64,000 bases of DNA, from NCBI GenBank assembly GCA_002280725.1, contig NCEM01000013.1:167492-231491 (forward strand), in the 5' to 3' direction. The first letter of the stretch is position 1. Every line of letters starts with the position of its first letter. A program made the translations under genes and the position numbers. This document shows, in pieces, positions 1 to 64,000 of this stretch. The DNA is from Alphaproteobacteria bacterium 32-64-14. Its GTDB lineage: Bacteria > Pseudomonadota > Alphaproteobacteria > Caulobacterales > Hyphomonadaceae. The notes beneath the pieces are model-generated. The model ran no database searches. It was not told where the DNA came from and saw nothing but the letters and a program-made list of their open reading frames with translations.

Positions 1-2
1 TG

Positions 3-338
3 AAGCGAATGACGGCTTCGATCACCGACTACATCCGCTCGCAGCTCATCGCCAACCGCTGCTGGACCGACCACAGCGACATGGCCGACGCGCGCCGCCT
101 CAAGGCCACGTTCCGCGTCTGGTTTGGCCGTAATGGCAAGTTTTCGCAGGCCTATCAGCTGGTCAGCCCCGGCCGCGAACCGGCCGGCGATGTTCCGCTG
201 CAGACCTTCATCGCGCACGGCCGCCGCGCGCTGGATATGTGCAACAAGATCGGCTGGATGGTGCCTCCGGAGTATTTCGAGCTGCCACAGCCTCAACCCA
301 TCGACATCGAATTTCTGCCCAAGATCGCAACACAATGA
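3..338 (+). CDS. tolA: TolA C-terminal part (5' end outside window)
   Basis: This is the end of a longer reading frame that is open back to the window edge, so the start is not seen. The visible ~110 residues read as a small periplasmic TonB/TolA-like C-terminal domain ('TFRVWFGRNGKFS', then a helix ending 'CNKIGWMVPPEYF'). In the Tol-Pal system TolA spans the inner membrane and links the TolQR motor to TolB and Pal. The call rests mainly on position: it lies 79 bp upstream of tolB in the same direction, the standard tolA-tolB-pal order. Sequence similarity to TolA C-termini is weak by eye, so another TonB-like protein cannot be excluded. Confidence 0.7.
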   Translation, partial: KRMTASITDYIRSQLIANRCWTDHSDMADARRLKATFRVWFGRNGKFSQAYQLVSPGREPAGDVPLQTFIAHGRRALDMCNKIGWMVPPEYFELPQPQPIDIEFLPKIATQ

Positions 339-417
339 TGCGTATCGGGAACTGTCTGGCGCTCCCGCCCATTCCGGACAGCGGACTTAAACTGGGACCA
401 AGCGGAGGATCGCCGCC

Positions 418-1806
418 ATGCGCACACTGAAACTCATAACGATCGCGATTGCCGCGCTTGTCCTGCCTGCCGCTCCCGCTGTGGCGCAGCCTCCCCTCAA
501 GGTTCAGGTGGTGGGCGAGGAATACGTCCCCATGCGCGTTGCGATCCCCGACTTCGACGCCGAAGGCCCGGGCGCCGAGCAGGTTGCGCGCGACCTCGCT
601 GATGTGCTGCGCGCTGACCTTGCTTCCTCCACGGCCTTCGCGCTGGTCGACAAGGCCGCCTTCATCGAGCGTGATCTCGACATCGCCCTGCCGCCGACCT
701 TCGGCGACTGGTCGGTTGCCGGGGTCGCGGCGCAGGCGCTGGTCGTCGGCAAGATCGTGGTCAATCCTGGCTCGAACTCGCTGACCGTCCAGTTCCGCCT
801 CTACGATGTGTACGGACAATCACAGCTGTTTGCGCGCGAGTATTCGGTGCCGACCCCGCTCAACTGGCGCCGCCTCGCTCACAAGGTTGCGGACGACGTC
901 TACTCCCGCCTTACGGGCGATGAGGGTTATTTCGACAGCCGCATCGCGTTTGTGTCGAAGACACCGGGCGAGGAAAGCCTGCGCGGACGTCTCGCCATCA
1001 TGGACCAGGACGGCGCCAACGCCGAATTCCTGCTCTCGGGTTTCAGCGCCGTGATCAACCCGCGCTTCTCGCCCACCGAACAGATGATCCTCTACGGCGC
1101 CTATGTGCCGGATCCGAAATACCCGCAGGCGACGCTGCTGCGCACCTATCTCTACGACATCAGCACAGGGCGGCAGGAAATCCTCGCCGAGAACCCGAAC
1201 TCGATGGAGTATTCGGCGCGCTTCTCCCCTGATGGAAAGTCGATCGCGTTCAGCCGCTCGGTGAACGGCAACGCCGACATCTATGTGTTCGACCTGGCGC
1301 GCGGAACAGAACGCCGCCTCACGCGCGACAGCGGCGTCGATACCTCGCCGTCCTTCTCTCCCGACGGCAAGCGCATCGTGTTCGAATCTGATCGCGGCCT
1401 CGGCCCACAGCTCTACATGATGAACGAGAATGGCGAGGCGATGGAGTGCCCGACCTCGCGCACGCGCGAGGCGGCCTGCCGCATCTCGTTCGAGACCGGC
1501 GCGCGTTTTGGCGACCCGGTTTGGTCACCGCGTGGCGACTGGATTGCCTTCTCGGTGCAGCGCCGCGGCCAGTTCGCGATCGGCGTCATCCAACCCGACG
1601 GCAAAGGCCTCCGCGTTCTCAGCGACGGCTACCAGGACGAGGCGCCGAGCTGGTCGCCCAATGGCCGGGTGATTGTATTCCAGAGGACACAGGCCAAGGG
1701 CGCCGGCCCCAAACTCTTCAGCGTTGACCTGACGGGACGTAACACGCGGCGGATCGCAACCCCGCGCGATGCAACCAACCCGACGTGGGGGCCGCTGCTC
1801 AAATAG
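418..1806 (+). CDS. tolB: Tol-Pal system translocation protein TolB
   Basis: Periplasmic protein that bridges TolA and the lipoprotein Pal, supporting outer-membrane constriction during division. It is 462 residues, close to the family length. A signal peptide covers residues 1-23 (cleavage after AVA), an N-terminal domain runs to about residue 165, and the rest is a six-bladed beta-propeller with recurring WD40-like blades of the form 'FSPDGKSIAFSR', 'FSPDGKRIVFES' and 'WSPRGDWIAFS'. The ATG follows a CGGAGGAT ribosome binding site. It is the second gene of the tolA-tolB-pal-cpoB run. Confidence 0.96.
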   Translation: MRTLKLITIAIAALVLPAAPAVAQPPLKVQVVGEEYVPMRVAIPDFDAEGPGAEQVARDLADVLRADLASSTAFALVDKAAFIERDLDIALPPTFGDWSVAGVAAQALVVGKIVVNPGSNSLTVQFRLYDVYGQSQLFAREYSVPTPLNWRRLAHKVADDVYSRLTGDEGYFDSRIAFVSKTPGEESLRGRLAIMDQDGANAEFLLSGFSAVINPRFSPTEQMILYGAYVPDPKYPQATLLRTYLYDISTGRQEILAENPNSMEYSARFSPDGKSIAFSRSVNGNADIYVFDLARGTERRLTRDSGVDTSPSFSPDGKRIVFESDRGLGPQLYMMNENGEAMECPTSRTREAACRISFETGARFGDPVWSPRGDWIAFSVQRRGQFAIGVIQPDGKGLRVLSDGYQDEAPSWSPNGRVIVFQRTQAKGAGPKLFSVDLTGRNTRRIATPRDATNPTWGPLLK

Positions 1807-2081
1807 GATCGTATACTGATCAGTATGCGCTTCGGTAAAAGGCGCGGCTGAATTGCAACAGGTGATCGCGCGTTGTGCAAAGCAAAGGAAAACGGGCGGC
1901 TATTACATTACTTGATTGCAATCTTACCGCTTCTTTGCCACAAAAAACCCTGAAGTATATCGATGCTTCAGGGGTGCTTCACGCGCTCCGGCCTTGCAAT
2001 TCCATTGCAATTCGCCGGTAGTGTCGGGGATTGGATTGCGCGCCTTCTTGGGGGGCGCGAAGGGAACAAGGAGACTACAGA

Positions 2082-2639
2082 ATGATGCGGTCAATCAGCC
2101 TTTCAGCTCTCACCGCCGCAGTGGTGTTGAGTGTTTCGGCCTGCGCTTCCAACCCCCCGCCGGAACCGGAGCCCGCTCCGCCCGCCGTTGAAAAGGCCGT
2201 CGTGACGCCGCCGCGCGTCTCGCCGCCGCCGTCGCCGCCGGTTGCGCCGACGCCGTCGGGCCCGGCCGCTGGATCGCGCGCCGACTTCTCGGCCAAAGCC
2301 ACGGATCGCGTATATTTCGACTACGACCAGTACAACCTGGACGACGCCGACCGCCGCGCGCTTGCCGCTCAGGTCGCCTGGCTCAAGCAATACCCGACGA
2401 CCCGCGTGGAAGTTCAGGGGCATGCCGACGAGCGCGGCACCAAGGACTACAACATCGCTCTCGGCGGCCGCCGTGCGGACGCTGTCGCGGCCTACCTGAA
2501 GTCGCAAGGCATTGCTGACACCCGTATCCAGACGATCTCGTTCGGCAAGGACAAGCCGCTGGACACCGGCCATGACGAAGCCGCCTGGGCTCGCAACCGG
2601 AACGCCTTCACGAACGTGATCGTGGAAGCGATCAGCTAG
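2082..2639 (+). CDS. pal: Peptidoglycan-associated lipoprotein Pal
   Basis: Outer-membrane lipoprotein that binds peptidoglycan and TolB. Start chosen at the first of two adjacent ATGs (2082/2085), 8 nt after AAGGAG; an upstream in-frame start at 2031 would add 17 residues before the signal peptide and is unlikely. The lipobox SVSAC places the lipidated cysteine at residue 21. A proline-rich linker (about 24-65) leads to an OmpA C-terminal domain (about 70-183) with the peptidoglycan-binding segment 'VQGHADERGTKDYNIALGGRR'-like, shown here in part as 'GHADERGTKDYN'. About 275 bp separate it from tolB, so it may have its own promoter. Confidence 0.97.
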   Translation: MMRSISLSALTAAVVLSVSACASNPPPEPEPAPPAVEKAVVTPPRVSPPPSPPVAPTPSGPAAGSRADFSAKATDRVYFDYDQYNLDDADRRALAAQVAWLKQYPTTRVEVQGHADERGTKDYNIALGGRRADAVAAYLKSQGIADTRIQTISFGKDKPLDTGHDEAAWARNRNAFTNVIVEAIS

Positions 2640-2655
2640 TCTGTCAGACTGCAGT

Positions 2656-2694
2656 CCGCCGCCCGGCTTGCCATAATTCAGGCACGGGCGGCGG
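2656..2694 (+). other. Intercistronic hairpin between pal and cpoB
   Basis: A perfect 10-bp stem, CCGCCGCCCG (2656-2665) with CGGGCGGCGG (2685-2694), with a further short pairing inside the loop. There is no following T-run, so it is not a classical terminator. It could stabilise pal mRNA or lower read-through into cpoB (inference). Confidence 0.5.
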
Positions 2695-2708
2695 ATAGCT
2701 TTCCGGTC

Positions 2709-3644
2709 ATGAAGCGGACGTCTCCCCTTATGATCCAAGCACTTGCACAGGCGCGCACTGACTTCTCGCAAGTTGGCCGCTCGCAAGTTCCCCGCCCGCG
2801 CGCTGTCGCGGGGGCCCATCCGGCCCAGGGGCCGGTGTTTTTGCCCGGCCTGCTGTTTGGACTGGTCGTCCTTGCGGCGGCGGCATTTTTCGTCCCCCGG
2901 GCCGATGCCCAGGTATTTTCTTCCCAGCCCTATGTCGCAGCGCCCGACCCGGCGGTCGAACAGCTGCGTATCCGCGTCGAACAACTTGAGGCGGACCTCA
3001 AACGGGCCATCGATCAGGCCGAAACGCTTGGCGCCGCGTTGGGCGATGCTCGCCGCGTGGCCGACGAAGCCGATATCGGCCGCCGCCAGGCCCAGGCCGA
3101 ACTCAAGACCCTGAGCGATCGGGTCGAAGCACTGGAAGACCGGCTTACGGACGCGGCAGCCGCCGCCGGTCAGGACGCCAATGCCGGCGGCGCGATCGCG
3201 CTGACGCCGGCAGGCCCCGCCGCCGCCCCGCCGATCGACGTCGCGTCCCTGCCCGCTGACGAGGCCGCCCTGTTTGAGCAGGCGAAGGCCCTGCTGCAAA
3301 ACGACGGCAATTTTCCTGGCGCCCAGGCCGCTTTTGGCGTTTTCCTGACCAAATTTCCGAAGAGCAAACAGGCTGGAGACGCCCAGTACTATCTGGGTGA
3401 ATCGCTGCTCTATCAGGACGATTTCGCTGATGCCGCTGCCGCGTACGGCAAGCTCATCAAGGACTACCCCCAATCCGCCAACGCGCCGACCGGCCTCGTG
3501 AAACTGGCCCGCTCGCTGCGCCTCATGGGCAACACCGCGCAGGCCTGCCGCACGCTGTCGCTGATGTCGCAGAACTTTCCCAAGGCTTCGGCGATCGCCA
3601 AGCAGCTGGCCGACCAGGAGCGCCAGCAAGCCAAGTGCTCCTGA
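2709..3644 (+). CDS. cpoB: Cell division coordinator CpoB (YbgF)
   Basis: Periplasmic TPR protein that coordinates peptidoglycan synthesis with Tol-driven outer-membrane constriction. A hydrophobic segment around residues 45-62 ends in 'ADAQ', a plausible signal-peptidase site. Then comes a coiled coil (about 78-155) and TPR repeats (about 185-311) with 'FEQAKALLQNDGNFPGAQ' and 'DAQYYLGESLLYQDDF'. The unusual 40-residue hydrophilic N-terminus suggests the true start may be a downstream GTG (2835), which would leave a normal signal peptide. Fourth gene of the Tol-Pal cluster. Confidence 0.9.
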   Translation: MKRTSPLMIQALAQARTDFSQVGRSQVPRPRAVAGAHPAQGPVFLPGLLFGLVVLAAAAFFVPRADAQVFSSQPYVAAPDPAVEQLRIRVEQLEADLKRAIDQAETLGAALGDARRVADEADIGRRQAQAELKTLSDRVEALEDRLTDAAAAAGQDANAGGAIALTPAGPAAAPPIDVASLPADEAALFEQAKALLQNDGNFPGAQAAFGVFLTKFPKSKQAGDAQYYLGESLLYQDDFADAAAAYGKLIKDYPQSANAPTGLVKLARSLRLMGNTAQACRTLSLMSQNFPKASAIAKQLADQERQQAKCS

Positions 3645-3804
3645 GCCCTGATCGCCTGGCGCCCCGGCAGGAAGCCGTGCGGGCGCCGCAATCAGACCTG
3701 AACCGCAGTTAGGGCCTGTTCAGGAATAACGAACCAAGATTTGGAAGCTTCCAGACCCCGGCGTCCTTCCGGGATTCTGCAGGCCCAGACAGACAGGTTG
3801 ATTC

Positions 3805-4323
3805 GTGTTGCTTCAGAAACGCGCCTTCGGCTTCGCCGCGTTGACCCTCGCCGCCTGGGCATCGCTTGCCGCTCCGCATGCGGCAGCCCAGCCCCCCTCG
3901 GCCGAGCGGGTTCGCGGCGGAATGTTCGACGCCTCAGACCCCGCAGGCATCGCCCGCTTCATGGAGCGCACGGGGTATCGCGTGGAGCTTCGCTCGGACG
4001 CCAAGGGCGACCCGGTCATCGCCGGCCGCATATCGCGCAGCGACTACCTGATGCAGTTCTACGAATGCGAAGGCGGCTCGTTCTGCAATTCGGTGCAGCT
4101 CGTCGTGCAGGTTCCCAAGCCCGCGGCGCTGGATGGCGATGCGGCTAACGCCTTTAACGCGCGCTGGCGCTATGTGCGGATCACGTTCGACCAGACGCAG
4201 GCGAAGCTGCAGATGGACATCAACCTCGACGCCGGCGTCACGGCCGACAATCTCGAGGATACGCTCGACATCTGGCGGCAGCTGGTCGAAATCTTCGAGC
4301 GTGAAATCGTCGGCGCACGATAG
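3805..4323 (+). CDS. Secreted YbjN-domain-like protein
   Basis: 172 residues starting at GTG, with a signal peptide ending 'PHAAAQ' (about residue 29). The body has a YbjN-like sensory fold pattern: a helix 'DPAGIARFMERTGYRVEL', strands 'DPVIAGRISRSDYLMQFYECEGG', and a C-terminal helix 'TLDIWRQLVEIFEREI'. Two cysteines lie close together (ECEGGSFC). The molecular function of this family is not defined. It sits between cpoB and tilS in the same direction; tilS follows closely. Confidence 0.65.
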   Translation: MLLQKRAFGFAALTLAAWASLAAPHAAAQPPSAERVRGGMFDASDPAGIARFMERTGYRVELRSDAKGDPVIAGRISRSDYLMQFYECEGGSFCNSVQLVVQVPKPAALDGDAANAFNARWRYVRITFDQTQAKLQMDINLDAGVTADNLEDTLDIWRQLVEIFEREIVGAR

Positions 4324-4372
4324 GCCCACTGGACAAGGCGGAGGGAGCGATCTTTCCCCGCTCGCGCAGCGC

Positions 4373-5476
4373 ATGCGCGCGGCCCTGCGATATCCTTTCG
4401 AAGCAGAGGGCGAGTTGCGCGATCCCGGCGCAGGCGGCGACACGCGCACGCTGGGCCTTGCCGTGTCAGGCGGCTCCGACTCTCTGGCGATGCTGGCGCT
4501 CGCAGCCGAGATCCGCACGCACGACGGCGGGCTGTCGCTTGCGGCTGTAACCGTCGATCATGGCCTGCGCCCGGAAGCCGCGGCCGAAGCTGACGAGGTG
4601 GGCCGCATCTGCCGCGAGCTTGGCGTGCCCCATTCAATCGTGCGTTGGGAGAGAGCTGACACCGGCGCCGTGAGCCAGGCGGACGCGCGCCGCGCGCGGC
4701 ATCTGCTGCTCGCCGCGTGGGCGGCGGCGCATGATGTCGGCCAGATCGCGCTTGCGCACACGCGGGATGATCGCCTCGAAACCTTCCTGATGCGCGCGCG
4801 GCAGGGATCAGGCTGGTATGGTCTGGCCGGGTTGATGCCGCACGCGCCCTCGCCTGTGTGGCCGCAAGGCGCAGCGCTTCGTCTGTTCCGCCCCCTGCTC
4901 GCCTTCACGCGCGAGGATCTGCGGGACGATCTGCGCGCACGTGGCATCGCCTGGATCGACGACCCCTCGAACGCCGCCGACAGGTTCGAGCGCGTACGGA
5001 TGCGGCGCCTGCTCGCGCGCCTGCCTCCCGCCACGAAGGATACCGCAATCCGCATGATGGACAGGCTGGCCGAGATGCGCACGGCCACTGCCAGCGCCGC
5101 GTTCGAGCTGCTGTCGCGCCATGTCGACCAACACGACAGCACAGCCAGCCTGCCCCTCGACACGCGCACCCGCGTCGGGCCCGAGGCGTGGCGGCGCTTC
5201 ATTGAGGCGATGGTCATGGCGGCTGGCGGCGCAGGTATTCCCCCGCGAGGCGAAGGGCTGGCGCGCCTGCTGAATCTTATCGCCGCGCATGATCCCGCCC
5301 TGCAGCGGGGCGTGACACTGGCGGGAGCCAAAATCCGCTTCGGCAGAGGGGCCGTGCTGGGTTTCAGCCGGGCGCCGCCCCGTTCCGGACAAGGCGCCGG
5401 CCCCGCGGGTCAACGCGACTGGGAGAGGGCGGCCCGGCTACTGCAGCCAACAAATCTCGGTCCGCTCTGGGTCTGA
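4373..5476 (+). CDS. tilS: tRNA(Ile)-lysidine synthase TilS
   Basis: Adds lysine to C34 of the CAU-anticodon tRNA-Ile using ATP, which switches it from AUG to AUA decoding; cytoplasmic and normally essential. The PP-loop motif SGGSDS lies near residue 32, followed by 'AVTVDHGLRPEAAAEADEV' and 'IALAHTRDDRLETFLMRA', typical of TilS. The C-terminal part is shorter than in long TilS forms, as is common in alphaproteobacteria. Start is uncertain: ATG 4373 gives a normal N-terminus but has no close ribosome site; GTG 4301 would overlap the previous gene by 23 bp. It lies directly upstream of ftsH, a frequent alphaproteobacterial arrangement. Confidence 0.92.
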   Translation: MRAALRYPFEAEGELRDPGAGGDTRTLGLAVSGGSDSLAMLALAAEIRTHDGGLSLAAVTVDHGLRPEAAAEADEVGRICRELGVPHSIVRWERADTGAVSQADARRARHLLLAAWAAAHDVGQIALAHTRDDRLETFLMRARQGSGWYGLAGLMPHAPSPVWPQGAALRLFRPLLAFTREDLRDDLRARGIAWIDDPSNAADRFERVRMRRLLARLPPATKDTAIRMMDRLAEMRTATASAAFELLSRHVDQHDSTASLPLDTRTRVGPEAWRRFIEAMVMAAGGAGIPPRGEGLARLLNLIAAHDPALQRGVTLAGAKIRFGRGAVLGFSRAPPRSGQGAGPAGQRDWERAARLLQPTNLGPLWV

Positions 5477-5604
5477 CCGGCCAAAGTGACTGCCAATCGG
5501 CAAAAAGACGCAGGAAAGTGACAGCGGCTTAACGGTTCAGCACTCGTTTTCGCCGAGTATCAGAACTATCTTGTCGGGCTACAGCCCATTGAAAGGCCGC
5601 GTGC

Positions 5605-7512
<1,908 letters not shown>

Positions 7513-7538
7513 GCTGTCGCGACACATGCAGACATGCG

Positions 7539-7564
7539 AACGGCGGCCCCCACGGGCCGCCGTT
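7539..7564 (+). terminator. Rho-independent terminator of ftsH
   Basis: Perfect 11-bp GC-rich stem AACGGCGGCCC / GGGCCGCCGTT with a 4-nt loop, followed by a T-rich tract (TGTGTTTG). It lies 27 bp past the ftsH stop. Confidence 0.85.
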
Positions 7565-7625
7565 TGTGTTTGCGCGTATGTGTTTGCGGGTTACAGCTCC
7601 TTCAGGATCGGGCCGGAGGGACATG

Positions 7626-9356
7626 ATGACAGCTGCACGATCGATCATGGGGGCGCTTGCGGCGCTGGCCGTACTGGCGAGCTGCAACGGACCCGCACAG
7701 CCCCCGGCCGCGGTGACGGGCGAGGCGATGGTCGCAGCGGCCGATCCGCTGGCTGTCGAGGCGGGTCTGGAAATCCTGCGCGCGGGCGGGAGCGCGATCG
7801 ATGCGGCAATTGCTGTCGAGGTGACACTCGGGCTGGTCGAGCCAGAATCGTCCGGCATCGGCGGTGGCGGCTTCCTGATCCATTATCGCGGGAGGGATGA
7901 AGCCATCGACGCCTATGATGGCCGCGAATGGGCGCCGGCAGGCGCTACGCCCGACATGTTTCTGGTGGACGGCAAGCCGCTCTCCTTCGAGCTGGCGCAG
8001 GCGAGCGGCAAGTCGATCGGCGCACCGGGCCTGATTCCGATGCTGAAACTGGCGCACGAGCAACACGGCAAGCTGCCGTGGGCAAAGCTGTTCGAGCCTG
8101 CGATCCGGCTTGCGGAGGAAGGCTTCCCCGTGGGCCCACGCCTCAGCCGCAGCTTTGCCCAACACAAGGATCTGCTCGCGGCCGACGCGCAGGCGCGGGC
8201 GATCTATCTCGACGCCAACGGCCTTCCATGGCCGCAGGGCCATGTCCTCAAGAACCCGCTCTATGCCCAGTCGCTGCGCGCGATTGCAGCGGAAGGCCCC
8301 GCCGCGCTGACAAGCGGCGCGATTGCCGAGGCGATCGTAGCCTCGGCCCAGCGCGAGCCGCGTGCAGGCACGCTGACGGTTGCCGATCTTCAGGCCTACC
8401 AGCCGCGCAGGCTCGATCCGCTGTGCGCACCGTTCCGGGTCTACAGCGTCTGCACCATGCCCTCGCCTTCCTCGGCCAACGCGATGCTGTCGATCCTCGG
8501 GCTGTACGAGCGTGCGCGGCCGACGCCCGAAAGCCCGCACAACGTGCAGGCTCCTAACCTGCAGGATTGGGCCGCCTACGTGTGGGCGAGCAGGCTCTCC
8601 TATGTCGACCGCGACCACTACATGGCGGACGACCGTTTCGTGCAGGCCCCGACGAAAGAGCTGATCGCGCCCAGCTATCTCGATGCCCGCGCCAGCCTGA
8701 TCGATCTCGGCATGGGCCGGGCCACCATTCCGGTGGGCACGCCTGCGGGCGAAGAGCTGCGCAATCGCTGGGGCAGCGAAGCGATGCAGGAACATGGCAC
8801 GACGCACCTGTCGGTCGTCGACCATGATGGCAACGCCGTATCGCTCACCGCAACTATCGAGTCCGAGTACGGCTCGCATCGCATGGCCGGCGGCTTCTGG
8901 CTCAACAACCAGCTGACCGATTTCTCGCTGGAACCGGTGATCGGCGGCAAGCCTGCCGCCAACGCCGTGGCGCCGCGCAAGGCGCCGCGCTCGTCCATGT
9001 CGCCCTCGATCATCACGGACAAGGACGGCAAGCTGGTTCTGGTCGTTGGTTCCATGGGCGGCAGCACGATCATCGCTTCGGTGTCCCGCACCGTCATCGG
9101 CGTGCTGGACTGGCAACAGACGCCTCAGGAGGCGGTTGGAACCGCATCCTTCTTCGCGCGCACGCCGGAGATCATTGCCGAGAAGTCCCGTATGCCGGCT
9201 GAAACCTCCAACGCACTGCGGGCGCTCGGCTGGAACATCGTGGAAGGCGAGCTGTGGAGCGGTACACACGCGATCCAGGTCACGCCGAAGGGACTGGTGG
9301 GCGGAGCAGACCCGCGCGAAGAGGGCAAGGCCATCGCGCTCCCGGCCTTACCCTGA
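7626..9356 (+). CDS. ggt: Gamma-glutamyltransferase (lipoprotein)
   Basis: Ntn-hydrolase that cleaves or transfers gamma-glutamyl groups of glutathione-like substrates in the periplasm. About 576 residues. The N-terminus carries a lipobox-like LAVLASC, so it is probably membrane-anchored rather than soluble. Family motifs: 'GGSAIDAAIA', 'ESSGIGGGGFLIHY', and the self-cleavage/catalytic threonine in 'EHGTTHLSVVDHDGNAVS', with 'SMSPSIITDKDGK' in the small subunit. ATG 7626 sits 6 nt after GGAGG; the adjacent ATG 7623 is also possible. Single gene between terminators and a barrel-protein gene. Confidence 0.93.
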   Translation: MTAARSIMGALAALAVLASCNGPAQPPAAVTGEAMVAAADPLAVEAGLEILRAGGSAIDAAIAVEVTLGLVEPESSGIGGGGFLIHYRGRDEAIDAYDGREWAPAGATPDMFLVDGKPLSFELAQASGKSIGAPGLIPMLKLAHEQHGKLPWAKLFEPAIRLAEEGFPVGPRLSRSFAQHKDLLAADAQARAIYLDANGLPWPQGHVLKNPLYAQSLRAIAAEGPAALTSGAIAEAIVASAQREPRAGTLTVADLQAYQPRRLDPLCAPFRVYSVCTMPSPSSANAMLSILGLYERARPTPESPHNVQAPNLQDWAAYVWASRLSYVDRDHYMADDRFVQAPTKELIAPSYLDARASLIDLGMGRATIPVGTPAGEELRNRWGSEAMQEHGTTHLSVVDHDGNAVSLTATIESEYGSHRMAGGFWLNNQLTDFSLEPVIGGKPAANAVAPRKAPRSSMSPSIITDKDGKLVLVVGSMGGSTIIASVSRTVIGVLDWQQTPQEAVGTASFFARTPEIIAEKSRMPAETSNALRALGWNIVEGELWSGTHAIQVTPKGLVGGADPREEGKAIALPALP

Positions 9357-9543
9357 CGGATGGAACTCCGCTCGCAATCGCAACGAGCCTCGTCCGCACA
9401 CGAACAGATTTACCACGAAGCGTTGGTTCCATGTGTAACTGCCGTTTTTGTTTCGCTTTGCGCTACCCTCGCGATGATCCAGCGCCATCTCACCCGCGTA
9501 GCCCTTCCTGCGGGACAGTCGGGCATAACGTGGGAGTTGATCT

Positions 9544-10389
9544 ATGAAACGCGCTTACCCGGCCGCCGCACTCATGGCGGGGCTTGCATCCCTGTGCCCA
9601 ACGGCATTCGCACAAACATCGGACTGGTCTGGCTTCAGCATCGGCGTCAACGCCGGGCAGGGCATGCGGGACGACAGTGGTGGCGAGACCATCGTGTTCG
9701 ACACCAACCGCGATGGAACCTTCAACGACACCGTCCGCACCGGCCTCGGAGCCGATGCGTTTTCGCCTGGCTTCTGTAACGGCGCAGCTCAGGGCCGGAC
9801 GCCCGCTGAAGGTTGCCGCACAAGCGGCGACGACAATATCAATTACGGCCTGAAGGTCGGCTATGACTGGCAGTTCGGCAATTTCGTGGTTGGCGCGCTG
9901 GCCGAATACACCGTCGTCAACCTGGGCGATGATGTCAGCGCATTCTCCACCACGCCGGCGTCGTATACATTCACGCGCGATCTCAACGGCGTGACAGCCG
10001 TGCGCGGGCGCGCAGGGTATGCGTTCGGAACGTCGCTGCTGTACGCGACGGGCGGCATGGCGTGGGGCGACATGGCCCACAGCTTCACGACAACCAACAC
10101 GGCGAACGCATTCACCCGCACCGGCGGCAATGATGTCGACGGATACCAGGTTGGCGTGGGTTACGAGTTGATGCTCGATCCCGGCATGATGGGTCCGGGC
10201 TGGTCGCTGGGCATCGAGTATCTGATGACGTCGCTCGACGACAGCGACTATCAGGTCACTGTCAGCCAGGGCACGGCCCCGCCGACCAACCCGTTCCTGC
10301 TGGTCAATCCGTCCGGCACGGACATGCGTCGCACCAACGAAGACTTCGAATACGGCACCATTGGTGCAACACTGAACTGGCGCTGGTAA
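9544..10389 (+). CDS. Outer-membrane beta-barrel protein
   Basis: 281 residues with a signal peptide ending 'TAFAQ' (about residue 24). Alternating hydrophobic strands such as 'WSGFSIGVNAGQG', 'INYGLKVGYDWQFGNFVVGALAEY', 'AVRGRAGYAFGTSLLYATGGMAWG' and the C-terminal 'YGTIGATLNWRW' ending in an aromatic residue are typical of small outer-membrane barrels (OmpA/Omp25-31-like porin family). It may be a structural or surface protein; no specific substrate can be inferred. Single gene after a 187-bp gap in which nothing further is recognised. Confidence 0.8.
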   Translation: MKRAYPAAALMAGLASLCPTAFAQTSDWSGFSIGVNAGQGMRDDSGGETIVFDTNRDGTFNDTVRTGLGADAFSPGFCNGAAQGRTPAEGCRTSGDDNINYGLKVGYDWQFGNFVVGALAEYTVVNLGDDVSAFSTTPASYTFTRDLNGVTAVRGRAGYAFGTSLLYATGGMAWGDMAHSFTTTNTANAFTRTGGNDVDGYQVGVGYELMLDPGMMGPGWSLGIEYLMTSLDDSDYQVTVSQGTAPPTNPFLLVNPSGTDMRRTNEDFEYGTIGATLNWRW

Positions 10390-10573
10390 AACCGCGGGGC
10401 TGTGGTTGATCCACGTTAGACGGGCGGAGGCGTTTCCGGTGCAAGCCGGCAATGCCTCCGCCCGATGCACTTGAGCGGCTCCCGAATCTGCATACGGGCC
10501 TCGTCAGGCGGCGGGGCAGCCTGTTAGGCTGCCGCCGCAGACGCGACACAATGGGATTCCGGGAGACCTGTGC

Positions 10574-11443
10574 ATGAAGACGTGGCTCGGTTTGATACTT
10601 GCCGCAACGCTGGGAGTGATCGCCCCTGCCGCGTCGGCACAGAACAACTGGAACAAGCCGACTGAGCCGTTCCATGTGATCGACAATATCTATTATGTCG
10701 GGACCGAAGGGCTGGGCGCCTATCTCTTCACTGGATCGAAGGGCCATGTGCTACTCGATGGAGCGACGCCCGAGGGCGCAGCGATCGTCTCTGCAAACAT
10801 CGAGAAGCTTGGGTTCAAGTTGAGCGACGTGAAGATCCTGCTCAATAGTCATGCACACTTTGACCATTCCGGCGGGCTGGCGCAGCTCAAGGCGGCAACG
10901 GGCGCGAAGCTCTATGCGATGCAAGGCGACGTCTCGGCGCTGGAGGGCGGCTTCTATCTTGGCAGCGAGACCAACAAGACGATGAGCGCGCCGCCCGTAA
11001 AGGTTGATCATGTGCTCGGCGATGGCGAGCACGTGAAGCTCGAAGACATCGACCTGATCGCTCACCTGACGCCGGGCCATTCGCGCGGATGTACGTCGTG
11101 GGGAACAACGGCAAGCGCGAGCGGCAAGGATTACGAGGTGCTGGTGTTCTGCTCGGCGACGGTTGCCGCCAACCGCATCACGCCGCCACTGCAGTATGAA
11201 GGCATCGTGCAGGACTATCGCGCCACGTTCGCGAAAGCGAAGACGATGCGCGTGGACATTCCCCTCGCCCCGCATCCCGAATTCTTTGGCCTGTTGCAAA
11301 AGGCGGAAAAAGCAAAGACGGACAAGTCGCACAACGTCTTCGTCGATCCCGCCGCCTTCGCGCCTTACATCGCGCAACTTGAGGCTGTGTTCGAGACGAC
11401 CCTGAAGCAGCGGACGGATGCGGCGAAGGCAGCGGCTCAATGA
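10574..11443 (+). CDS. Subclass B3 metallo-beta-lactamase
   Basis: Secreted zinc hydrolase of the B3 metallo-beta-lactamase family. Signal peptide ends 'ASAQ' (about 23). The zinc-1/2 motif is HAHFDH, the third site is 'TPGHSRGCTSW', and the last ligand is in 'PLAPHPEFF'; this H-x-H-x-D-H plus His196/His263-like pattern is that of B3 enzymes, as is the N-terminal 'IYYVGTEGLGAYLFTG'. 289 residues fits the family. The next gene overlaps by 4 bp, so the two are translated together. Whether it hydrolyses beta-lactams in vivo cannot be read from sequence; some B3-like proteins have other substrates. Confidence 0.88.
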   Translation: MKTWLGLILAATLGVIAPAASAQNNWNKPTEPFHVIDNIYYVGTEGLGAYLFTGSKGHVLLDGATPEGAAIVSANIEKLGFKLSDVKILLNSHAHFDHSGGLAQLKAATGAKLYAMQGDVSALEGGFYLGSETNKTMSAPPVKVDHVLGDGEHVKLEDIDLIAHLTPGHSRGCTSWGTTASASGKDYEVLVFCSATVAANRITPPLQYEGIVQDYRATFAKAKTMRVDIPLAPHPEFFGLLQKAEKAKTDKSHNVFVDPAAFAPYIAQLEAVFETTLKQRTDAAKAAAQ

Positions 11444-11952
11444 GACACTGGCTTGTTGCTGGCGCCGCCCTGCTGGCAGGCGCGCTGGCTGCACAATCGG
11501 TTGCGCAATCTGCCGCCACGCATCGTTACAGCGCGGCAGGCGATGTGAAAGTCGAAGTGCAGACGCTCACCGGCCGCATCGGGCCTTTCCCACATTCGGT
11601 TCGCTTTGGCGAGGAAGTGGCGTCCGTGCTCAACTACACCGACGAAATCGCGCTCGACGACGCCGACTTCCTCGGCAACGCACGCTCCGCCATCGTTCCC
11701 GGATCCAGGCATCCCGTCGCCGTGTTCCAGTTGATGCCGGCATCAGGCGCCGACTACAGCGCGACGATGACCAGCCTGTGCGGCGGCCTCGCGGGCATCC
11801 CCTTCATCGGCCTCGAGAATGGCGCAGGCTCCATGCGCAAGCGCGGCTTCGACGCCAAGGCGCCAACACGGCTCTACGTGTTCGAGGAGACGTTCGCGCC
11901 CGGCCGTGTCGTTCTGCGGCTGTGCAAGGCGATCGACCTCGCCCCGGCCTAG
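11440..11952 (+). CDS. Secreted protein of unknown function, coupled to the B3 lactamase
   Basis: 170 residues with a signal peptide ending near 'QSVAQS' (about 23). The ATG overlaps the lactamase stop (ATGA), so it is almost certainly co-translated with it. The mature part has two cysteines far apart (in 'TSLCGG' and 'RLCKAI') that could form a disulfide, and a mix of strands and helices. No known family recognised. The tight link suggests a shared role, for example in folding, binding or substrate handling, but this is inference. Confidence 0.75.
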   Translation: MRHWLVAGAALLAGALAAQSVAQSAATHRYSAAGDVKVEVQTLTGRIGPFPHSVRFGEEVASVLNYTDEIALDDADFLGNARSAIVPGSRHPVAVFQLMPASGADYSATMTSLCGGLAGIPFIGLENGAGSMRKRGFDAKAPTRLYVFEETFAPGRVVLRLCKAIDLAPA

Positions 11953-12000
11953 CGCTGCTATCCCCGCACAGCTTTGTCTACATTTCGCGGCTTCTCTGAG

Positions 12001-12030
12001 TTGACTTCAGTTGCGAATAAGTCGCATATG
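12001..12030 (+). promoter_or_regulatory. Candidate promoter with operator-like dyad
   Basis: A TTGACT -35-like hexamer (12001-12006) and CATATG -10-like hexamer (12025-12030) are 18 bp apart. Inside the spacer is the inverted repeat TGCGA-N5-TCGCA (12012-12026). Such a dyad between the two promoter elements would suit repression by a dimeric regulator; it loosely resembles Fur-family sites of alphaproteobacteria. Confidence 0.4.
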
Positions 12031-12128
12031 CAAATCGGGTCGCTTCTGCGACAAGGCTGAACCCATTCCTGAATGCTCGATCAGACGATCGACGGCGGCG
12101 GGGTTTCCGTACGCCGAGGAGAGACCGC

Positions 12129-12674
12129 ATGACCGATCACGAGCTCATTCCCGGTGTGGCGCTCAACGCGCTTGGGGCCAGCGAGCGGCTGATGATCGGC
12201 GGGCTACGCCTCATCGCGGCGGGGCGTGGCCGCTGCCCCAACCTGACGCGAGCGCTTGAAAGCCATCTCGGCTCGCAGGGCGCAATCGCCGCCCGGGGCG
12301 CGACGCTTCTCGCGCACTCGCTGTGCAGTGAGAGCCAACGCAAGCTCACGCTTGGCTGGCTGTGCGTGCGGGGCGTCACGTGGGATGAGGTAGCCGTGCT
12401 CGCCATGCTGGAAGCAGCGCAGCGAGCCCAAAGCAAGGAGATTGCGCGCTGGCTGACGCGGCTTGGCATAGATGCGCCGAGCCGGGTGCTTCAGCGTGGC
12501 ATCGCATGGTCCGCGGCGGCCTTCGAGGTGGCAGGCAAGCCGTTCGATCCGGATATCGCATCGCTGACCCGCGCGCGGACCACGCCGTCCGGTCACTTGC
12601 GCGACCAGATCGAGACGCAGATGCAGCGTTACACGGCGACGCCCGTGTTCAGGCCCATGATGCGAGGCGAATAA
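12129..12674 (+). CDS. Conserved hypothetical protein, helical, cytoplasmic
   Basis: 181 residues without signal peptide or membrane segment. Mostly alpha-helical; two cysteines ('GRCPNL', 'HSLCSE', 'WLCVRG' give three). The start follows GAGGAGAG, a strong ribosome binding site. No recognised domain. It stands alone behind the promoter/dyad at 12001-12030, and the opposite-strand lipoprotein gene ends 7 bp after its stop. The composition matches the neighbours, so transfer is not indicated. Confidence 0.65.
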   Translation: MTDHELIPGVALNALGASERLMIGGLRLIAAGRGRCPNLTRALESHLGSQGAIAARGATLLAHSLCSESQRKLTLGWLCVRGVTWDEVAVLAMLEAAQRAQSKEIARWLTRLGIDAPSRVLQRGIAWSAAAFEVAGKPFDPDIASLTRARTTPSGHLRDQIETQMQRYTATPVFRPMMRGE

Positions 12675-12680
12675 CTGGTC

Positions 12681-13331
12681 CTAGGGACGCGGTGGCAGCG
12701 TGCCGCCCTCGGCGAGGATTTTCATGTTGGCGAGCGCGCCGGTGAAGGCGACGCGGCGGCGTTCCACGTCTGCGGCCTTCGCGGCCTCGTCGCCCGGCAC
12801 GAGCGAGAGATCGTAAACCAGCGTGTAAAGCAGCTTCGTCGTGTTGGCGTCGATCGCGCGGGCTTCGAGATTGCCGTGATAGAGATTGTACGGCCTGCCC
12901 TCACGCACCGGCTGAGTGTAGGCGTAGGAGTACTCGGTCTTCGCGACGAGGATTTCCGCGCCGACTGAACGCACGGAGCCAACCTCGCCATCCTTGCCGG
13001 ATGTGATCGTGCAACCCGCCGCGATGCGGAACCATTCGGCGATGTCGCAATACTTGCCGATGCGCGCCCAGACGTCCTTCACCGGCTTGTTGACCGTGAT
13101 CTCCATCGGGATGGTGACATAGCTGAAGTCCGGAACCTGCAGCGGCGGCGGGCCAGCAGGGGCTGCGGCCGGCGCAGGGGCCGCAGGTGGCGCCGGCGCG
13201 GCGGCGGCCACGGGCGCTGCAGGCGCAACGCTGGCCGCAGGCGCTTCAACGATCTCGCGCGCATGCACCATGACACAACCCGGCAGCAGGCCGGCCAGCA
13301 TGAGTGCGCCAACTGCGCGTGCGTGGATCAT
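12681..13331 (-). CDS. SRPBCC-family lipoprotein
   Basis: 216 residues. Lipobox LLPGC gives a lipidated Cys19. A long Ala/Pro-rich linker (about 28-65) leads to a START/Bet v1-like (SRPBCC, polyketide-cyclase-like) domain starting 'SYVTIPMEITVNKPVKDVWARI' (written here as two parts: SYVTIPMEI and NKPVKDVWARIGKYCDIAEW). This fold binds hydrophobic ligands; the ligand is unknown. The cysteines of 'KYCDIAEWFRIAAGC' could pair. Single gene, convergent with its left neighbour. Confidence 0.75.
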   Translation of the reverse strand: MIHARAVGALMLAGLLPGCVMVHAREIVEAPAASVAPAAPVAAAAPAPPAAPAPAAAPAGPPPLQVPDFSYVTIPMEITVNKPVKDVWARIGKYCDIAEWFRIAAGCTITSGKDGEVGSVRSVGAEILVAKTEYSYAYTQPVREGRPYNLYHGNLEARAIDANTTKLLYTLVYDLSLVPGDEAAKAADVERRRVAFTGALANMKILAEGGTLPPRP

Positions 13332-13407
13332 TTCTTCCTCCCGAGGCGTTTCTTGTTGGGGCCACCCTTAGCCGGAGCTGATACCGGGTCAAGCAAGGCG
13401 AGGGGCG

Positions 13408-14445
13408 CTACTCCTCGCGTTCTTCCTCGAACAGCGGCGTCTGGAAAGTGGTGGGTGGCTTGAGGCCGACACGTTCCCACGCCTTTGGCGTGGCGACGCG
13501 GCCACGCGGCGTGCGGGCGACGAAACCCTGCTGCATGAGGTAGGGTTCGATCACTTCCTCGATCGCATCGCGCGCTTCGGACAGCGCCGCCGCCAGCGTA
13601 TCGGCGCCGACGGGGCCGCCCGAATACGTTTTCACCAGCGCCTGAAGGTAGCGGCGGTCGAGCGCGTCGAGGCCATCTTCGTCGACCTCGAGGCGGGCGA
13701 GCGCGTTGCTGGCGCCCTTGCGGTCGATCTTCACGCCATCGGCCTCGCAGAAATCGCGCACGCGGCGCAGCAGGCGCACGGCGATACGCGGCGTGCCGCG
13801 CGAGCGGCCGGCGATTTCCTCCGCGCCATCCTGCGTGATGTTGGCCCCGAGCTTCATGCCGGCGCGGCGCAGGATCGAGCCGAGTTCCTCCCGCGTGTAG
13901 AACTCCAGCCGGATCGGGATGCCGAAGCGGTCGCGCAGCGGCGTGGACAGCAGGCCTGCGCGTGTGGTGGCGCCAATCAGTGTGAAGGCAGGCAGGTCGA
14001 TCTTCACCGAGCGGGCGGAGGGCCCCTCGCCGATGATGAGATCAAGCGTGTGATCCTCCATCGCGGGATAGAGGATTTCCTCGACGTGCGCGGGAAGCCG
14101 ATGGATCTCGTCAATGAACAGCACATCGCGCGGTTCGAGATTGGTGAGTAGGGCGGCAAGGTCTCCCGCCTTGGCGATGACCGGGCCGGACGTCGAGCGG
14201 AAGCCGACGCCCATCTCGCGGCTTAGGATCTGGGCCAGCGTGGTCTTGCCGAGGCCCGGCGGGCCGGAGAGCAGCACATGGTCAAGCGCATCGCCGCGAT
14301 TGCGGGCGGCGGAAACGAAGACTTTGAGATTGGCCTTGGCGGCCGCCTGCCCCGTGAAATCGTCAAACGCCGTTGGCCGCAGGGCGCGGTCCATCGCCTC
14401 GCCGGGTTGGCGCTCGGGGTCTGTGATGTCTCCGTCTCGCGTCAT
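13408..14445 (-). CDS. ruvB: Holliday junction branch migration helicase RuvB
   Basis: AAA+ motor that drives branch migration together with RuvA; RuvC then cuts the junction. Walker [10 protein letters not shown], Walker B '[10 protein letters not shown]', arginine-finger region '[18 protein letters not shown]', and the C-terminal winged helix with '[14 protein letters not shown]' are all present. 345 residues is normal. It lies about 1.7 kb from ruvA-ruvC, separated by two unrelated genes, so the usual ruvCAB cluster is split here. Confidence 0.98.
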
Positions 14446-14502
14446 TGACCTGCTTGTGGCGCCGTTCGCGGACGAAAGGAACAGTTGAAGAACAACGCAG
14501 TG

Positions 14503-14796
14503 TTAATTCGGGGAAGGCGCGCCGGGTTTTCGGCCAGCCGCGAGCACGGCCAAGACCTTCATCGTCAGGATCGTCGCCGCCAGAACAACCGTTACGCCGT
14601 TGGCGATGATGATTGACCATTGCCACGTCATCACGCCGTAGATTCCCCACAACGTGATGCCCGCCGTGAACAGCACATACATGGTCAGCGAGATCGCTTC
14701 CGTGTCGCGCGTGCGCACCACCTTGATGGCCTGCGGCAGGAAGGACGATGTCGTAAGGATAGCGGCGCCGGCGCCGATCACTTCCTCTGTCGTCAC
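14503..14796 (-). CDS. SemiSWEET/PQ-loop family membrane protein
   Basis: 97 residues with three predicted membrane helices (about 5-22, 38-58, 64-86). The first helix holds the PQ motif 'TSSFLPQAIKVVRTRDTEAISLTMY' (shown partly as SSFLPQAIKVVRTRDTEAIS), which is diagnostic of SemiSWEET transporters that act as dimers and move sugars or related solutes. Substrate unknown. It is transcribed in the same direction as ruvB, 57 bp upstream of it. Confidence 0.85.
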   Translation of the reverse strand: MTTEEVIGAGAAILTTSSFLPQAIKVVRTRDTEAISLTMYVLFTAGITLWGIYGVMTWQWSIIIANGVTVVLAATILTMKVLAVLAAGRKPGAPSPN

Positions 14797-14920
14797 CGTG
14801 AAGCCTCCCCAATCCCTGATCCAAATACGCGCCGGGGCGTTAATGCGGCATAGCCCGCAGCGCAGGCAACGCTATACCATGGCTTATGAAACCAACGCCT
14901 AGCTTGACGACCGCGACACG

Positions 14921-16195
14921 ATGACCGGGAAGGGCAAATCCCGTTCGGTCGAGGATAGCGGCCCCGCCCGCCTCAATCACATGCGCAGGCTGGCCAACGG
15001 CCTGCTCGGGCTGATCATGGTGCTGTTCGTGTTCTCACACATGTGGGAACCGCCGGGACAGGACTGGGATATCCACTGGCGCTTCGTGCGCGCGTTTGCC
15101 GAAGCTGCGATGGTGGGTGGGTTGGCCGACTGGTTCGCGGTCACCGCGATCTTCCGCCATCCGCTCGGCATCCCCATTCCGCACACTGCCGTGATCCCGA
15201 AAAACCAGGACCGCATCGCCGAAGCCGTGGGGCGCTTCATTGCGGACAACTTCCTGAAGCCGGATCTCGTGGCCGAGCGCGTGAAGGACAAGGATCTGTC
15301 GGCGACACTGGGCAAGTGGCTGGCCGAACCGGCGCAGTCGACCGCGCTGGCGGGCGGCCTCGTATCCGCCGTGCCTGCCCTGCTCGATGCGCTTGACGAT
15401 GAAACCGTCGCCGACTTTCTGCGCCAGCAGGCCGCCGTCGCCGCTGAGGGCGCAAGCCTTGCGCCGGCTTTTGGCTCCGTGCTGGAGGCGCTGGCCGAAC
15501 AGGGGCGGCACCAGGCCATTCTCGATGCGCTGCTGAAGCAGGGCTATCGCCTGCTGGAAGAAAACCAGGCGCTGATCCGCGACCGCATCCGTGATCGCTC
15601 CGGATGGCTGATGCGCTTCGTCAGCGCCGACCGCAAGGTTGCGGATTCGGTGATCAACGCGATCAGCGATCTGCTCTACGAGGTTGCGGCCAATCGCGAC
15701 CATCCGTTGCGCGACAGGCTAAACGAGATGGTGGCGGAGTTTGCGGACAATCTGCGCCGCGACCCCGAACTGCAGGCGCGCGTCGGAACGTGGATACAGG
15801 ATGCAGCCGCGCACCCAACCGTCACCAACGCCGTTGAAGCGGGCTGGGTCGCTTTCAAGGACGCGCTGCGCCTTGACTGCAACAGCCCGAACGGCCGCCT
15901 GCGCAACTGGATGCAGACGGCGCTGACCAACCTGGGTGAAGGGCTGATACGGGAGCCGAAAGTGCGCGCGGCGCTCAACACGCGCCTGAAGGCGTTGCTG
16001 GTGGAGCTTGCGGCGCGCCATGGGGAAGATGTAGCGAAGCTCGTGTCCGAGACCATCCGAAAATGGGATTCGCAGACCATCGTCGACAAGCTTGAAATGA
16101 ATGTCGGACGCGACCTGCAGTATATCCGCCTGAACGGCACGATCATCGGCGGCCTCGTCGGCCTTGTGCTCCACGTCGGCGCGGAAGTGCTCTAG
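14921..16195 (+). CDS. DUF445 family membrane-associated protein (YjiN-like)
   Basis: 424 residues of the DUF445 family. A hydrophobic segment near residues 26-45 ('LANGLLGLIMVLFVFSHMW') and the family signature 'GGLADWFAVTAIFRHPLGIPIPHTAVIPKNQDRIAEAVG' (seen in parts: GGLADWFAVTAIFRHPLG, PHTAVIPKNQDRIA) are clear, followed by long helices and a C-terminal hydrophobic 'IIGGLVGLVLHVGAEVL'. Function is unknown. Its stop overlaps the stop of convergent ruvA by 4 bp. Confidence 0.88.
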   Translation: MTGKGKSRSVEDSGPARLNHMRRLANGLLGLIMVLFVFSHMWEPPGQDWDIHWRFVRAFAEAAMVGGLADWFAVTAIFRHPLGIPIPHTAVIPKNQDRIAEAVGRFIADNFLKPDLVAERVKDKDLSATLGKWLAEPAQSTALAGGLVSAVPALLDALDDETVADFLRQQAAVAAEGASLAPAFGSVLEALAEQGRHQAILDALLKQGYRLLEENQALIRDRIRDRSGWLMRFVSADRKVADSVINAISDLLYEVAANRDHPLRDRLNEMVAEFADNLRRDPELQARVGTWIQDAAAHPTVTNAVEAGWVAFKDALRLDCNSPNGRLRNWMQTALTNLGEGLIREPKVRAALNTRLKALLVELAARHGEDVAKLVSETIRKWDSQTIVDKLEMNVGRDLQYIRLNGTIIGGLVGLVLHVGAEVL

Positions 16196-16809
16196 TTTGC
16201 CGGCGCCAGCGCCTTGAGTGCGGCCCGGATCAGCACAGACTCCGTCGCGCCATCTCCCGCGTCCCGCGCAGCTTGTGCAACGGCGCGCGAGGCGTCGGCC
16301 TGCGTGTAGCCGAGATTGACCAGCGCGGATGCAGCCGCGGCGCGTGCGCCGCTCATGGCTGCGGTTACAGGTGTCGTCGCCGCGGCAAAGCTTGACGCGA
16401 AAAGTCCCTGTGGTGGAGGCTTGCCCTTGAACTCGGTGACGATGCGTTCGGCCAGCTTCTTGCCGACGCCATTGGCGCGGCTGATCGCGCCGGTGTCGTT
16501 GAGCGCGATAGCATCCATCAGCTGAGGCAGGGACAGCGTATCGAGAAGCGCCAGCGCGATCTTCGCGCCGACGCCGGGTGCATCCTGCAGACGAGCGAAC
16601 CAGGCGCGCTCCTCGCCCGTCACGAAGCCGAACAGGCGGATTGCGCTTTCCGACATCTGGGTCTCGACGAAAAGCTCGGCGGCTTCGCCAACTGTAAGCT
16701 TGCCCAGCGTGCGCGAGCCGGCGTGAACCAGATAACCGACGCCCTGCACGTCGATCAGCGCCTGTCCCTCGCCCACGGCGGCGATTGTGCCTTTGAGTCT
16801 TCCAATCAT
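16192..16809 (-). CDS. ruvA: Holliday junction DNA-binding protein RuvA
   Basis: Tetrameric junction-binding subunit that loads RuvB. 205 residues: N-terminal OB fold 'MIGRLKGTIAAVGEGQALIDVQGVGYLVHA' (parts: MIGRLKGTI, DVQGVGYLVHA), helix-hairpin-helix motifs 'LQDAPGVGAKIALALL' and 'ANGVGKKLAERIVTEFKGK', and a C-terminal RuvB-binding domain 'ALVNLGYTQADASRAV'. Overlaps ruvC by 4 bp, so the two are translationally coupled. Confidence 0.97.
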   Translation of the reverse strand: MIGRLKGTIAAVGEGQALIDVQGVGYLVHAGSRTLGKLTVGEAAELFVETQMSESAIRLFGFVTGEERAWFARLQDAPGVGAKIALALLDTLSLPQLMDAIALNDTGAISRANGVGKKLAERIVTEFKGKPPPQGLFASSFAAATTPVTAAMSGARAAAASALVNLGYTQADASRAVAQAARDAGDGATESVLIRAALKALAPAN

Positions 16810-17300
16810 GCGGGGCGCCTCAGGCCTGGAGCCGTGCGATGGTGTGCGCCGCAGATAGCGACGGCGAGCGCATCCGCCGCATCAGCCGAAACCTCGCCAG
16901 CCTTGGGAAGCAGCCGGCGCACCATGAAGGCGACCTGCGTCTTGTCTGCCCCGCCCGTGCCGACGACTGAGAGCTTCACCTTGCGCGTGGCGTATTCGTT
17001 GACCTTGAGCCGCGCCGCCGCCAGCGTCGCCAGCGTGGCGCCGCGCGCCTGGCCGAGCAGCAGTGTCGATTTCGGGTTGATGTTGACGAACGTCTCCTCG
17101 ACTGCGGCTTCCTGCGGATCATGCTCGTGGATGACGGCGCGCAGGCCTTCGCACAGCATGCCGAGGCGCTCCGCGAGATCGGCTTTCGGGTCAGGATTGA
17201 TGACGCCATGCGCCACCCACGACAGGCGCGGCCCATCGGCGGTGATGATGCCCCAGCCGGTGTGCCTGAGGCCCGGGTCGACGCCGAGTATCCGAATCAT
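16806..17300 (-). CDS. ruvC: Crossover junction endodeoxyribonuclease RuvC
   Basis: Dimeric endonuclease that resolves Holliday junctions. 164 residues from ATG 17300, chosen because a GGA-containing ribosome site lies about 11 nt upstream and the family begins here; ATG 17309 would add three residues. Acidic active-site residues are visible in 'ILGVDPGLRHTGWG', 'AVEETFVNINPKSTLLLGQA' and 'SADAADALAVAICGAHH'. First gene of the ruvC-ruvA pair, divergent from the Tat-signal protein gene at 17391. Confidence 0.96.
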   Translation of the reverse strand: MIRILGVDPGLRHTGWGIITADGPRLSWVAHGVINPDPKADLAERLGMLCEGLRAVIHEHDPQEAAVEETFVNINPKSTLLLGQARGATLATLAAARLKVNEYATRKVKLSVVGTGGADKTQVAFMVRRLLPKAGEVSADAADALAVAICGAHHRTAPGLRRPA

Positions 17301-17390
17301 GTGGCCCATTCCGGCAGAATCGCAGGTCGAACGGATTGAGAACAGAGGGAAGTTAATGCCCCGGAAACCAACCCGCCCGACCTTGTCCGC

Positions 17391-18068
17391 ATGACGGTTT
17401 CCCAGCCTTTTCTGACGCGCCGCGCCGCGCTGCGCCTTGCCGCCCTCAGTGTTGGAGCTTGGGGTGTTGGCGGGCTCGTGCTGGCGCCGCAGGCCTTGGC
17501 CGCGCCCGGCGTGCGCTTCCCGATGCGCATCGCGTGCATGCGCGTGGGCAATGCGGGCTTCTTGCAGATCCGTCACGACGAGCAGACCTATTGGTCGCAG
17601 ATGCAGCTGCGGCTGGGCGGGCTGATCGAGCGGCTGACGCCGATCCAGCCATCGGACATGATGGGCGCCAATCTCGTGCATGTCGAAGGCGGGCCGAACT
17701 GCGCCATGGTTGCGCGGCAGGCGGCTGCGCGCTGGGGCTTCAGCCACGTCGTGCTCTACGCCACGCATGACGGACAGAACCACTACGCCTCCGATGGAAG
17801 CTGGTGGTCCGACCTCTTTGCGACGATGCAATCCGAATTCGACAAGGATGGCCGCGCGACGGGCGAAGCTCACCTGCTCGATGTCGAGGGTGGCCCTGCC
17901 CTCGCATCTGCCAGCGTCGATGCAGCGCCACGCGATCCGTTGAACCTGTTCGATGGCGGGCGAAATCCCGAACGCGAAACTCTGGCCAGGCTGACGCAAG
18001 GTCTGGAGTTGGAGCTGCAGGACATTGCCCGCAGGGCCTATGACAGCCAGCGTTCGATCGCGGACTGA
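17391..18068 (+). CDS. Tat-exported protein of unknown function
   Basis: 225 residues. The N-terminus 'FLTRRAALRLAALSVGAWG' has a twin-arginine followed by a hydrophobic stretch and an 'ALAAP' cleavage region, suggesting Tat export and therefore folding in the cytoplasm, often with a cofactor. The mature part is rich in His/Trp ('YATHDGQNHYASDGSWWSDL') and has two cysteines. No family recognised. Single gene, divergent from ruvC, followed by a peptidase remnant. Confidence 0.65.
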   Translation: MTVSQPFLTRRAALRLAALSVGAWGVGGLVLAPQALAAPGVRFPMRIACMRVGNAGFLQIRHDEQTYWSQMQLRLGGLIERLTPIQPSDMMGANLVHVEGGPNCAMVARQAAARWGFSHVVLYATHDGQNHYASDGSWWSDLFATMQSEFDKDGRATGEAHLLDVEGGPALASASVDAAPRDPLNLFDGGRNPERETLARLTQGLELELQDIARRAYDSQRSIAD

Positions 18069-18186
18069 TTTCATCACACAAGTTTCACAGGGCAAAAATC
18101 TGTCCGGACGCGCGCACTTTCGGGTGAGCTGGTCTAGTCAGCTTATCGATTGTCGCTAAGGTCTGCCCTCCAGATTTCCGGAGGAC

Positions 18187-18722
18187 ATGATGCGTTGCTA
18201 TGACAACTAAGCGGACCTGAAGCTCGACCCGCATCCGGCGCGGTTCAGATCGACAAGATCAACAAGGCCGACACGTTCAACCAGGGCTTCGAAACCGTGG
18301 AATTCCTCGGCTCGGCGATCATGGACATGCGCTATCACACAGTTGATCCGACGAACCTCGATCCGCGCGCCTTCGAGAAGGACGAGCTCGCCAAACTCGG
18401 CATGCCGAAGGAAATCCCGATGCGTCACCGCTCGACGCAGTTCGGGCATGTGTTCTCCAGCGAGGGATATGCAGCTGGTTACTACGGCTATCTGTGGGCC
18501 GAGGTGCTGACGGCGGATGCGGCCGAAGCATTCCGCGAGGCGCCCGGCGGGCTCTATGACAAGAAGTTGGCCGCGAGCATGGTCTCCAACCTGTTCACCG
18601 TGCGCAACGCGACCGATCCGGGCGATGCCTATCGCGCCTTCCGTGGCCGCGATGCGACGCCGGATGCGCTGCTGCGGGATCGTGGGTTCCCGGTTCCGAC
18701 GGCTGGGGGTGGCGCGCAGTAG
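18187..18722 (+). pseudogene. Remnant of an M3-family peptidyl-dipeptidase (Dcp-like)
   Basis: The reading frame from about 18240 to 18722 encodes the last ~160 residues of an M3 zinc peptidase: 'INKADTFNQGFETVEFLGSA', 'GMPKEIPMRHRSTQFGHVFS', 'EGYAAGYYGYLWAEVLTADA', 'FRGRDATPDALLRDRGF'. The catalytic HEXXH half is absent, and a stop lies in frame at 18201. Just upstream, GGAGG and ATGATG (18187/18190) look like a genuine gene start that reads only six codons. The likely history is an internal deletion that joined the first codons to the C-terminal third. No activity is expected. A GTG at 18297 could still start a short polypeptide. Confidence 0.75.
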
Positions 18723-18729
18723 CGGGCGT

Positions 18730-19209
18730 CTACTTCCGGTTGATCTTCAGGCGCTGCCTGGGCGGGCCGTTGAACCAGTCGATGACGTAGTCGAATGCGT
18801 CTTCGTCATCGACGCCTTCTTCGGTGCGCGTCTTGTTGCGGCAGGAGAAGCCGGCGCGGTGGATCGCCTTGCGATCGCCGCTGATCAGGTGGTGCCAGTC
18901 GTAAAGGTCCTTGCCTTCGTGGACGAGGCGGTAGGCGCATGTCTGAGGCAGCCAGTCGACGGTGGCGACGATCTCGGGCGTGAGCTTCACGCAGATCGGC
19001 ACGTACTGCTTGCGGTTGGGATAGTCGCTGCACTGGCAGGTCTTTGTGTCGAACAGCTTGCAGTGCAGGCGCGTGACGTAGAGGTCGTTGGTTTCCTCGT
19101 CCTCGAGCTTCACGAGACAGCACTTCCCGCAGCCGTCGCAGAGGGATTCCCACTCCGTCTCGGTCATCTCGGGCAGTGTCTTGGTTTTCCAGAAAGGGAG
19201 ATCGCTCAT
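18730..19209 (-). CDS. YcgN-family cysteine-cluster protein (UPF0260)
   Basis: 159 residues of the UPF0260/YcgN family. The signature 'LCDGCGKCCLVKLEDEETN' with further cysteines in 'RLHCKLFDTKTCQCSDY' and 'PQTCAYR' points to a metal site, possibly zinc or iron-sulfur. The biochemical role is unknown. It is followed on the same strand, upstream, by upp after 9 bp, so the two may be one transcript. Confidence 0.88.
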   Translation of the reverse strand: MSDLPFWKTKTLPEMTETEWESLCDGCGKCCLVKLEDEETNDLYVTRLHCKLFDTKTCQCSDYPNRKQYVPICVKLTPEIVATVDWLPQTCAYRLVHEGKDLYDWHHLISGDRKAIHRAGFSCRNKTRTEEGVDDEDAFDYVIDWFNGPPRQRLKINRK

Positions 19210-19218
19210 GGCGCTGGT

Positions 19219-19848
19219 CTACTTCGTTCCAAACATCCGGTCACCTGCGTCACCCAGACCGGGAACAATATAGCCCTTTTCATTGAGGTGGCTGTCGATT
19301 GCCGCCGTGAAGACGGCCACGTCCGGGTGGGCGGCCGTGAACTTGGCGATGCCTTCGGGGGCGGCCAGCAGGCACAGGTAGCGGATGCGGTTTGCCCCCC
19401 GCCGCTTCAGGCGATCGATCGCGACCATCGCGGAATTGCCTGTCGCCAGCATGGGATCAACCACGATGACGAGGCGGTTTTCAAGCTCGCCCGGCGCCTT
19501 GAAATAGTACTCGATGGGCTCAAGCGTATCGTGGTCACGATACATGCCGATGTGCGCGACGCGCGCCGCAGGCACCAGATCGAGCATGCCATCGAGCAGG
19601 CCGTTGCCCGCGCGCAGGATGGACGCGAAGACCAGCTTCTTGCCCTTGATGATCGGCGCATCCATCGGGCCCATCGGCGTTTCGATGGCGACTGTTTCCA
19701 GTTCGATGTCGCGCGTCACTTCATAGCAGAGCAGTGTCGCGATCTCGCGCAGCAGCGTGCGGAAGCCGGCGGTGGATGTGGTCTTGTCGCGCATCAGCGT
19801 CAGCTTGTGCTGCACCAGCGGGTGATCGATGACTGTAACGCCCTTCAT
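19219..19848 (-). CDS. upp: Uracil phosphoribosyltransferase
   Basis: Pyrimidine salvage: uracil plus PRPP gives UMP. 209 residues from ATG 19848 (after GGGGAAGG); a longer frame starting at 19893 adds 15 residues not typical of the family. N-terminus '[20 protein letters not shown]', PRPP loop '[12 protein letters not shown]' and C-terminal '[11 protein letters not shown]' are diagnostic. With tdk at 24.7 kb it gives the strain pyrimidine salvage functions. Divergent from the amidohydrolase gene with a 186-bp gap holding the small dyad CCGTAA-N6-TTACGG (about 19934-19951). Confidence 0.97.
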
Positions 19849-20034
19849 GTCGCCTTCCCCTTGTCGCACAGATTCAAGGCCGCGCAGATCCAAGCTGATC
19901 GGCCTGTAACATGGCCGGTAACGAGGCTGTCACCGTAATTCCCTTTACGGCCGATCTGTGCACAGTATCTCATGACGTAACGACAGACAGGCCCGCCGAA
20001 ATCAAGAGTGGCGCCGCGCGTAAGGGAGACTGCC

Positions 20035-21558
<1,524 letters not shown>

Positions 21559-21563
21559 CGCTG

Positions 21564-21860
21564 ATGACCGAACCCAAGTGGAATTTTGAGGACGAGCCGC
21601 CGTTCGAGCCGCGCACGGAGGCGGGCATCAACCTGTGCGCCTATTTCGACGGCATGCCGGATGCGAAGCTGCGGGCCTATAACCCGGCCATGAGCGACGA
21701 TGCGCTGATGGAGTGGGACGGCAATTTCAAATCCGATGGCGACATGCTGCTTCCCTGCGTCGAGAGCGAGGAAGTGGATGTGGAGATGTACCGCCGCTAC
21801 ATCGCGGCGTGCATCAGGTATCGCGACCGCGTGCGCGGCGCACTGATGGCCGGGGCGTGA
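21564..21860 (+). CDS. Small protein of unknown function, coupled to the amidohydrolase
   Basis: 98 residues, acidic, no signal peptide. Its ATG lies 5 bp after the amidohydrolase stop, so the pair is surely one operon. It contains 'INLCAYFDGMPDAKLRAYNP' and 'MLLPCVESEEVDVEMYRRYI', with two cysteines. It may be a partner or chaperone of the amidohydrolase; no family recognised. A palindromic repeat starts at its stop codon. Confidence 0.65.
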   Translation: MTEPKWNFEDEPPFEPRTEAGINLCAYFDGMPDAKLRAYNPAMSDDALMEWDGNFKSDGDMLLPCVESEEVDVEMYRRYIAACIRYRDRVRGALMAGA

Positions 21861-21991
21861 GCACGCGCTCGTGGTTCGACGGACGGCGGCTTTGCCGCCT
21901 GCTCACCATGAGCGCTATCCCCCAGCTCGCCGCAAAGCGCTCATCCTGAGCAGCACGCAAAGCGTGCGTCCGTCGAAGGACGAGCGCGTGC
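21861..21991. repeat. Intergenic palindrome, CTCGTGGTTCGAC family
   Basis: 24-bp arms (21861-21884 and 21968-21991) pair with only two mismatches; core GTCCGTCGAA. Internal bases form a second stem (CACCATGAGCG with CGCTCATCCTGAG-like). The same family occurs at 63568-63648. Likely a REP/hairpin element; it may also end transcription of the amidohydrolase operon. Confidence 0.7.
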
Positions 21992-22067
21992 TTGCTGCGT
22001 TGCATCTGGCGCTTTCGTCGGCGCGCAAAGCGTTATATACGAACGAACATAACGTTCGGAGCCTCTC

Positions 22068-22589
22068 ATGCGCCTGATCCTTGTCGCTCTTGCCGTCGCC
22101 TGCGCGCCGCCGGCTTTTGCCCAGCAGCACGACCACACAGCGCCTGCCTGCGCCACGATGGACTCGACCCTGCCAGCGGGCCTCGAAGACTGGAACGGCG
22201 GCGCACCGCTCGAGACTGCCGGCAAGGCCGCTGAACTCGGCGACACGCTCGTGATGGTCGGAAAGGGTTATGCCGCCGCGCTTGGCCGGACGACCAGCAT
22301 CTACATGCCCGTGGCGCCCGAGAAGCCAGGCGGGTCGGTGTCGTATTCCGGCCTCTTCGCGTTCACGGTTCCGCAAGCGGGCAATTACACGGTTGCGCTG
22401 AGCACCGCCGCGTGGATCGATGTGCTTGAGGATGGCAAAGCGCTTGAACCGCTGAGCTTTGGGCACGGTCCGGAATGCACGACGATCCGCAAGATGGTGG
22501 TCTACCCGCTGAAGGCCGGACAGCATGTGCTGCAGATCTCGGGCAGCGGCGCCGAGACGGCGAAGCTTCTGGTGGCGAAACAGCCCTGA
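22068..22589 (+). CDS. Periplasmic protein of unknown function, upstream of di-haem peroxidase-like gene
   Basis: 173 residues with signal peptide ending 'PAFAQ' (about 19), then a histidine-containing 'QHDHTAPAC'. The remainder reads as a small beta-sandwich ('SYSGLFAFTVPQAGNYTVAL', 'GQHVLQISGSGAETAKLLV'). The 3' end touches the next gene, so the two are cotranscribed. It may bind copper or a substrate for the di-haem protein; this is a guess from context. No known family was recognised. Confidence 0.65.
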   Translation: MRLILVALAVACAPPAFAQQHDHTAPACATMDSTLPAGLEDWNGGAPLETAGKAAELGDTLVMVGKGYAAALGRTTSIYMPVAPEKPGGSVSYSGLFAFTVPQAGNYTVALSTAAWIDVLEDGKALEPLSFGHGPECTTIRKMVVYPLKAGQHVLQISGSGAETAKLLVAKQP

Positions 22590-23734
22590 AGACTAACCGC
22601 GCCAATTCAAGGCTGATCGCCGGCACGCTGGGCAGCGCGTTGATCACGGCCCTCGTGGCCTGCGCCAGCACAGTGGCGCCCGCCGGCGCGCAATGGCCCG
22701 CTGCTGATCTCGCCCCGCCTCACCCGGCCGACAATCTCCCCACGCCCATGAAGATCGAGCTTGGCCGCCGCCTGTTCTACGATGGCGACCTGTCGTGGGA
22801 TGGCGCGATGAGCTGCGCGACGTGTCACGAGCAGAAGCGCGGCTTCACCGATCCCAACAAGACACGGCCGGGCTTCGATGACAGCCCCGGCGAGCGGAAT
22901 ATCCAGACGCTGGCCAATGTCGCGTGGCTCAACTCGCTGACCTGGGGCGGGCCGCATGTCGACACGCTGGAACATCAGGCGCTGATCCCGATCGAAGGCT
23001 TCGTGCCGGTCGAGATGGGCTTCGGCGGAAAACCCGAAGGCGCGCTGCCGCAACGGCTCGCCGACCAGTCATGCTATCCGGACCTCTTCCGCGCTGCGTT
23101 TCCGGAACTTGGCGGCAAGATCGACATGCACACGATCACGCTGGCGCTGGCGGCCTTCCAGCGCACGCTGGTCTCGCTTGATGCGCCTTACGACCGATGG
23201 ATGCGCGGCGGCGCCACCGCGCTGTCCGCCCAGCAGCGACGCGGCGCGGCGCTGTTCGGAGCAAAGCAATGCGCCAGCTGCCACGCCGGCCCTCACTTCA
23301 CTGACGCCGCCCTGCCTGACCGCAAGCCGGCAGATGCTTTCCATCGTCTTGCTCGTCCCGCCGAAGGGAAGGATTCCGGCCTCGCGCGTATCACGCAGAA
23401 GCCCGAGGATGCGGGGCGTTTCCGTACGCCGGGCCTGCGCAATGTGGCGCTGTCGGCCCCCTACATGCACGATGGCGAAATCGCGACGCTGCGCGATGCG
23501 ATCCTGCATCACTATGCCGATGCGGGCACAAGCGATCCCCGGCTGAAGCAGACGATCAGCGACGCGGAGATGGCAGATCTTGCAGCGTTCCTTGATGCGC
23601 TGACCGATCAGGGCTTCATCACCAATCCGGCCTTTGCCCGGCCTTCATCCGCATGCCCCGTCGCCACGGATGCCCAGCGCGTGCGTGAGGACGACAATTC
23701 CCGCGCGCTGCACAACAGCCCGGCGGGGCCGTGA
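22586..23734 (+). CDS. Di-haem cytochrome c peroxidase-family protein (MauG/MbnH-like)
   Basis: Periplasmic protein with two c-type haem motifs, CATCH ('MSCATCHEQKRGFTDP') and CASCH ('KQCASCHAGPHFTD'), and the conserved 'GRRLFYDGDLSWDGAMSC' and 'FRTPGLRNVALSAPYMHDGE'. This is the bacterial CcpA/MauG superfamily, which reduces peroxides or oxidises protein substrates. A lipobox-like LVACAS sits near the N-terminus. The start is unclear: CTG 22586 overlaps the preceding stop; TTG 22640 and ATG 22475 (115 bp inside the previous gene) are the alternatives. Paired with the secreted gene before it. Confidence 0.82.
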   Translation: MKTNRANSRLIAGTLGSALITALVACASTVAPAGAQWPAADLAPPHPADNLPTPMKIELGRRLFYDGDLSWDGAMSCATCHEQKRGFTDPNKTRPGFDDSPGERNIQTLANVAWLNSLTWGGPHVDTLEHQALIPIEGFVPVEMGFGGKPEGALPQRLADQSCYPDLFRAAFPELGGKIDMHTITLALAAFQRTLVSLDAPYDRWMRGGATALSAQQRRGAALFGAKQCASCHAGPHFTDAALPDRKPADAFHRLARPAEGKDSGLARITQKPEDAGRFRTPGLRNVALSAPYMHDGEIATLRDAILHHYADAGTSDPRLKQTISDAEMADLAAFLDALTDQGFITNPAFARPSSACPVATDAQRVREDDNSRALHNSPAGP

Positions 23735-23735
23735 G

Positions 23736-24308
23736 CTAGATCGCGAGCGCCTTGCGCTTGCCAGAGAGAAGTTCGGCGGACTGTTTCTGGTCGCCCATCG
23801 CGCGGGAGAGACCAAGCACGCCGGCCATCTCGCCAAGCAGGGCGAGGGCCGCCTTCTTGGCCGCGCTTCTGGATGCTGCCTGCGGCATCGCCTGGCCGAG
23901 TTGATCCGCCAGACGGTCGAGCCCCTTGTCGAACGCGAGCTTCACCTCGCCGCCAGCCCGGCTGATGTCGGCTGCCAGAACGGGTATGGGACAGCCGATG
24001 GCAAGATCGTCGCGATGGCGCGGCGAGAGATAGAAATCGACATAGCGCGACAGCGCCGTCTCGCCATACTTCTCTTGCGAGCGCGCAATGCCGTCGATGG
24101 CCTTGTCGAACAACCGCTCGATCGCGGCGACCAGCAACGCCTCACGTGATGCAAAGTGCGCGTAGAAGCCGCCATGCGTCAGACCGCATTCGGCCATGAT
24201 GCCCGCAACACCCACCGCATCGAGACCGCCCACACGCATGCGCGCGGCCGACGCCTCGATGATGGCGTTGCGGGTCTTTTCCTTGTGATCGGGCGAATAG
24301 CGGGCCAT
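23736..24308 (-). CDS. TetR-family transcriptional regulator
   Basis: 190 residues. N-terminal HTH: 'TRNAIIEASAARMRVGGLDAV' then 'IMAECGLTHGGFYAHFASREALL', typical of TetR regulators. The C-terminal ligand domain holds 'IGCPIPVLAADISRAGGEV' with a cysteine, as in the TetR C-terminal families linked to transporters or oxidoreductases. It ends 1 bp past the di-haem gene. The divergent neighbour is the MFS remnant, and a palindrome between them (24390-24411) is a likely operator, so the regulator may have lost its target. Confidence 0.9.
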   Translation of the reverse strand: MARYSPDHKEKTRNAIIEASAARMRVGGLDAVGVAGIMAECGLTHGGFYAHFASREALLVAAIERLFDKAIDGIARSQEKYGETALSRYVDFYLSPRHRDDLAIGCPIPVLAADISRAGGEVKLAFDKGLDRLADQLGQAMPQAASRSAAKKAALALLGEMAGVLGLSRAMGDQKQSAELLSGKRKALAI

Positions 24309-24389
24309 CGCAGACTTTCAGGCGCCCTTCCAGCTTCCAGCGCTTCTCATGATACACGTCATAAAACCTGAAGCCTAGCCGGTTGCGCA

Positions 24390-24411
24390 TTATATGATCT
24401 CTCTCATATAA
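24390..24411. promoter_or_regulatory. Candidate TetR operator
   Basis: Perfect inverted repeat TTATATGA-N6-TCATATAA between the TetR gene and the MFS remnant. Its AT-rich arms contain -10-like sequences. The size and placement fit a TetR dimer site. Confidence 0.55.
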
Positions 24412-24442
24412 CGTGGCAAGGCCTGACGCGGGATCAATCGCG

Positions 24443-24661
24443 ATGGCGCAGAACGAACTGGGCGCGGCGCCGACCTCACTGGCTCCTTCAGGTGACGCGA
24501 TAACGCGGTTTTTCGCGCGTATCGGCGTGCACTACGGCTGGGTAGTCGTGTCCGTGACGTTCTTTGCCGCGCTTGTGGCGGCGGAGGCGGCCGGAATCCT
24601 CTGCATTATCGCGGCGATGGCGCTGGTGATGACGCGCAGGCGTCCGCGCGAGGCGCTCGCA
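24443..24661 (+). pseudogene. MFS transporter remnant, middle deleted
   Basis: The frame starts like an MFS permease: a short cytosolic tail then 'VHYGWVVVSVTFFAALVAA', the usual first membrane helix. It then jumps straight to 'GILCIIAAMALVMTRRRPRE', which looks like a last MFS helix and C-terminal tail. About 350 residues expected in between are missing. No stop follows, and the frame runs on across tdk to 25213 in another phase. The junction at the 'AALVAA|EAAGIL' region suggests a clean in-frame internal deletion. Confidence 0.6.
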
Positions 24662-24734
24662 GCACAAGCTTTCACCAGCATTGCGGCGCGAAGGGCTGGC
24701 GCAGCGCCATCCGGCGAGGCAGAAATACCCGGCC

Positions 24735-25472
24735 ATGTCGAAGCTGTATTTCTCCTACGCCGCGATGAACGCGGGCAAGTCGACCCTGCTGCTGCAGGCG
24801 TCGTGGAACTACAACGAGCGCGGCATGCGCACGATGCTGTTCACGTCCTCGCTGTATTCAAAGACGGATGCGGGACGCATCACCTCGCGCATCGGCATCA
24901 ATGCGGATGCCTGCCTCTATTCATCCACGGACGATCTGTGCGTGTGGATTTCGCGCGAGCACAAACGCAAGAAGCTCAACTGCGTCTTCGTCGACGAAGC
25001 GCAATTCCTGACCCGGCAACAGGTCTGGCAACTCGCGCGCGTGGCGGACCGGCTAGACATTCCAGTGCTGTGCTTCGGCCTGCGCACCGATTTCCGGGGC
25101 GAGCTGTTCGAGGGCTCATCCGAGCTTCTGGCGATTGCCGACAACCTGCGCGAGATCCGCACGATCTGCCATTGCGGCCGCAAGGCAACGATGGTTGTGC
25201 GCCGCAGCGCTGACGGACGGACCCTGACCAGCGGGGATCAGGTCGGCATCGAGAAGTCTATGTACGTCTCACTGTGCCGCCGCCACTGGGACGACGAGAT
25301 GGGCCGCAGCGCTGCCGCGACCGCAAAGCCGCGTAGCGTGAAAGCGCGCGCGGCGAAGAAGCCTGCGAAGGCTGCAACGCCTGCGCCGGTGAAGAAGGCA
25401 AAGGCGAAATCAGGTCCGCTAAAACTCGCCGCAGCCGCCCGCGCGCGTGCGCCGCGGCGGACCAAGCGCTAG
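24735..25472 (+). CDS. tdk: Thymidine kinase with basic C-terminal tail
   Basis: Pyrimidine salvage: phosphorylates thymidine. Start at ATG 24735 ('SKLYFSYAAMNAGKSTLLLQ' with the P-loop AAMNAGKST). Other family marks: 'NCVFVDEAQFLTRQQV' (catalytic acid), 'IPVLCFGLRTDFRGELFEGS' and a zinc site built from 'TICHCGRKA' and a later cysteine. The core ends near residue 195, normal for the family, but about 50 further residues are rich in Lys/Ala/Pro/Arg ('KPAKAATPAPVKKAKAKSG'), resembling histone H1-like tails. Confidence 0.95.
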   Translation: MSKLYFSYAAMNAGKSTLLLQASWNYNERGMRTMLFTSSLYSKTDAGRITSRIGINADACLYSSTDDLCVWISREHKRKKLNCVFVDEAQFLTRQQVWQLARVADRLDIPVLCFGLRTDFRGELFEGSSELLAIADNLREIRTICHCGRKATMVVRRSADGRTLTSGDQVGIEKSMYVSLCRRHWDDEMGRSAAATAKPRSVKARAAKKPAKAATPAPVKKAKAKSGPLKLAAAARARAPRRTKR

Positions 25473-25508
25473 CGTGCGCTCTTCTACGCGCCTTGCCTCA
25501 CCCACAGT

Positions 25509-25617
25509 GTCATTCCGGCCGTAGCGAAGCGGAGAGCCGGAACCCAGGGGCTGCAGTCATCGGTGCGTACCGTCTCTGGGTTCCGGCTCGCACGCTGCCG
25601 CGTGCGTCCGGAATGAC
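25509..25617. repeat. Intergenic palindrome, TCATTCCGG family
   Basis: Outer arms GTCATTCCGG (25509-25518) and CCGGAATGAC (25608-25617) pair perfectly, with inner stems such as GGAACCCAGGGG / CTCTGGGTTCC. Same family at 30303-30422 and 63679-63791. It fills the gap between convergent tdk and the MerR gene, where it may act as a bidirectional terminator. Confidence 0.7.
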
Positions 25618-25644
25618 ACCAGTGGGTTGGGCTACGTCTTGCAA

Positions 25645-26412
25645 TCAGGCCTTCGCGGCGTGCGCCTTCATGGCGGTCACCAGAAAATCGGTGAAGCCCA
25701 GGGCGATGGTCTCGTAGCGTTTCACGAAATCCGGATGGGACCGGTAGAGATCGGCAAGGCCCAAATAAGCCCCCGGCGGGCACGGCTTGTCCCACGCGGC
25801 GGCGACCCACGCGCGGTGACGCTGGACCAGGCGATCGACTGGCTCGGCTGTGGGATCAATGCCGCGCCTCATGCCCTCAGCCAGAGCGGTTTCGATGTCG
25901 CGGAGCTGCTCCATCACCGCCTGCTGTTCGGCCTCGCTCATCTTCGCTCTCGCCTTTTGCGAGCGCGCGATGTCGTCCTTCATTGGATCGCCATAGCGTT
26001 CGATCAGCCAGGCTTCGTAGGCGGCCTGCTTCTCTGCGGAGAAGCCCTTGTAGAGATCAGCGTTCGGCATGGGAGTGTCCCCTTTGATATCTGCGACCGT
26101 GCGGTCGATGGTTTCGATGAGAATGCGGAAGCGCTCACGCTCCGCCGCCAACTTCTCCCGGTGGCGCAACAGCACGCCGACCTGATCGGCGCCTTCCAGC
26201 TCCAGCAGCCCAGCGATCTCCCCAAGGGGCACGCCAAGCTCGCGATGGAACAGGATGCGCTGCAGACGCAGCATCTCGGCGCGGCCATAATAACGATAGC
26301 CATTGGCGCCGATGTGGGCGGGGCTCAGAAGGCCGATCTCGTCGTAATGGTGCAGCGTGCGCACCGTCACGCCCGAGATCGCCGCCAGTTGCTTGACCGT
26401 GAGTTCCTTCAT
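25645..26412 (-). CDS. MerR-family regulator with TipAS-type ligand domain
   Basis: 255 residues from ATG 26412. The N-terminal MerR winged helix 'LTVKQLAAISGVTVRTLHHY' and 'DEIGLLSPAHIGANGYRYY' is followed by a coiled-coil dimer helix and a C-terminal TipAS-like domain ('GLADLYRSHPDFVKRYETI'), which binds thiopeptide-like or other drugs in TipA. The promoter overlaps a dyad (26426-26446) very like TipA-type operators, so it probably controls its own gene. If the -10 at about 26419-26424 is used, the mRNA would be nearly leaderless. Confidence 0.9.
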   Translation of the reverse strand: MKELTVKQLAAISGVTVRTLHHYDEIGLLSPAHIGANGYRYYGRAEMLRLQRILFHRELGVPLGEIAGLLELEGADQVGVLLRHREKLAAERERFRILIETIDRTVADIKGDTPMPNADLYKGFSAEKQAAYEAWLIERYGDPMKDDIARSQKARAKMSEAEQQAVMEQLRDIETALAEGMRRGIDPTAEPVDRLVQRHRAWVAAAWDKPCPPGAYLGLADLYRSHPDFVKRYETIALGFTDFLVTAMKAHAAKA

Positions 26413-26425
26413 GCCGCTTTCATGC

Positions 26426-26446
26426 ACCCTCACGGCGCGTGAGGGT
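26426..26446 (-). promoter_or_regulatory. TipA/MerR-type operator in its own promoter
   Basis: Perfect ACCCTCAC-N5-GTGAGGGT dyad. On the minus strand it lies between TTGACC (26449-26444) and a weak -10 CATGAA (26424-26419) with a 19-bp spacer, the stretched spacing typical of MerR-activated promoters. Streptomyces tipA has a closely similar CCTCAC...GTGAGG dyad (recalled, not checked). Confidence 0.65.
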
Positions 26447-26515
26447 CAACAGGCTTTTTCATGCGACGGCGGAAATCCATCGCGCTAATCTGAAAGACGC
26501 AAGCCGGGGATACGC

Positions 26516-27238
26516 ATGGGCAACACTGAACAACTGCCACTGCCATGGGCCGGATGGCCCGACGAAATCGGCTGCAACTTCGCGGCCGGTCATCTCGTAC
26601 AGAATCTCGGCCAGCCGCTCGTCGGCGGCGATGGGCGGCTGCATGCCGAGACATTCATGGCCGCTGCCGGTGTGCTGGCCGGATGGGGCGCGCAGCGTTC
26701 GCTCCTGGCGGACCCGAAGACGCTTTCGGGCGAGCCGCTTCAGCTGCACATGGTGACGCTGAAGGACGGGCGCGAGATGCTGTATGGCGACGCGATCAAC
26801 AATCGCCTGATGTCGAGCGATCCCGAGCAAGCCAGGTTCTGCGTGTGGAACAATCTGGCCGGCACGGCCATCGGCCACGGCCTTGCCGAAGCCGACCTGC
26901 CAGAGGTGGGCGAGCTGTTTCGTAGAGTGACGGAGCGCATGGGGGGCCCGCTCGAAGGCATGCCGACAACGCCGGATGATCACAGGCCCGCCGCGCCGGC
27001 CGGCGTGCTGCTGGCGCGTGTGATGCCTGTGGCTGTGGCATGCCTGACTGGCGAAATCAGCAAGATCACGAAGAGCCAAGGCTTTGCGGCATCTGAATCG
27101 TCGTATCAGGCCCTCACAGCGTGGACGGCGGCGAAGGTTCTCGCGCAGTGCTGTTCGGTGATGGCGCCCGGTCTCGCGCTGGTCATCGGCATGGAAAGCG
27201 CAATTTATGGATCGAAACTGCGCCCGCCTGGCGCCTAG
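26516..27238 (+). CDS. Conserved hypothetical protein
   Basis: 240 residues without a signal peptide. The second half is hydrophobic ('VLLARVMPVAVACLTGEISK', 'AKVLAQCCSVMAPGLALVIG'), so membrane contact is possible. Early part: 'FAAGHLVQNLGQPLVGGDGR' and 'LHAETFMAAAGVLAGWGAQR'. No known family. It is divergent from the MerR gene and could be its target, since the dyad lies between them. Its stop overlaps the stop of the convergent NTF2-like gene (CCTAGG). Confidence 0.6.
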   Translation: MGNTEQLPLPWAGWPDEIGCNFAAGHLVQNLGQPLVGGDGRLHAETFMAAAGVLAGWGAQRSLLADPKTLSGEPLQLHMVTLKDGREMLYGDAINNRLMSSDPEQARFCVWNNLAGTAIGHGLAEADLPEVGELFRRVTERMGGPLEGMPTTPDDHRPAAPAGVLLARVMPVAVACLTGEISKITKSQGFAASESSYQALTAWTAAKVLAQCCSVMAPGLALVIGMESAIYGSKLRPPGA

Positions 27239-27597
27239 GCGTATGCGGCGATTGACCTGACAACCTTGCCGCCCGCGCCAATCACAAACGTCTCGGCCAC
27301 CGTCTGTTGCCGATGATTGGTGTAGACGATGGTGAGCGCGTCTGACCCGGTGAGCACCTGATCGATCTCGAAATAGAGATCGCGCGCCTGCTCCAGCGCC
27401 GCGCCCCAATAGCTGCGCAGCGCCGTCTTGCCCGAGACGGAATCGATATCGCGGCCCGTCACCATGCGAATGCGCGGTGAGTGGAACACGACATCCTCGG
27501 CATAGTGGGCGAGGATGGCGTCAAGGTCGTGGTCGTTCCACGCCTTCACCCATTCACGGGCGAACTGCTGCGCGCTGTCTGCGTCCATCGCGGTCAC
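27235..27597 (-). CDS. NTF2-like (SnoaL-like) protein
   Basis: 120 residues with a cone-shaped NTF2 fold pattern: 'FAREWVKAWNDHDLDAILAH', 'YAEDVVFHSPRI', 'GKTALRSYWGAALEQARDLY', and a C-terminal strand 'AETFVIGAGGKVVRSIAAY'. Such proteins bind or convert small molecules or serve as partner domains. The GTG start lies immediately after the stop of the caspase-like gene, with GGAAAG in front, so the two are translationally coupled. ATG 27588 is an alternative start. Confidence 0.82.
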   Translation of the reverse strand: MTAMDADSAQQFAREWVKAWNDHDLDAILAHYAEDVVFHSPRIRMVTGRDIDSVSGKTALRSYWGAALEQARDLYFEIDQVLTGSDALTIVYTNHRQQTVAETFVIGAGGKVVRSIAAYA

Positions 27598-28317
27598 TCA
27601 CTTTCCCTGGAACGGGTCATCACGACAGCTGGCGTAGAGCACGAGGTTTGCCTGCCGCGCGGCGCCTGCAGTTGCGATCTCGTCGAGGGAGATGGCGTGA
27701 GTCGGCAGCCATTTCGAGTCGCGTTCGGGATAATCGCCCATCATCCAGTAGACCGTGCGCTTGCGCTGCAGGCCATGGCCGCCGACATAGATCAGCGAGA
27801 CATCGGCCGTGGCAGACGCCCGCGCGAACGCCGCCATCGCCGCGCGCGCGCCATCGATACCGGCATCGAGCGCGACCGTGGTTTCAAACCCTGCAGCCCG
27901 CAGCGCCTCAGGCACACGTCGCGCATCGAACTTCGCTCCGGGAAGCGAATAGGCGTCGGACTTCGAATAATCGGCATTGATCAGCACAAGCGCGCACCGG
28001 CTCTGCCCCTCGGCGCCAAGCTTCCATTTCGGATCGGGCAGCTTGCGCGGCATCTGGATGTTCTGCCACCCGCGGCTGTGCAGCGAATTGGCCAGCGCCA
28101 TCCGTGCGCCAAACGTCTCGATCGTCAGCGGCAATTCAGGCAGGACTTCGCACAAGGCAGAGGCAAACGGATTGCCGCCCAGCCTGTCGCGGTCGCTGGT
28201 AAGCCGTCCCGCCTGCCCCGCATAGTAGACAAGCGGCGCAGCACCGGCAGGCGCCGTCTGCGCCTGCGCAACAAGCGGCGTTGCAGCCAGTCCGGCAATG
28301 AAAACGCGGCGGTTCAT
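27598..28317 (-). CDS. Secreted caspase-like protein with apparently permuted domain order
   Basis: 239 residues, start ATG 28317. Signal peptide about 1-20 ('NRRVFIAGLAATPLVAQAQ'). Residues 105-235 are a caspase-type (C14) p20 core: 'CALVLINADYSKSDAYSLPG', 'ARRVPEALRAAGFETTVALD', catalytic His181 in 'VSLIYVGGHGLQ' and catalytic Cys231 in 'ANLVLYASCRDDPF'. The protein ends eight residues later, where a normal caspase continues. The expected continuation ('LIAYATAPG..ASDG..NSPFTAALL' type) appears instead at residues 29-65 as 'LVYYAGQAGRLTSDRDRLGG' and 'NPFASALCEVL'. This looks like a circular permutation. Coupled to the NTF2-like gene downstream. Confidence 0.72.
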   Translation of the reverse strand: MNRRVFIAGLAATPLVAQAQTAPAGAAPLVYYAGQAGRLTSDRDRLGGNPFASALCEVLPELPLTIETFGARMALANSLHSRGWQNIQMPRKLPDPKWKLGAEGQSRCALVLINADYSKSDAYSLPGAKFDARRVPEALRAAGFETTVALDAGIDGARAAMAAFARASATADVSLIYVGGHGLQRKRTVYWMMGDYPERDSKWLPTHAISLDEIATAGAARQANLVLYASCRDDPFQGK

Positions 28318-28366
28318 CCGGCCGAGGCTAGCTGCACCGCCGCGCAATTCCAACTGTTCAGTCTGA

Positions 28367-29927
28367 TCAGAACTTCAGCACTTTCACGTACCGGACCTGC
28401 GGCAGCTTCTCGATGGCGTCCAGCGTCTTGGCCGGAACGTCCTGGTCGATGCCGACGATGGCGATGGCGTCGCCCCCGGCAGCTTCGCGGCCGAGGTTGA
28501 ACGTCGCGATGTTGACCTTCGCATCGCCCAGCAGGCCGGCCATGGCGCCGATGAAACCCGGCTTGTCGGAGTTGTTGATGAACAGCATGTAGGGCTGGAA
28601 ATCCGCTTCCAGCGCCATGCCTTTCACTTCCACAACGCGCGGCTTGCCGCCGACGATGGCGCCGGCGACCGAGCGCCACTTGCCGTCGACCTTCACCTTG
28701 ATGCGCACCAGCGAGTCATAGATTGGGCTGGCGTCATTGGTGGATTCCTTAAGCGAGCCGCCGCGCTCCTGCAGGATAGCCGGCGCGGACACCATGTTCA
28801 CCTCGGCAAGGAACGGACGCAGCATACCCGCCAGCGCCGCGGAAGTGAGCGGCTTGCGGTTAAGCTGAGCGACCTGGCCTTCGTACTCGATCTCGACTTC
28901 AGCAAGGCCGCCGTCGGCAACCTGCCCGGCGAACTGTCCAAGCTTTTCGGCCAGCGCCACGAACGGCTTCAGCTTGGGCGCTTCTTCTGCCGTCACCGAA
29001 GGCGTGTTCAGCGCGTTGGAAACGGCGCCAGTCAGCAGATAATCCGCCATCTGTTCGGCGACCTGGAAGGCGACATTGTCCTGAGCTTCCACGGTGGAGG
29101 CGCCAAGGTGCGGCGTTGCGATGAAGTTGGGCGCGCCGAACAGCACGTTGGCTTTCGCGGGCTCTTCGAGGAACACGTCGAACGCGGCGGCGCCAATATG
29201 TCCGGACTCGAGGCCCGCGCGAACAGCAGCTTCGTCCGCCAGACCGCCACGGGCGCAGTTGATGAGGATCACGCCCTTCTTCGTCTTGGCGAGGTTTTCG
29301 GCCGACAGGATGTTCTTCGTCTGCTCGGTCAGCGGCGTGTGCAGCGTGATGACGTCCGCGCGGGCGAGCAGTTCCTCCAGCTCGACCTTCTCGACGCCGA
29401 GTTGTGTGGCGCGTTCCGCCGTCAGGAACGGATCATACGCGACCACCTTCATCTTGAGGCCCAACGCACGGTCGGCAACGATGGAACCGATATTGCCAGC
29501 GCCGATCAGGCCGAGCGTTTTCGCGTACAGCTCGATGCCGATGTAATCCTTCTTCGGCCATTCGCCCGCAATGGTGCGCTGGCTGGCCGAGGGAATCTGG
29601 CGGGCGGCAGAGAACATCATGGCGATGGCGTGCTCCGCCGTGGTGATGGCGTTGCCGAAAGGTGTGTTCATCACGATGACGCCCTTGGCGGTTGCGGCCT
29701 TCACATCGACGTTGTCGACGCCGATGCCAGCGCGGCCGATCACCTTCAGCTTTGTGCCCGCCCTTGCATGCCGAGCGGACAGCGAGGCCGTCATACTCGC
29801 CGATGATCTTGATCAACTCGTCCTTCTTGAGGCCGACCTTAAAATCGACCTCGATGCCGCGGTTCTTGAAGATATCGGCCGCGCCGGGCGCGAGATCGTC
29901 GGCGATCAGGACTTTCACTTTGGTCAT
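28367..29927 (-). pseudogene. serA: Phosphoglycerate dehydrogenase gene, frameshifted
   Basis: First enzyme of serine biosynthesis. The N-terminal 51 codons from ATG 29927 ('VLIADDLAPGAADIF', 'IGEYDGLAVRSA') are in one frame; the rest, from 'AGTKLKVIGRAGIGVDNVDV', is in another. Near 29762-29770 about 20 nt appear missing relative to relatives ('RSATKVTA.LEAA.LKV'). All later parts are intact: NAD fold 'GLIGAGNIGSIVADRA', catalytic 'NCARGGLADE' and His region 'ATPHLGASTVEAQDNVA', then ASB and ACT domains ending 'LPQVRYVKVLKF'. An ATG at 29794 could make a protein lacking the first 50 residues. Lies 3' of serC. Confidence 0.8.
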
Positions 29928-29990
29928 GGGGAGGTCTCCTGGAATTTCCGTGCGCCATCCGGCGCGTTGATTTCAAAAGTTGTGTCGCGG

Positions 29991-30287
29991 TCAGATATGG
30001 CCGCCCGTACCGTCACCGGCGGCCTTCCATTTTCTTGCGCGGTTGACCTGCATCTTGGCGTCGACCTGTTCGGACAGCTCCATGCCGAGAAGAGCTACGA
30101 GCCGATGCAACAGGATGACAACATCCGCCGCCTCCCTGCCCGCTTCGGCATGGTCGCCGGCGCGGAGGGCTTGCTCCAGTTCATCCATCTCGCCGCGTGC
30201 CCGCGCGACAAGCGCGGTAAGATCGCGCGCTTCGCCGAACGTAGCATCGCCCCATTCGCGGATGGTGTGGCTGGTTTCAGCGAACAT
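29991..30287 (-). CDS. MazG-like nucleotide pyrophosphohydrolase
   Basis: 98 residues from ATG 30287, 7 nt after GAGGAGG. All-alpha MazG-type pattern with metal-binding E-x-x-E and E-x-x-D: 'RARGEMDELEQALRAGDHAE' then 'AGREAADVVILLHRLVALL'. Such enzymes remove non-canonical or excess NTPs/dNTPs. It sits between serC and serA on the same strand with a palindromic repeat on its upstream side. Confidence 0.75.
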   Translation of the reverse strand: MFAETSHTIREWGDATFGEARDLTALVARARGEMDELEQALRAGDHAEAGREAADVVILLHRLVALLGMELSEQVDAKMQVNRARKWKAAGDGTGGHI

Positions 30288-30302
30288 ATCGCCCTCCTCG
30301 GT

Positions 30303-30422
30303 TGTCATCCCGGAAGCCCGAAGGGCTATCCGGGACCCATTGCGCCAGTACGACACTGGATGAATGGGTCCCGGCCCAATCTTATTCAAACAAGAATGGG
30401 CTTCGCTACGGCCGGGATGACA
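30303..30422. repeat. Intergenic palindrome, TCATCCCGG family
   Basis: Outer arms TGTCATCCCGG (30303-30313) and CCGGGATGACA (30412-30422), with nested stems (ATCCGGGACCCATT / GAATGGGTCCCGG). It lies between the serC stop and the MazG-like start and may reduce downstream transcription. Confidence 0.7.
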
Positions 30423-30423
30423 G

Positions 30424-31599
30424 CTAGTTGAGTTCCGCCACCGTCGTTTCAAAAGCCCAGTCGAGCCACGCCGTCAGCTTCTCGAGATCGGCCGCCTCCA
30501 CCGTCGCGCCGCACCAGATGCGCAGGCCCGGAGGGGCGGCCTTGTAGCCGCCTATGTCGTAGGCCGCGTTTTCCTTTTCCAGCGCCGCGACGAACTTCTT
30601 CACGAAGTCCTGCTGGCCCTTGTCGTCGAGCTTCGCAACGCGCGGATCAGTGATCGAAAGCGTGACGGAGGTGTTCGAGCGCGTCGCCTTGTCCGCCGCG
30701 AGGAATTCGACCCACGGGGCTTTCGCGACCCACGCTTCGAGTACAGCGAGGTTGGCGTTGGAGCGCGCGACAGTGGCGTCGACGCCGCCAAGGCCTTCGA
30801 CCCAGCCGAGCGCATCGAGATAGTCTTCGGTCGCCAGCATGGACGGCGTGTTGATCGTTTCGCCCTCGAAGAGGCCTTCGGTGACTTCACCGCCCTTGGC
30901 CATGCGGAAGAGTTTCGGCATCGGCCATTTCGGCGTGTAGGTTTTCAGCCGCTCGATCGCGCGGGGCGACAGGATCAGGATGCCGTGTGCGCCCTCGCCG
31001 CCCAGCACTTTCTGCCAGGAGTAGGTCAGCACATCGATCTTGCTCCACGGGATCGGCATCGCAAACACCGCCGAGGTCGCGTCGCAGAAGGTGAGGCCCT
31101 CGCGGTCATCCGCGATCCAGTCGCCGTTCGGCACTTTGACGCCAGACGTCGTGCCGTTCCACGTGAAGACAATATCCGCGTCCTTGCGGGCCTTCGACAG
31201 GTCAGGAAGTTTTCCGTAGGCCGCCTTGTGCGTGACGGCATCGACCTTGAGCTGCTTGGTGATGTCGGTCACCCAGTCTTCGCCAAACGATTCAAACGCG
31301 AACACATCGACCGGGCGCGCGCCCAGCATGGACCAGAAGGCCGCCTCGATGGCGCCCGTGTCGGAGCCCGGCATGATACCGATGCGATAATCGGCGGGAA
31401 TTTTGAGAATGGCGCGGGTCTTGTCGATCGCCAGCTTCAGGCGCGACTTGCCGAGCTTGGAGCGGTGCGACCGGCCCAGCGATTCCAGCTTGAGATTGTC
31501 GGGGCTCCAGCCTGGGCGCTTGGCGCAGGGGCCGGAAGAAAAGTGTGCCCTATCAGGCCTATTGGCAGGGCGCACTGCGGGTTTCGCAGCGGTAGACAT
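30424..31599 (-). CDS. serC: Phosphoserine aminotransferase
   Basis: Second step of serine biosynthesis, PLP-dependent: 3-phosphohydroxypyruvate to phosphoserine. 391 residues from ATG 31599. It belongs to the alphaproteobacterial/archaeal-like SerC type: '[15 protein letters not shown]', '[18 protein letters not shown]', '[17 protein letters not shown]' and the PLP lysine in '[16 protein letters not shown]'. It is the first gene of serC-mazG-like-serA. A hairpin leader (31610-31654) precedes it. Confidence 0.97.
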
Positions 31600-31609
31600 C
31601 TGTTTTTCT

Positions 31610-31654
31610 CCCATCCTTACAGATGGGCTGGTCGCCGTTGGGGGCGACTGGCCC
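31610..31654 (-). ncRNA. Structured serC leader, candidate serC RNA motif
   Basis: Two hairpins in the serC 5' leader. The promoter-proximal one pairs GGGC-GTCGCC (with a CA/CA internal loop) around 31625-31654; the second pairs CCCATC / GATGGG (31610-31627) with loop TGTAAG and ends about 10 nt before the ATG, including the GGGA ribosome site. They share three bases, so they may be mutually exclusive. Alphaproteobacterial serC genes have a known conserved RNA of this kind (Weinberg motif set); match not verified. Confidence 0.5.
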
Positions 31655-31689
31655 GGGGCGGATATGCTCCCGAACCGGTTTCACGTCAA

Positions 31690-32661
31690 TTAAGACTTCG
31701 CACGCCGCCGCCAGTTGGCCACCGCCACGCCCGCGAGGATCAGCGCCAGCGCACCGACCATGGACCAGAGCAGCTGCTCTCCCAGGAACAGCACGCCCAG
31801 CCCCGTCGCCCACAGCGGCGACATGTAGGTTGTGAACGAGACGAACACCGGCCCCGCCCTGCGGATCAGCCACACATAGACGAACATCGCGAACGCTGTC
31901 GGCAAGGCGCCGAGCAGGATCATGGCGATGATGGAAGCATGGCTGGCGCCGACCGGTAACGGCTCCATGATCGCGGCGTAGACGAGCGCGGCGACCCCGC
32001 CCATCGCAACGATCATGAAGGCCGACAGCACCGGCTCGATCTGCGGCGCGACGCGCGTTGCGATGTTGCCCACGGCATAGAGCCCTGCGCCGAAGATGGC
32101 GAGCAGGATGCCGACAAGGCTCGCTCCGCCGCCTTCCTGAAACTCGGGCAGCACCAGCACGACAAGACCCGCAAAGCCCATCAGCACACCGATCAACCGG
32201 CGCGCGCTCAGGCGGTCGTTGAGAAACAGGTGCGCCATCAGCACGGTCGCAAATGGCGTGCCGCCATTGCAGATCGCCATCACGGCGGTACCGACGGACT
32301 CGGCTGCGTGCGCGTAGAGAACGAACGGCGCCATCGTTGCACCGATGCCGATCAGGCCAAACCAGCCGATCGCCTTGAGTGAGATTTTTGGGCGGGCATC
32401 GCCGCGCGGCCGCGGATTTAGCAGCCGCCAGACGATCATCCATGCCGCGAGGAAGAAAGCGCCACTGACAAGCCTGCCGGCCACCAGCCAGGCAGGCGAG
32501 ATTGTCTCAACGCCAATGCTGATGCCCGCAAACGTCGAGCCCCAGACGACCACCAGCACAAGCAAGGCGACCCAGTTGAGCGCGTTGCCGGACAGGCGGG
32601 GCGCCATGCCGGGCGATGCCCCTGCCTTTTCCGCCGCCGATTCCACGCCACGCTCCGCCAC
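31690..32661 (-). CDS. EamA/DMT-family transporter
   Basis: 323 residues with about ten hydrophobic helices in two EamA repeats: 'VALLVLVVVWGSTFAGISIG' in the first and 'LVGILLAIFGAGLYAVGNIA' starting the second, ending 'LILAGVAVANWRRRAKS'. Members export amino acids or metabolites across the inner membrane. Substrate unknown; closeness to the serine genes suggests but does not prove an amino-acid role. It is on the same strand upstream of serC, with only 90 bp to the serC start that hold the serC leader. Confidence 0.9.
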   Translation of the reverse strand: MAERGVESAAEKAGASPGMAPRLSGNALNWVALLVLVVVWGSTFAGISIGVETISPAWLVAGRLVSGAFFLAAWMIVWRLLNPRPRGDARPKISLKAIGWFGLIGIGATMAPFVLYAHAAESVGTAVMAICNGGTPFATVLMAHLFLNDRLSARRLIGVLMGFAGLVVLVLPEFQEGGGASLVGILLAIFGAGLYAVGNIATRVAPQIEPVLSAFMIVAMGGVAALVYAAIMEPLPVGASHASIIAMILLGALPTAFAMFVYVWLIRRAGPVFVSFTTYMSPLWATGLGVLFLGEQLLWSMVGALALILAGVAVANWRRRAKS

Positions 32662-32734
32662 TGACGCGGCCCTGCTAGAACATATCCGCGCTCACAGCAA
32701 AGCCACGGATCCGAAACGCCGCGTAACAAACAAC

Positions 32735-32766
32735 AAAAAGGCCCGGAGCATCGCTCCAGGCCTTTT
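32735..32766. terminator. Bidirectional terminator-like hairpin
   Basis: AAAAAGGCC...GGCCTTTT stem closing an inner CGGAGC / GCTCC pairing, with A-run before and T-run after, so it can work on both strands. It lies upstream of the DMT gene and downstream of the rightward-lying minus-strand CsbD gene; mainly it ends the csbD transcript. Confidence 0.75.
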
Positions 32767-32798
32767 GCCGTTGTGTGGTCATCGGGCCGCGAGGCGGC

Positions 32799-32981
32799 CT
32801 ACTTCTTGGTGACGGATTTCACCGCTTCCTTGATGTGGCCAACAGCCCGCTGGCCTTTGCCTTCAGCCTCCTTGGCCGCGCCTTCGGCAACGTGCTTGGG
32901 CGAATCGACCGCCTTGCCGAATTCTTTCTGCACCTTGCCGGCAGCTTCCTTCACCGAACCCTTGATCGTGTCCCTGTTCAT
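32799..32981 (-). CDS. CsbD-family stress protein
   Basis: 60 residues from 'MNRDTIKGSVKEAAGKVQKE'; an ATG five... four codons upstream is also possible (32993). Lys/Glu/Ala-rich, with the repeating 'GSVKEAAGKVQ', 'AEGAAKEAEGKGQ' heptads of CsbD/YjbJ proteins, which accumulate in stress or stationary phase. The mechanism is unknown. Single gene with a terminator behind it. Confidence 0.88.
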   Translation of the reverse strand: MNRDTIKGSVKEAAGKVQKEFGKAVDSPKHVAEGAAKEAEGKGQRAVGHIKEAVKSVTKK

Positions 32982-33082
32982 TTGAATCTCCATGAGCTAG
33001 CGACCCCGCGCTTGGGGGATAAACGGGCACAGCCACGAAGGGTTCCGCGCGCGCGATAGTGGATTTCGCGACGGCTGATAGG

Positions 33083-34693
33083 CTAGCCGCGACTATCCTG
33101 CAGCAACATGTCAGCCCCCTTCTCGGCGATCATCAGCGTAGGCGAATTTGTATTGCCCGACACGATGCGCGGCATCACGGACGCATCGATCACCCGCAGC
33201 CTGCCCACGCCCCACACACGCAGGCGCTCGTCGACGACGGCGCCGGTATCGTTGGCCGCGCCCATCTTGGCCGTGCCGACCGGATGGAAAATCGTCGTGC
33301 CAACATCACCGGCGGCCTTTGCCAGCTCGGCGTCGGAATGCAGGTGCGCGCCCGGTGCAAACTCCTCCGGTGAGAAGCGCTTCAGCGCAGGCTGATCCAC
33401 GATACGGCGCACCAGCCGGATCGATTCAACCGCCGTGATGCGATCACTCTCCGCTGACAGATAGTTCGGCTGGATTTCAGGCGCCACATTCGGATCGCGC
33501 GAGGTTGCGTGGATGGCGCCCCGGCTATCGGGACGCAGATTGCATACGCTGATCGTGATTGCCGGAAACGCATACATCGCCTCCCCGAATTTCGGCAGGG
33601 CCAGCGGCTGCACGTGGAATTGCACATTGGCGGTCGCGTGGTGTTCGTTCGATTTTGCAAACGCCCCCATCTGCGAGGGCGCCATCGTCATCGGTCCGCG
33701 GCGGCGCAACGCATAGTCCGCCGCCATGATCGGCCGGCGCATCAGGTTGGCATACTGCTCGTTGAGCGTCGGCACGCCGGAGACCTTGTAGATCGGGCGC
33801 AACTGCAGGTGGTCCTGCAAATTCTCGCCGACGCCGGGACTGTGATGCGCAACATCAACGCCAAGCGCCTTCAGCCGCTCGCTATCGCCGATGCCCGACA
33901 GCTCCATCAGCTTCGGCGTCTGCACGGCGCCGGACGACAAAATCACGCAACCATCGGCTTTCGACACATGGCGCTCGCTGCCGCCATGACGAGACCAGGC
34001 AACGCCTGTCGCCTCGCCGTTCTCGATGATCACCCGCTCGGCCAGCGCACCCGTAACGACCTTGAGATTAGCGCGGCCTAGCGCAGGCTTCAGAAATCCC
34101 CGCGCGGTCGACCAGCGGCTCCCGGCTTTCTGGTTCACCTGAAAATAGCCAACGCCGGAATTGTCGCCCGTGTTAAAATCGCTAACCTTCGCGATGCCCG
34201 CGCTCTCCGCCGCATCGGCAAATGCGTCGAGCACTTTCCAGCGCATGCGCGGATGCTCGATCCGCCACTCGCCGCCCTGTGCGTGATGCGCGCCGCCATC
34301 GACGTGATCTTCATGGCGCAGGAAGTGCGGCAGCACATCGTCCCATCCCCAGCCGGTAAGGCCAAGCTGCCGCCAGCCATCATAGTCGGCTGCCTGCCCG
34401 CGCATGTAGATCATCGCGTTGATCGCCGACGAACCGCCGAGAACCTTGCCCCGCGGATAGTTCAACGCGCGCCCATTGAGCCCCGGCACCGGCTGGGTCT
34501 GGAACATCCAGTCGGCACGCGGATTGCCGATGGCGAACAGGTAGCCGACCGGAATGTGAAACCAGATCCAGTCGTCCTTGCCGCCAGCTTCCAGCAATAA
34601 GACATGATTGCGCGGATCCTTCGACAGGCGGTTGGCCAGAAGGCATCCCGCCGTTCCCGCCCCCACGATGATGTAATCGAAGCGTTCCGTCAT
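33083..34693 (-). CDS. GMC-family FAD oxidoreductase (choline dehydrogenase-like)
   Basis: 536 residues from ATG 34693. FAD site 'DYIIVGAGTAGCLLANRLS', GMC signature 1 'YPRGKVLGGSSAINAMIYMR', signature 2 around 'SSGAVQTPKLMELSGIG', and the active-site pair His in 'TTIFHPVGTAKMG' and Asn in 'SGNTNSPTLMIAEKGAD'. It oxidises primary alcohols such as choline or alkanols; the exact substrate is open. No clear ribosome site precedes the ATG. Single gene, no betaine genes nearby. Confidence 0.93.
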   Translation of the reverse strand: MTERFDYIIVGAGTAGCLLANRLSKDPRNHVLLLEAGGKDDWIWFHIPVGYLFAIGNPRADWMFQTQPVPGLNGRALNYPRGKVLGGSSAINAMIYMRGQAADYDGWRQLGLTGWGWDDVLPHFLRHEDHVDGGAHHAQGGEWRIEHPRMRWKVLDAFADAAESAGIAKVSDFNTGDNSGVGYFQVNQKAGSRWSTARGFLKPALGRANLKVVTGALAERVIIENGEATGVAWSRHGGSERHVSKADGCVILSSGAVQTPKLMELSGIGDSERLKALGVDVAHHSPGVGENLQDHLQLRPIYKVSGVPTLNEQYANLMRRPIMAADYALRRRGPMTMAPSQMGAFAKSNEHHATANVQFHVQPLALPKFGEAMYAFPAITISVCNLRPDSRGAIHATSRDPNVAPEIQPNYLSAESDRITAVESIRLVRRIVDQPALKRFSPEEFAPGAHLHSDAELAKAAGDVGTTIFHPVGTAKMGAANDTGAVVDERLRVWGVGRLRVIDASVMPRIVSGNTNSPTLMIAEKGADMLLQDSRG

Positions 34694-34724
34694 GTGTGGC
34701 TGGATAGGTGGGGTTGCGTGACAA

Positions 34725-34806
34725 GGGAATAGGGAGCGGGCAATGGGGAATAGGCTCAAGCTAGACCGGTTTCTCACCTACTCCCTAATGCCCACTCCCT
34801 ATTCCC
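34725..34806. repeat. Large inverted repeat GGGAATAGGGAG type
   Basis: Arms of 30 bp (34725-34754 and 34777-34806) match at 26 positions when folded; the unit is GGGAATAGGGAG-nGGGCA. It lies between divergent genes (GMC oxidoreductase and serine hydrolase), so a transcript in either direction would carry the hairpin. It is distinct from the other two repeat families here. Confidence 0.75.
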
Positions 34807-34866
34807 AAGACGCACACGGCCTGCCATCGTCCCCTAAAATGCGAACAAGACGATCGGGAGGACCGA

Positions 34867-36183
34867 ATGGCCCTGCGTGCGACACTTCTGGCGGCGCTCA
34901 GCGCGACTGCGCTGACAGGTTGCATGATCTCGGTCGACGAGACCACGCGGCTCTCCCCCATGGCGCCACTGGCGCACGGGACAATCATCAACGATGCGCC
35001 ACACGGCATCTCGCAGGCGCGCCTGCAAGTGCTCGACGCCACGATGAAGCAGTATGTCGCCGACGGCAAACTGGCGGGCGCCGTGGTGATGATCCATCAG
35101 GATGGGCGCGAAGTTTTCTCTGAGGCCTATGGCTGGCGCGACCGCGAGGCGGGCGACCGCATGGAAGAGGACGACATTTTCCGCATCGCATCTCAGACCA
35201 AGGCGCTCACCAGCGTCGCCATCATGATGTTGATGGAAGAAGGCAAGCTGGTGCTGGATGATCCGCTCGGCAAGTTCCTGCCGGAATGGTCGAAGACGAC
35301 GGTCGCAGTCGCGAAGGATGGCGGTGGCTATGATGTCGTGCCCGCGAGAGGGCCCATCGCAATCGGCGATCTGCTCTCGCACACAGCCGGCATCTCCTAT
35401 GGGACGGGTCCCGGTGAGAAGGCCTGGCGCGACGCCGGCATCTTCGGCTGGTACTTCGCCGACAAGACTGAACCCGTCGCCGATGTGGTGAAGCGCATGG
35501 CCGCGCTTCCGATGGCGGCCCAGCCGGGCGCATCCTGGGTCTATGGCTACAACACAGACATTCTTGGTGTCGTGGTGGAGAAAATCTCCGGCCAATCTCT
35601 CGACGTGTTCCTCAAGGAGCGCCTGATCGACCCGCTCGGCATGAAAGACACCAGCTTCTGCCTGCCACCGGAGAAGTCGTCGCGCCTTGTAGTCGTCTAC
35701 TCGGCCAAGGACGGCAAATCGGAGCGCGCAGCCGCACCGGGTGCATGGACAGGTTCGGGCCATATCGGTCAGGGCCACTACGAGAACGGGCCGTGCAAGG
35801 CTTTCGCAGGCGGCGCGGGCCTCCTGTCCACCGCGGCGGACTATTCGCGCTTCCTCGAAATGCTGCGTCGTGGCGGCGACCTCGATGGCAAGCGCTACCT
35901 CTCGCGCAAGAGCGTCGAGCTGATGAGCCAGGACTCGCTGGTGGAAGCCACGTTCCAGGCCGGTCAGGGTTTCGGCCTCGGCTTCCGCATAACGGAATCG
36001 CCGGGAAAGATGGGAAATCTCGGTTCAGTCGGCGACTATGGCTGGGGCGGCGCCTACCACTCGACCTACTGGGTCGATCCCGCTGAGGGCTTGACCGTCA
36101 GCTTCATGACCCAGCTCATTCCCGCAGGTGGTCTCGACACGCAAACCAAGCTGCGCGCGCTGATCTATTCGGCGCTGGAATAG
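34867..36183 (+). CDS. Serine hydrolase, class C beta-lactamase/esterase family (lipoprotein)
   Basis: 438 residues. Lipobox ALTGC gives lipidated Cys19. SxxK motif 'RIASQTKALTS' with nucleophile serine, a Tyr-x-Asn-like 'WVYGYNTDILG', and a later 'GYGWGGAYHSTYWVDP' in the place of the KTG-like element. These enzymes include esterases and D-Ala-D-Ala-type peptidases, so beta-lactam activity should not be assumed. The start follows GGGAGGA. A second related gene lies at 54419. Confidence 0.9.
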   Translation: MALRATLLAALSATALTGCMISVDETTRLSPMAPLAHGTIINDAPHGISQARLQVLDATMKQYVADGKLAGAVVMIHQDGREVFSEAYGWRDREAGDRMEEDDIFRIASQTKALTSVAIMMLMEEGKLVLDDPLGKFLPEWSKTTVAVAKDGGGYDVVPARGPIAIGDLLSHTAGISYGTGPGEKAWRDAGIFGWYFADKTEPVADVVKRMAALPMAAQPGASWVYGYNTDILGVVVEKISGQSLDVFLKERLIDPLGMKDTSFCLPPEKSSRLVVVYSAKDGKSERAAAPGAWTGSGHIGQGHYENGPCKAFAGGAGLLSTAADYSRFLEMLRRGGDLDGKRYLSRKSVELMSQDSLVEATFQAGQGFGLGFRITESPGKMGNLGSVGDYGWGGAYHSTYWVDPAEGLTVSFMTQLIPAGGLDTQTKLRALIYSALE

Positions 36184-36186
36184 GCT

Positions 36187-36795
36187 CTACAGCGGCGCTG
36201 CTGGCGGGATGTAGTTGAACGTCCCGCACAGCACGTCGGCGCTGGTGGGCGGCCACGCATCGCCCTTGAACGCCGCGATCGACATGTATTTCTGCCCAAC
36301 GGAATCGAGACCTGTCGCCATGGCGATGAACGAGGTCGGCGTGTCCTTGCCGCAGAAGCCGCCATTAAGCGCCGTGCCCGGCACGTCTTCCTGAATGACG
36401 CTGTGCATGTCGATCGACGGCGCGCCCGGAGGCGCATTGCCGGAGACGACCACGTCCTCGCCAAAAATTTCCTTCCAGTTGATCAGGCTGGCCTGCTCGG
36501 CTGCGCCCGGAAGCAGTTCGGTGATGAAGGTGAGGCCGTTGGCGCCCACTATCTTCATGCGTGGCGCCGCGTTAGGGCCGGGACGTGGCTCGACCGAAAG
36601 CGTGATAGCGCCCGTGAAGGCTTCCGCCGTTTTCGACATCGCCTCGAACGTCACCGGGCGCGGCGCGGGCGCAGGCTCCATCGGCGCACCGGGTTCATCC
36701 TGGCCCATTTCCTCGGGCGTTGGTTCAGCCGTCTGGGTGGGCGCGCCACAGGCCGCGAGCAGGACGAAACAGGACGCGGCGAACATCAGGCGCAT
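36187..36795 (-). CDS. Lipoprotein of unknown function
   Basis: 202 residues from ATG 36795. Lipobox 'VLLAACGAPT', then a Pro/Glu-rich linker. The folded part has two cysteines ('GGFCGKDTP', 'DVLCGTFNY') in a C-terminal region 'FIAMATGLDSVGQKYMSIAA'. No family recognised. It ends 3 bp from the convergent serine hydrolase and heads toward the small periplasmic gene upstream on the same strand. Confidence 0.6.
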   Translation of the reverse strand: MRLMFAASCFVLLAACGAPTQTAEPTPEEMGQDEPGAPMEPAPAPRPVTFEAMSKTAEAFTGAITLSVEPRPGPNAAPRMKIVGANGLTFITELLPGAAEQASLINWKEIFGEDVVVSGNAPPGAPSIDMHSVIQEDVPGTALNGGFCGKDTPTSFIAMATGLDSVGQKYMSIAAFKGDAWPPTSADVLCGTFNYIPPAAPL

Positions 36796-36837
36796 GAGAC
36801 AACTCCCCGCGGCTCTGCTCGATACCGGCCGCACGCG

Positions 36838-37158
36838 CTAGCGTATCTCGAAAGTCTGGCAGGCGTCAGCAGCCATTTTCTGCAACGTGGAGCCCGCCGC
36901 CGCGATCTGCCAGGCACGGGCCTTCGCCTGCCCCGCATCGACGCCGGGATAGACCATCCAGGCGTCATGCGCCGCCTTGATCAGCGGATCGGGCTGCGTG
37001 CGCGTCCGCTCTGCCTCGCCGATCTGGGCCGCGCGCAGGTCTGCACATGTCTGCGCGTTGGCGGGCGAGACATCGTCCTCGATCGTAATCTTCGGGCCCT
37101 GCGCAAAGGCAGGCGCCACGAGAGCAGCAGCGCAGATCGCAAGGACAGCAAGACGCAT
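36838..37158 (-). CDS. Small periplasmic protein
   Basis: 106 residues from ATG 37158, chosen because GGAGGG lies 6 nt upstream and a signal peptide starts at once ('RLAVLAICAAALVAPAFAQ'). The mature part is helical with two cysteines ('AQTCADLRAAQ', 'AADACQTFEIR') that probably pair. No family recognised. Same strand as its neighbours, 42 bp before the lipoprotein gene. Confidence 0.6.
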   Translation of the reverse strand: MRLAVLAICAAALVAPAFAQGPKITIEDDVSPANAQTCADLRAAQIGEAERTRTQPDPLIKAAHDAWMVYPGVDAGQAKARAWQIAAAGSTLQKMAADACQTFEIR

Positions 37159-37223
37159 GTAGCCCTCCATCCCCAGCAGGTTATCGCCGGTCTGCGGCGG
37201 CAGGAAGGCAATCAGGGCCCCGA

Positions 37224-38132
37224 TTATGGCGAACCCGCGCAGCCCTTGGCCCAGTCGATCACCGTATCGGCCAATTCCTTGCGCGACCACGAGAAGGAAT
37301 GATCGCCCGAGAGTTCGACGCCCGACACCTTGACGCCCTGGGTCGCCTTGTAGGCGGCGGTCATCGCCATGGGTTTGGGGATGTCCACGTCCTTGTCGCC
37401 GAGCACGATCAGGATCGACTTGCCAACCATCTGCGGCGCCAGCTTCGCAAGATCATACGCGGCGCGATTGGCAAGGATATCGGCGACCAACTCCTTGCCA
37501 TCGAGCCCCTCAAGCATGTCAAGCTGATCGGCATAGGCGGCAAAGTCGGCGGCAGCCTCGGACGACTGGCTCAACTGGTCTGCGATGGCGCCCATCTCGG
37601 CCGGAGCGATGCCTGCAACGCACTTGATCGCCGGATCGCGCGCGGCGGCCTGCAGCGCCGCGAAGCCACCCATCGAATGCCCAACCAGCAGGATGCGCGC
37701 GGGATCAGTGCGCAGCTTCGCGGCATTGGCGCGGAGATACGCCGTCGCGGCGCCGACATCCTCGATCACGTGCGGAAGCGAATATTCCCCCTCGCTGCCC
37801 CACGCGCCGCGATAGTGGAAGAACAGGACATTGAAGCCTTGCCGGCGCAGCTCTTGCGCAAGATCGAGATTGCGCTCGTTGCCGGGAAAGCCGTGCAGCA
37901 GCACGACCGCCGGATGCGGCCCCGGACCATTCGCGAGATAGACGATGCCATTCAGGCGATCGCCTGCACTCTCGAACGAGGTCTCGACCAGAGCAGGCGG
38001 ATTGGCTTCGTCGAACGCAAGCGTCGCCGCGGCGGGAGCAGGCGCCTCCGCTGCAGGCGCAACGGCTGGCGAACACGCCGGCAGGAGAAGCGCCACGCCA
38101 GCCACAGCGGCAAACAAACCCTGACGAATCAT
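37224..38132 (-). CDS. Alpha/beta-hydrolase lipoprotein
   Basis: 302 residues. Lipobox 'LLLPACSPAV'. Classical alpha/beta-hydrolase: oxyanion region 'VVLLHGFPGNERNLDLAQEL', nucleophile 'LLVGHSMGGFAALQ', acid 'IVLGDKDVDIPKP' and His 'SGDHSFSWSRKEL'. It resembles dienelactone-hydrolase-like or acyl-peptidase-like esterases with a periplasmic face. It lies 22 bp after the alkaline phosphatase on the same strand, so both are likely cotranscribed. Confidence 0.88.
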   Translation of the reverse strand: MIRQGLFAAVAGVALLLPACSPAVAPAAEAPAPAAATLAFDEANPPALVETSFESAGDRLNGIVYLANGPGPHPAVVLLHGFPGNERNLDLAQELRRQGFNVLFFHYRGAWGSEGEYSLPHVIEDVGAATAYLRANAAKLRTDPARILLVGHSMGGFAALQAAARDPAIKCVAGIAPAEMGAIADQLSQSSEAAADFAAYADQLDMLEGLDGKELVADILANRAAYDLAKLAPQMVGKSILIVLGDKDVDIPKPMAMTAAYKATQGVKVSGVELSGDHSFSWSRKELADTVIDWAKGCAGSP

Positions 38133-38154
38133 CGCTTCTCCTGATCGGGCAGCG

Positions 38155-39678
38155 CTATTTGAATCCCAGGCTGCGCGCCATCACGTGATAGATCTCGTTC
38201 TGCTCCATCGCGCCCGAGAACAGGTTGGCGCCCGGACCGCCCGCGAAGATCGCAACATCTTCCCCGCCATGCGTTTCCGATCCCATCGGGATCAGCGCCT
38301 GCTGCCTGAAGCCCAGCGCGGTCGTGTCGACATTGGTGAGGTCCGGCCGCTCGCACAGCCATTTCTCGTCCGCCTGCTTCTTGCACACCGAGCCCGGACC
38401 GTTGGCAAAGCTCAGCGTCGTGTACGGCTTGCCATCGGCGGCCAGCACCAGCTTGCCGTTCTCCTTCACGAGACCAAGGATCGGATTTCCGCGCTGCGGA
38501 TAGCCCTGCATGGCCAGCGTGTGGGAATGGTCCGCCGTCACGATGATCAGCGTCTCTTCCGGGTTGGTCATCGCAACAGCCGCTGCGATCGCCTCATCCA
38601 GCGCCGCCGCGTCGCCCAGCGCGCGCTGCGCATCGCCCGCGTGCAGGCCGTGATCGACCCGGCCGCCCTCGACCATCAGCACATAGCCGTTGGGATTGCG
38701 CGACAGGCGCGTGATCGCGGCCTCTGTCATCTCGGCGATCGAGGGCTCGCCGCGTACGTCCTTTGCCCTGTCGAGAGAGTATTGCATGTGACTCGGCTCG
38801 AAGAGGCCGAGCACCTGGACGTCGCTGTCGAAGTTGATCTGCTCGAAGGTGCTGACGCCTATCGTGACCTTGCGCTCGGGATGACCCTCCAGCCATTCCT
38901 CGGCGAGATTGCGGCCATCCTGCCTGCGGCCCTTCTGGTCGGGATATTCCGGATCTGTCATCGTGTTCGGCAGGAAGCCTGAACGCCCGCCGCCGAGGAC
39001 AACCTCGAACCCATCGCCATTCGCTTTCGTCCAGTCGATCAGCTGCGCCGCGATGTCCTTGCAGCCAGCGGCCTTGCCGGCGGCGGACACATCCGCGTCG
39101 GATTCCCAGTCGCGCTCAATGGTTTGGGCATAGGTTGCAGCTGGGGTCGCATGCGTGATGCGCGCTGTCGAAATAATGCCCGTCGCCATGCCGGAGGCTT
39201 CGGCCTGCTCCCACAATGTCGTGGTGCCGGCCGACGTCGCGGTCGCGCAGTCTTTCAGGCTCGCGGCCTGGGTCACGCCGATCGAGCCGTTGTAGGATTT
39301 GACGCCCGCCGTCATCGCCACGGCTGAGGGCGCCGAATCGGCGACCTGCGAATCGTGCGTGTAGGTTTTCGACAAAGCCGAGTACGGCAGCTTCTCCATC
39401 GCGAGCTGATAGCTCTCGCCATCGAGGCCCTTCGACTGCCCGGCATAAATGCGCGCAGCGGTGATGGTGGAGATGCCCATGCCGTCGCCGATGAAGAGAA
39501 TCACATTCTTCGCATGCGGCTGTCCGCGCGCTGAGATGCGCGCCTGGATTGCGGCGGCGCCTTTCGCGAAATAGCTGTCGGCGCTTTGTACTGGCGCAGG
39601 CGCAGTGCGCACCGGCGCCAGTGTGGTACAGGCTGCAATCGCCACAACCGCGGCCGAAGCCGCCAAAATCATCCGCAT
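38155..39678 (-). CDS. phoA: Alkaline phosphatase (PhoA family)
   Basis: 507 residues, releasing phosphate from organic esters in the periplasm or at the outer membrane. Lipobox-like 'VVAIAACTTLAP' at the N-terminus. Metal and catalytic motifs: 'NVILFIGDGMGISTITAARI' (first Asp), the catalytic serine in 'VADSAPSAVAMTAGVKSYNG', 'LMVEGGRVDHGLHAGD' and 'IIVTADHSHTLAMQGYP', with the last His in 'GSETHGGEDVAIFAGGPGA'. No Pho box was recognised upstream. First gene before the hydrolase at 37224. Confidence 0.95.
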   Translation of the reverse strand: MRMILAASAAVVAIAACTTLAPVRTAPAPVQSADSYFAKGAAAIQARISARGQPHAKNVILFIGDGMGISTITAARIYAGQSKGLDGESYQLAMEKLPYSALSKTYTHDSQVADSAPSAVAMTAGVKSYNGSIGVTQAASLKDCATATSAGTTTLWEQAEASGMATGIISTARITHATPAATYAQTIERDWESDADVSAAGKAAGCKDIAAQLIDWTKANGDGFEVVLGGGRSGFLPNTMTDPEYPDQKGRRQDGRNLAEEWLEGHPERKVTIGVSTFEQINFDSDVQVLGLFEPSHMQYSLDRAKDVRGEPSIAEMTEAAITRLSRNPNGYVLMVEGGRVDHGLHAGDAQRALGDAAALDEAIAAAVAMTNPEETLIIVTADHSHTLAMQGYPQRGNPILGLVKENGKLVLAADGKPYTTLSFANGPGSVCKKQADEKWLCERPDLTNVDTTALGFRQQALIPMGSETHGGEDVAIFAGGPGANLFSGAMEQNEIYHVMARSLGFK

Positions 39679-39781
39679 CGACTAGTCTCCCGGCAATCAG
39701 TTTGCGCGGAAACTAGTCCAGTGATGCGACAGTTCCGAGTCTTTCCTTCGTCCAGCGGCCGCAGGCCGCATCAAGCGCAGA

Positions 39782-40570
39782 TTAAGCGGCCCTGGCCATG
39801 TGCATGACAGGGGCGCGGTCGATCAGCGCCAGCAGCGCCCGCACTTCGGAGCGGCCGGAAAGTTCGCTCATCGACAGCTTGCCCTCTGAAGGCGCGTCAA
39901 AAACGCTGCGGCCTTCGAGGGCCAGCGCGCGGTGGATAACCCGGTCGCGCAGGCGCCACACGGCCTCGAACCCGGCCTCGCGCGCCAGAACGGCCACGCG
40001 ATCGTTGATGGTGTTGCCGATCTTGGACGGCAGGGCCGAAACCCGGTTCATAACCACGTGCCAGCGCTGCTCAGACAGGCCGGCGCGGCGGCGGTCGAAG
40101 CGCACCGTGTCGATCATTTCACGATAGTTGATGCGGGGCGCAGCGGGCGACCCAAGCGGCGCAAACAGGCCGTGCATATCGGCCGGGCTTTCATTCATCG
40201 GCGTCAGGATCACGCCGGCCAGAAGGTGGGCCTCATAGACGTCAGACAGGTTGCCGGACGAGGTGTCGATGATCAGCAGGTCATAGCCATCCATCCGGGC
40301 CATGCGGACCAGCGGCTCCAGGCGGCCGGTATGGCGGGGGCGGGCGTCGGTGCGGACGTCCTCTTCCATGTCCATCAGCATGACGTGGTCGGGGCTCAGC
40401 AGGCGGGATGCCCGGCGAAGTGTCACAAAACTGGACAGGTTCCGCGTGTTGCGGTCGAGATCGAGATAGGCGACCCGCAGGCCGTCCATCACCGCTGCAA
40501 CCCCCAGAAGGGCTGCAATCGTGGTCTTTCCCGTGCCACCCTTGAAGCCGCCAACTGTCACCACTTGCAT
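39782..40570 (-). CDS. ParA/MinD-family ATPase, MipZ-like
   Basis: 262 residues. Deviant Walker A '[17 protein letters not shown]' with signature lysine, then '[20 protein letters not shown]' and '[15 protein letters not shown]'. These proteins position cell-division, chromosome or other machinery by ATP-driven membrane or DNA binding. The second motif resembles MipZ ('DLDxRxxSxxxFxxxR'), which spaces the Z-ring in Caulobacterales, but no other MipZ mark was confirmed. Divergent from chvI with about 190 bp between. Confidence 0.75.
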
Positions 40571-40762
40571 GGAAACCTCCCGTGCTGCCCGGCCTCACCG
40601 CCGGGTTCGCCTGTGACGGGTGGTTCAATTCGTGTGCCAGATGAGTGCCGGAGCCAAAAATCCCTTAGGTTCAGGCGCTTTCGACCACTTGCCCTCGCGC
40701 CCGCACACCCCGATTATGGCAATGTGATATACGCCGGGACGCCCGGCAGGAGATTCCAGGAT

Positions 40763-41458
40763 ATGGCTACCATCGCCCTCGTGGACGACGACGAGAACAT
40801 CGTTGAGTCCCTCAAAGTCTTCTTCGAGCAGGAGGGGTACCAGGTCCGGGCCTATCATGACGGGGAATCCGCCTTTGCCGGGCTGTCCGACAACCCGCCG
40901 GATATCGCCATCCTCGACGTGAAGATGCCGAAGATGGACGGCATGGAACTGCTGCGGAAGCTGCGCCAGACCTCCAACCTGCCCGCCATCTTCCTCACCT
41001 CGAAGGACGACGAGATCGACGAAGTGGTCGGCTTCAACATCGGCGCCGACGATTTCATCCGCAAGCCGTGCTCGACCCGTCTCCTTGCCGAGCGGGTCAA
41101 AGCCATCCTGCGCCGCTCGCGCGGCGTCACTGGCACGCCTGAGGACGGCGACAAGAAGCCGATCGTGCGCGGGCGCCTGACGCTCGATCCGAACCGCCAC
41201 GCCTGCCAGTGGGATGGCAAGATCGTGCGCCTTACCGTGACCGAATTCCTCATCCTCCAGGCGCTGGCCACGCGCCCGGGATACGTGAAGAGCCGCGACC
41301 AGCTGATGGACGCCGCCTACGACGATCAGGTCTATGTCGACGACCGGACCATCGACAGCCACATCAAGCGGCTGCGCAAGAAGTTCCGCGACCTCGACGA
41401 CAATTTCGACGGCATCGAAACGCTGTACGGCGTGGGGTATCGCTATAAGGAAGCCTGA
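40763..41458 (+). CDS. chvI: Response regulator ChvI
   Basis: 231 residues from ATG 40763. Receiver domain with acidic pocket '[15 protein letters not shown]', phospho-acceptor Asp in '[15 protein letters not shown]', switch Thr/Lys 'IFLTSKDDE' and 'FIRKPCST'; OmpR-type winged helix ending '[18 protein letters not shown]' and '[14 protein letters not shown]'. ChvI controls envelope-stress and acid responses in alphaproteobacteria. Ribosome site AGGAGA-type lies just upstream. First gene of chvI-chvG, followed by the PTS genes. Confidence 0.96.
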
Positions 41459-43079
41459 GAACTCCAGCAGGCCAGAAAAACTCGCTAAGGACGCGCGCCG
41501 CAAGCCGCGCTCCCTGCTCTGGTCTCCCATCGCGAGACTGATCCTCGCTTCAAACCTGGCCGGCCTGATCATCCTGATCCTGGGCGCCCTGGTGCTGAAC
41601 GAGGTTCGCTCCAGCCTTGTCAACGCGCGCAAGGAAAGCCTCTCCGAACTCTCGCGCCTGATATCGTCCTACGTCATCGACAGCGCGACCGTGGACGACC
41701 CGCCGGGCCTCAACGTCGGCGCGTTGATCGAACAGCTGACGGCGATCCCCCTCTCCTCCGCCATCCGCATCCGCGTGCATGATGCGCAGGGCGAAGTCGT
41801 CGCTGACACTCGCCTCCTGAAGGACGAGATCGACCGCAAAGACCTGCCGGAAATCCGCGAACCCAGCTGGTTTGAACGCACCGGCCTCGACGTTGTGCGC
41901 GCCATCCAGCGCACGTTCGAAAGCGCCACCGGCCGCCAGGGCATCGCCGAGGTGCGCTCGCTCGAGCAGGAAATCGCGATGGCGCTGGAGGACAAGGACG
42001 GGTTCTCCGAACGCTTCAACGAACAGGCCGAGCGCGTGCTGTCAGTCACCGTGCCGATCCGCAAGGTGGCGCGGGTTGTCGGCGGGCTCACCATCGAGAC
42101 AAGCGACATCTCCCAGGTCATCGCTGCAGAACGCGCAGCGCTCCTGCCGCTGATCCTCGTGGCGGTCCTGGTCGCCATCATCACCGCAACATTGTTGACG
42201 CTCGGCATCGCGCGGCCGCTGCGACGGCTCGCGATCGCCTCCGACCGCGTCGCGACCGGCGCCGCCGAGCGGCTGAATGTCGGCTCCCTGCAGAAACGCA
42301 AGGACGAGATCGGAGACCTGTCGCGCGCGATGGAGGAGATGACCACCTCGCTCTATGATCGCATCCAGGAAAACGAGCGCTTCGCCGCAGACGTCGCACA
42401 CGAACTCAAGAACCCCCTCACCTCGATCCGCTCGGCGATCGAGACTTCGCAGGCGATCCACGATCCCGCGATCAAGGAGAAGATGGCGAGCGTGATTGCG
42501 CGCGACGTGATCCGCCTCGACCGCCTGATCTCCGATATCTCCAACCTGTCGCGCCTCGAGGCTGAAATCGTCCGCGAGAAGCTCGTGCGCGTCGACCTTG
42601 GCCGCCTGGTCGAAGACCTCGTCTCGATCTATCGCGACACGGCGCGCGAGAAGGATGCGCAGGTCGTACTCGTGAAACAGGGTGACGGCGTGATCGAAGT
42701 GAACGGCCGCGAAGGCCCGCTGGGTCAGGTGATCCGCAATCTCATCGAGAATGCGCGCTCATTCTCCCCGCCCCAAGGCCAGGTGACTGTCACGGTGTCG
42801 CGGGTCACGATTGCGCGAACCCCTACTGTACGCCTGGTTGTCGAGGATGAGGGCCCAGGTATCCCGCCAGACAAGCTGGAAAAGATCTTCCAGCGCTTCT
42901 ATACGGACCGGCCGGCGGGCGCGAAGTTCGGAAATAATTCAGGTTTGGGCCTTTCTATCGTCCGTCAGATCACGGAAACGCATCGCGGGACGGTGCGGGC
43001 GGAGAACCGGATGGCCGACGGCAAGGTTTCAGGCGCCCGGTTCATCGTGGAACTGCCTGCCGCACAGCTGAGTCTCTGA
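41334..43079 (+). CDS. chvG: Sensor histidine kinase ChvG
   Basis: Membrane kinase partner of ChvI. From '[20 protein letters not shown]' (first membrane helix, from about 41508) through a periplasmic sensor domain, a second helix '[20 protein letters not shown]', HAMP, H-box '[20 protein letters not shown]', N-box '[14 protein letters not shown]' and G-boxes '[20 protein letters not shown]' and '[15 protein letters not shown]'. Start is unclear: in frame there is no ATG, GTG or TTG between 41337 and the first helix. The only ATG is 41334, inside chvI in another phase; a rare CTG at 41514 or an ATC/ATA start are alternatives. Confidence 0.9.
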
Positions 43080-43146
43080 ATCGGTATTGACCCCGGAATA
43101 AACGAGTCCTCACCATGGGATGCTGGGAAATGCGGGAGTGCCTCCA

Positions 43147-43548
43147 ATGATCGGTCTGGTCGTGGTCACGCATGGCCGTCTGGCCGAGGAGTTCATCGCC
43201 GCCGCGCAACACGTTGTCGGTCACCTCGAAAACGTTCAGGCCATCTGCATTGGCCCGGACGACGACATGGACATGCGCCGCAAGGAAATCATCGCCGCCG
43301 CCAAGGCGTGTGACACAGGTTCAGGCGTTGTGATCCTCACCGACATGTTTGGCGGCACACCCTCCAACCTCGCCATCTCGGTGATGGGCGGGGCGAAGAT
43401 CGAAGTGATCGCGGGCGTCAATCTTCCGATGTTGATCAAGCTGGCCGAAGTGCGCGCCAAGCTTCCGGTGGCCGAGGCCGCTCTCGCCGCGCAGGATGCA
43501 GGCCGCAAATACATTTCGGTCGCTTCCGCTCTCCTGCAGCGCGCCTGA
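43147..43548 (+). CDS. PTS EIIA-Man-type protein
   Basis: 133 residues from ATG 43147 (ATG 43120 is an alternative). Active-site His in 'MIGLVVVTHGRLAEEFIAAA', then 'GVVILTDMFGGTPSNLAISV' and 'VIAGVNLPMLIKLAEVR', all typical of the mannose-family IIA domain. In alphaproteobacteria this regulatory IIA works without a sugar permease and receives phosphate from HPr. It sits between chvG and ptsH, but the hprK gene common at this place is missing. Confidence 0.93.
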   Translation: MIGLVVVTHGRLAEEFIAAAQHVVGHLENVQAICIGPDDDMDMRRKEIIAAAKACDTGSGVVILTDMFGGTPSNLAISVMGGAKIEVIAGVNLPMLIKLAEVRAKLPVAEAALAAQDAGRKYISVASALLQRA

Positions 43549-43580
43549 GCAGCGGTTCCCCGGGGACGAGCGCACAGACA

Positions 43581-43859
43581 ATGGCAGACAAGTGGTCGCG
43601 CAGCGCAGAGCTCTTGAACCAGCGCGGCCTTCATGCGCGCGCCTCAGCAGCGTTCGCGCGCGAAGCCTCACGCTTCAACGCCCGCGTGTCCGTCCACTAT
43701 GACGGCATGACGGTCAGCGCCGCCTCGATCATGGATCTGTTGATGCTCGGCGCCCGCGTCGGTCAGGTGATCGACATCGAAGCCGAAGGCCCCGAAGCGC
43801 GCGAAGCGCTCGAAGCCGTGTGCGACCTTGTCGGCCGCAAGTTCGACGAGAAGGATTAG
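43581..43859 (+). CDS. ptsH: Phosphocarrier protein HPr
   Basis: 92 residues. Phosphorylatable His in 'ELLNQRGLHARASAAFAREA', and the regulatory serine in 'VSAASIMDLLMLGARVGQ', where HPr kinase acts in organisms that have it. It transfers phosphate to the IIA protein encoded 32 bp upstream. No EI or HprK gene is in the window. Followed by the convergent EF-hand gene. Confidence 0.95.
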   Translation: MADKWSRSAELLNQRGLHARASAAFAREASRFNARVSVHYDGMTVSAASIMDLLMLGARVGQVIDIEAEGPEAREALEAVCDLVGRKFDEKD

Positions 43860-43902
43860 CCGAAGCGGGCGATCAGCCGCCCCCGTTTCAGCCGCCCCAG
43901 TC

Positions 43903-44484
43903 TCAGCCGCCGCGATCGCGCGGGGGCGTGCCACGTCCGCGCACCGTGCCCAAGCCAAAGCCATTGTCTGCAGACCCCGGCGGGTCCATCGACGCGCGGT
44001 TCAGCGGCTGCACGAGATCGATAAACTTCAACACGCCCGTTTCATCCGCAATCTGGTCGGCCATGCGCTGCAGGCCGGAGGTGAACTCCACCAGCGTCAC
44101 GGTGCGATCGAGATCGATGTCGAACGTCATCGCGTTCGCCAGCACGCCCGCCCCATCGCCCATGCTCGCGGCCCAGTCGGCCTGCTCGAACCCGGTGATC
44201 GCACCATCGCCGTTGCGGTCAGCGGCCTTGAAGGCGCGTTGCGCACCGGTGGTGATTTCCTCGCGGGTGATACGCCCGTCGAAATTGCTGTCGAAGCTGG
44301 CGAACACGAGCGCACCGGGGCTCACGACCTTGACGCCTTCCGGCGGCCTGAAACTGCCGCCCGGCGTGGTCGTTCCCGTGATCCGATCGATCCGGTCCAC
44401 ATCCTGGGCAAGGGCGGGCGAGGCGCCCGCCAGGCCAAGCAACGCAGCGCCAGCGAGCCCGGCGACAAGTCCTGATACACGCAT
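43903..44484 (-). CDS. Secreted EF-hand calcium-binding protein
   Basis: 193 residues from ATG 44484. Signal peptide ends 'ASPALAQ' (about 26). Two or three EF-hand loops: 'DSNFDGRITREEI', 'DRNGDGAITGFEQ' and the weaker 'DIDLDRTVTLVEF'. It probably binds calcium in the periplasm; the role is unknown. The C-terminus is Gly/Arg-rich. Single gene, convergent with ptsH; the far side faces the ahcY promoter. Confidence 0.88.
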   Translation of the reverse strand: MRVSGLVAGLAGAALLGLAGASPALAQDVDRIDRITGTTTPGGSFRPPEGVKVVSPGALVFASFDSNFDGRITREEITTGAQRAFKAADRNGDGAITGFEQADWAASMGDGAGVLANAMTFDIDLDRTVTLVEFTSGLQRMADQIADETGVLKFIDLVQPLNRASMDPPGSADNGFGLGTVRGRGTPPRDRGG

Positions 44485-44710
44485 CAAGTAACCCTCTGCC
44501 CTCTCTGGGCCCGGTCTCCGCCGGCGGCTTGATGTGGCCACCGCGCAACAGATCGCGCAACTCCCTGATGCACACAGATGGGTGGTCGAAGGCGGCAAAG
44601 TGAGGGCGCGCCCCGCCTCACTTGATCGCAAATTGTCGCCGAAGAGGCCCGCCCCACATGGGATTCGCACGGGTCAGACGCCCGGTTACCGGCCCTCCGG
44701 ATCGATCTAA

Positions 44711-44740
44711 AAATCATATAAAGATATCTTTATATGATTT
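44711..44740. promoter_or_regulatory. Perfect 30-bp palindrome upstream of ahcY, candidate SahR-type operator
   Basis: Each half is AAATCATATAAAGAT; the two halves are exact reverse complements with no gap. It lies 82 bp before the ahcY start in an otherwise GC-rich setting. Similar ATAAAGAT-type dyads are described for ArsR-family regulators that respond to S-adenosylhomocysteine or SAM and control ahcY/met genes. Confidence 0.7.
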
Positions 44741-44821
44741 GCGAGACCCCGCCGCCTCTGCTACACGCCCTGCAAAGCGGCGAGAGGGCCGCGTGAAGCC
44801 TTTCAATAGCGGAGTGCGGCG

Positions 44822-46222
44822 ATGGCGTTCGACGATTTCAAGGTGGCGGACATCTCGCTCGCCGACTACGGCCGCAAGGAACTTGTGATCGCCGAAACCG
44901 AGATGCCGGGCCTCATGTCCACCCGCGCGGAATACGGCAAGGCGCAGCCGCTGAAAGGCGCGCGCATCACCGGCTCGCTGCACATGACGATCCAGACCGG
45001 CGTGCTGATCGAGACGCTGAAGCACCTTGGCGCCGACGTGCGCTGGGCCTCGTGCAACATCTTCTCGACGCAGGACCACGCCGCCGCCGCCATCGCGAAG
45101 GCCGGCATCCCGGTGTTCGCCGTGAAGGGCGAGAGCCTGGAAGAATACTGGGACTACACCGACAAGATCTTCCAGTGGTCTGACGGCGGTCTCACCAACA
45201 TGATCCTCGACGATGGCGGCGACGCCACCATGTACATCCTCATCGGCGCGCGCGTCGAAGCGGGCGAGACGTCGATCATCGAGAAGCCGGAGTCCGAAGA
45301 AGAGATCTACTTCTTCAAGCAGATCAAGAAGCGCATGGCCGCTTCGCCCGGCTGGTTCACGAAGCAGAAGAACGCCATCAAAGGCGTGACCGAAGAAACC
45401 ACCACGGGCGTCAACCGCCTGTACCGCCTCGTCGAGAAGGGCCTGCTGCCCTTCCCCGCGATCAACGTGAACGACTCGGTCACCAAGTCGAAGTTCGACA
45501 ACAAGTACGGCTGCAAGGAATCGCTGGTCGACGGCATCCGACGCGCCACCGACACGATGATGGCCGGCAAGGTCGCCGTCGTGATGGGTTATGGCGACGT
45601 CGGCAAGGGTTCGGCCGCGTCCCTCCAGGGCGCTGGCGCCCGCGTGAAGGTCACGGAAGTCGACCCGATCTGCGCGCTGCAGGCCTGCATGGATGGCTTT
45701 GAAGTCGTAACGCTCGAAGACGTCGTCAAAACCGCCGACATCTTCATCACCACGACCGGCAACAAGGACATCATCCGCCTCGAGCACATGCGCGAGATGA
45801 AGGACATGGCCATCGTTGGAAACATCGGCCACTTCGACAACGAGATCCAGGTTGCCCAGCTGAAGAACTTCCAGTGGGACAACATCAAGCCGCAGGTCGA
45901 CATGATCAACTTCCCCGATGGGAAGCGCATGATCCTGCTGTCGGAAGGCCGCCTGCTGAACCTCGGCAACGCGACGGGCCACCCGTCCTTCGTGATGTCG
46001 GCCTCGTTCACCAACCAGACGCTGGCCCAGATCGAACTCTGGACCAACGGCAAGGCCTACGAGAACAAGGTCTACACGCTGCCCAAGAAGCTCGACGAGA
46101 AAGTCGCCTTGCTCCACCTCAACAAGCTGGGCGCAAACCTCACCAAGCTGACCCCGGACCAGGCGGCCTATATCGGCGTCTCCGCCGAAGGCCCGTACAA
46201 GCCCGAGCACTACCGCTACTAG
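44822..46222 (+). CDS. ahcY: Adenosylhomocysteinase
   Basis: Reversible hydrolysis of S-adenosylhomocysteine to homocysteine and adenosine, relieving product inhibition of methyltransferases. 466 residues, NAD-bound, with '[20 protein letters not shown]', the NAD-loop '[20 protein letters not shown]', '[16 protein letters not shown]' and the C-terminal '[10 protein letters not shown]'. A GGAG ribosome site precedes the ATG. The perfect palindrome upstream suggests metabolite-linked control. Ends with a strong terminator. Confidence 0.98.
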
Positions 46223-46245
46223 GTCCCGCTGACCTCAAGCACACG

Positions 46246-46274
46246 AAAGGCCCGGCTCACCGCCGGGCCTTTTT
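46246..46274 (+). terminator. Rho-independent terminator of ahcY
   Basis: Perfect 11-bp stem AAAGGCCCGGC / GCCGGGCCTTT with loop 5 nt, followed by TT-rich tract, 24 bp past the ahcY stop. Confidence 0.9.
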
Positions 46275-46332
46275 GTTTGTGCGTGCTATCGCAGCAGTCG
46301 GGTACTTGATGCCGATCGGGATCAAAAAGACT

Positions 46333-46476
46333 CGCAATGGCCGGAAACCGATTTCGGGGAGCGGCGTTGATTGCCTGTCACGGCCGGAGCCCTTTTCCGT
46401 CCCCCCGACCCCCAAGGGAACTGGCCGTGGCCTTGATTTGAGAAACGGGCGATCTCCTCGAGTCGCCCGTTTTCCT
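46333..46476 (+). ncRNA. Candidate small RNA between ahcY and kup
   Basis: No open reading frame of interest lies in 46275-46786. This part folds into at least two hairpins: GCAAT...ATTGC (46334-46375 area) and CACGGCC (46379-46385) with GGCCGTG (46423-46429), the latter with an inner CCCTT / AAGGG stem and a loop rich in C (CCCCCCGACCCCC). It ends in a perfect 10-bp terminator stem with loop TCTCCTCGAG. C-rich or CUCCU loops in terminator-ended transcripts are typical of alphaproteobacterial regulatory RNAs. No promoter was identified. Confidence 0.3.
46443..46472 (+). terminator. Second terminator in the ahcY-kup gap
   Basis: Stem AAACGGGCGA (46443-46452) and TCGCCCGTTT (46463-46472), perfect 10 bp, followed by TTCCTTT. 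It cannot belong to ahcY, which already ends at 46274, so it should end a separate transcript. Confidence 0.75.
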
Positions 46477-46732
46477 TTGTGCTGGACATGATGGCTGCCT
46501 GCTGGCCCGGCGGCGGGCATCGCTGGATGGGCCACGCACCGGCCGTTCCCATGTCAGCGTCGCAGCCCTGTCGCATCCCGGCGGCCTGCATTCCGTCGCA
46601 AAGGTTTTGAAAATCCTTCATGCGACCGGGCCTTAGCCCCGGTTTCCGCCCTCTTCCCGCCCCCCGGTTTTGAATTGTCCATAGGCGCAAACGGAAATTT
46701 TCCCTCTTTCGCGCATTGCTGGACGGGCGTAC

Positions 46733-46764
46733 GAGCCGCCCCCGTTCGGGGCCGCTTGCGGCTC
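46733..46764 (+). other. Hairpin in the kup leader
   Basis: GAGCCGC (46733-46739) with GCGGCTC (46758-46764), enclosing CCCC-GTTC-GGGG. It ends 22 bp before the kup ATG, close to where a ribosome site would be, so it could influence translation. Between 46477 and 46732 nothing else is recognised. Confidence 0.45.
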
Positions 46765-46786
46765 GCGGCAGAGGCCAAAAACACAG

Positions 46787-48718
46787 ATGAGCGTAGCATC
46801 GTCCGAGGGCGGCGCGGCTCCAGCGGCAGATACCCCCGCGGGCACGAAGCGATTCTGGGCCCTCGCTCTGGCCTCAGTGGGCGTCGTGTTCGGCGACATC
46901 GGCACCAGCCCGCTCTACGCCTTCAAGGAATCCATCCACCACATGACGACCGCCGCCGATGGCGTGCTCAAGCGCGATGATGTGCTTGGCGTCATCTCGC
47001 TGATGGTCTGGTCGCTGATCATCGTCGTGACGCTCAAGTATGTCGTGATGCTCACGCGCCTCGACAACCGCGGCGAAGGCGGAACGCTGTCGCTCATGGC
47101 GCTGGTGCAGAAGCACATCGGCAAGCGCACCCCGCTCCTGTTTCTCGTCGCCATTTGCAGCGCCGGCATGTTCTTCGGCGATGCACTGCTGACACCCGCC
47201 ATGTCCGTGCTGTCCGCCGTCGAGGGCCTGGCTGTCATCCCGGAACTGACGGGCAAGGTCGAACACTTCATCATCCCGATCGCTCTGATCCTGCTGGCGG
47301 GCCTGTTCCTGTTGCAGAAGAAGGGCACGAGCATTATCGGCCGCCTCTTCGGGCCGGTATGCCTTGTCTGGTTCCTCACGCTGGGCGCGCTCGGCGTCTA
47401 CCACATCGCACTTGATGGCCTCGCCATCTTCGCGGCCCTGAGCCCGCACTACGCCGTCGTATTTCTCGCCACGCACCAGGTGCTGGGCTTCATCGTGCTC
47501 GGCTCGGTCTTCCTGTGTGTCACAGGGGCAGAGGCGCTCTACGCCGACATGGGCCATTTCGGGCGCAAGCCGATCGCGGTCACGTGGCTGTGGCTGGTCT
47601 TCCCCTGCCTCGCGCTCAACTATCTCGGCCAGGGCGCGATGGTGCTCGCCCATCCGGAAACCATCTCGAATCCGTTCTTCCTGATGGCTCCGGATTTCCT
47701 GCTCGCCCCGCTCGTCATCCTCGCCACCATGGCGACCATCGTGGCCAGCCAGGCCGTGATCACAGGCGCTTTCTCGCTGTCGCAACAGGCCGTCCAGCTA
47801 GGCCTGCTGCCGCGCCTGCAGATCGTGAACACCTCCGCGAAGGAGCACGGCCAGATCTATATGCCGCAGATCAACTACATTCTGATGGCAGGTGTGATCA
47901 TCCTGGTGATTTCATTCAAGTCGTCCTCAGCGCTGGCGTCGGCCTATGGCGTTTCCGTAATCGGCGCGATGATCACATCGTCGATCTTGTGCTTCATCGC
48001 TGTCCGCCGCGTGTGGAAGAAATCGCTTGGTCTGGCGCTGCTGATCGTGACGCCTTTTCTGCTTGTGGAGTCGGTGTTCCTCGCCTCCAATCTGCTCAAA
48101 GTGCCGCAAGGCGGCTACGTGCCGCTGATGATTGCCGCCGCCATGATGCTGGTGATCTGGACATGGGTGCATGGCTCGCGCCTGCTCGCCGCGCGCACGC
48201 GCAACGACGTCTCGCTCGAGGACGTGATCAAGGGTCTCGAAGTGAGCCCGCCTCACATTGTGAAGGGCACCGCCGTCTTCCTCACCGCAGAACCCGACAC
48301 AGCCCCGACGGCCCTGCTGCACAACCTGAAGCACAACAAGGTCATCCACGAGAACAACGTGGTGCTGACGGTCAAGACGGCCAACGTCCCCTACGTGCCT
48401 GAAGACATGAAGGTTACCTACGAAGAGATCTCCCCGAACTTCGACAGGCTGACGCTCAAATACGGCTTCATGGAAACACCCAACGTCACCTACGGCCTGA
48501 CGCTCGCGAAGAAGAAAAAGACCGGCCTGTCGTTCGAGGTGATGCAGACCTCGTTCTTCCTTAGCCGCCGCACGCTGCTGGCCGATGGCAAGCACGGCAT
48601 GCCGCTGTGGCAGGACCACCTGTTCATCTTCCTCAACCGCAACGCCACGAACGCCACCGAGTTCTTCCGCATCCCCACCTCGCGCGTGGTGGAACTGGGA
48701 ACCCAGCTGACCATCTGA
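46787..48718 (+). CDS. kup: Potassium transporter Kup
   Basis: 643 residues; low-affinity potassium uptake at the inner membrane, proton coupled. About 12 membrane helices, first 'FWALALASVGVVFGDIGTSP' (the family signature GxVFGDIGTSPLY), then 'RLDNRGEGGTLSLMALVQ', 'MFFGDALLTPAMSVLSAVEG' and a cytosolic C-terminal domain from about residue 460. Length is usual for Kup. No strong ribosome site; a hairpin lies just upstream. Single gene. Confidence 0.97.
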   Translation: MSVASSEGGAAPAADTPAGTKRFWALALASVGVVFGDIGTSPLYAFKESIHHMTTAADGVLKRDDVLGVISLMVWSLIIVVTLKYVVMLTRLDNRGEGGTLSLMALVQKHIGKRTPLLFLVAICSAGMFFGDALLTPAMSVLSAVEGLAVIPELTGKVEHFIIPIALILLAGLFLLQKKGTSIIGRLFGPVCLVWFLTLGALGVYHIALDGLAIFAALSPHYAVVFLATHQVLGFIVLGSVFLCVTGAEALYADMGHFGRKPIAVTWLWLVFPCLALNYLGQGAMVLAHPETISNPFFLMAPDFLLAPLVILATMATIVASQAVITGAFSLSQQAVQLGLLPRLQIVNTSAKEHGQIYMPQINYILMAGVIILVISFKSSSALASAYGVSVIGAMITSSILCFIAVRRVWKKSLGLALLIVTPFLLVESVFLASNLLKVPQGGYVPLMIAAAMMLVIWTWVHGSRLLAARTRNDVSLEDVIKGLEVSPPHIVKGTAVFLTAEPDTAPTALLHNLKHNKVIHENNVVLTVKTANVPYVPEDMKVTYEEISPNFDRLTLKYGFMETPNVTYGLTLAKKKKTGLSFEVMQTSFFLSRRTLLADGKHGMPLWQDHLFIFLNRNATNATEFFRIPTSRVVELGTQLTI

Positions 48719-48917
48719 CGGGCGCCCGTCCAGAAGGCGCTCATCGTGTTTCGCCGTGCGTTCACCTTCTGCGCTTGTTTTGATTCACCCACTCGCCTAA
48801 TGCGCGAATACACCTAGATTGGCCTTGCCCTTGCTCTCCGCATTGGAACTGGCAGGCACGGCAGGACTGCCGCGCCCTCATGATGTTTTTCGGCACAGAA
48901 CGGTTTGGTATCGCCCC

Positions 48918-50438
48918 ATGAAGACGCCCCGCACGGACCTGCAAGCCAACACCTACGATTTCGAGAATATCCCGCTGGTGAAGGCGACCGGGTTTCGCGA
49001 GTACGACGCGCGCTGGTGGTTCGGCGGCCCGCAATACCCCAAGGCTCCTGAACTGAACTTCCTCGGCGTCCAGGCGCTGGGCCTGGGCTTGGGAACACTG
49101 ATTGGAGAAATGGGCGTCGCCCCCCGCATCGTCACGGGCCACGACTACCGCTCGTACTCGCTGTCGATCAAACAGGCGCTCACGCTCGGCCTGCTCGAGG
49201 CTGGCCTCGAAGTCCACGACATCGGCCTCGCCTTGTCTCCCATCGCCTATTTCGCCCAGTTCGAACTCGACATTCCCTGCGTCGCCATGGTCACCGCCAG
49301 CCACAATGAGAATGGCTGGACCGGCGTGAAGATGGGCGCGAACAAGCCGCTGACCTTCGGCCCCGAAGAGATGGGCCGCCTCAAGGACATCGTGCTCAAC
49401 GGCAAGTTCAACCCGCAGCCCGGCGGCAAGCTGATCCGCGTCGATGGCATGCGCGAGCGCTACATCGCGGACGTCACCAAAGGCGTGAAGCTGTCGCGCA
49501 AGCTGAAAGTCGTCTGCGCCTGCGGCAACGGCGCGGCCGGCGCGTTTGCTCCCGACGCTCTCCGCGCCATGGGCGCCGAAGTGATCGAGATGGACACCAA
49601 CCTCGATTACAACTTCCCCAAATACAACCCGAACCCCGAAGACCACGAAATGCTGGTCTCGATGGGCCAGGCTGTTCTCGAGCATGGCGCTGATCTCTGC
49701 GTCGGATTCGATGGCGACGGTGATCGCTGTGGCGTGGTGGACGACAAGGGCGAGGAAATCTTCGCCGACAAGATCGGCCTGCTGCTCGCGCGCGATCTCT
49801 CCAAGCTGCACAAAGGCGCGACCTTCGTGGTCGACGTGAAATCCACCGGCCTCTACAAGACCGACCCGGTGCTGAAAGCCAACGGCGTCACGGTCGATTA
49901 CTTCAAGACCGGCCACTCCTACATCAAGCGCCGCACCACCGAACTCGACGCCCTCGCCGGCTTCGAGAAGTCGGGCCACATGTTCTTCCGCAAGCCCTAT
50001 GGCTACGGCTATGACGACGCCCTCGTCGCCGCCGCCGCCGTGCTGCAGATGCTCGATCGCAACCCCGGCCGTTCGCTGTCGGACCTCAAGGGCGACCTCG
50101 GCGATGCGTGGACCTCGCTCACCATGTCGCCGCACTGCGACGACGAGAAGAAATACGCCATCGTCGATCAGGTCGTCGCCGACTATCAGGCGCTCGGCAA
50201 ATCGGGCGGCGAAATCCTCGGCCGCAAGATCATCGACGTGAACACCGTCAACGGCGCCCGCGTGACGCTCGACGATGGCTCCTGGGTCCTCGTCCGCGCC
50301 TCGTCCAACAAGCCCGAGCTGGTGGTCGTGGTCGAGTCGATGCAGGGCGAGGACGACATGCGCGCCCTCTTCCGCGAAGAAGTGAAACCCCGCCTCGCGA
50401 AGTTCGCCGAAGTCGGTCACTACAACCAGGAAATCTGA
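48918..50438 (+). CDS. Phosphomannomutase/phosphoglucomutase
   Basis: 506 residues from ATG 48918. Alpha-D-phosphohexomutase fold: phosphoserine loop 'VAMVTASHNENGWTGVKMG', metal loop 'CVGFDGDGDRCGVV', sugar-specificity region 'LAGFEKSGHMFFRKPYGYGY' and C-terminal phosphate-binding 'WVLVRASSNKPELVVVVE'. The product interconverts hexose 6- and 1-phosphates for nucleotide sugars in surface polysaccharide. Relatives with this length are common in Caulobacterales. Stands alone. Confidence 0.93.
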   Translation: MKTPRTDLQANTYDFENIPLVKATGFREYDARWWFGGPQYPKAPELNFLGVQALGLGLGTLIGEMGVAPRIVTGHDYRSYSLSIKQALTLGLLEAGLEVHDIGLALSPIAYFAQFELDIPCVAMVTASHNENGWTGVKMGANKPLTFGPEEMGRLKDIVLNGKFNPQPGGKLIRVDGMRERYIADVTKGVKLSRKLKVVCACGNGAAGAFAPDALRAMGAEVIEMDTNLDYNFPKYNPNPEDHEMLVSMGQAVLEHGADLCVGFDGDGDRCGVVDDKGEEIFADKIGLLLARDLSKLHKGATFVVDVKSTGLYKTDPVLKANGVTVDYFKTGHSYIKRRTTELDALAGFEKSGHMFFRKPYGYGYDDALVAAAAVLQMLDRNPGRSLSDLKGDLGDAWTSLTMSPHCDDEKKYAIVDQVVADYQALGKSGGEILGRKIIDVNTVNGARVTLDDGSWVLVRASSNKPELVVVVESMQGEDDMRALFREEVKPRLAKFAEVGHYNQEI

Positions 50439-50529
50439 GCACATCTCTGGCAGGCCAGCCTGATCGTTCATGCCCTGTAAATCCGCGGTGCGATGTCTAT
50501 ACTCGCCGCTATCGTGGAAGAGGCTGGGA

Positions 50530-51636
50530 ATGTCCAACACGTGCGCCTGCTGTGGCTCTGCCGTGCCGGCGGCCGCCTATGGCTGCTTCGCATGCGGGGC
50601 TGCGCGCGGAGAGACGCCCGGCGCGCCCGGCGTCTGCCCACGCTGCCAGTACAGGCTGATGCAAGGCGCCAAATGGTGCCCCGGCTGTGATCTTCCCGCC
50701 GACAAGATCAGCTTTGGCGCGCCTGCGCCGCAAGCCGCCACAGCCCAGCCCAGCGTCGCCAGCGATCCAGCCTCCACGAAACCCGCGCGCGAGCGTCCGC
50801 CGCATCCACCGGGCACGGGCTTCAACTTCAACACTCTCACGCAGGGCGCCGTGACACTCGGCAACAAGGTCGTCGGAAAGCAGACGCTGATCCTTGCCGC
50901 CGCCGGCGCCGTGTTTGCCATTTTCGCCGTGGTGATCGTCACCCTGCAGATCAGCGCACAACGCCCGCCGCCGTTCGGCCTCCCGCCGGGCTCTCCCCAA
51001 TCCGCCGCCAGTCTGAACGCGGAAGCGGTCCTGCTGGCCGATCCGATCGACGGACAGTTCTTCCTCGCCTTCAAGGAAGCCCTTCCCGCAGACTACACCG
51101 CCGTCATGGGCTACCTCCTCGTCCAGGCGCCCGACCCGCAGCGCGCAACCCAGCGCTTCGACAAGCTTCTGGGCGAGCGCCTTGAAGTGCTCCGCCTCGC
51201 CAACGCCAGTTACATAGCCAGTGCAGAAACCAGCGTGCTGGACAGGATGGCCGACACCATGCTCGCCGCCATGCGCGCACCCGAACTCTGCCAGGCCTCC
51301 ATTGATCCCACCGGCCTGGTCGATCGCGCCAACACGCATGCGCGCCGCCTCTCCAGCGCCAGCAACACGTCGATCGTCCAGGCCATCGCTTCGGGCCGGA
51401 AGCATCAGGTCGCGCGCCCGGCGCCGACCCGCGCGCAGGTTGCCGCCTTCAACGCAGCGCTTCAGCGCCAGCTCTACGACCGCCAGTGGCAGGCCTATAG
51501 TGGCGGCGCGCTCGCCAGCCTGCCGCCCGACGAACAGTGCTCGGTTCATGTCGGCGTGTGGGATGTGATCGCCAGCTATCCGCCCGGCCTCAGCGCCATC
51601 TGGACGGCGCAGCAGATGGGCCAGCCAGCCGGATAA
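50530..51636 (+). CDS. Zinc-ribbon membrane protein of unknown function
   Basis: 368 residues from ATG 50530. The first ~55 residues hold paired CxxC motifs: 'CACCGS', 'CFACG', 'CPRCQ', 'CPGCD', consistent with one or two zinc ribbons. A Pro-rich linker leads to one membrane helix ('TLILAAAGAVFAIFAVVIVT', about 118-138), then a periplasmic C-terminal domain of about 220 residues with 'LLGERLEVLRLANASYIASA' and two cysteines ('APELCQASI', 'DEQCSVHVG'). No known function; possible signal relay between cytosol and periplasm (inference). Confidence 0.65.
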   Translation: MSNTCACCGSAVPAAAYGCFACGAARGETPGAPGVCPRCQYRLMQGAKWCPGCDLPADKISFGAPAPQAATAQPSVASDPASTKPARERPPHPPGTGFNFNTLTQGAVTLGNKVVGKQTLILAAAGAVFAIFAVVIVTLQISAQRPPPFGLPPGSPQSAASLNAEAVLLADPIDGQFFLAFKEALPADYTAVMGYLLVQAPDPQRATQRFDKLLGERLEVLRLANASYIASAETSVLDRMADTMLAAMRAPELCQASIDPTGLVDRANTHARRLSSASNTSIVQAIASGRKHQVARPAPTRAQVAAFNAALQRQLYDRQWQAYSGGALASLPPDEQCSVHVGVWDVIASYPPGLSAIWTAQQMGQPAG

Positions 51637-51709
51637 TGACTGATTCCGCGCCCGGAACGGTCAGTACCGCTCACTCGCTAGGCAAGTATTGCCGGGCTCC
51701 GCAGTCCGT

Positions 51710-51724
51710 TTAACGGGCCATTAA
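51710..51724 (+). promoter_or_regulatory. CtrA box upstream of divL
   Basis: TTAA-CGGGCCA-TTAA is an exact TTAA-N7-TTAA, followed by CC, 88 bp before the divL ATG. A further TTAAC half-site lies at 51745. Confidence 0.7.
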
Positions 51725-51812
51725 CCGGCTTTCCTGCCATTTGGTTAACTGAGGGTGTCCGCCTGTAGGATGCCCGCGTGAAGTGATTCGGCCCGGCGGG
51801 GACGCGACGACG

Positions 51813-54293
51813 ATGGACATGCCCTTCAATCAACCGATGCTTCTGCTGGTCGCCGGTGCGGCCGCCTTTGGTCTCGCCGCCTTGCTTTGGGCGCTGCGGA
51901 TCTCCGATGGCGCCCGCGGCGCCGCCAAGAAATACCGGGAGGCCGAACAGAAAGCGCGCGAACAACTCGCCCGCGCCGAAAGCGTGTTCGGCGCGCACCC
52001 CGGCGTCATCATGGTCTGGGAAGACGCCGAACAGTCCGCCACGCACGGCAAGCCTGACTCCGAGTGGGGCCTGCCCAATCTTTACGGCTCGCCCGTCGCC
52101 CTGATGGGCATTCTGCGCTTTGCCGACGATGGCACATCCGAAGATCCGGGCGTGCGCATTCTCGAAGGTCTCGCCGACCTCGAAGCCCGTGATGGCGCCG
52201 GCCAGGACGCGACCCTGCGCGAGCGCCTGAAGCAACTCCGCCAGGACGGGGCGCCGTTCTCGCTCACCATCATCGGACCGTCGGGCCGCTTCCTCGAAGC
52301 CGACGGCCGCACCGCCGGCGCCCGCGCCGTGCTGTGGATCACCGACACGACCATCAAGGGTCTCGAAGAATCCGGCGCACGCGCCCGCTTTGAAGAAGCC
52401 CGCGCCGCCGTCGCGCGCGACCCGATGGCCTTCCTCGAAATGCTCGGCAAGGCGCCCTTCCCGGCTTGGCGCATGTCCGGCGCTGGCAAGCTGCAATGGG
52501 TCAACCGCGCCTACCTCAAGGCCGTCGGCGCGCCGAACATGGACCACGTGCTCGACCGCCAGATCATGCTCGACCAGCACGTCACGGGCCAGGCGCAGAA
52601 GACGGTCAACACCAACGGCGAAACCGACGAGATGCGCCACATCGTCGTCAGCGGTGATCGCCGCGCCATGCGCGTGAAGATGTTCCCGCTCTCCGGCGGC
52701 ATCGGCGGCATGGCCTTCGACATCACCGAGCAGGAAACCGCGCGCGAAACGCTGGAGAAGAACGGCAAGGCGCACGACGACACGCTGAACCACATCACCG
52801 ACGGCGTCGCCATCTTCGGCGCCGACCGCAAGCTGATCTTCAACAACCGCGCCTTCCAGGAAATGTGGGAGCTCGATCCCGCCTACCTGCTCGACCGGCC
52901 GGACCATGGCTCGATGCTCGATCGCCTGCGCGAGCGCCGCAAGCTTCCCGCTCGCCCGGATTTCGCCCGGTGGCGCCAGGGCGAGCTTGCCTACTATCAG
53001 GGCGAGAAGGTCGATATCGTCGAAGATCTCTGGAACATCCCCGATGGCCGCATCCTGCGCGTCACGCGCCAGCGCCACCCGCTCGGCGGCGTGCTGCTGC
53101 TGTTCAAGAACATCACCGACGAACTCACGCTGAAAGCGGAATTCAACCGCCTGATCAACGTGCAGAAGGCAACGCTCGACAACCTGCGCGAAGCCGTCGT
53201 GGTGTTCAGCGCCGATGGCCGCCTGCGCCTGCACAACGATGCCTTCAGCGAACTGTGGGGCATCAAGAAGGACAGCCTCGCCGACAGCCCGGATTTCGAT
53301 CACGTCGTCAGCCAGTGCGCGCGCCTTTATCACGACCGCAATGTGTGGGCGAACATCAAGAGCCGCGTCACCAACCCCTCGCCGGAATTCCGCCAGCAGG
53401 ACCAGGGCGTCATGCGTACGTCCAACGACCTCAACATCACGTGGATCAGCCAGCCCCTGCCCAACGGCGCAACCCTGATCGCCTTCATGGACGTCACCGC
53501 CGCCCGCAAGGTCGAGATGGCGCTGAAGGACAAGAACGAGGCGCTGCAGGCAGCAGACCGCTTGAAGAACGAGTTCGTGCAGAACGTCAGCTACCAGCTG
53601 CGCTCGCCCCTCACGACCATCCTCGGCTATGCCGAGCTGCTCGAAAGCGAACGCCCCGGCGAACTGACCGACAAGCAGCGCGAACAGGTCGAGCACATCC
53701 TTTCGGCCGCCGACCACCTGTCGAAAGTCATCTCCAACATTCTCGACCTCGCCATGATCGAGGCCGGCAAGATGGAACTTGAGCTGTCGCAGTTCTCCCT
53801 GCGCGGCGCCATCGAGGATGCAGTCGACCTCGTCGTCACCACGGCGGAAAACACGAAAGTGCGCGTCGAAATCCTGTGCGACGATCGCATCGGAAACATC
53901 CACGCCGACGAGCGCCGCATCAAGCAGATCCTGTTCAACCTGCTCACCAACGCGCTGCGCTTCACAGGCGCGGGCGGCCACATCAAGATCGAAGCCAGCA
54001 AGCCGGTGCCGGGCGAAAATATCATCCGCCTCGCCGTCTCCGACACTGGCAAGGGCATTGCGCCCGAGCGCCAGTCCAGCGTGTTCGACTCGTTCACGAC
54101 CGGCGACACCCGCGGCGCAGGGCTCGGTCTCGCTCTCGTCCGCTCCTTCGTCGAACTCCATGGCGGCGACGTGAAGATCAAGTCAGCGCCAGGCGCGGGC
54201 ACATCGGTGATCTGCCAGCTGCCCGAAATGGCCTCTCCCAAAACGGCTCGCGGCGAACTCGAATTGGGACCAGCGGCGGTCGCGCCGCGCTGA
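51813..54293 (+). CDS. divL: DivL-type PAS-domain kinase homologue with Tyr in place of His
   Basis: 826 residues from ATG 51813 (GTG 51783 possible). One N-terminal membrane helix (about 8-26), then several PAS domains ('HITDGVAIFGADRKLIFNNR', 'LREAVVVFSADGRLRLHNDA'), a DHp helix with 'NEFVQNVSYQLRSPLTTILG' where His is replaced by Tyr594, and a complete ATPase domain: 'IKQILFNLLTNALRFTG', 'VSDTGKGIAPERQSSVFDSF', 'GAGLGLALVRSFVELHG'. In Caulobacter, DivL activates the CckA-CtrA pathway. The tyrosine is the diagnostic mark. Confidence 0.93.
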   Translation: MDMPFNQPMLLLVAGAAAFGLAALLWALRISDGARGAAKKYREAEQKAREQLARAESVFGAHPGVIMVWEDAEQSATHGKPDSEWGLPNLYGSPVALMGILRFADDGTSEDPGVRILEGLADLEARDGAGQDATLRERLKQLRQDGAPFSLTIIGPSGRFLEADGRTAGARAVLWITDTTIKGLEESGARARFEEARAAVARDPMAFLEMLGKAPFPAWRMSGAGKLQWVNRAYLKAVGAPNMDHVLDRQIMLDQHVTGQAQKTVNTNGETDEMRHIVVSGDRRAMRVKMFPLSGGIGGMAFDITEQETARETLEKNGKAHDDTLNHITDGVAIFGADRKLIFNNRAFQEMWELDPAYLLDRPDHGSMLDRLRERRKLPARPDFARWRQGELAYYQGEKVDIVEDLWNIPDGRILRVTRQRHPLGGVLLLFKNITDELTLKAEFNRLINVQKATLDNLREAVVVFSADGRLRLHNDAFSELWGIKKDSLADSPDFDHVVSQCARLYHDRNVWANIKSRVTNPSPEFRQQDQGVMRTSNDLNITWISQPLPNGATLIAFMDVTAARKVEMALKDKNEALQAADRLKNEFVQNVSYQLRSPLTTILGYAELLESERPGELTDKQREQVEHILSAADHLSKVISNILDLAMIEAGKMELELSQFSLRGAIEDAVDLVVTTAENTKVRVEILCDDRIGNIHADERRIKQILFNLLTNALRFTGAGGHIKIEASKPVPGENIIRLAVSDTGKGIAPERQSSVFDSFTTGDTRGAGLGLALVRSFVELHGGDVKIKSAPGAGTSVICQLPEMASPKTARGELELGPAAVAPR

Positions 54294-54418
54294 TCAGCGC
54301 AAACGTCCTGACGAAAGTCAGGACGCAGGGCTGCCGCTTCCCTGCCGTCATTCTTGACGAACACCTCGTGCATGCCTCTCTTGCCGTCAAAAGACGACCA
54401 CAGGAGGGACGGCCCAAC

Positions 54419-55627
54419 ATGATTTCCCACGTAGCCAGATTATCCGCCGCCGCGATCAGCGCGCTGCTGCTCGCGACGCCCGCCTTCGCCCAGAAGCCCG
54501 TCGGCAAGGATCCCGTCCCCTCCATCCTCACATGGACGCCCGCGCAGCAGGTCGAGCGCTATCCCGCCATCGAGAAGACCTATCAGGTCGGGACCATCGC
54601 GAAGGGCGCAACCGTCCGCGAATTGCCCGTGGCTGCAGCGCTGATCAATCCGAAGATTCCCTACAGCGGCCGCACCTACGCCATCGACGCCTTCATGAAG
54701 GACAACCGCATCAGCGGCGTCCTCGTGCTGAAGGATGGCGAGATCGTGCTCGAGAAATACGCGCTCGGCCGCAAGCCGGACGATCGCTGGACCACATTCT
54801 CCGTCGCCAAGTCGCTGACCTCCATCCTGATCGGCGCCGCCATCAAGGATGGCTGGATCGGCAGCGTCTACGACCCCGTCACCAAATACCTGCCTGAACT
54901 CAACGGCACGGCCTATGACGGCGTCAGCCTTCACCGCCTGATGTCGATGACGACGGGCGTCAAATGGAACGAGGACTACGCCAATCCGAAATCGGATGTC
55001 GCGATGGCCTCGACGGCCAATTTCCGCGGCGGCCATCCGGTCGGCGACAACCCGCTGCTCAACTACATGAAGAAGCTGACGCGCGAGGCCGCGCCGGGCG
55101 CGAAGTGGGTCTACAAGACCGGTGAGACCGACCTTGCCGGCCTCGCGCTCACGCGCGCACTCGCGGGCAAGTCGATGTCGCAGTATGCGTCCGAAAAACT
55201 CTGGGGCCCGTTCGGCATGGAGCAGGACGCCATCTGGATGCTCGACAAGGCAGGCATCGAACGCGGCGGCTGCTGCATGAGCGCGACCCTGCGCGATTAT
55301 GGCCGCATCGGCCTGTTCCTGCTCGACGACGGCGAGATCGACGGCAAACAAGTCCTGCCTCCGGGCTATCTTGAAGCCGCCACCACCAACCGCATTCCCG
55401 AAGCCGCGCAGAAACCGGGCGAAAGCTACGGTTACTTCTGGTGGCCGCGCACCGACGGCGCCGGTTACGCCGCACGCGGCATCTTCGGACAAGGCATCGA
55501 GATCTATCCGGAAGAGAACCTCATCATTGTCGTCAACTCCGCGATGCTGAAAGCGACCGACCGCGTGCAGAGCCAGAAGCTGCAGGCGCTGACGCAGACC
55601 CTGCGCGCTGCGGCGAATGGTGACTGA
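54419..55627 (+). CDS. Secreted serine hydrolase (class C beta-lactamase-like)
   Basis: 402 residues. Start ATG 54419 after GGAGGGAC. Signal peptide ends 'ATPAFAQ' (about 25). SxxK motif in 'WTTFSVAKSLTSILIG', then 'WVYKTGETDLAGLALTRALA' and 'ESYGYFWWPRTDGAGYAARG' with a C-terminal 'GQGIEIYPEENLIIVVNS'. This is the 6-aminohexanoate-dimer-hydrolase/esterase branch of the family more than a true beta-lactamase. It follows divL after 125 bp and is likely separately transcribed. Confidence 0.88.
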   Translation: MISHVARLSAAAISALLLATPAFAQKPVGKDPVPSILTWTPAQQVERYPAIEKTYQVGTIAKGATVRELPVAAALINPKIPYSGRTYAIDAFMKDNRISGVLVLKDGEIVLEKYALGRKPDDRWTTFSVAKSLTSILIGAAIKDGWIGSVYDPVTKYLPELNGTAYDGVSLHRLMSMTTGVKWNEDYANPKSDVAMASTANFRGGHPVGDNPLLNYMKKLTREAAPGAKWVYKTGETDLAGLALTRALAGKSMSQYASEKLWGPFGMEQDAIWMLDKAGIERGGCCMSATLRDYGRIGLFLLDDGEIDGKQVLPPGYLEAATTNRIPEAAQKPGESYGYFWWPRTDGAGYAARGIFGQGIEIYPEENLIIVVNSAMLKATDRVQSQKLQALTQTLRAAANGD

Positions 55628-55715
55628 TCGTCAAGTTGACACCCATGGCCAGCGAAGACCTGGCCGCGGAAACGACCCCCGTCCATCATCAGACACCCCA
55701 TCACGCGCGCGATGA

Positions 55716-55883
55716 TCGGTCCGCGCCAGCCTCGGCGCCGCCCGCAATATCCGCCTGTCGGACAGCGTGGTTATGTCGCTCGGCGCGTCGCTTACACAGA
55801 ACTGGACCAGCGGCGCGCTCTCACCGCTCCATGACGGCGATCCCATGGGCGCGATGGCGTTTGTTCGCCTCAAGATCGGCTAG
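55716..55883 (+). pseudogene. C-terminal fragment of an outer-membrane barrel-like protein
   Basis: The frame from 55716 to TAG 55881-55883 encodes about 54 residues: 'VRASLGAARNIRLSDSVVMS', 'LGASLTQNWTSGALSP', 'GDPMGAMAFVRLKIG'. It looks like the last beta-strands of a secreted or barrel protein, in which a final 'MAFVRLK' is common in copper-linked barrel families. A stop lies just before it in frame and no proper start is present, so it is probably a decayed gene end. Convergent with the TetR gene, sharing CTAG. Confidence 0.4.
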
Positions 55884-56494
55884 TCTTCGCTGACAGCCGA
55901 CTGCAACACGCGCGCGAGACGTTTGCGATAGCGAACGCGCTCGCGCGCGCTGAGGCCGAGATCATCCTGGATCAGCCGGTCCATCGAGACACCTTTCATG
56001 ATGCTCGCAGCCAGATGCGCCCGCACGGCGGCGTCGGCTCCGCCAAGCCACTTGGCGAACGGCCCGAAGAACCGCTCCTCGCCCATGCGCCGGATGATCG
56101 GCGAGGCGACGACAGAAGAGGCAGAGAGGATCATGATCGAAATGACTTCGAGCTTCCCGTCCACAACAGGCTCATCGACCAGCATCCGCGAAATGCGATC
56201 ACCGAAATCCGCGTGCTCGCCTTCAAAGATCCGGTCGGGCCCGGGACAGCCATCCATCACAGCCGCAAACAGCTCTTCCTTGCCGCCGAAATAGCGTGAC
56301 ACAAGCGAGACATCGACGCCCGCCTCCGCCGCGATCTCGCGCAGGCTGACCGCGTCATAACCCTGTCGCGCAAAATGTTTCGTCGCCGCGTCGAGCAGGT
56401 TTGCGCGCGTCGCCGTTGAATTCCGTTTTCGCGTGGCCAGTTCGGTGGGTGTCACAGGTCTTCCCGAAAAAGTTTTGTCAACACGTGTTGACAT
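55880..56494 (-). CDS. TetR-family regulator of the RND efflux genes
   Basis: 204 residues if started at ATG 56494. HTH 'LLDAATKHFARQGYDAVSLR' and 'EIAAEAGVDVSLVSRYFGGK', then an all-helical ligand domain. It is divergent from the RND adaptor gene, and a perfect palindrome (56476-56493) overlaps its first codons. GTG 56455 with GGAAG in front is a good alternative start; it would place the palindrome upstream of the coding region and shorten the protein by 13 residues. Confidence 0.9.
   Translation of the reverse strand: MSTRVDKTFSGRPVTPTELATRKRNSTATRANLLDAATKHFARQGYDAVSLREIAAEAGVDVSLVSRYFGGKEELFAAVMDGCPGPDRIFEGEHADFGDRISRMLVDEPVVDGKLEVISIMILSASSVVASPIIRRMGEERFFGPFAKWLGGADAAVRAHLAASIMKGVSMDRLIQDDLGLSARERVRYRKRLARVLQSAVSED
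56476..56493. promoter_or_regulatory. TetR operator at the RND promoter
   Basis: Perfect 18-bp palindrome TGTCAACACGTGTTGACA. It contains TTGACA on both strands, so it overlaps -35 boxes; on the plus strand a weak -10 lies 16-17 bp further on toward the RND operon. Confidence 0.7.
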
Positions 56495-56580
56495 CTTGTA
56501 GGTGAATACGATTTAGAAGTCAGCACACGAAGTTCAATATGCGGCCATAAGGCCCAAAAATCCTCCTCCCCGGGGCTAAA

Positions 56581-57690
56581 ATGCTGAAAAATATCAAGAC
56601 ACTCGCGTCCGCTATGGTTGCCGTAGCGTTACTTGCTGCCTGCGGGCAGAGCGCCGCCGCGCCAGCCGCGCCGCCTCCACCCCAGGTCACAGTCGCGACC
56701 CCGGTCATGGCCGAGGTCAACGACTGGGACGAATTCACCGGCCGCTTCCAGGCTGCCCAACGAGTTGAAGTCCGCGCCCGAGCGGGCGGCTTCATCCAGG
56801 CTGCGCACTTCAAGGAAGGCGACATCGTCCGCAAGGGGCAGCTTCTGTTCACGCTGGATGCCCGCCCCGCCCAGGCCGCCCTCGCCTCCGCAGAGGCAGA
56901 CGCGCTTCAGGCCCGCAACGCTTTCGCCCGCGCTGAAATCCTGATGAAGGAACAGGCGATCTCCCGTCAGGAGTTCGACCAGCGCCGCGCCGCCGTCGAT
57001 ATCGCGCAAGCAACCGTCGCGGCCCGCCGCCTCGACGTTGAGTTCACCCGTGTCACAGCGCCGGCCGCAGGCATGATCTCCGACCGCCGCGTCGATGCCG
57101 GCAACGTCATCGCGGGTGGGTCTTCCGCCGCCGACGTCCTCACGGAAATCGTCGCCGTCGATCCGATCCACTTCGAGTTCGACGCCTCCGAAGCCCAGCT
57201 CCTGCGCTATCAGCGCCAGTCGCTCAAAACGGGCGGCAAGGTCGAAATCCAGCTGCAGGACGAAACCGAATACCGCTGGACCGGTACGGTCGATTTCTCC
57301 GATGCCTCCGTGGATGCGTCTTCCGGCGCGGTGCGCATGCGCGCGCTCGTCGACAACAAGGAAGGCTTTCTCAAGCCCGGCATGTTCGGCCGCGCCCGCG
57401 TCGAAAGCTCGGCCGCCTATCAAGCCATGCTGATACCCGAAACGGCTGTTGTTTCAGCCGGCACGGCCAAGACGGCTTTGGTTGTCGCCGCCAACGGAAC
57501 AGTCGAATCGAAAGTGCTGGAAACCGGCCCGCTGGTGAACGGCATGCGTGTCGTCCGCTCCGGCCTTGCTCCGGAGGATCGCGTGATCGTCAACGGCGTG
57601 CAGCGGGCCATGCCCGGCGCGGTCGTCGACGCCCGCGTCACCACGATCACGAACACCGCCGAACTCGAAACCGGCACGCGCACAGAATAG
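56581..57690 (+). CDS. RND efflux periplasmic adaptor (AcrA/MexA family)
   Basis: 369 residues. Lipobox 'VALLAACGQSAA'. Adaptor order: 'VTVATPVMAEVNDWDEFTGR', barrel-sandwich and hairpin with 'GGFIQAAHFKEGDIVRKGQL' and 'EQAISRQEFDQRRAAVDIA', then 'VDPIHFEFDASEAQLLRYQR' and a C-terminal 'LVNGMRVVRSGLAPEDRVIV'. It links the inner-membrane pump to an outer-membrane channel (no TolC-like gene follows). First gene of a two-gene efflux operon controlled by the divergent TetR. Confidence 0.94.
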   Translation: MLKNIKTLASAMVAVALLAACGQSAAAPAAPPPPQVTVATPVMAEVNDWDEFTGRFQAAQRVEVRARAGGFIQAAHFKEGDIVRKGQLLFTLDARPAQAALASAEADALQARNAFARAEILMKEQAISRQEFDQRRAAVDIAQATVAARRLDVEFTRVTAPAAGMISDRRVDAGNVIAGGSSAADVLTEIVAVDPIHFEFDASEAQLLRYQRQSLKTGGKVEIQLQDETEYRWTGTVDFSDASVDASSGAVRMRALVDNKEGFLKPGMFGRARVESSAAYQAMLIPETAVVSAGTAKTALVVAANGTVESKVLETGPLVNGMRVVRSGLAPEDRVIVNGVQRAMPGAVVDARVTTITNTAELETGTRTE

Positions 57691-57768
57691 TAGCGCGGCC
57701 TATCGACTACCCTCCCACAGGTCGCGACCGGACATCAGAGCCGGCGCGGCCGCACAGGACGCCTCCCC

Positions 57769-60700
57769 ATGCGTTTTTCCCGCTTCTTCATCGACCGGCC
57801 GATCTTCGCCGGCGTCATCTCCGTGTTCATCACGCTGCTCGGGATCTTCTCCTTCCCGCAGCTGCCGCTGGCGCAATACCCGGACATCGCACCGCCCTCG
57901 GTGATGGTGATGGCCGCCTACCCCGGCGCTTCCGCTGAAACCGTCGCCGAAACGGTCGCTGCTCCGATCGAGCAGGAGATCAACGGTGTCGAGAACATGC
58001 TCTACATCACGTCGTCCTCGTCCAACGGCGTGGCGCAGATCACCGTCACGTTCCAGCCCGGCACCAATCTCGATACCGCACAGGTGCTCGTCCAGAACCG
58101 CGTCGCCCTCGCCGAGCCGCGCCTGCCCGATCAGGTGCGCCAGGGCGGCGTGCAGGTGCTGAAGCAGGATACCGGCTTCCTCCTCCTCGTCGCGCTGACC
58201 TCCAAAGACCCGAACGTCGACATCGACCAGATCGGCAACTTCGCGAACTCCGTGCTGCGTGATCGCCTGCTGCGTATCGACGGCGTCGGCGGCGCACAGG
58301 TGTTCGGCGGCGGTCTCTATTCGATGCGCGTCTGGATCGACCCCGGCAAGGCCGCCGCGCGCGACCTGACTGCGGGCGAAATCGTCAGCGCGCTCCGCGC
58401 CCAGAACATCCAGGCCGCCGGTGGTTCCGTCGGCTCGCCGCCGTTCGACTCGGGCGTCGTCAACGAACTCCCCGTGCAGGTCGAAGGCCGCCTCAAGACC
58501 GTCGATGAATTCGGCAAGGTCGTGATCAAGCGCGGCGCCGATGGCCAGGTCACCTTCCTTCGCGACGTGGCTCGCATCGAACTCGGCTCGCAGGACTATT
58601 CGATCCGCGGCTATTTCGGCGGCAACCGCGGAATCGCCATGGCCATCACGCCCTCGCCGGGCGCCAACGCCCTCAACGCGGCGCACGCCGTGCTCGAAAC
58701 GGTGAAAGCCGCCGAGCCGGAATTCCCCGAAGGCGTCACGTGGACCGTCCCCTACAACCCCACCGAATACGTCGAAGCGTCGGTTGAATCGGTCCAGCAC
58801 ACGCTGATCGAGGCGATCTTCCTCGTGGTCATCGTCGTGGTCGTGTTCCTGCAGACCTGGCGCGCGGCCATCATCCCCATCGTCGCGATCCCGATCGCGC
58901 TGGTGGCGACGTTCCTCGTCCAGCTCCTGCTCGGCTATTCGATCAACTCGCTCTCGCTGTTCGCGCTCGTCCTCGCCGTGGGCATCGTCGTCGACGACGC
59001 CATCGTCGTGGTCGAGAATGTCGAGCGCAACATCCGCGCCGGCATGTCGCCCAAGGAAGCCGCCTACAAGACAATGGAAGAGGTCTCCGGCGCGTTGATC
59101 GCCATCGGCCTCGTCCTGCTCGCAGTGTTCGTGCCTGCGGCCTTCGTACCCGGCATTCCCGGCGTGTTCTTCCGCCAGTTCGCCGTCGCGATCGCAACCG
59201 CCGCCGCTGTCTCGCTGCTGGTCTCACTCACCCTGTCGCCTGCGATGGCCGCCATGCTCCTCAAGCCGCATGACACAAGCCATCAGAAGACCGGCGGCAT
59301 CTTCGGCCCGCTGCGTTGGGCCGCCGACAAGTTCAACGCCGGCTTCGACTGGCTGTCGGACCGCTATGGCCGCGTGACCGGCCGTCTCATCCGCATGACG
59401 TCCATCATGCTGGTGGTCTACGCCGCCCTGCTCGGCCTCACAGGCTGGCGCATGATGGATACGCCCACCGGCTTCATCCCCGACCAGGATCAGGGCTTCC
59501 TGATCGGCGTCGTGCAGCTGCCGCCCGGCGCCTCGCTGGAGCGCACCGACGCCGTCATCAAGCGCGCCGCCGCCCAGCTCGCCCAGACTGAGGGCGTGCA
59601 GGATCTCGCCGCCTTCGCCGGCATGGACGGCGCCAGCTTCACCAACTCGTCCAACGCGGGCGTGATGTTCATCCGCCTCAAGCCGTGGGAGGAACGCGGC
59701 TCCGCGCTCAACGCACAGGCCATGGCCGGACAGATCATGGGCGCGATGGGCCAGATCGAGGAAGCCAGCATCTTCGTGCTCGCCCCGCCCGCCGTGCAAG
59801 GCATGGGCAATGGCGGCGGCTTCAAGATGATGCTGCAGGACACCTCCGGCGCAGGCTATCGCGCGCTCGAGGCCGCCCAATTCCAGATCGTCGGCGCCGC
59901 TGGCCAACCCGGCGCGCCTGTGGTTGGCGTGTTCCCCGGCTTCAACACCGGAAGCCCGCGCGTGACCGCCGAAGTCGATCGCGAAAAGGCGCTGATGCTC
60001 GGCGTCGAGCCGTCCGAAATCTTCAGCACGATGGGCACCTATCTCGGCTCGTCCTACGTCAACGACTTCAACATGCTGGGCCGCACCTTCCGCGTCACCG
60101 CGCAAGCTGAACCGTCGCTGCGCGACGAGGTTTCCGACATCGCCAATCTCAAAGTGCGCTCGGCCACCGGCGGCATGGTCCCTCTGGGTTCGGTCGCCAC
60201 ATTGAAAGATGACACCGGCCCCGTCCGCGTCGTGCGCTACAACCTGTTCCCCGCCGCCGAGATCCAGGGCGCAGCCGCTCCGGGCGTCTCGTCAGGGGCC
60301 GCACTCGCTGCGATGGAAGGCTACGCCTCGCAACTGCCAGCCGGCTTCAAGTACGAATGGACCGAGCTTGCGCTGCAGGAGAAATCCCAGGGCAACACCG
60401 GCCCCATCGTCTTCCTGATGGCCGTCGTGCTCGTCTTCCTCGTGCTCGCGGCGCAGTACGAAGCCTTCACGCTGCCGCTCGCGGTGATCCTCATCGTCCC
60501 GATGTGTATCCTCGCGGCGATCCTCGGCGTGAACCTGCGCGGCTTCGACAACAACATCCTCACGCAGGTGGGTCTGCTGGTGCTCGTCGCGCTGGCGTCC
60601 AAGAACGCCATCCTCATCGTGGAGTTCGCCAAGCAGGCCGAAGAAGCCGGCAAGAACCGCTTCGAGGCCGCCATCGAAGCCGCCCGCACACGCCTGCGCC

Positions 60701-60963
60701 CGATCCTGATGACGTCCTTCGCCTTCATCTTCGGCGTCGTGCCGCTGATGCTGGCGTCCGGTCCGGGCCAGGAGATGCGACAGGCGCTGGGCACCGCCGT
60801 GTTCTTCGGCATGCTGGGCGTCACCATCTTCGGCCTGATCTTCACGCCGGTCTTCTACGTGGTCAGCCGCTGGATCTCGGAACGCCTGCCCGGCAACGCC
60901 CGCCGCAAGCAGGAGAAGACCATAGCTCCTTCGCCTGAAGCGCCTCAAGTCCACGCCGAGTAA
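57769..60963 (+). CDS. RND multidrug efflux transporter (AcrB/MexB family)
   Basis: 1064 residues, proton-driven trimeric pump. Start 'RFSRFFIDRPIFAGVISVF', periplasmic pore region, and the proton-relay residues of TM4 (paired Asp in 'LAVGIVVDDAIVVVENVERN') and TM10 (Lys in 'VALASKNAILIVEFAKQAEE'). Other family marks: 'LPQFPLAQYPDIAPPSVMV'-like and 'GYSINSLSLFALVLAVGIVV'. It exports lipophilic drugs or toxins. Starts 78 bp after the adaptor. Ends with a terminator. Confidence 0.97.
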   Translation: MRFSRFFIDRPIFAGVISVFITLLGIFSFPQLPLAQYPDIAPPSVMVMAAYPGASAETVAETVAAPIEQEINGVENMLYITSSSSNGVAQITVTFQPGTNLDTAQVLVQNRVALAEPRLPDQVRQGGVQVLKQDTGFLLLVALTSKDPNVDIDQIGNFANSVLRDRLLRIDGVGGAQVFGGGLYSMRVWIDPGKAAARDLTAGEIVSALRAQNIQAAGGSVGSPPFDSGVVNELPVQVEGRLKTVDEFGKVVIKRGADGQVTFLRDVARIELGSQDYSIRGYFGGNRGIAMAITPSPGANALNAAHAVLETVKAAEPEFPEGVTWTVPYNPTEYVEASVESVQHTLIEAIFLVVIVVVVFLQTWRAAIIPIVAIPIALVATFLVQLLLGYSINSLSLFALVLAVGIVVDDAIVVVENVERNIRAGMSPKEAAYKTMEEVSGALIAIGLVLLAVFVPAAFVPGIPGVFFRQFAVAIATAAAVSLLVSLTLSPAMAAMLLKPHDTSHQKTGGIFGPLRWAADKFNAGFDWLSDRYGRVTGRLIRMTSIMLVVYAALLGLTGWRMMDTPTGFIPDQDQGFLIGVVQLPPGASLERTDAVIKRAAAQLAQTEGVQDLAAFAGMDGASFTNSSNAGVMFIRLKPWEERGSALNAQAMAGQIMGAMGQIEEASIFVLAPPAVQGMGNGGGFKMMLQDTSGAGYRALEAAQFQIVGAAGQPGAPVVGVFPGFNTGSPRVTAEVDREKALMLGVEPSEIFSTMGTYLGSSYVNDFNMLGRTFRVTAQAEPSLRDEVSDIANLKVRSATGGMVPLGSVATLKDDTGPVRVVRYNLFPAAEIQGAAAPGVSSGAALAAMEGYASQLPAGFKYEWTELALQEKSQGNTGPIVFLMAVVLVFLVLAAQYEAFTLPLAVILIVPMCILAAILGVNLRGFDNNILTQVGLLVLVALASKNAILIVEFAKQAEEAGKNRFEAAIEAARTRLRPILMTSFAFIFGVVPLMLASGPGQEMRQALGTAVFFGMLGVTIFGLIFTPVFYVVSRWISERLPGNARRKQEKTIAPSPEAPQVHAE

Positions 60964-60982
60964 TCAGCCGGCCGAACAAACA

Positions 60983-61017
60983 GAAAGGGCGGGACGCACA
61001 CAGCGCCCCGCCCTTTT
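60983..61017. terminator. Terminator between RND pump and fliP
   Basis: GAAAGGGCGGG with CCCGCCCTTTTC, stem about 11 bp, then a T-rich end. It ends the RND operon; in the other direction it would also serve fliP, whose stop is 41 bp away. Confidence 0.8.
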
Positions 61018-61057
61018 CTTTATGCTGTACCGGCCCGCTTGCGCCCCCGGTCGCGCC

Positions 61058-61807
61058 TCAACTTGGCGGCGTCTGCATGAAGCTCTCGACCAGCGAGCCC
61101 GACAGCAACCGCCAGCCATCCACCAGCACGAAGAAGATCAGCTTGAACGGCAGCGAGATGGTGACCGGCGGCAGCATCATCATGCCCATCGCCATCAGGA
61201 TCGACGACACCACGAGATCGATCACGAGAAACGGCAGGAACACCATGAACCCGATCTCGAATGCGCGCTTCAGCTCCGAGATCATGAACGCCGGCGCCAG
61301 AACATGGAACGGCGCATCGGCTGCGCTCTGCAAATTGTCGATCTTGGCCATGCCGGCAAACAGCGCGACATCCGCCTCGTTCACATGCGCGCCCATGAAT
61401 TGCTGCACAGGCCCAAGCGCGCGCGGGATCGCCTCCTCCAGCGTGATCGCCTCAGCCATGTAGGGCTGGATGCCCGCTTCGTAAGACGCCATGAATGTCG
61501 GCGCCATCACGAAGCCGGTGAGGAACAGCGACAGCGAGATCACCACCGAGTTCGGCGGCGCGTTCTGCAGGCCGATGGCCGTGCGCAACAGCGACAGCAC
61601 AACAACGATCCGCACAAAGCTGGTCGTCATCACCAGAATCGAAGGCGCCAGCGACAGAACCGTCAGCGCCGCAATCATCTGCACGATGCCGGACGTCAGC
61701 CCCTGCCCCGTGCCAAGGTCGACCGAAATCGTCTGCGGCAACGCCTCAGGCGCGACAAATGCCGCGAACATGACCGCGGGAAGAGAACGAAGAAGGCGCC
61801 AGATCAT
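61058..61807 (-). CDS. fliP: Flagellar export protein FliP
   Basis: 249 residues, part of the flagellar type III export gate with FliQ and FliR. Starts with a signal-like 'WRLLRSLPAVMFAAFVAPEA'; four membrane segments including 'LTVLSLAPSILVMTTSFVRI' and 'VVLSLLRTAIGLQNAPPNSV', family signature 'VVISLSLFLTGFVMAP', and C-terminal 'SSILMAMGMMMLPPVTISLP'. Overlaps fliO by 4 bp. Confidence 0.97.
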   Translation of the reverse strand: MIWRLLRSLPAVMFAAFVAPEALPQTISVDLGTGQGLTSGIVQMIAALTVLSLAPSILVMTTSFVRIVVVLSLLRTAIGLQNAPPNSVVISLSLFLTGFVMAPTFMASYEAGIQPYMAEAITLEEAIPRALGPVQQFMGAHVNEADVALFAGMAKIDNLQSAADAPFHVLAPAFMISELKRAFEIGFMVFLPFLVIDLVVSSILMAMGMMMLPPVTISLPFKLIFFVLVDGWRLLSGSLVESFMQTPPS

Positions 61808-62136
61808 CCTGCGGGCCCGCCGCCGGACTTGGCGCCCTTGATCACATCATCCGGCGCAATCGGCTTGAACGCCGCCGGCGCCTCGCGGGATGCGACCACC
61901 ATGTCGCCCGTGGGCGCAAGACACAGCAGATGCTCGCGATCGCCCCAGCGCACGACCGCCAGCTTCCGCCGCATGTCGAGCGAGCGCCATTCGAGAACCT
62001 TGAGGTCCTGGCTCACCTGCCCCGTCTTCAGCCCGATGCGGCTGCCATACTTGCGTAGCAGCCACGCGCCGCCGAGCAGCAGGCCGAGCACGAAGGCCAG
62101 CGCCGCAAGGGCCTGAAGGGCTGCAAAGATGTCCAT
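61804..62136 (-). CDS. fliO: Flagellar protein FliO
   Basis: 110 residues. One N-terminal membrane helix ('ALAALAFVLGLLLGGAWLL'), then a short cytosolic domain 'KVLEWRSLDMRRKLAVVRWG' and 'HLLCLAPTGDMVVASRE' typical of FliO, which helps assemble FliP. Overlaps fliP by 4 bp. Divergent from flgB; the shared promoter region has CtrA boxes. Confidence 0.92.
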   Translation of the reverse strand: MDIFAALQALAALAFVLGLLLGGAWLLRKYGSRIGLKTGQVSQDLKVLEWRSLDMRRKLAVVRWGDREHLLCLAPTGDMVVASREAPAAFKPIAPDDVIKGAKSGGGPAG

Positions 62137-62178
62137 CGAGGGTCAGCGCCAATGACGGCCCTTCTGGGCCGGGTATGG

Positions 62179-62245
62179 TTAATCCATGGGAAACACCGGT
62201 AAACGGCGGGTTAACGCTGACGCTCCGATCTTAAGGGGGCCTTAA
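62179..62245. promoter_or_regulatory. CtrA boxes in the fliO/flgB divergent promoter
   Basis: An exact TTAA-GGGGGCC-TTAA lies at 62231-62245. A near match TAAA-CGGCGGG-TTAAC lies at 62200-62215, and a weaker TTAA-TCCATGG-GAAA at 62179-62193. CtrA recognises TTAA-N7-TTAA, so the master regulator probably times both operons. Confidence 0.75.
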
Positions 62246-62320
62246 GCAAACAGGTCAAAAGTGCCGGGTGATGGGCTCGTCCGCTTGGCGGATTGCCCCA
62301 GGAAACAAGGCCCCAAGGCG

Positions 62321-62758
62321 ATGGACCCGAACCAGCTTTCGGTATTTTCCCTGATGAAGGCCCGCATGCAGATGCTGGGCGAGCGTCAGAAAGTGATCGC
62401 GCAAAACGTCGCGAACGTTTCGACGCCGGGATATGTGCCCAGCGACGTCGATCAGGAAGCCTTCGCCGCAACCCTCAATCGCATGGCCAGCAGCGGCCGC
62501 AGCGGCGCTGGCGCCGGCCACACCGCGATGGCCGCGACCCAGCCGGGCCACATGGCGCCTGCAAGTGCATCGGGCGGGCCTGGCCTGCCTGTCGTGAAAT
62601 CCCCTGACTCCGAAACCACGCTCGACGGCAACGCCGTGGTGGTCGAGGAGCAGATGATCAAGATCGCCGAAACCCGAATGGATTTCGAAACCATGGTTGG
62701 CCTTTACCAGAAGAGTCTGGGCCTGCTGCGGCTGGCGTCGCGCGCACCGGGAAGGTGA
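62321..62758 (+). CDS. flgB: Flagellar basal-body rod protein FlgB
   Basis: 145 residues from ATG 62321. Proximal rod component. N-terminal 'LSVFSLMKARMQMLGERQKV' and 'IAQNVANVSTPGYVPSDVD' is the rod/hook signature; the middle is Ala/Ser/Gly-rich; C-terminal helix 'MDFETMVGLYQKSLGLLRLA' packs with the N-terminal helix. First gene of flgB-flgC-fliE under the CtrA-box promoter. Confidence 0.96.
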   Translation: MDPNQLSVFSLMKARMQMLGERQKVIAQNVANVSTPGYVPSDVDQEAFAATLNRMASSGRSGAGAGHTAMAATQPGHMAPASASGGPGLPVVKSPDSETTLDGNAVVVEEQMIKIAETRMDFETMVGLYQKSLGLLRLASRAPGR

Positions 62759-62787
62759 GCTGAAGCCCGCCTCCAGGAGGCGCTACA

Positions 62788-63204
62788 ATGTCATCAGACC
62801 TCATGTCGGCCATGGGCGCGGCGGCCACGGGCCTGCGCGCGCAAACCGTGCGCATCCGCATCTCGGCAGAAAACCTCGCCAACGCAGACGCCACGGCGAC
62901 AACGCCCGGAGGCGACCCCTACCGCCGCAAGGCGCCGGTGTTCCGCACCTATTTCGATCGCGAGATCGGCGCAGACACGGTGCGCGTCACCGGCTCGCGC
63001 GAAGACCAGTCGCCTTTCCAGCTCAAATACGACCCCTCGCACCCCGGCGCCAACGCAGAGGGCTATGTGAAGCTCTCGAACGTCTCCAGCCTCACCGAGA
63101 TGGGCGATCTTCGCGAAGCGCAGCGCGCCTACGAAGCCAACCTCAACGTCATCGAGTCGAGCCGCGCCATGATGCTCGGCGTCGTCTCCCTTCTCAAAGC
63201 GTAA
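62788..63204 (+). CDS. flgC: Flagellar basal-body rod protein FlgC
   Basis: 138 residues after a strong AGGAGG site. 'LMSAMGAAATGLRAQTVRIR' and 'ISAENLANADATATTPGGDP' at the N-terminus, 'YRRKAPVFRTYFD' and C-terminal 'LREAQRAYEANLNVIESSRA' are diagnostic. Rod component next to FlgB; 29 bp between the genes. Confidence 0.97.
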   Translation: MSSDLMSAMGAAATGLRAQTVRIRISAENLANADATATTPGGDPYRRKAPVFRTYFDREIGADTVRVTGSREDQSPFQLKYDPSHPGANAEGYVKLSNVSSLTEMGDLREAQRAYEANLNVIESSRAMMLGVVSLLKA

Positions 63205-63217
63205 GGGGAGCGCCTAA

Positions 63218-63547
63218 ATGTCCGATCTTGGTATGTCAGCCGTCAAGGCTTACGGCGGCGTCGCCCAAACCTTGAACAGTACGGCGCTCGGCAATCTCAC
63301 GGGCGGCAAGGAAACGCAGGGCGTTGGCGGACCTGATTTCGGCGCGATGCTCAATTCGGCCATCGGCTCGGTCTCCAGCGCCGGCAACGCGGCCGAATCC
63401 GCCGTCACCAACGCCGCGATGGGCCGCGGCGACCTCGTCGATGTGGTCACCGCCGTCGCCGCCGCCCAAGCAACGCTGGAAACAGTGATCGCCGTCCGCG
63501 ACGAAGTGATCAAAGCCTATCAGGAAATCATGCGCATGCCGATCTGA
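63218..63547 (+). CDS. fliE: Flagellar hook-basal body protein FliE
   Basis: 109 residues. FliE joins the MS ring to the rod. 'DFGAMLNSAIGSVSSAGNAA', 'MGRGDLVDVVTAVAAAQATL' and the C-terminal 'VIAVRDEVIKAYQEIMRMPI' fit the family. Follows flgC after 13 bp with GGGGAG in front. fliQ, which often follows in this group, is not next. Confidence 0.96.
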   Translation: MSDLGMSAVKAYGGVAQTLNSTALGNLTGGKETQGVGGPDFGAMLNSAIGSVSSAGNAAESAVTNAAMGRGDLVDVVTAVAAAQATLETVIAVRDEVIKAYQEIMRMPI

Positions 63548-63567
63548 CGGCGGGCCGAAAGCGCGCG

Positions 63568-63648
63568 CCTCGTCCTTCGACAGGCTCAGCATGAGGCGCT
63601 CTCACCGGCAGTTGATAGGCCTTATGATGAGCCTGTCGAACCACGAGG
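63568..63648. repeat. Intergenic palindrome, CCTCGTCCTTCGACAGG family
   Basis: Arms CCTCGTCCTTCGACAGGCTC (from 63568) and GAGCCTGTCGAACCACGAGG (to 63648) pair with two mismatches; same family as 21861-21991. It directly follows fliE and may end that operon. Confidence 0.75.
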
Positions 63649-63678
63649 CCGTACTCATAACCGCGCGTCATCCACGCT

Positions 63679-63791
63679 GTCATTCCCGCCGTAGCGGCGC
63701 AGCCGCGTAGAGCGGGAACCCACAGGAGCCACACGCACCGCGCTCGCAGCCCCTGGGTTCCGGCTCGCGCCTTCGGCGCGTCCGGAATGAC
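63679..63791. repeat. Intergenic palindrome, TCATTCC(C)GG family
   Basis: GTCATTCCCG at the left and TCCGGAATGACAT at the right, with inner GGGAACCCACAGGAGCC / CCCCTGGGTTCCG stems. The copy is close to the one at 25509-25617. With the repeat at 63568 it fills most of the 397-bp gap after fliE; nothing else is seen there. Confidence 0.7.
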
Positions 63792-63944
63792 ATCGCGAGG
63801 ATACGAAAACCGGGGAAACAGCCCTCCCCAATCCGTGGGAAACAGAAAAACAATCGTCCGCGATCTCAACGCCCTGGCGTCAGAATTTGTAGGACGCAGC
63901 CCTTTTGAATCAGCCGGGCCATCCGCCGATTTATAGTCCAGCGC

Positions 63945-64000
63945 ATGGACTGGCTCTGGATCATCCTGCGCTACCTCTTCCCCCTGGACCCCGTGCGCCA
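63945..64000 (+). CDS. Start of an unknown gene (cut by window end)
   Basis: An ATG opens a frame with 'MDWLWIILRYLFPLDPVR', hydrophobic at first and possibly membrane-anchored. Too short to classify. No clear ribosome site is seen. Confidence 0.35.
   Translation, partial: MDWLWIILRYLFPLDPVR

Follow-up and report, generated by a model that had tools for sequence, protein, structure and literature searches.

A natural family of circularly permuted caspase homologues in Alphaproteobacteria, recognised from sequence and predicted structure

Caspase activity is normally controlled through cleavage of the link that joins the large subunit to the small one. Reverse forms of caspase-3 and caspase-6 were reportedly described by Srinivasula in 1998. 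Here we describe a gene from Alphaproteobacteria bacterium 32-64-14 in which the small-subunit-like part (p10-like) precedes the large, catalytic subunit (p20). It lies in a stretch of 64,000 nucleotides that was analysed as a whole and is called the window below. The evidence for the permutation, from sequence and predicted structure together, is strong, and the order of the parts, a conserved His-Cys dyad and the absence of a p20-p10 linker are all legible in the sequence. In our judgement its product is quite probably a natural caspase homologue with circularly permuted parts. Export is likely, and the protein is predicted to act as a cysteine protease with no need for such a linker to be cut.

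The permuted caspase gene (27598..28317, minus strand) starts with ATG and comprises 239 codons and a stop. Peptidase_C14 (PF00656) is the sole Pfam family on this open reading frame (ORF), with 45.4 bits against a cut-off of 21.4; the match covers residues 107-234 and positions 2-130 of the 233 in the profile. The p20 segment was accordingly placed at residues 107-236 (27610..27999, minus). It carries a catalytic-type histidine, His181 (27775..27777, minus), in the motif GGHGLQ and a catalytic-type cysteine, Cys231 (27625..27627, minus), in YASCRDDPF. The earlier note had the dyad in normal order and the protein ending eight residues after the cysteine, and reading of the ORF bears out both points. 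The stop codon adjoins the start codon of a SnoaL_2-domain gene, so the caspase gene holds no downstream p10 part. The colinear order of PF00656, p20 and then p10, is thus not the one found: the p10-like segment is N-terminal, at residues 27-100 (28018..28239, minus; profile match and structural model), and includes LVYYAGQAGRLTSDRDRLGGNPFASAL (residues 29-55). A short link of residues 101-106 (28000..28017, minus), between model strands 99-100 and 107-113, leads from it to p20. Residues 1-26 (28240..28317, minus) form a likely signal peptide by sequence rules, MNRRVFIAGLAATPLVAQA followed by Q, and are twin-arginine-like.

Pfam alone covers the first half of the domain, and residues 1-104 of the window protein, taken by themselves, had no Pfam match. 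This would fit a canonical caspase truncated after the catalytic cysteine and fused to an unrelated N-terminal extension. When p20 was re-joined to residues 29-104, as the earlier note had proposed for a comparison with C14, the PF00656 match lengthened to position 193 and scored 45.3 bits against 42.1 for p20 alone, a gain of only about 3 bits that lends the permuted order weak support. Pfam alone is weak evidence for the p10 identity of the N-terminal part, and a sequence search of the PDB with the single window protein likewise returned weak matches only (best E-value 0.39). Because the permuted concatenation barely raised the Pfam score, a profile-profile comparison was used as the deciding test.

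For this comparison, a profile of residues 27-104 from 103 family members (alignment A1) was set against an alignment of 45 caspase homologues of canonical order, drawn from genomes in the taxonomic family and class to which the window belongs. It matched canonical columns 164-229, directly after the p20 columns 13-146, with a probability of 96.2, an E-value of 2.1e-9 and a score of 56.9, while 200 column-shuffled controls with the same profile had a mean score of 12.6 (sd 2.5, maximum 23.0). At the level of these profiles, the match to the canonical p10 region is not due to chance. The N-terminal part of L003, a distant homologue 41% identical to the window protein, also matched on its own downstream of a p20 match in four of 385 genomes of the class (G235, G231, G141 and G454; E-values 1.8e-4 to 8.6e-4). 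The suggestion that the N-terminal segment corresponds to the part of caspases that follows the cysteine is therefore upheld, by the profile comparison and by these four genomes. A six-frame scan of the window and 21 family loci with a canonical-p10 HMM gave matches in 15 of the 22 sources, solely at the N-terminus of permuted ORFs. That no p10 appeared elsewhere speaks against truncation, within the limited sensitivity of a scan in which the window's own copy fell below the threshold used. Alphaproteobacterial orthocaspases and other canonical PF00656 proteins have p20 and p10-like sequences homologous to those of the permuted family, and several of the canonical proteins examined share a signal-like start with it. 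Their order is p20 and then p10, with 22-34 residues from the cysteine to p10 in 42 of the 45 measured, whereas in the permuted family it is reversed.

Structure prediction, also proposed beforehand as a check, gave an engineered circularly permuted caspase as the best match for two family members, over about 200 residues. The one-chain alignment to JF1cpCasp2 spans both subunits in the same order, with a moderate Foldseek TM-score (0.68, rmsd 4.4); model confidence is lower for residues 1-20. Among the natural matches of lower rank, many are large subunits alone, and the paracaspase MALT1 is the fairer comparison because it has both parts in one chain. The chain is predicted to fold as a complete caspase domain, with the new ends at the site where caspases are cut during activation and the old ends joined by about six residues. 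The engineered JF1cpCasp2 (PDB 8vp4, 9c2y) and cpCasp2 (PMC7760212) likewise have the small subunit before the large one in a single chain, and like the permuted family the engineered proteins have their ends at the inter-subunit site. They were, however, designed from human caspases, whereas the present family is natural and bacterial, has a different S1 pocket and likely carries a signal peptide.

Homologues show that the arrangement is not peculiar to one gene. A protein search with the window sequence returned 272 homologues, the best 120 of which are 216-264 aa long, and a search with L003 returned 404, the best 120 being 214-333 aa long and all but three of these below 280. In an alignment of 241 sequences (240 listed homologues and the window sequence), the chain ends 5-10 residues after the cysteine position in 233, and all 103 members of A1 match PF00656 at an E-value of 1e-3. 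Over nine pairs with relatives, dN/dS was 0.067-0.471 for the N-terminal part and 0.099-0.352 for the p20 part, with synonymous sites close to saturated in the distant pairs. For L006, which is among the two closest relatives, the values were 0.077 and 0.099. Both parts show low dN/dS between close relatives, and the family is conserved across two alphaproteobacterial clades. The earlier note had looked to homologues to tell a permuted gene from a truncated one, and what they reveal is a conserved, full-length permuted protein. A truncated gene or pseudogene was rejected on homologue lengths, the conserved chain end and low dN/dS; with the p10 match of the N-terminal profile and a model that fits a permuted caspase over both parts, we give a truncated caspase with an unrelated extension practically no chance.

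The dyad and the S1 pocket have fared differently in the family. The histidine is present in 241/241 sequences and the cysteine in 240/241, the exception (P0124) having a different C-terminal end; the motif at the cysteine is CRD(N/D)P. Two positions before the cysteine, the 241 sequences have Ala (127), Gly (112), Asp (1) or Gln (1), and the canonical caspase homologues have Asp in 45/45. Two other acids are retained. Asp42 (28192..28194, minus) is invariant in the p10-like segment (241/241) and aligned with the canonical p10 Asp; it may be the counterpart of Glu500 in MALT1. Asp131 (27925..27927, minus), an S1-pocket-type acid in helix 1, is invariant in A1 (103/103). The family profile had MALT1, a protein of canonical order, as its best PDB sequence match, and Asp131 aligns with a MALT1 Asp located 97 residues ahead of the one in the DMC motif. 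As this spacing equals that of Asp365 and Asp462, Asp131 was equated with Asp365; the equivalent of Asp462 is lost in the permuted family. In a 2015 review (PMC4357240), the MALT1 S1 pocket is formed by Asp365, Asp462 and Glu500, and the residues named for TbMCA2 are Cys92, Asp95, Ser156 and Asp211, the last standing two before the catalytic Cys213 by the numbering. From its helix-1 position, Asp131 may also be equivalent to TbMCA2 Asp95. Compared with orthocaspases, the window protein has the prokaryotic p20 with an HC dyad but one of the two S1 Asp residues, the helix-1 Asp being kept and the pre-cysteine Asp lost. With the dyad and two acids (Asp131 and Asp42) kept and the third lost, a changed P1 preference is predicted, and to judge from these residues the preference is probably altered.

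Loss of the S1 Asp could also mean weak or absent peptidase activity. In the extreme case the permuted fold would be a protease no longer, and would serve for binding or as a scaffold, with the dyad retained and substrate cleavage lost. The replacement of the Asp by Ala or Gly in 239/241 sequences is in keeping with this, as is the frequency of dyad-substituted homologues in Alphaproteobacteria (PMC3501461). Nevertheless, we consider it rather unlikely: pseudo-orthocaspases lose the dyad residues, according to a 2019 survey (PMC6426788), whereas the permuted family has kept them almost without exception, and in the sets examined it shows no variation at two more S1-type acids.

A p10-then-p20 order is not new to biology. 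The earlier note knew of no described secreted permuted caspase-like protein with such an order. The order is new for bacteria, and among the matches listed in a literature search no title or abstract opening described a bacterial permuted caspase; it is not new more widely, as p10 before p20 is known from algal type III metacaspases. That order defines type III, found in algae from secondary endosymbiosis, and papers from 2017, 2019 and 2021 (PMC5756287, PMC6426788, PMC8455989) limit the type to algae, the 2019 survey (PMC6426788) having found none in prokaryotes; the 2015 review (PMC4357240) places it in 'algae and bacteria', citing its reference 40. Type III proteins such as Guillardia GtMC2 and Phaeodactylum PtMCA-IIIc have p10 N-terminal to p20, as in the permuted family. 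In type III and in the permuted family alike, an Asp near the start of the p10 part is conserved. The original report of type III is that of Choi and Berges in 2013, apparently reference 40 of that review.

Type III enzymes are algal and calcium-dependent, and PtMCA-IIIc cuts after Arg. The permuted family lacks the metacaspase S1 Asp before the cysteine (Ala or Gly in 239/241), is about 240 aa long with a likely signal peptide, and aligns over both parts with homologues of its own class. We did not file it as type III because of the absent S1 Asp and these own-class alignments. A position within the algal type III metacaspases, or horizontal transfer from them, would explain the shared p10-then-p20 order, yet it is very improbable given the Ala or Gly at the position where TbMCA2-type metacaspases have the S1 Asp211, the CRD(N/D)P motif at the cysteine, and the alignment of both the N-terminal part and p20 with homologues from the taxonomic family and class of the window itself.

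The working model that we infer is a caspase-type protease that is likely exported, would need no processing and has an altered S1 pocket. As the large and small subunits have no linker between them, the enzyme would work as one chain, either already active or open to activation in that form, by analogy with engineered permuted caspases; the permuted form of caspase-2 is constitutively active without being split (PMC7760212). Control would then come through export, expression, ligand or substrate access, and not through zymogen cleavage. The main caution for the single-chain model comes from the calcium dependence and processing of the algal type III enzymes. As to export, the window protein begins with MNRRVFIAGLAATPLVAQAQ, which resembles a signal peptide with a twin-arginine-like motif. 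By the simple sequence rules alone on which signal peptides were judged, 212 of the 241 sequences have a hydrophobic 12-mer ahead of the p10 part (29 fail this rule), 236 an AxA-like site and 102 an [RK]Rx[FL] motif. The protein is likely exported, perhaps by the Tat route.

Among 105 genomes in the taxonomic family of the window, 14 had a full-length permuted copy (loci L005-L018); the window's own genus, represented by 15 genomes, accounts for 12 of the 14. In the family to which L003's genome belongs, 5 of 103 genomes had one. In samples where the best candidates per genome were scored, a permuted copy occurred, among the matches listed, in 1/385 genomes of the class, 1/398 of the phylum and 3/397 of L003's order. 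Named records include two Hyphomonadaceae MAGs (L001, L002), a MAG labelled Devosia (L003) and, among the matches listed, three further proteins from Rhodomicrobium MAGs. The permuted gene is the one C14 match in the window's own genome; the genome of L003 (G844) has eight caspase-domain matches, both canonical and permuted. In an unrooted p20 tree of 28 permuted rows (a selection of those collected) and 35 canonical rows (10 near-identical ones of the 45 dropped), a branch with support 100/99 separates the permuted rows, which fall into two groups, from the canonical ones.

Permuted-order matches over both parts also occurred in other ORFs of G036, G428, G443, G464 and G269, with further ones in G071 and G053 and partial ones in G692, G447 and G624; G040 and G060 have ORFs with two p20 matches. 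Eight such loci were examined (L101-L108), a set that leaves aside the places in G428, G269, G447 and G624. L105, L106 and L108, from other genomes of the class or phylum, were rejected as permuted, being single caspases of canonical order for which the HMM gave no upstream p10. The other five (L101-L104 and L107) come without exception from genomes of the window's family and are tandem proteins with the order p20-p10-p20-p10. These have an RR signal-like start, and in their second p20, which looks catalytically dead by its motifs, FAGYG replaces the GHG motif and DCGR replaces DACR. Such a tandem could be the kind of intermediate that gives p10-p20 by loss of both ends. As ancestors of the family the present tandem proteins are nevertheless unsupported, because the canonical p20 profile gives their p20 units a higher score than the permuted p20 profile does. 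A wider scenario, which we put forward tentatively and hold to be somewhat doubtful, is that exported single-chain caspases evolved once in Alphaproteobacteria, apart from those of algae, by permutation at the activation-cleavage site, through duplication by way of tandem caspases such as the window's family has today, dispensing with zymogen processing and with the S1 pocket re-cut toward a new specificity.

The gene neighbourhood is conserved in the window's family. Upstream on the same strand lies serA, for phosphoglycerate dehydrogenase (28367..29794, minus), in 12/14 loci, and directly downstream the SnoaL_2-domain gene (27235..27597, minus) in 13/14, 12 of these 13 within 60 bases; L017 has neither neighbour in the available stretch, and L009 ends early upstream. 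In the window the SnoaL_2 gene abuts the caspase gene without a gap. No terminator-like site was found on the minus strand between 27150 and 30500, and co-transcription of the caspase gene with its neighbours is plausible. The identity of serA and SnoaL_2 suggests no death or defence role. Anti-phage defence was considered and rejected, PADLOC giving no match for the three genes, caspase and two neighbours. The window's serA is split over two frames (28367-29927, minus), with a main ORF of 475 aa and the N-terminal part in the other frame, and is a single ORF of 558 aa in the relative L001; the split is either a real frameshift or an assembly error. On the plus strand, a 240-aa ORF (26516-27238) has no Pfam match and is conserved beside the caspase region in several relatives.

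The present family is a conserved natural one without the link at which caspases are normally controlled, its chain ends sitting at that very place. Engineers have used the same rearrangement to obtain constitutively active caspases, which makes nature's use of it directly testable, and the family also lets one ask what keeps an enzyme of this kind from doing harm. The arrangement with p10 ahead of p20, as in algal type III metacaspases, may have more than one origin, and bacterial permuted members may have escaped surveys that depend on a metacaspase p10 profile. With its altered S1 pocket, the family is a candidate for a new cleavage specificity.
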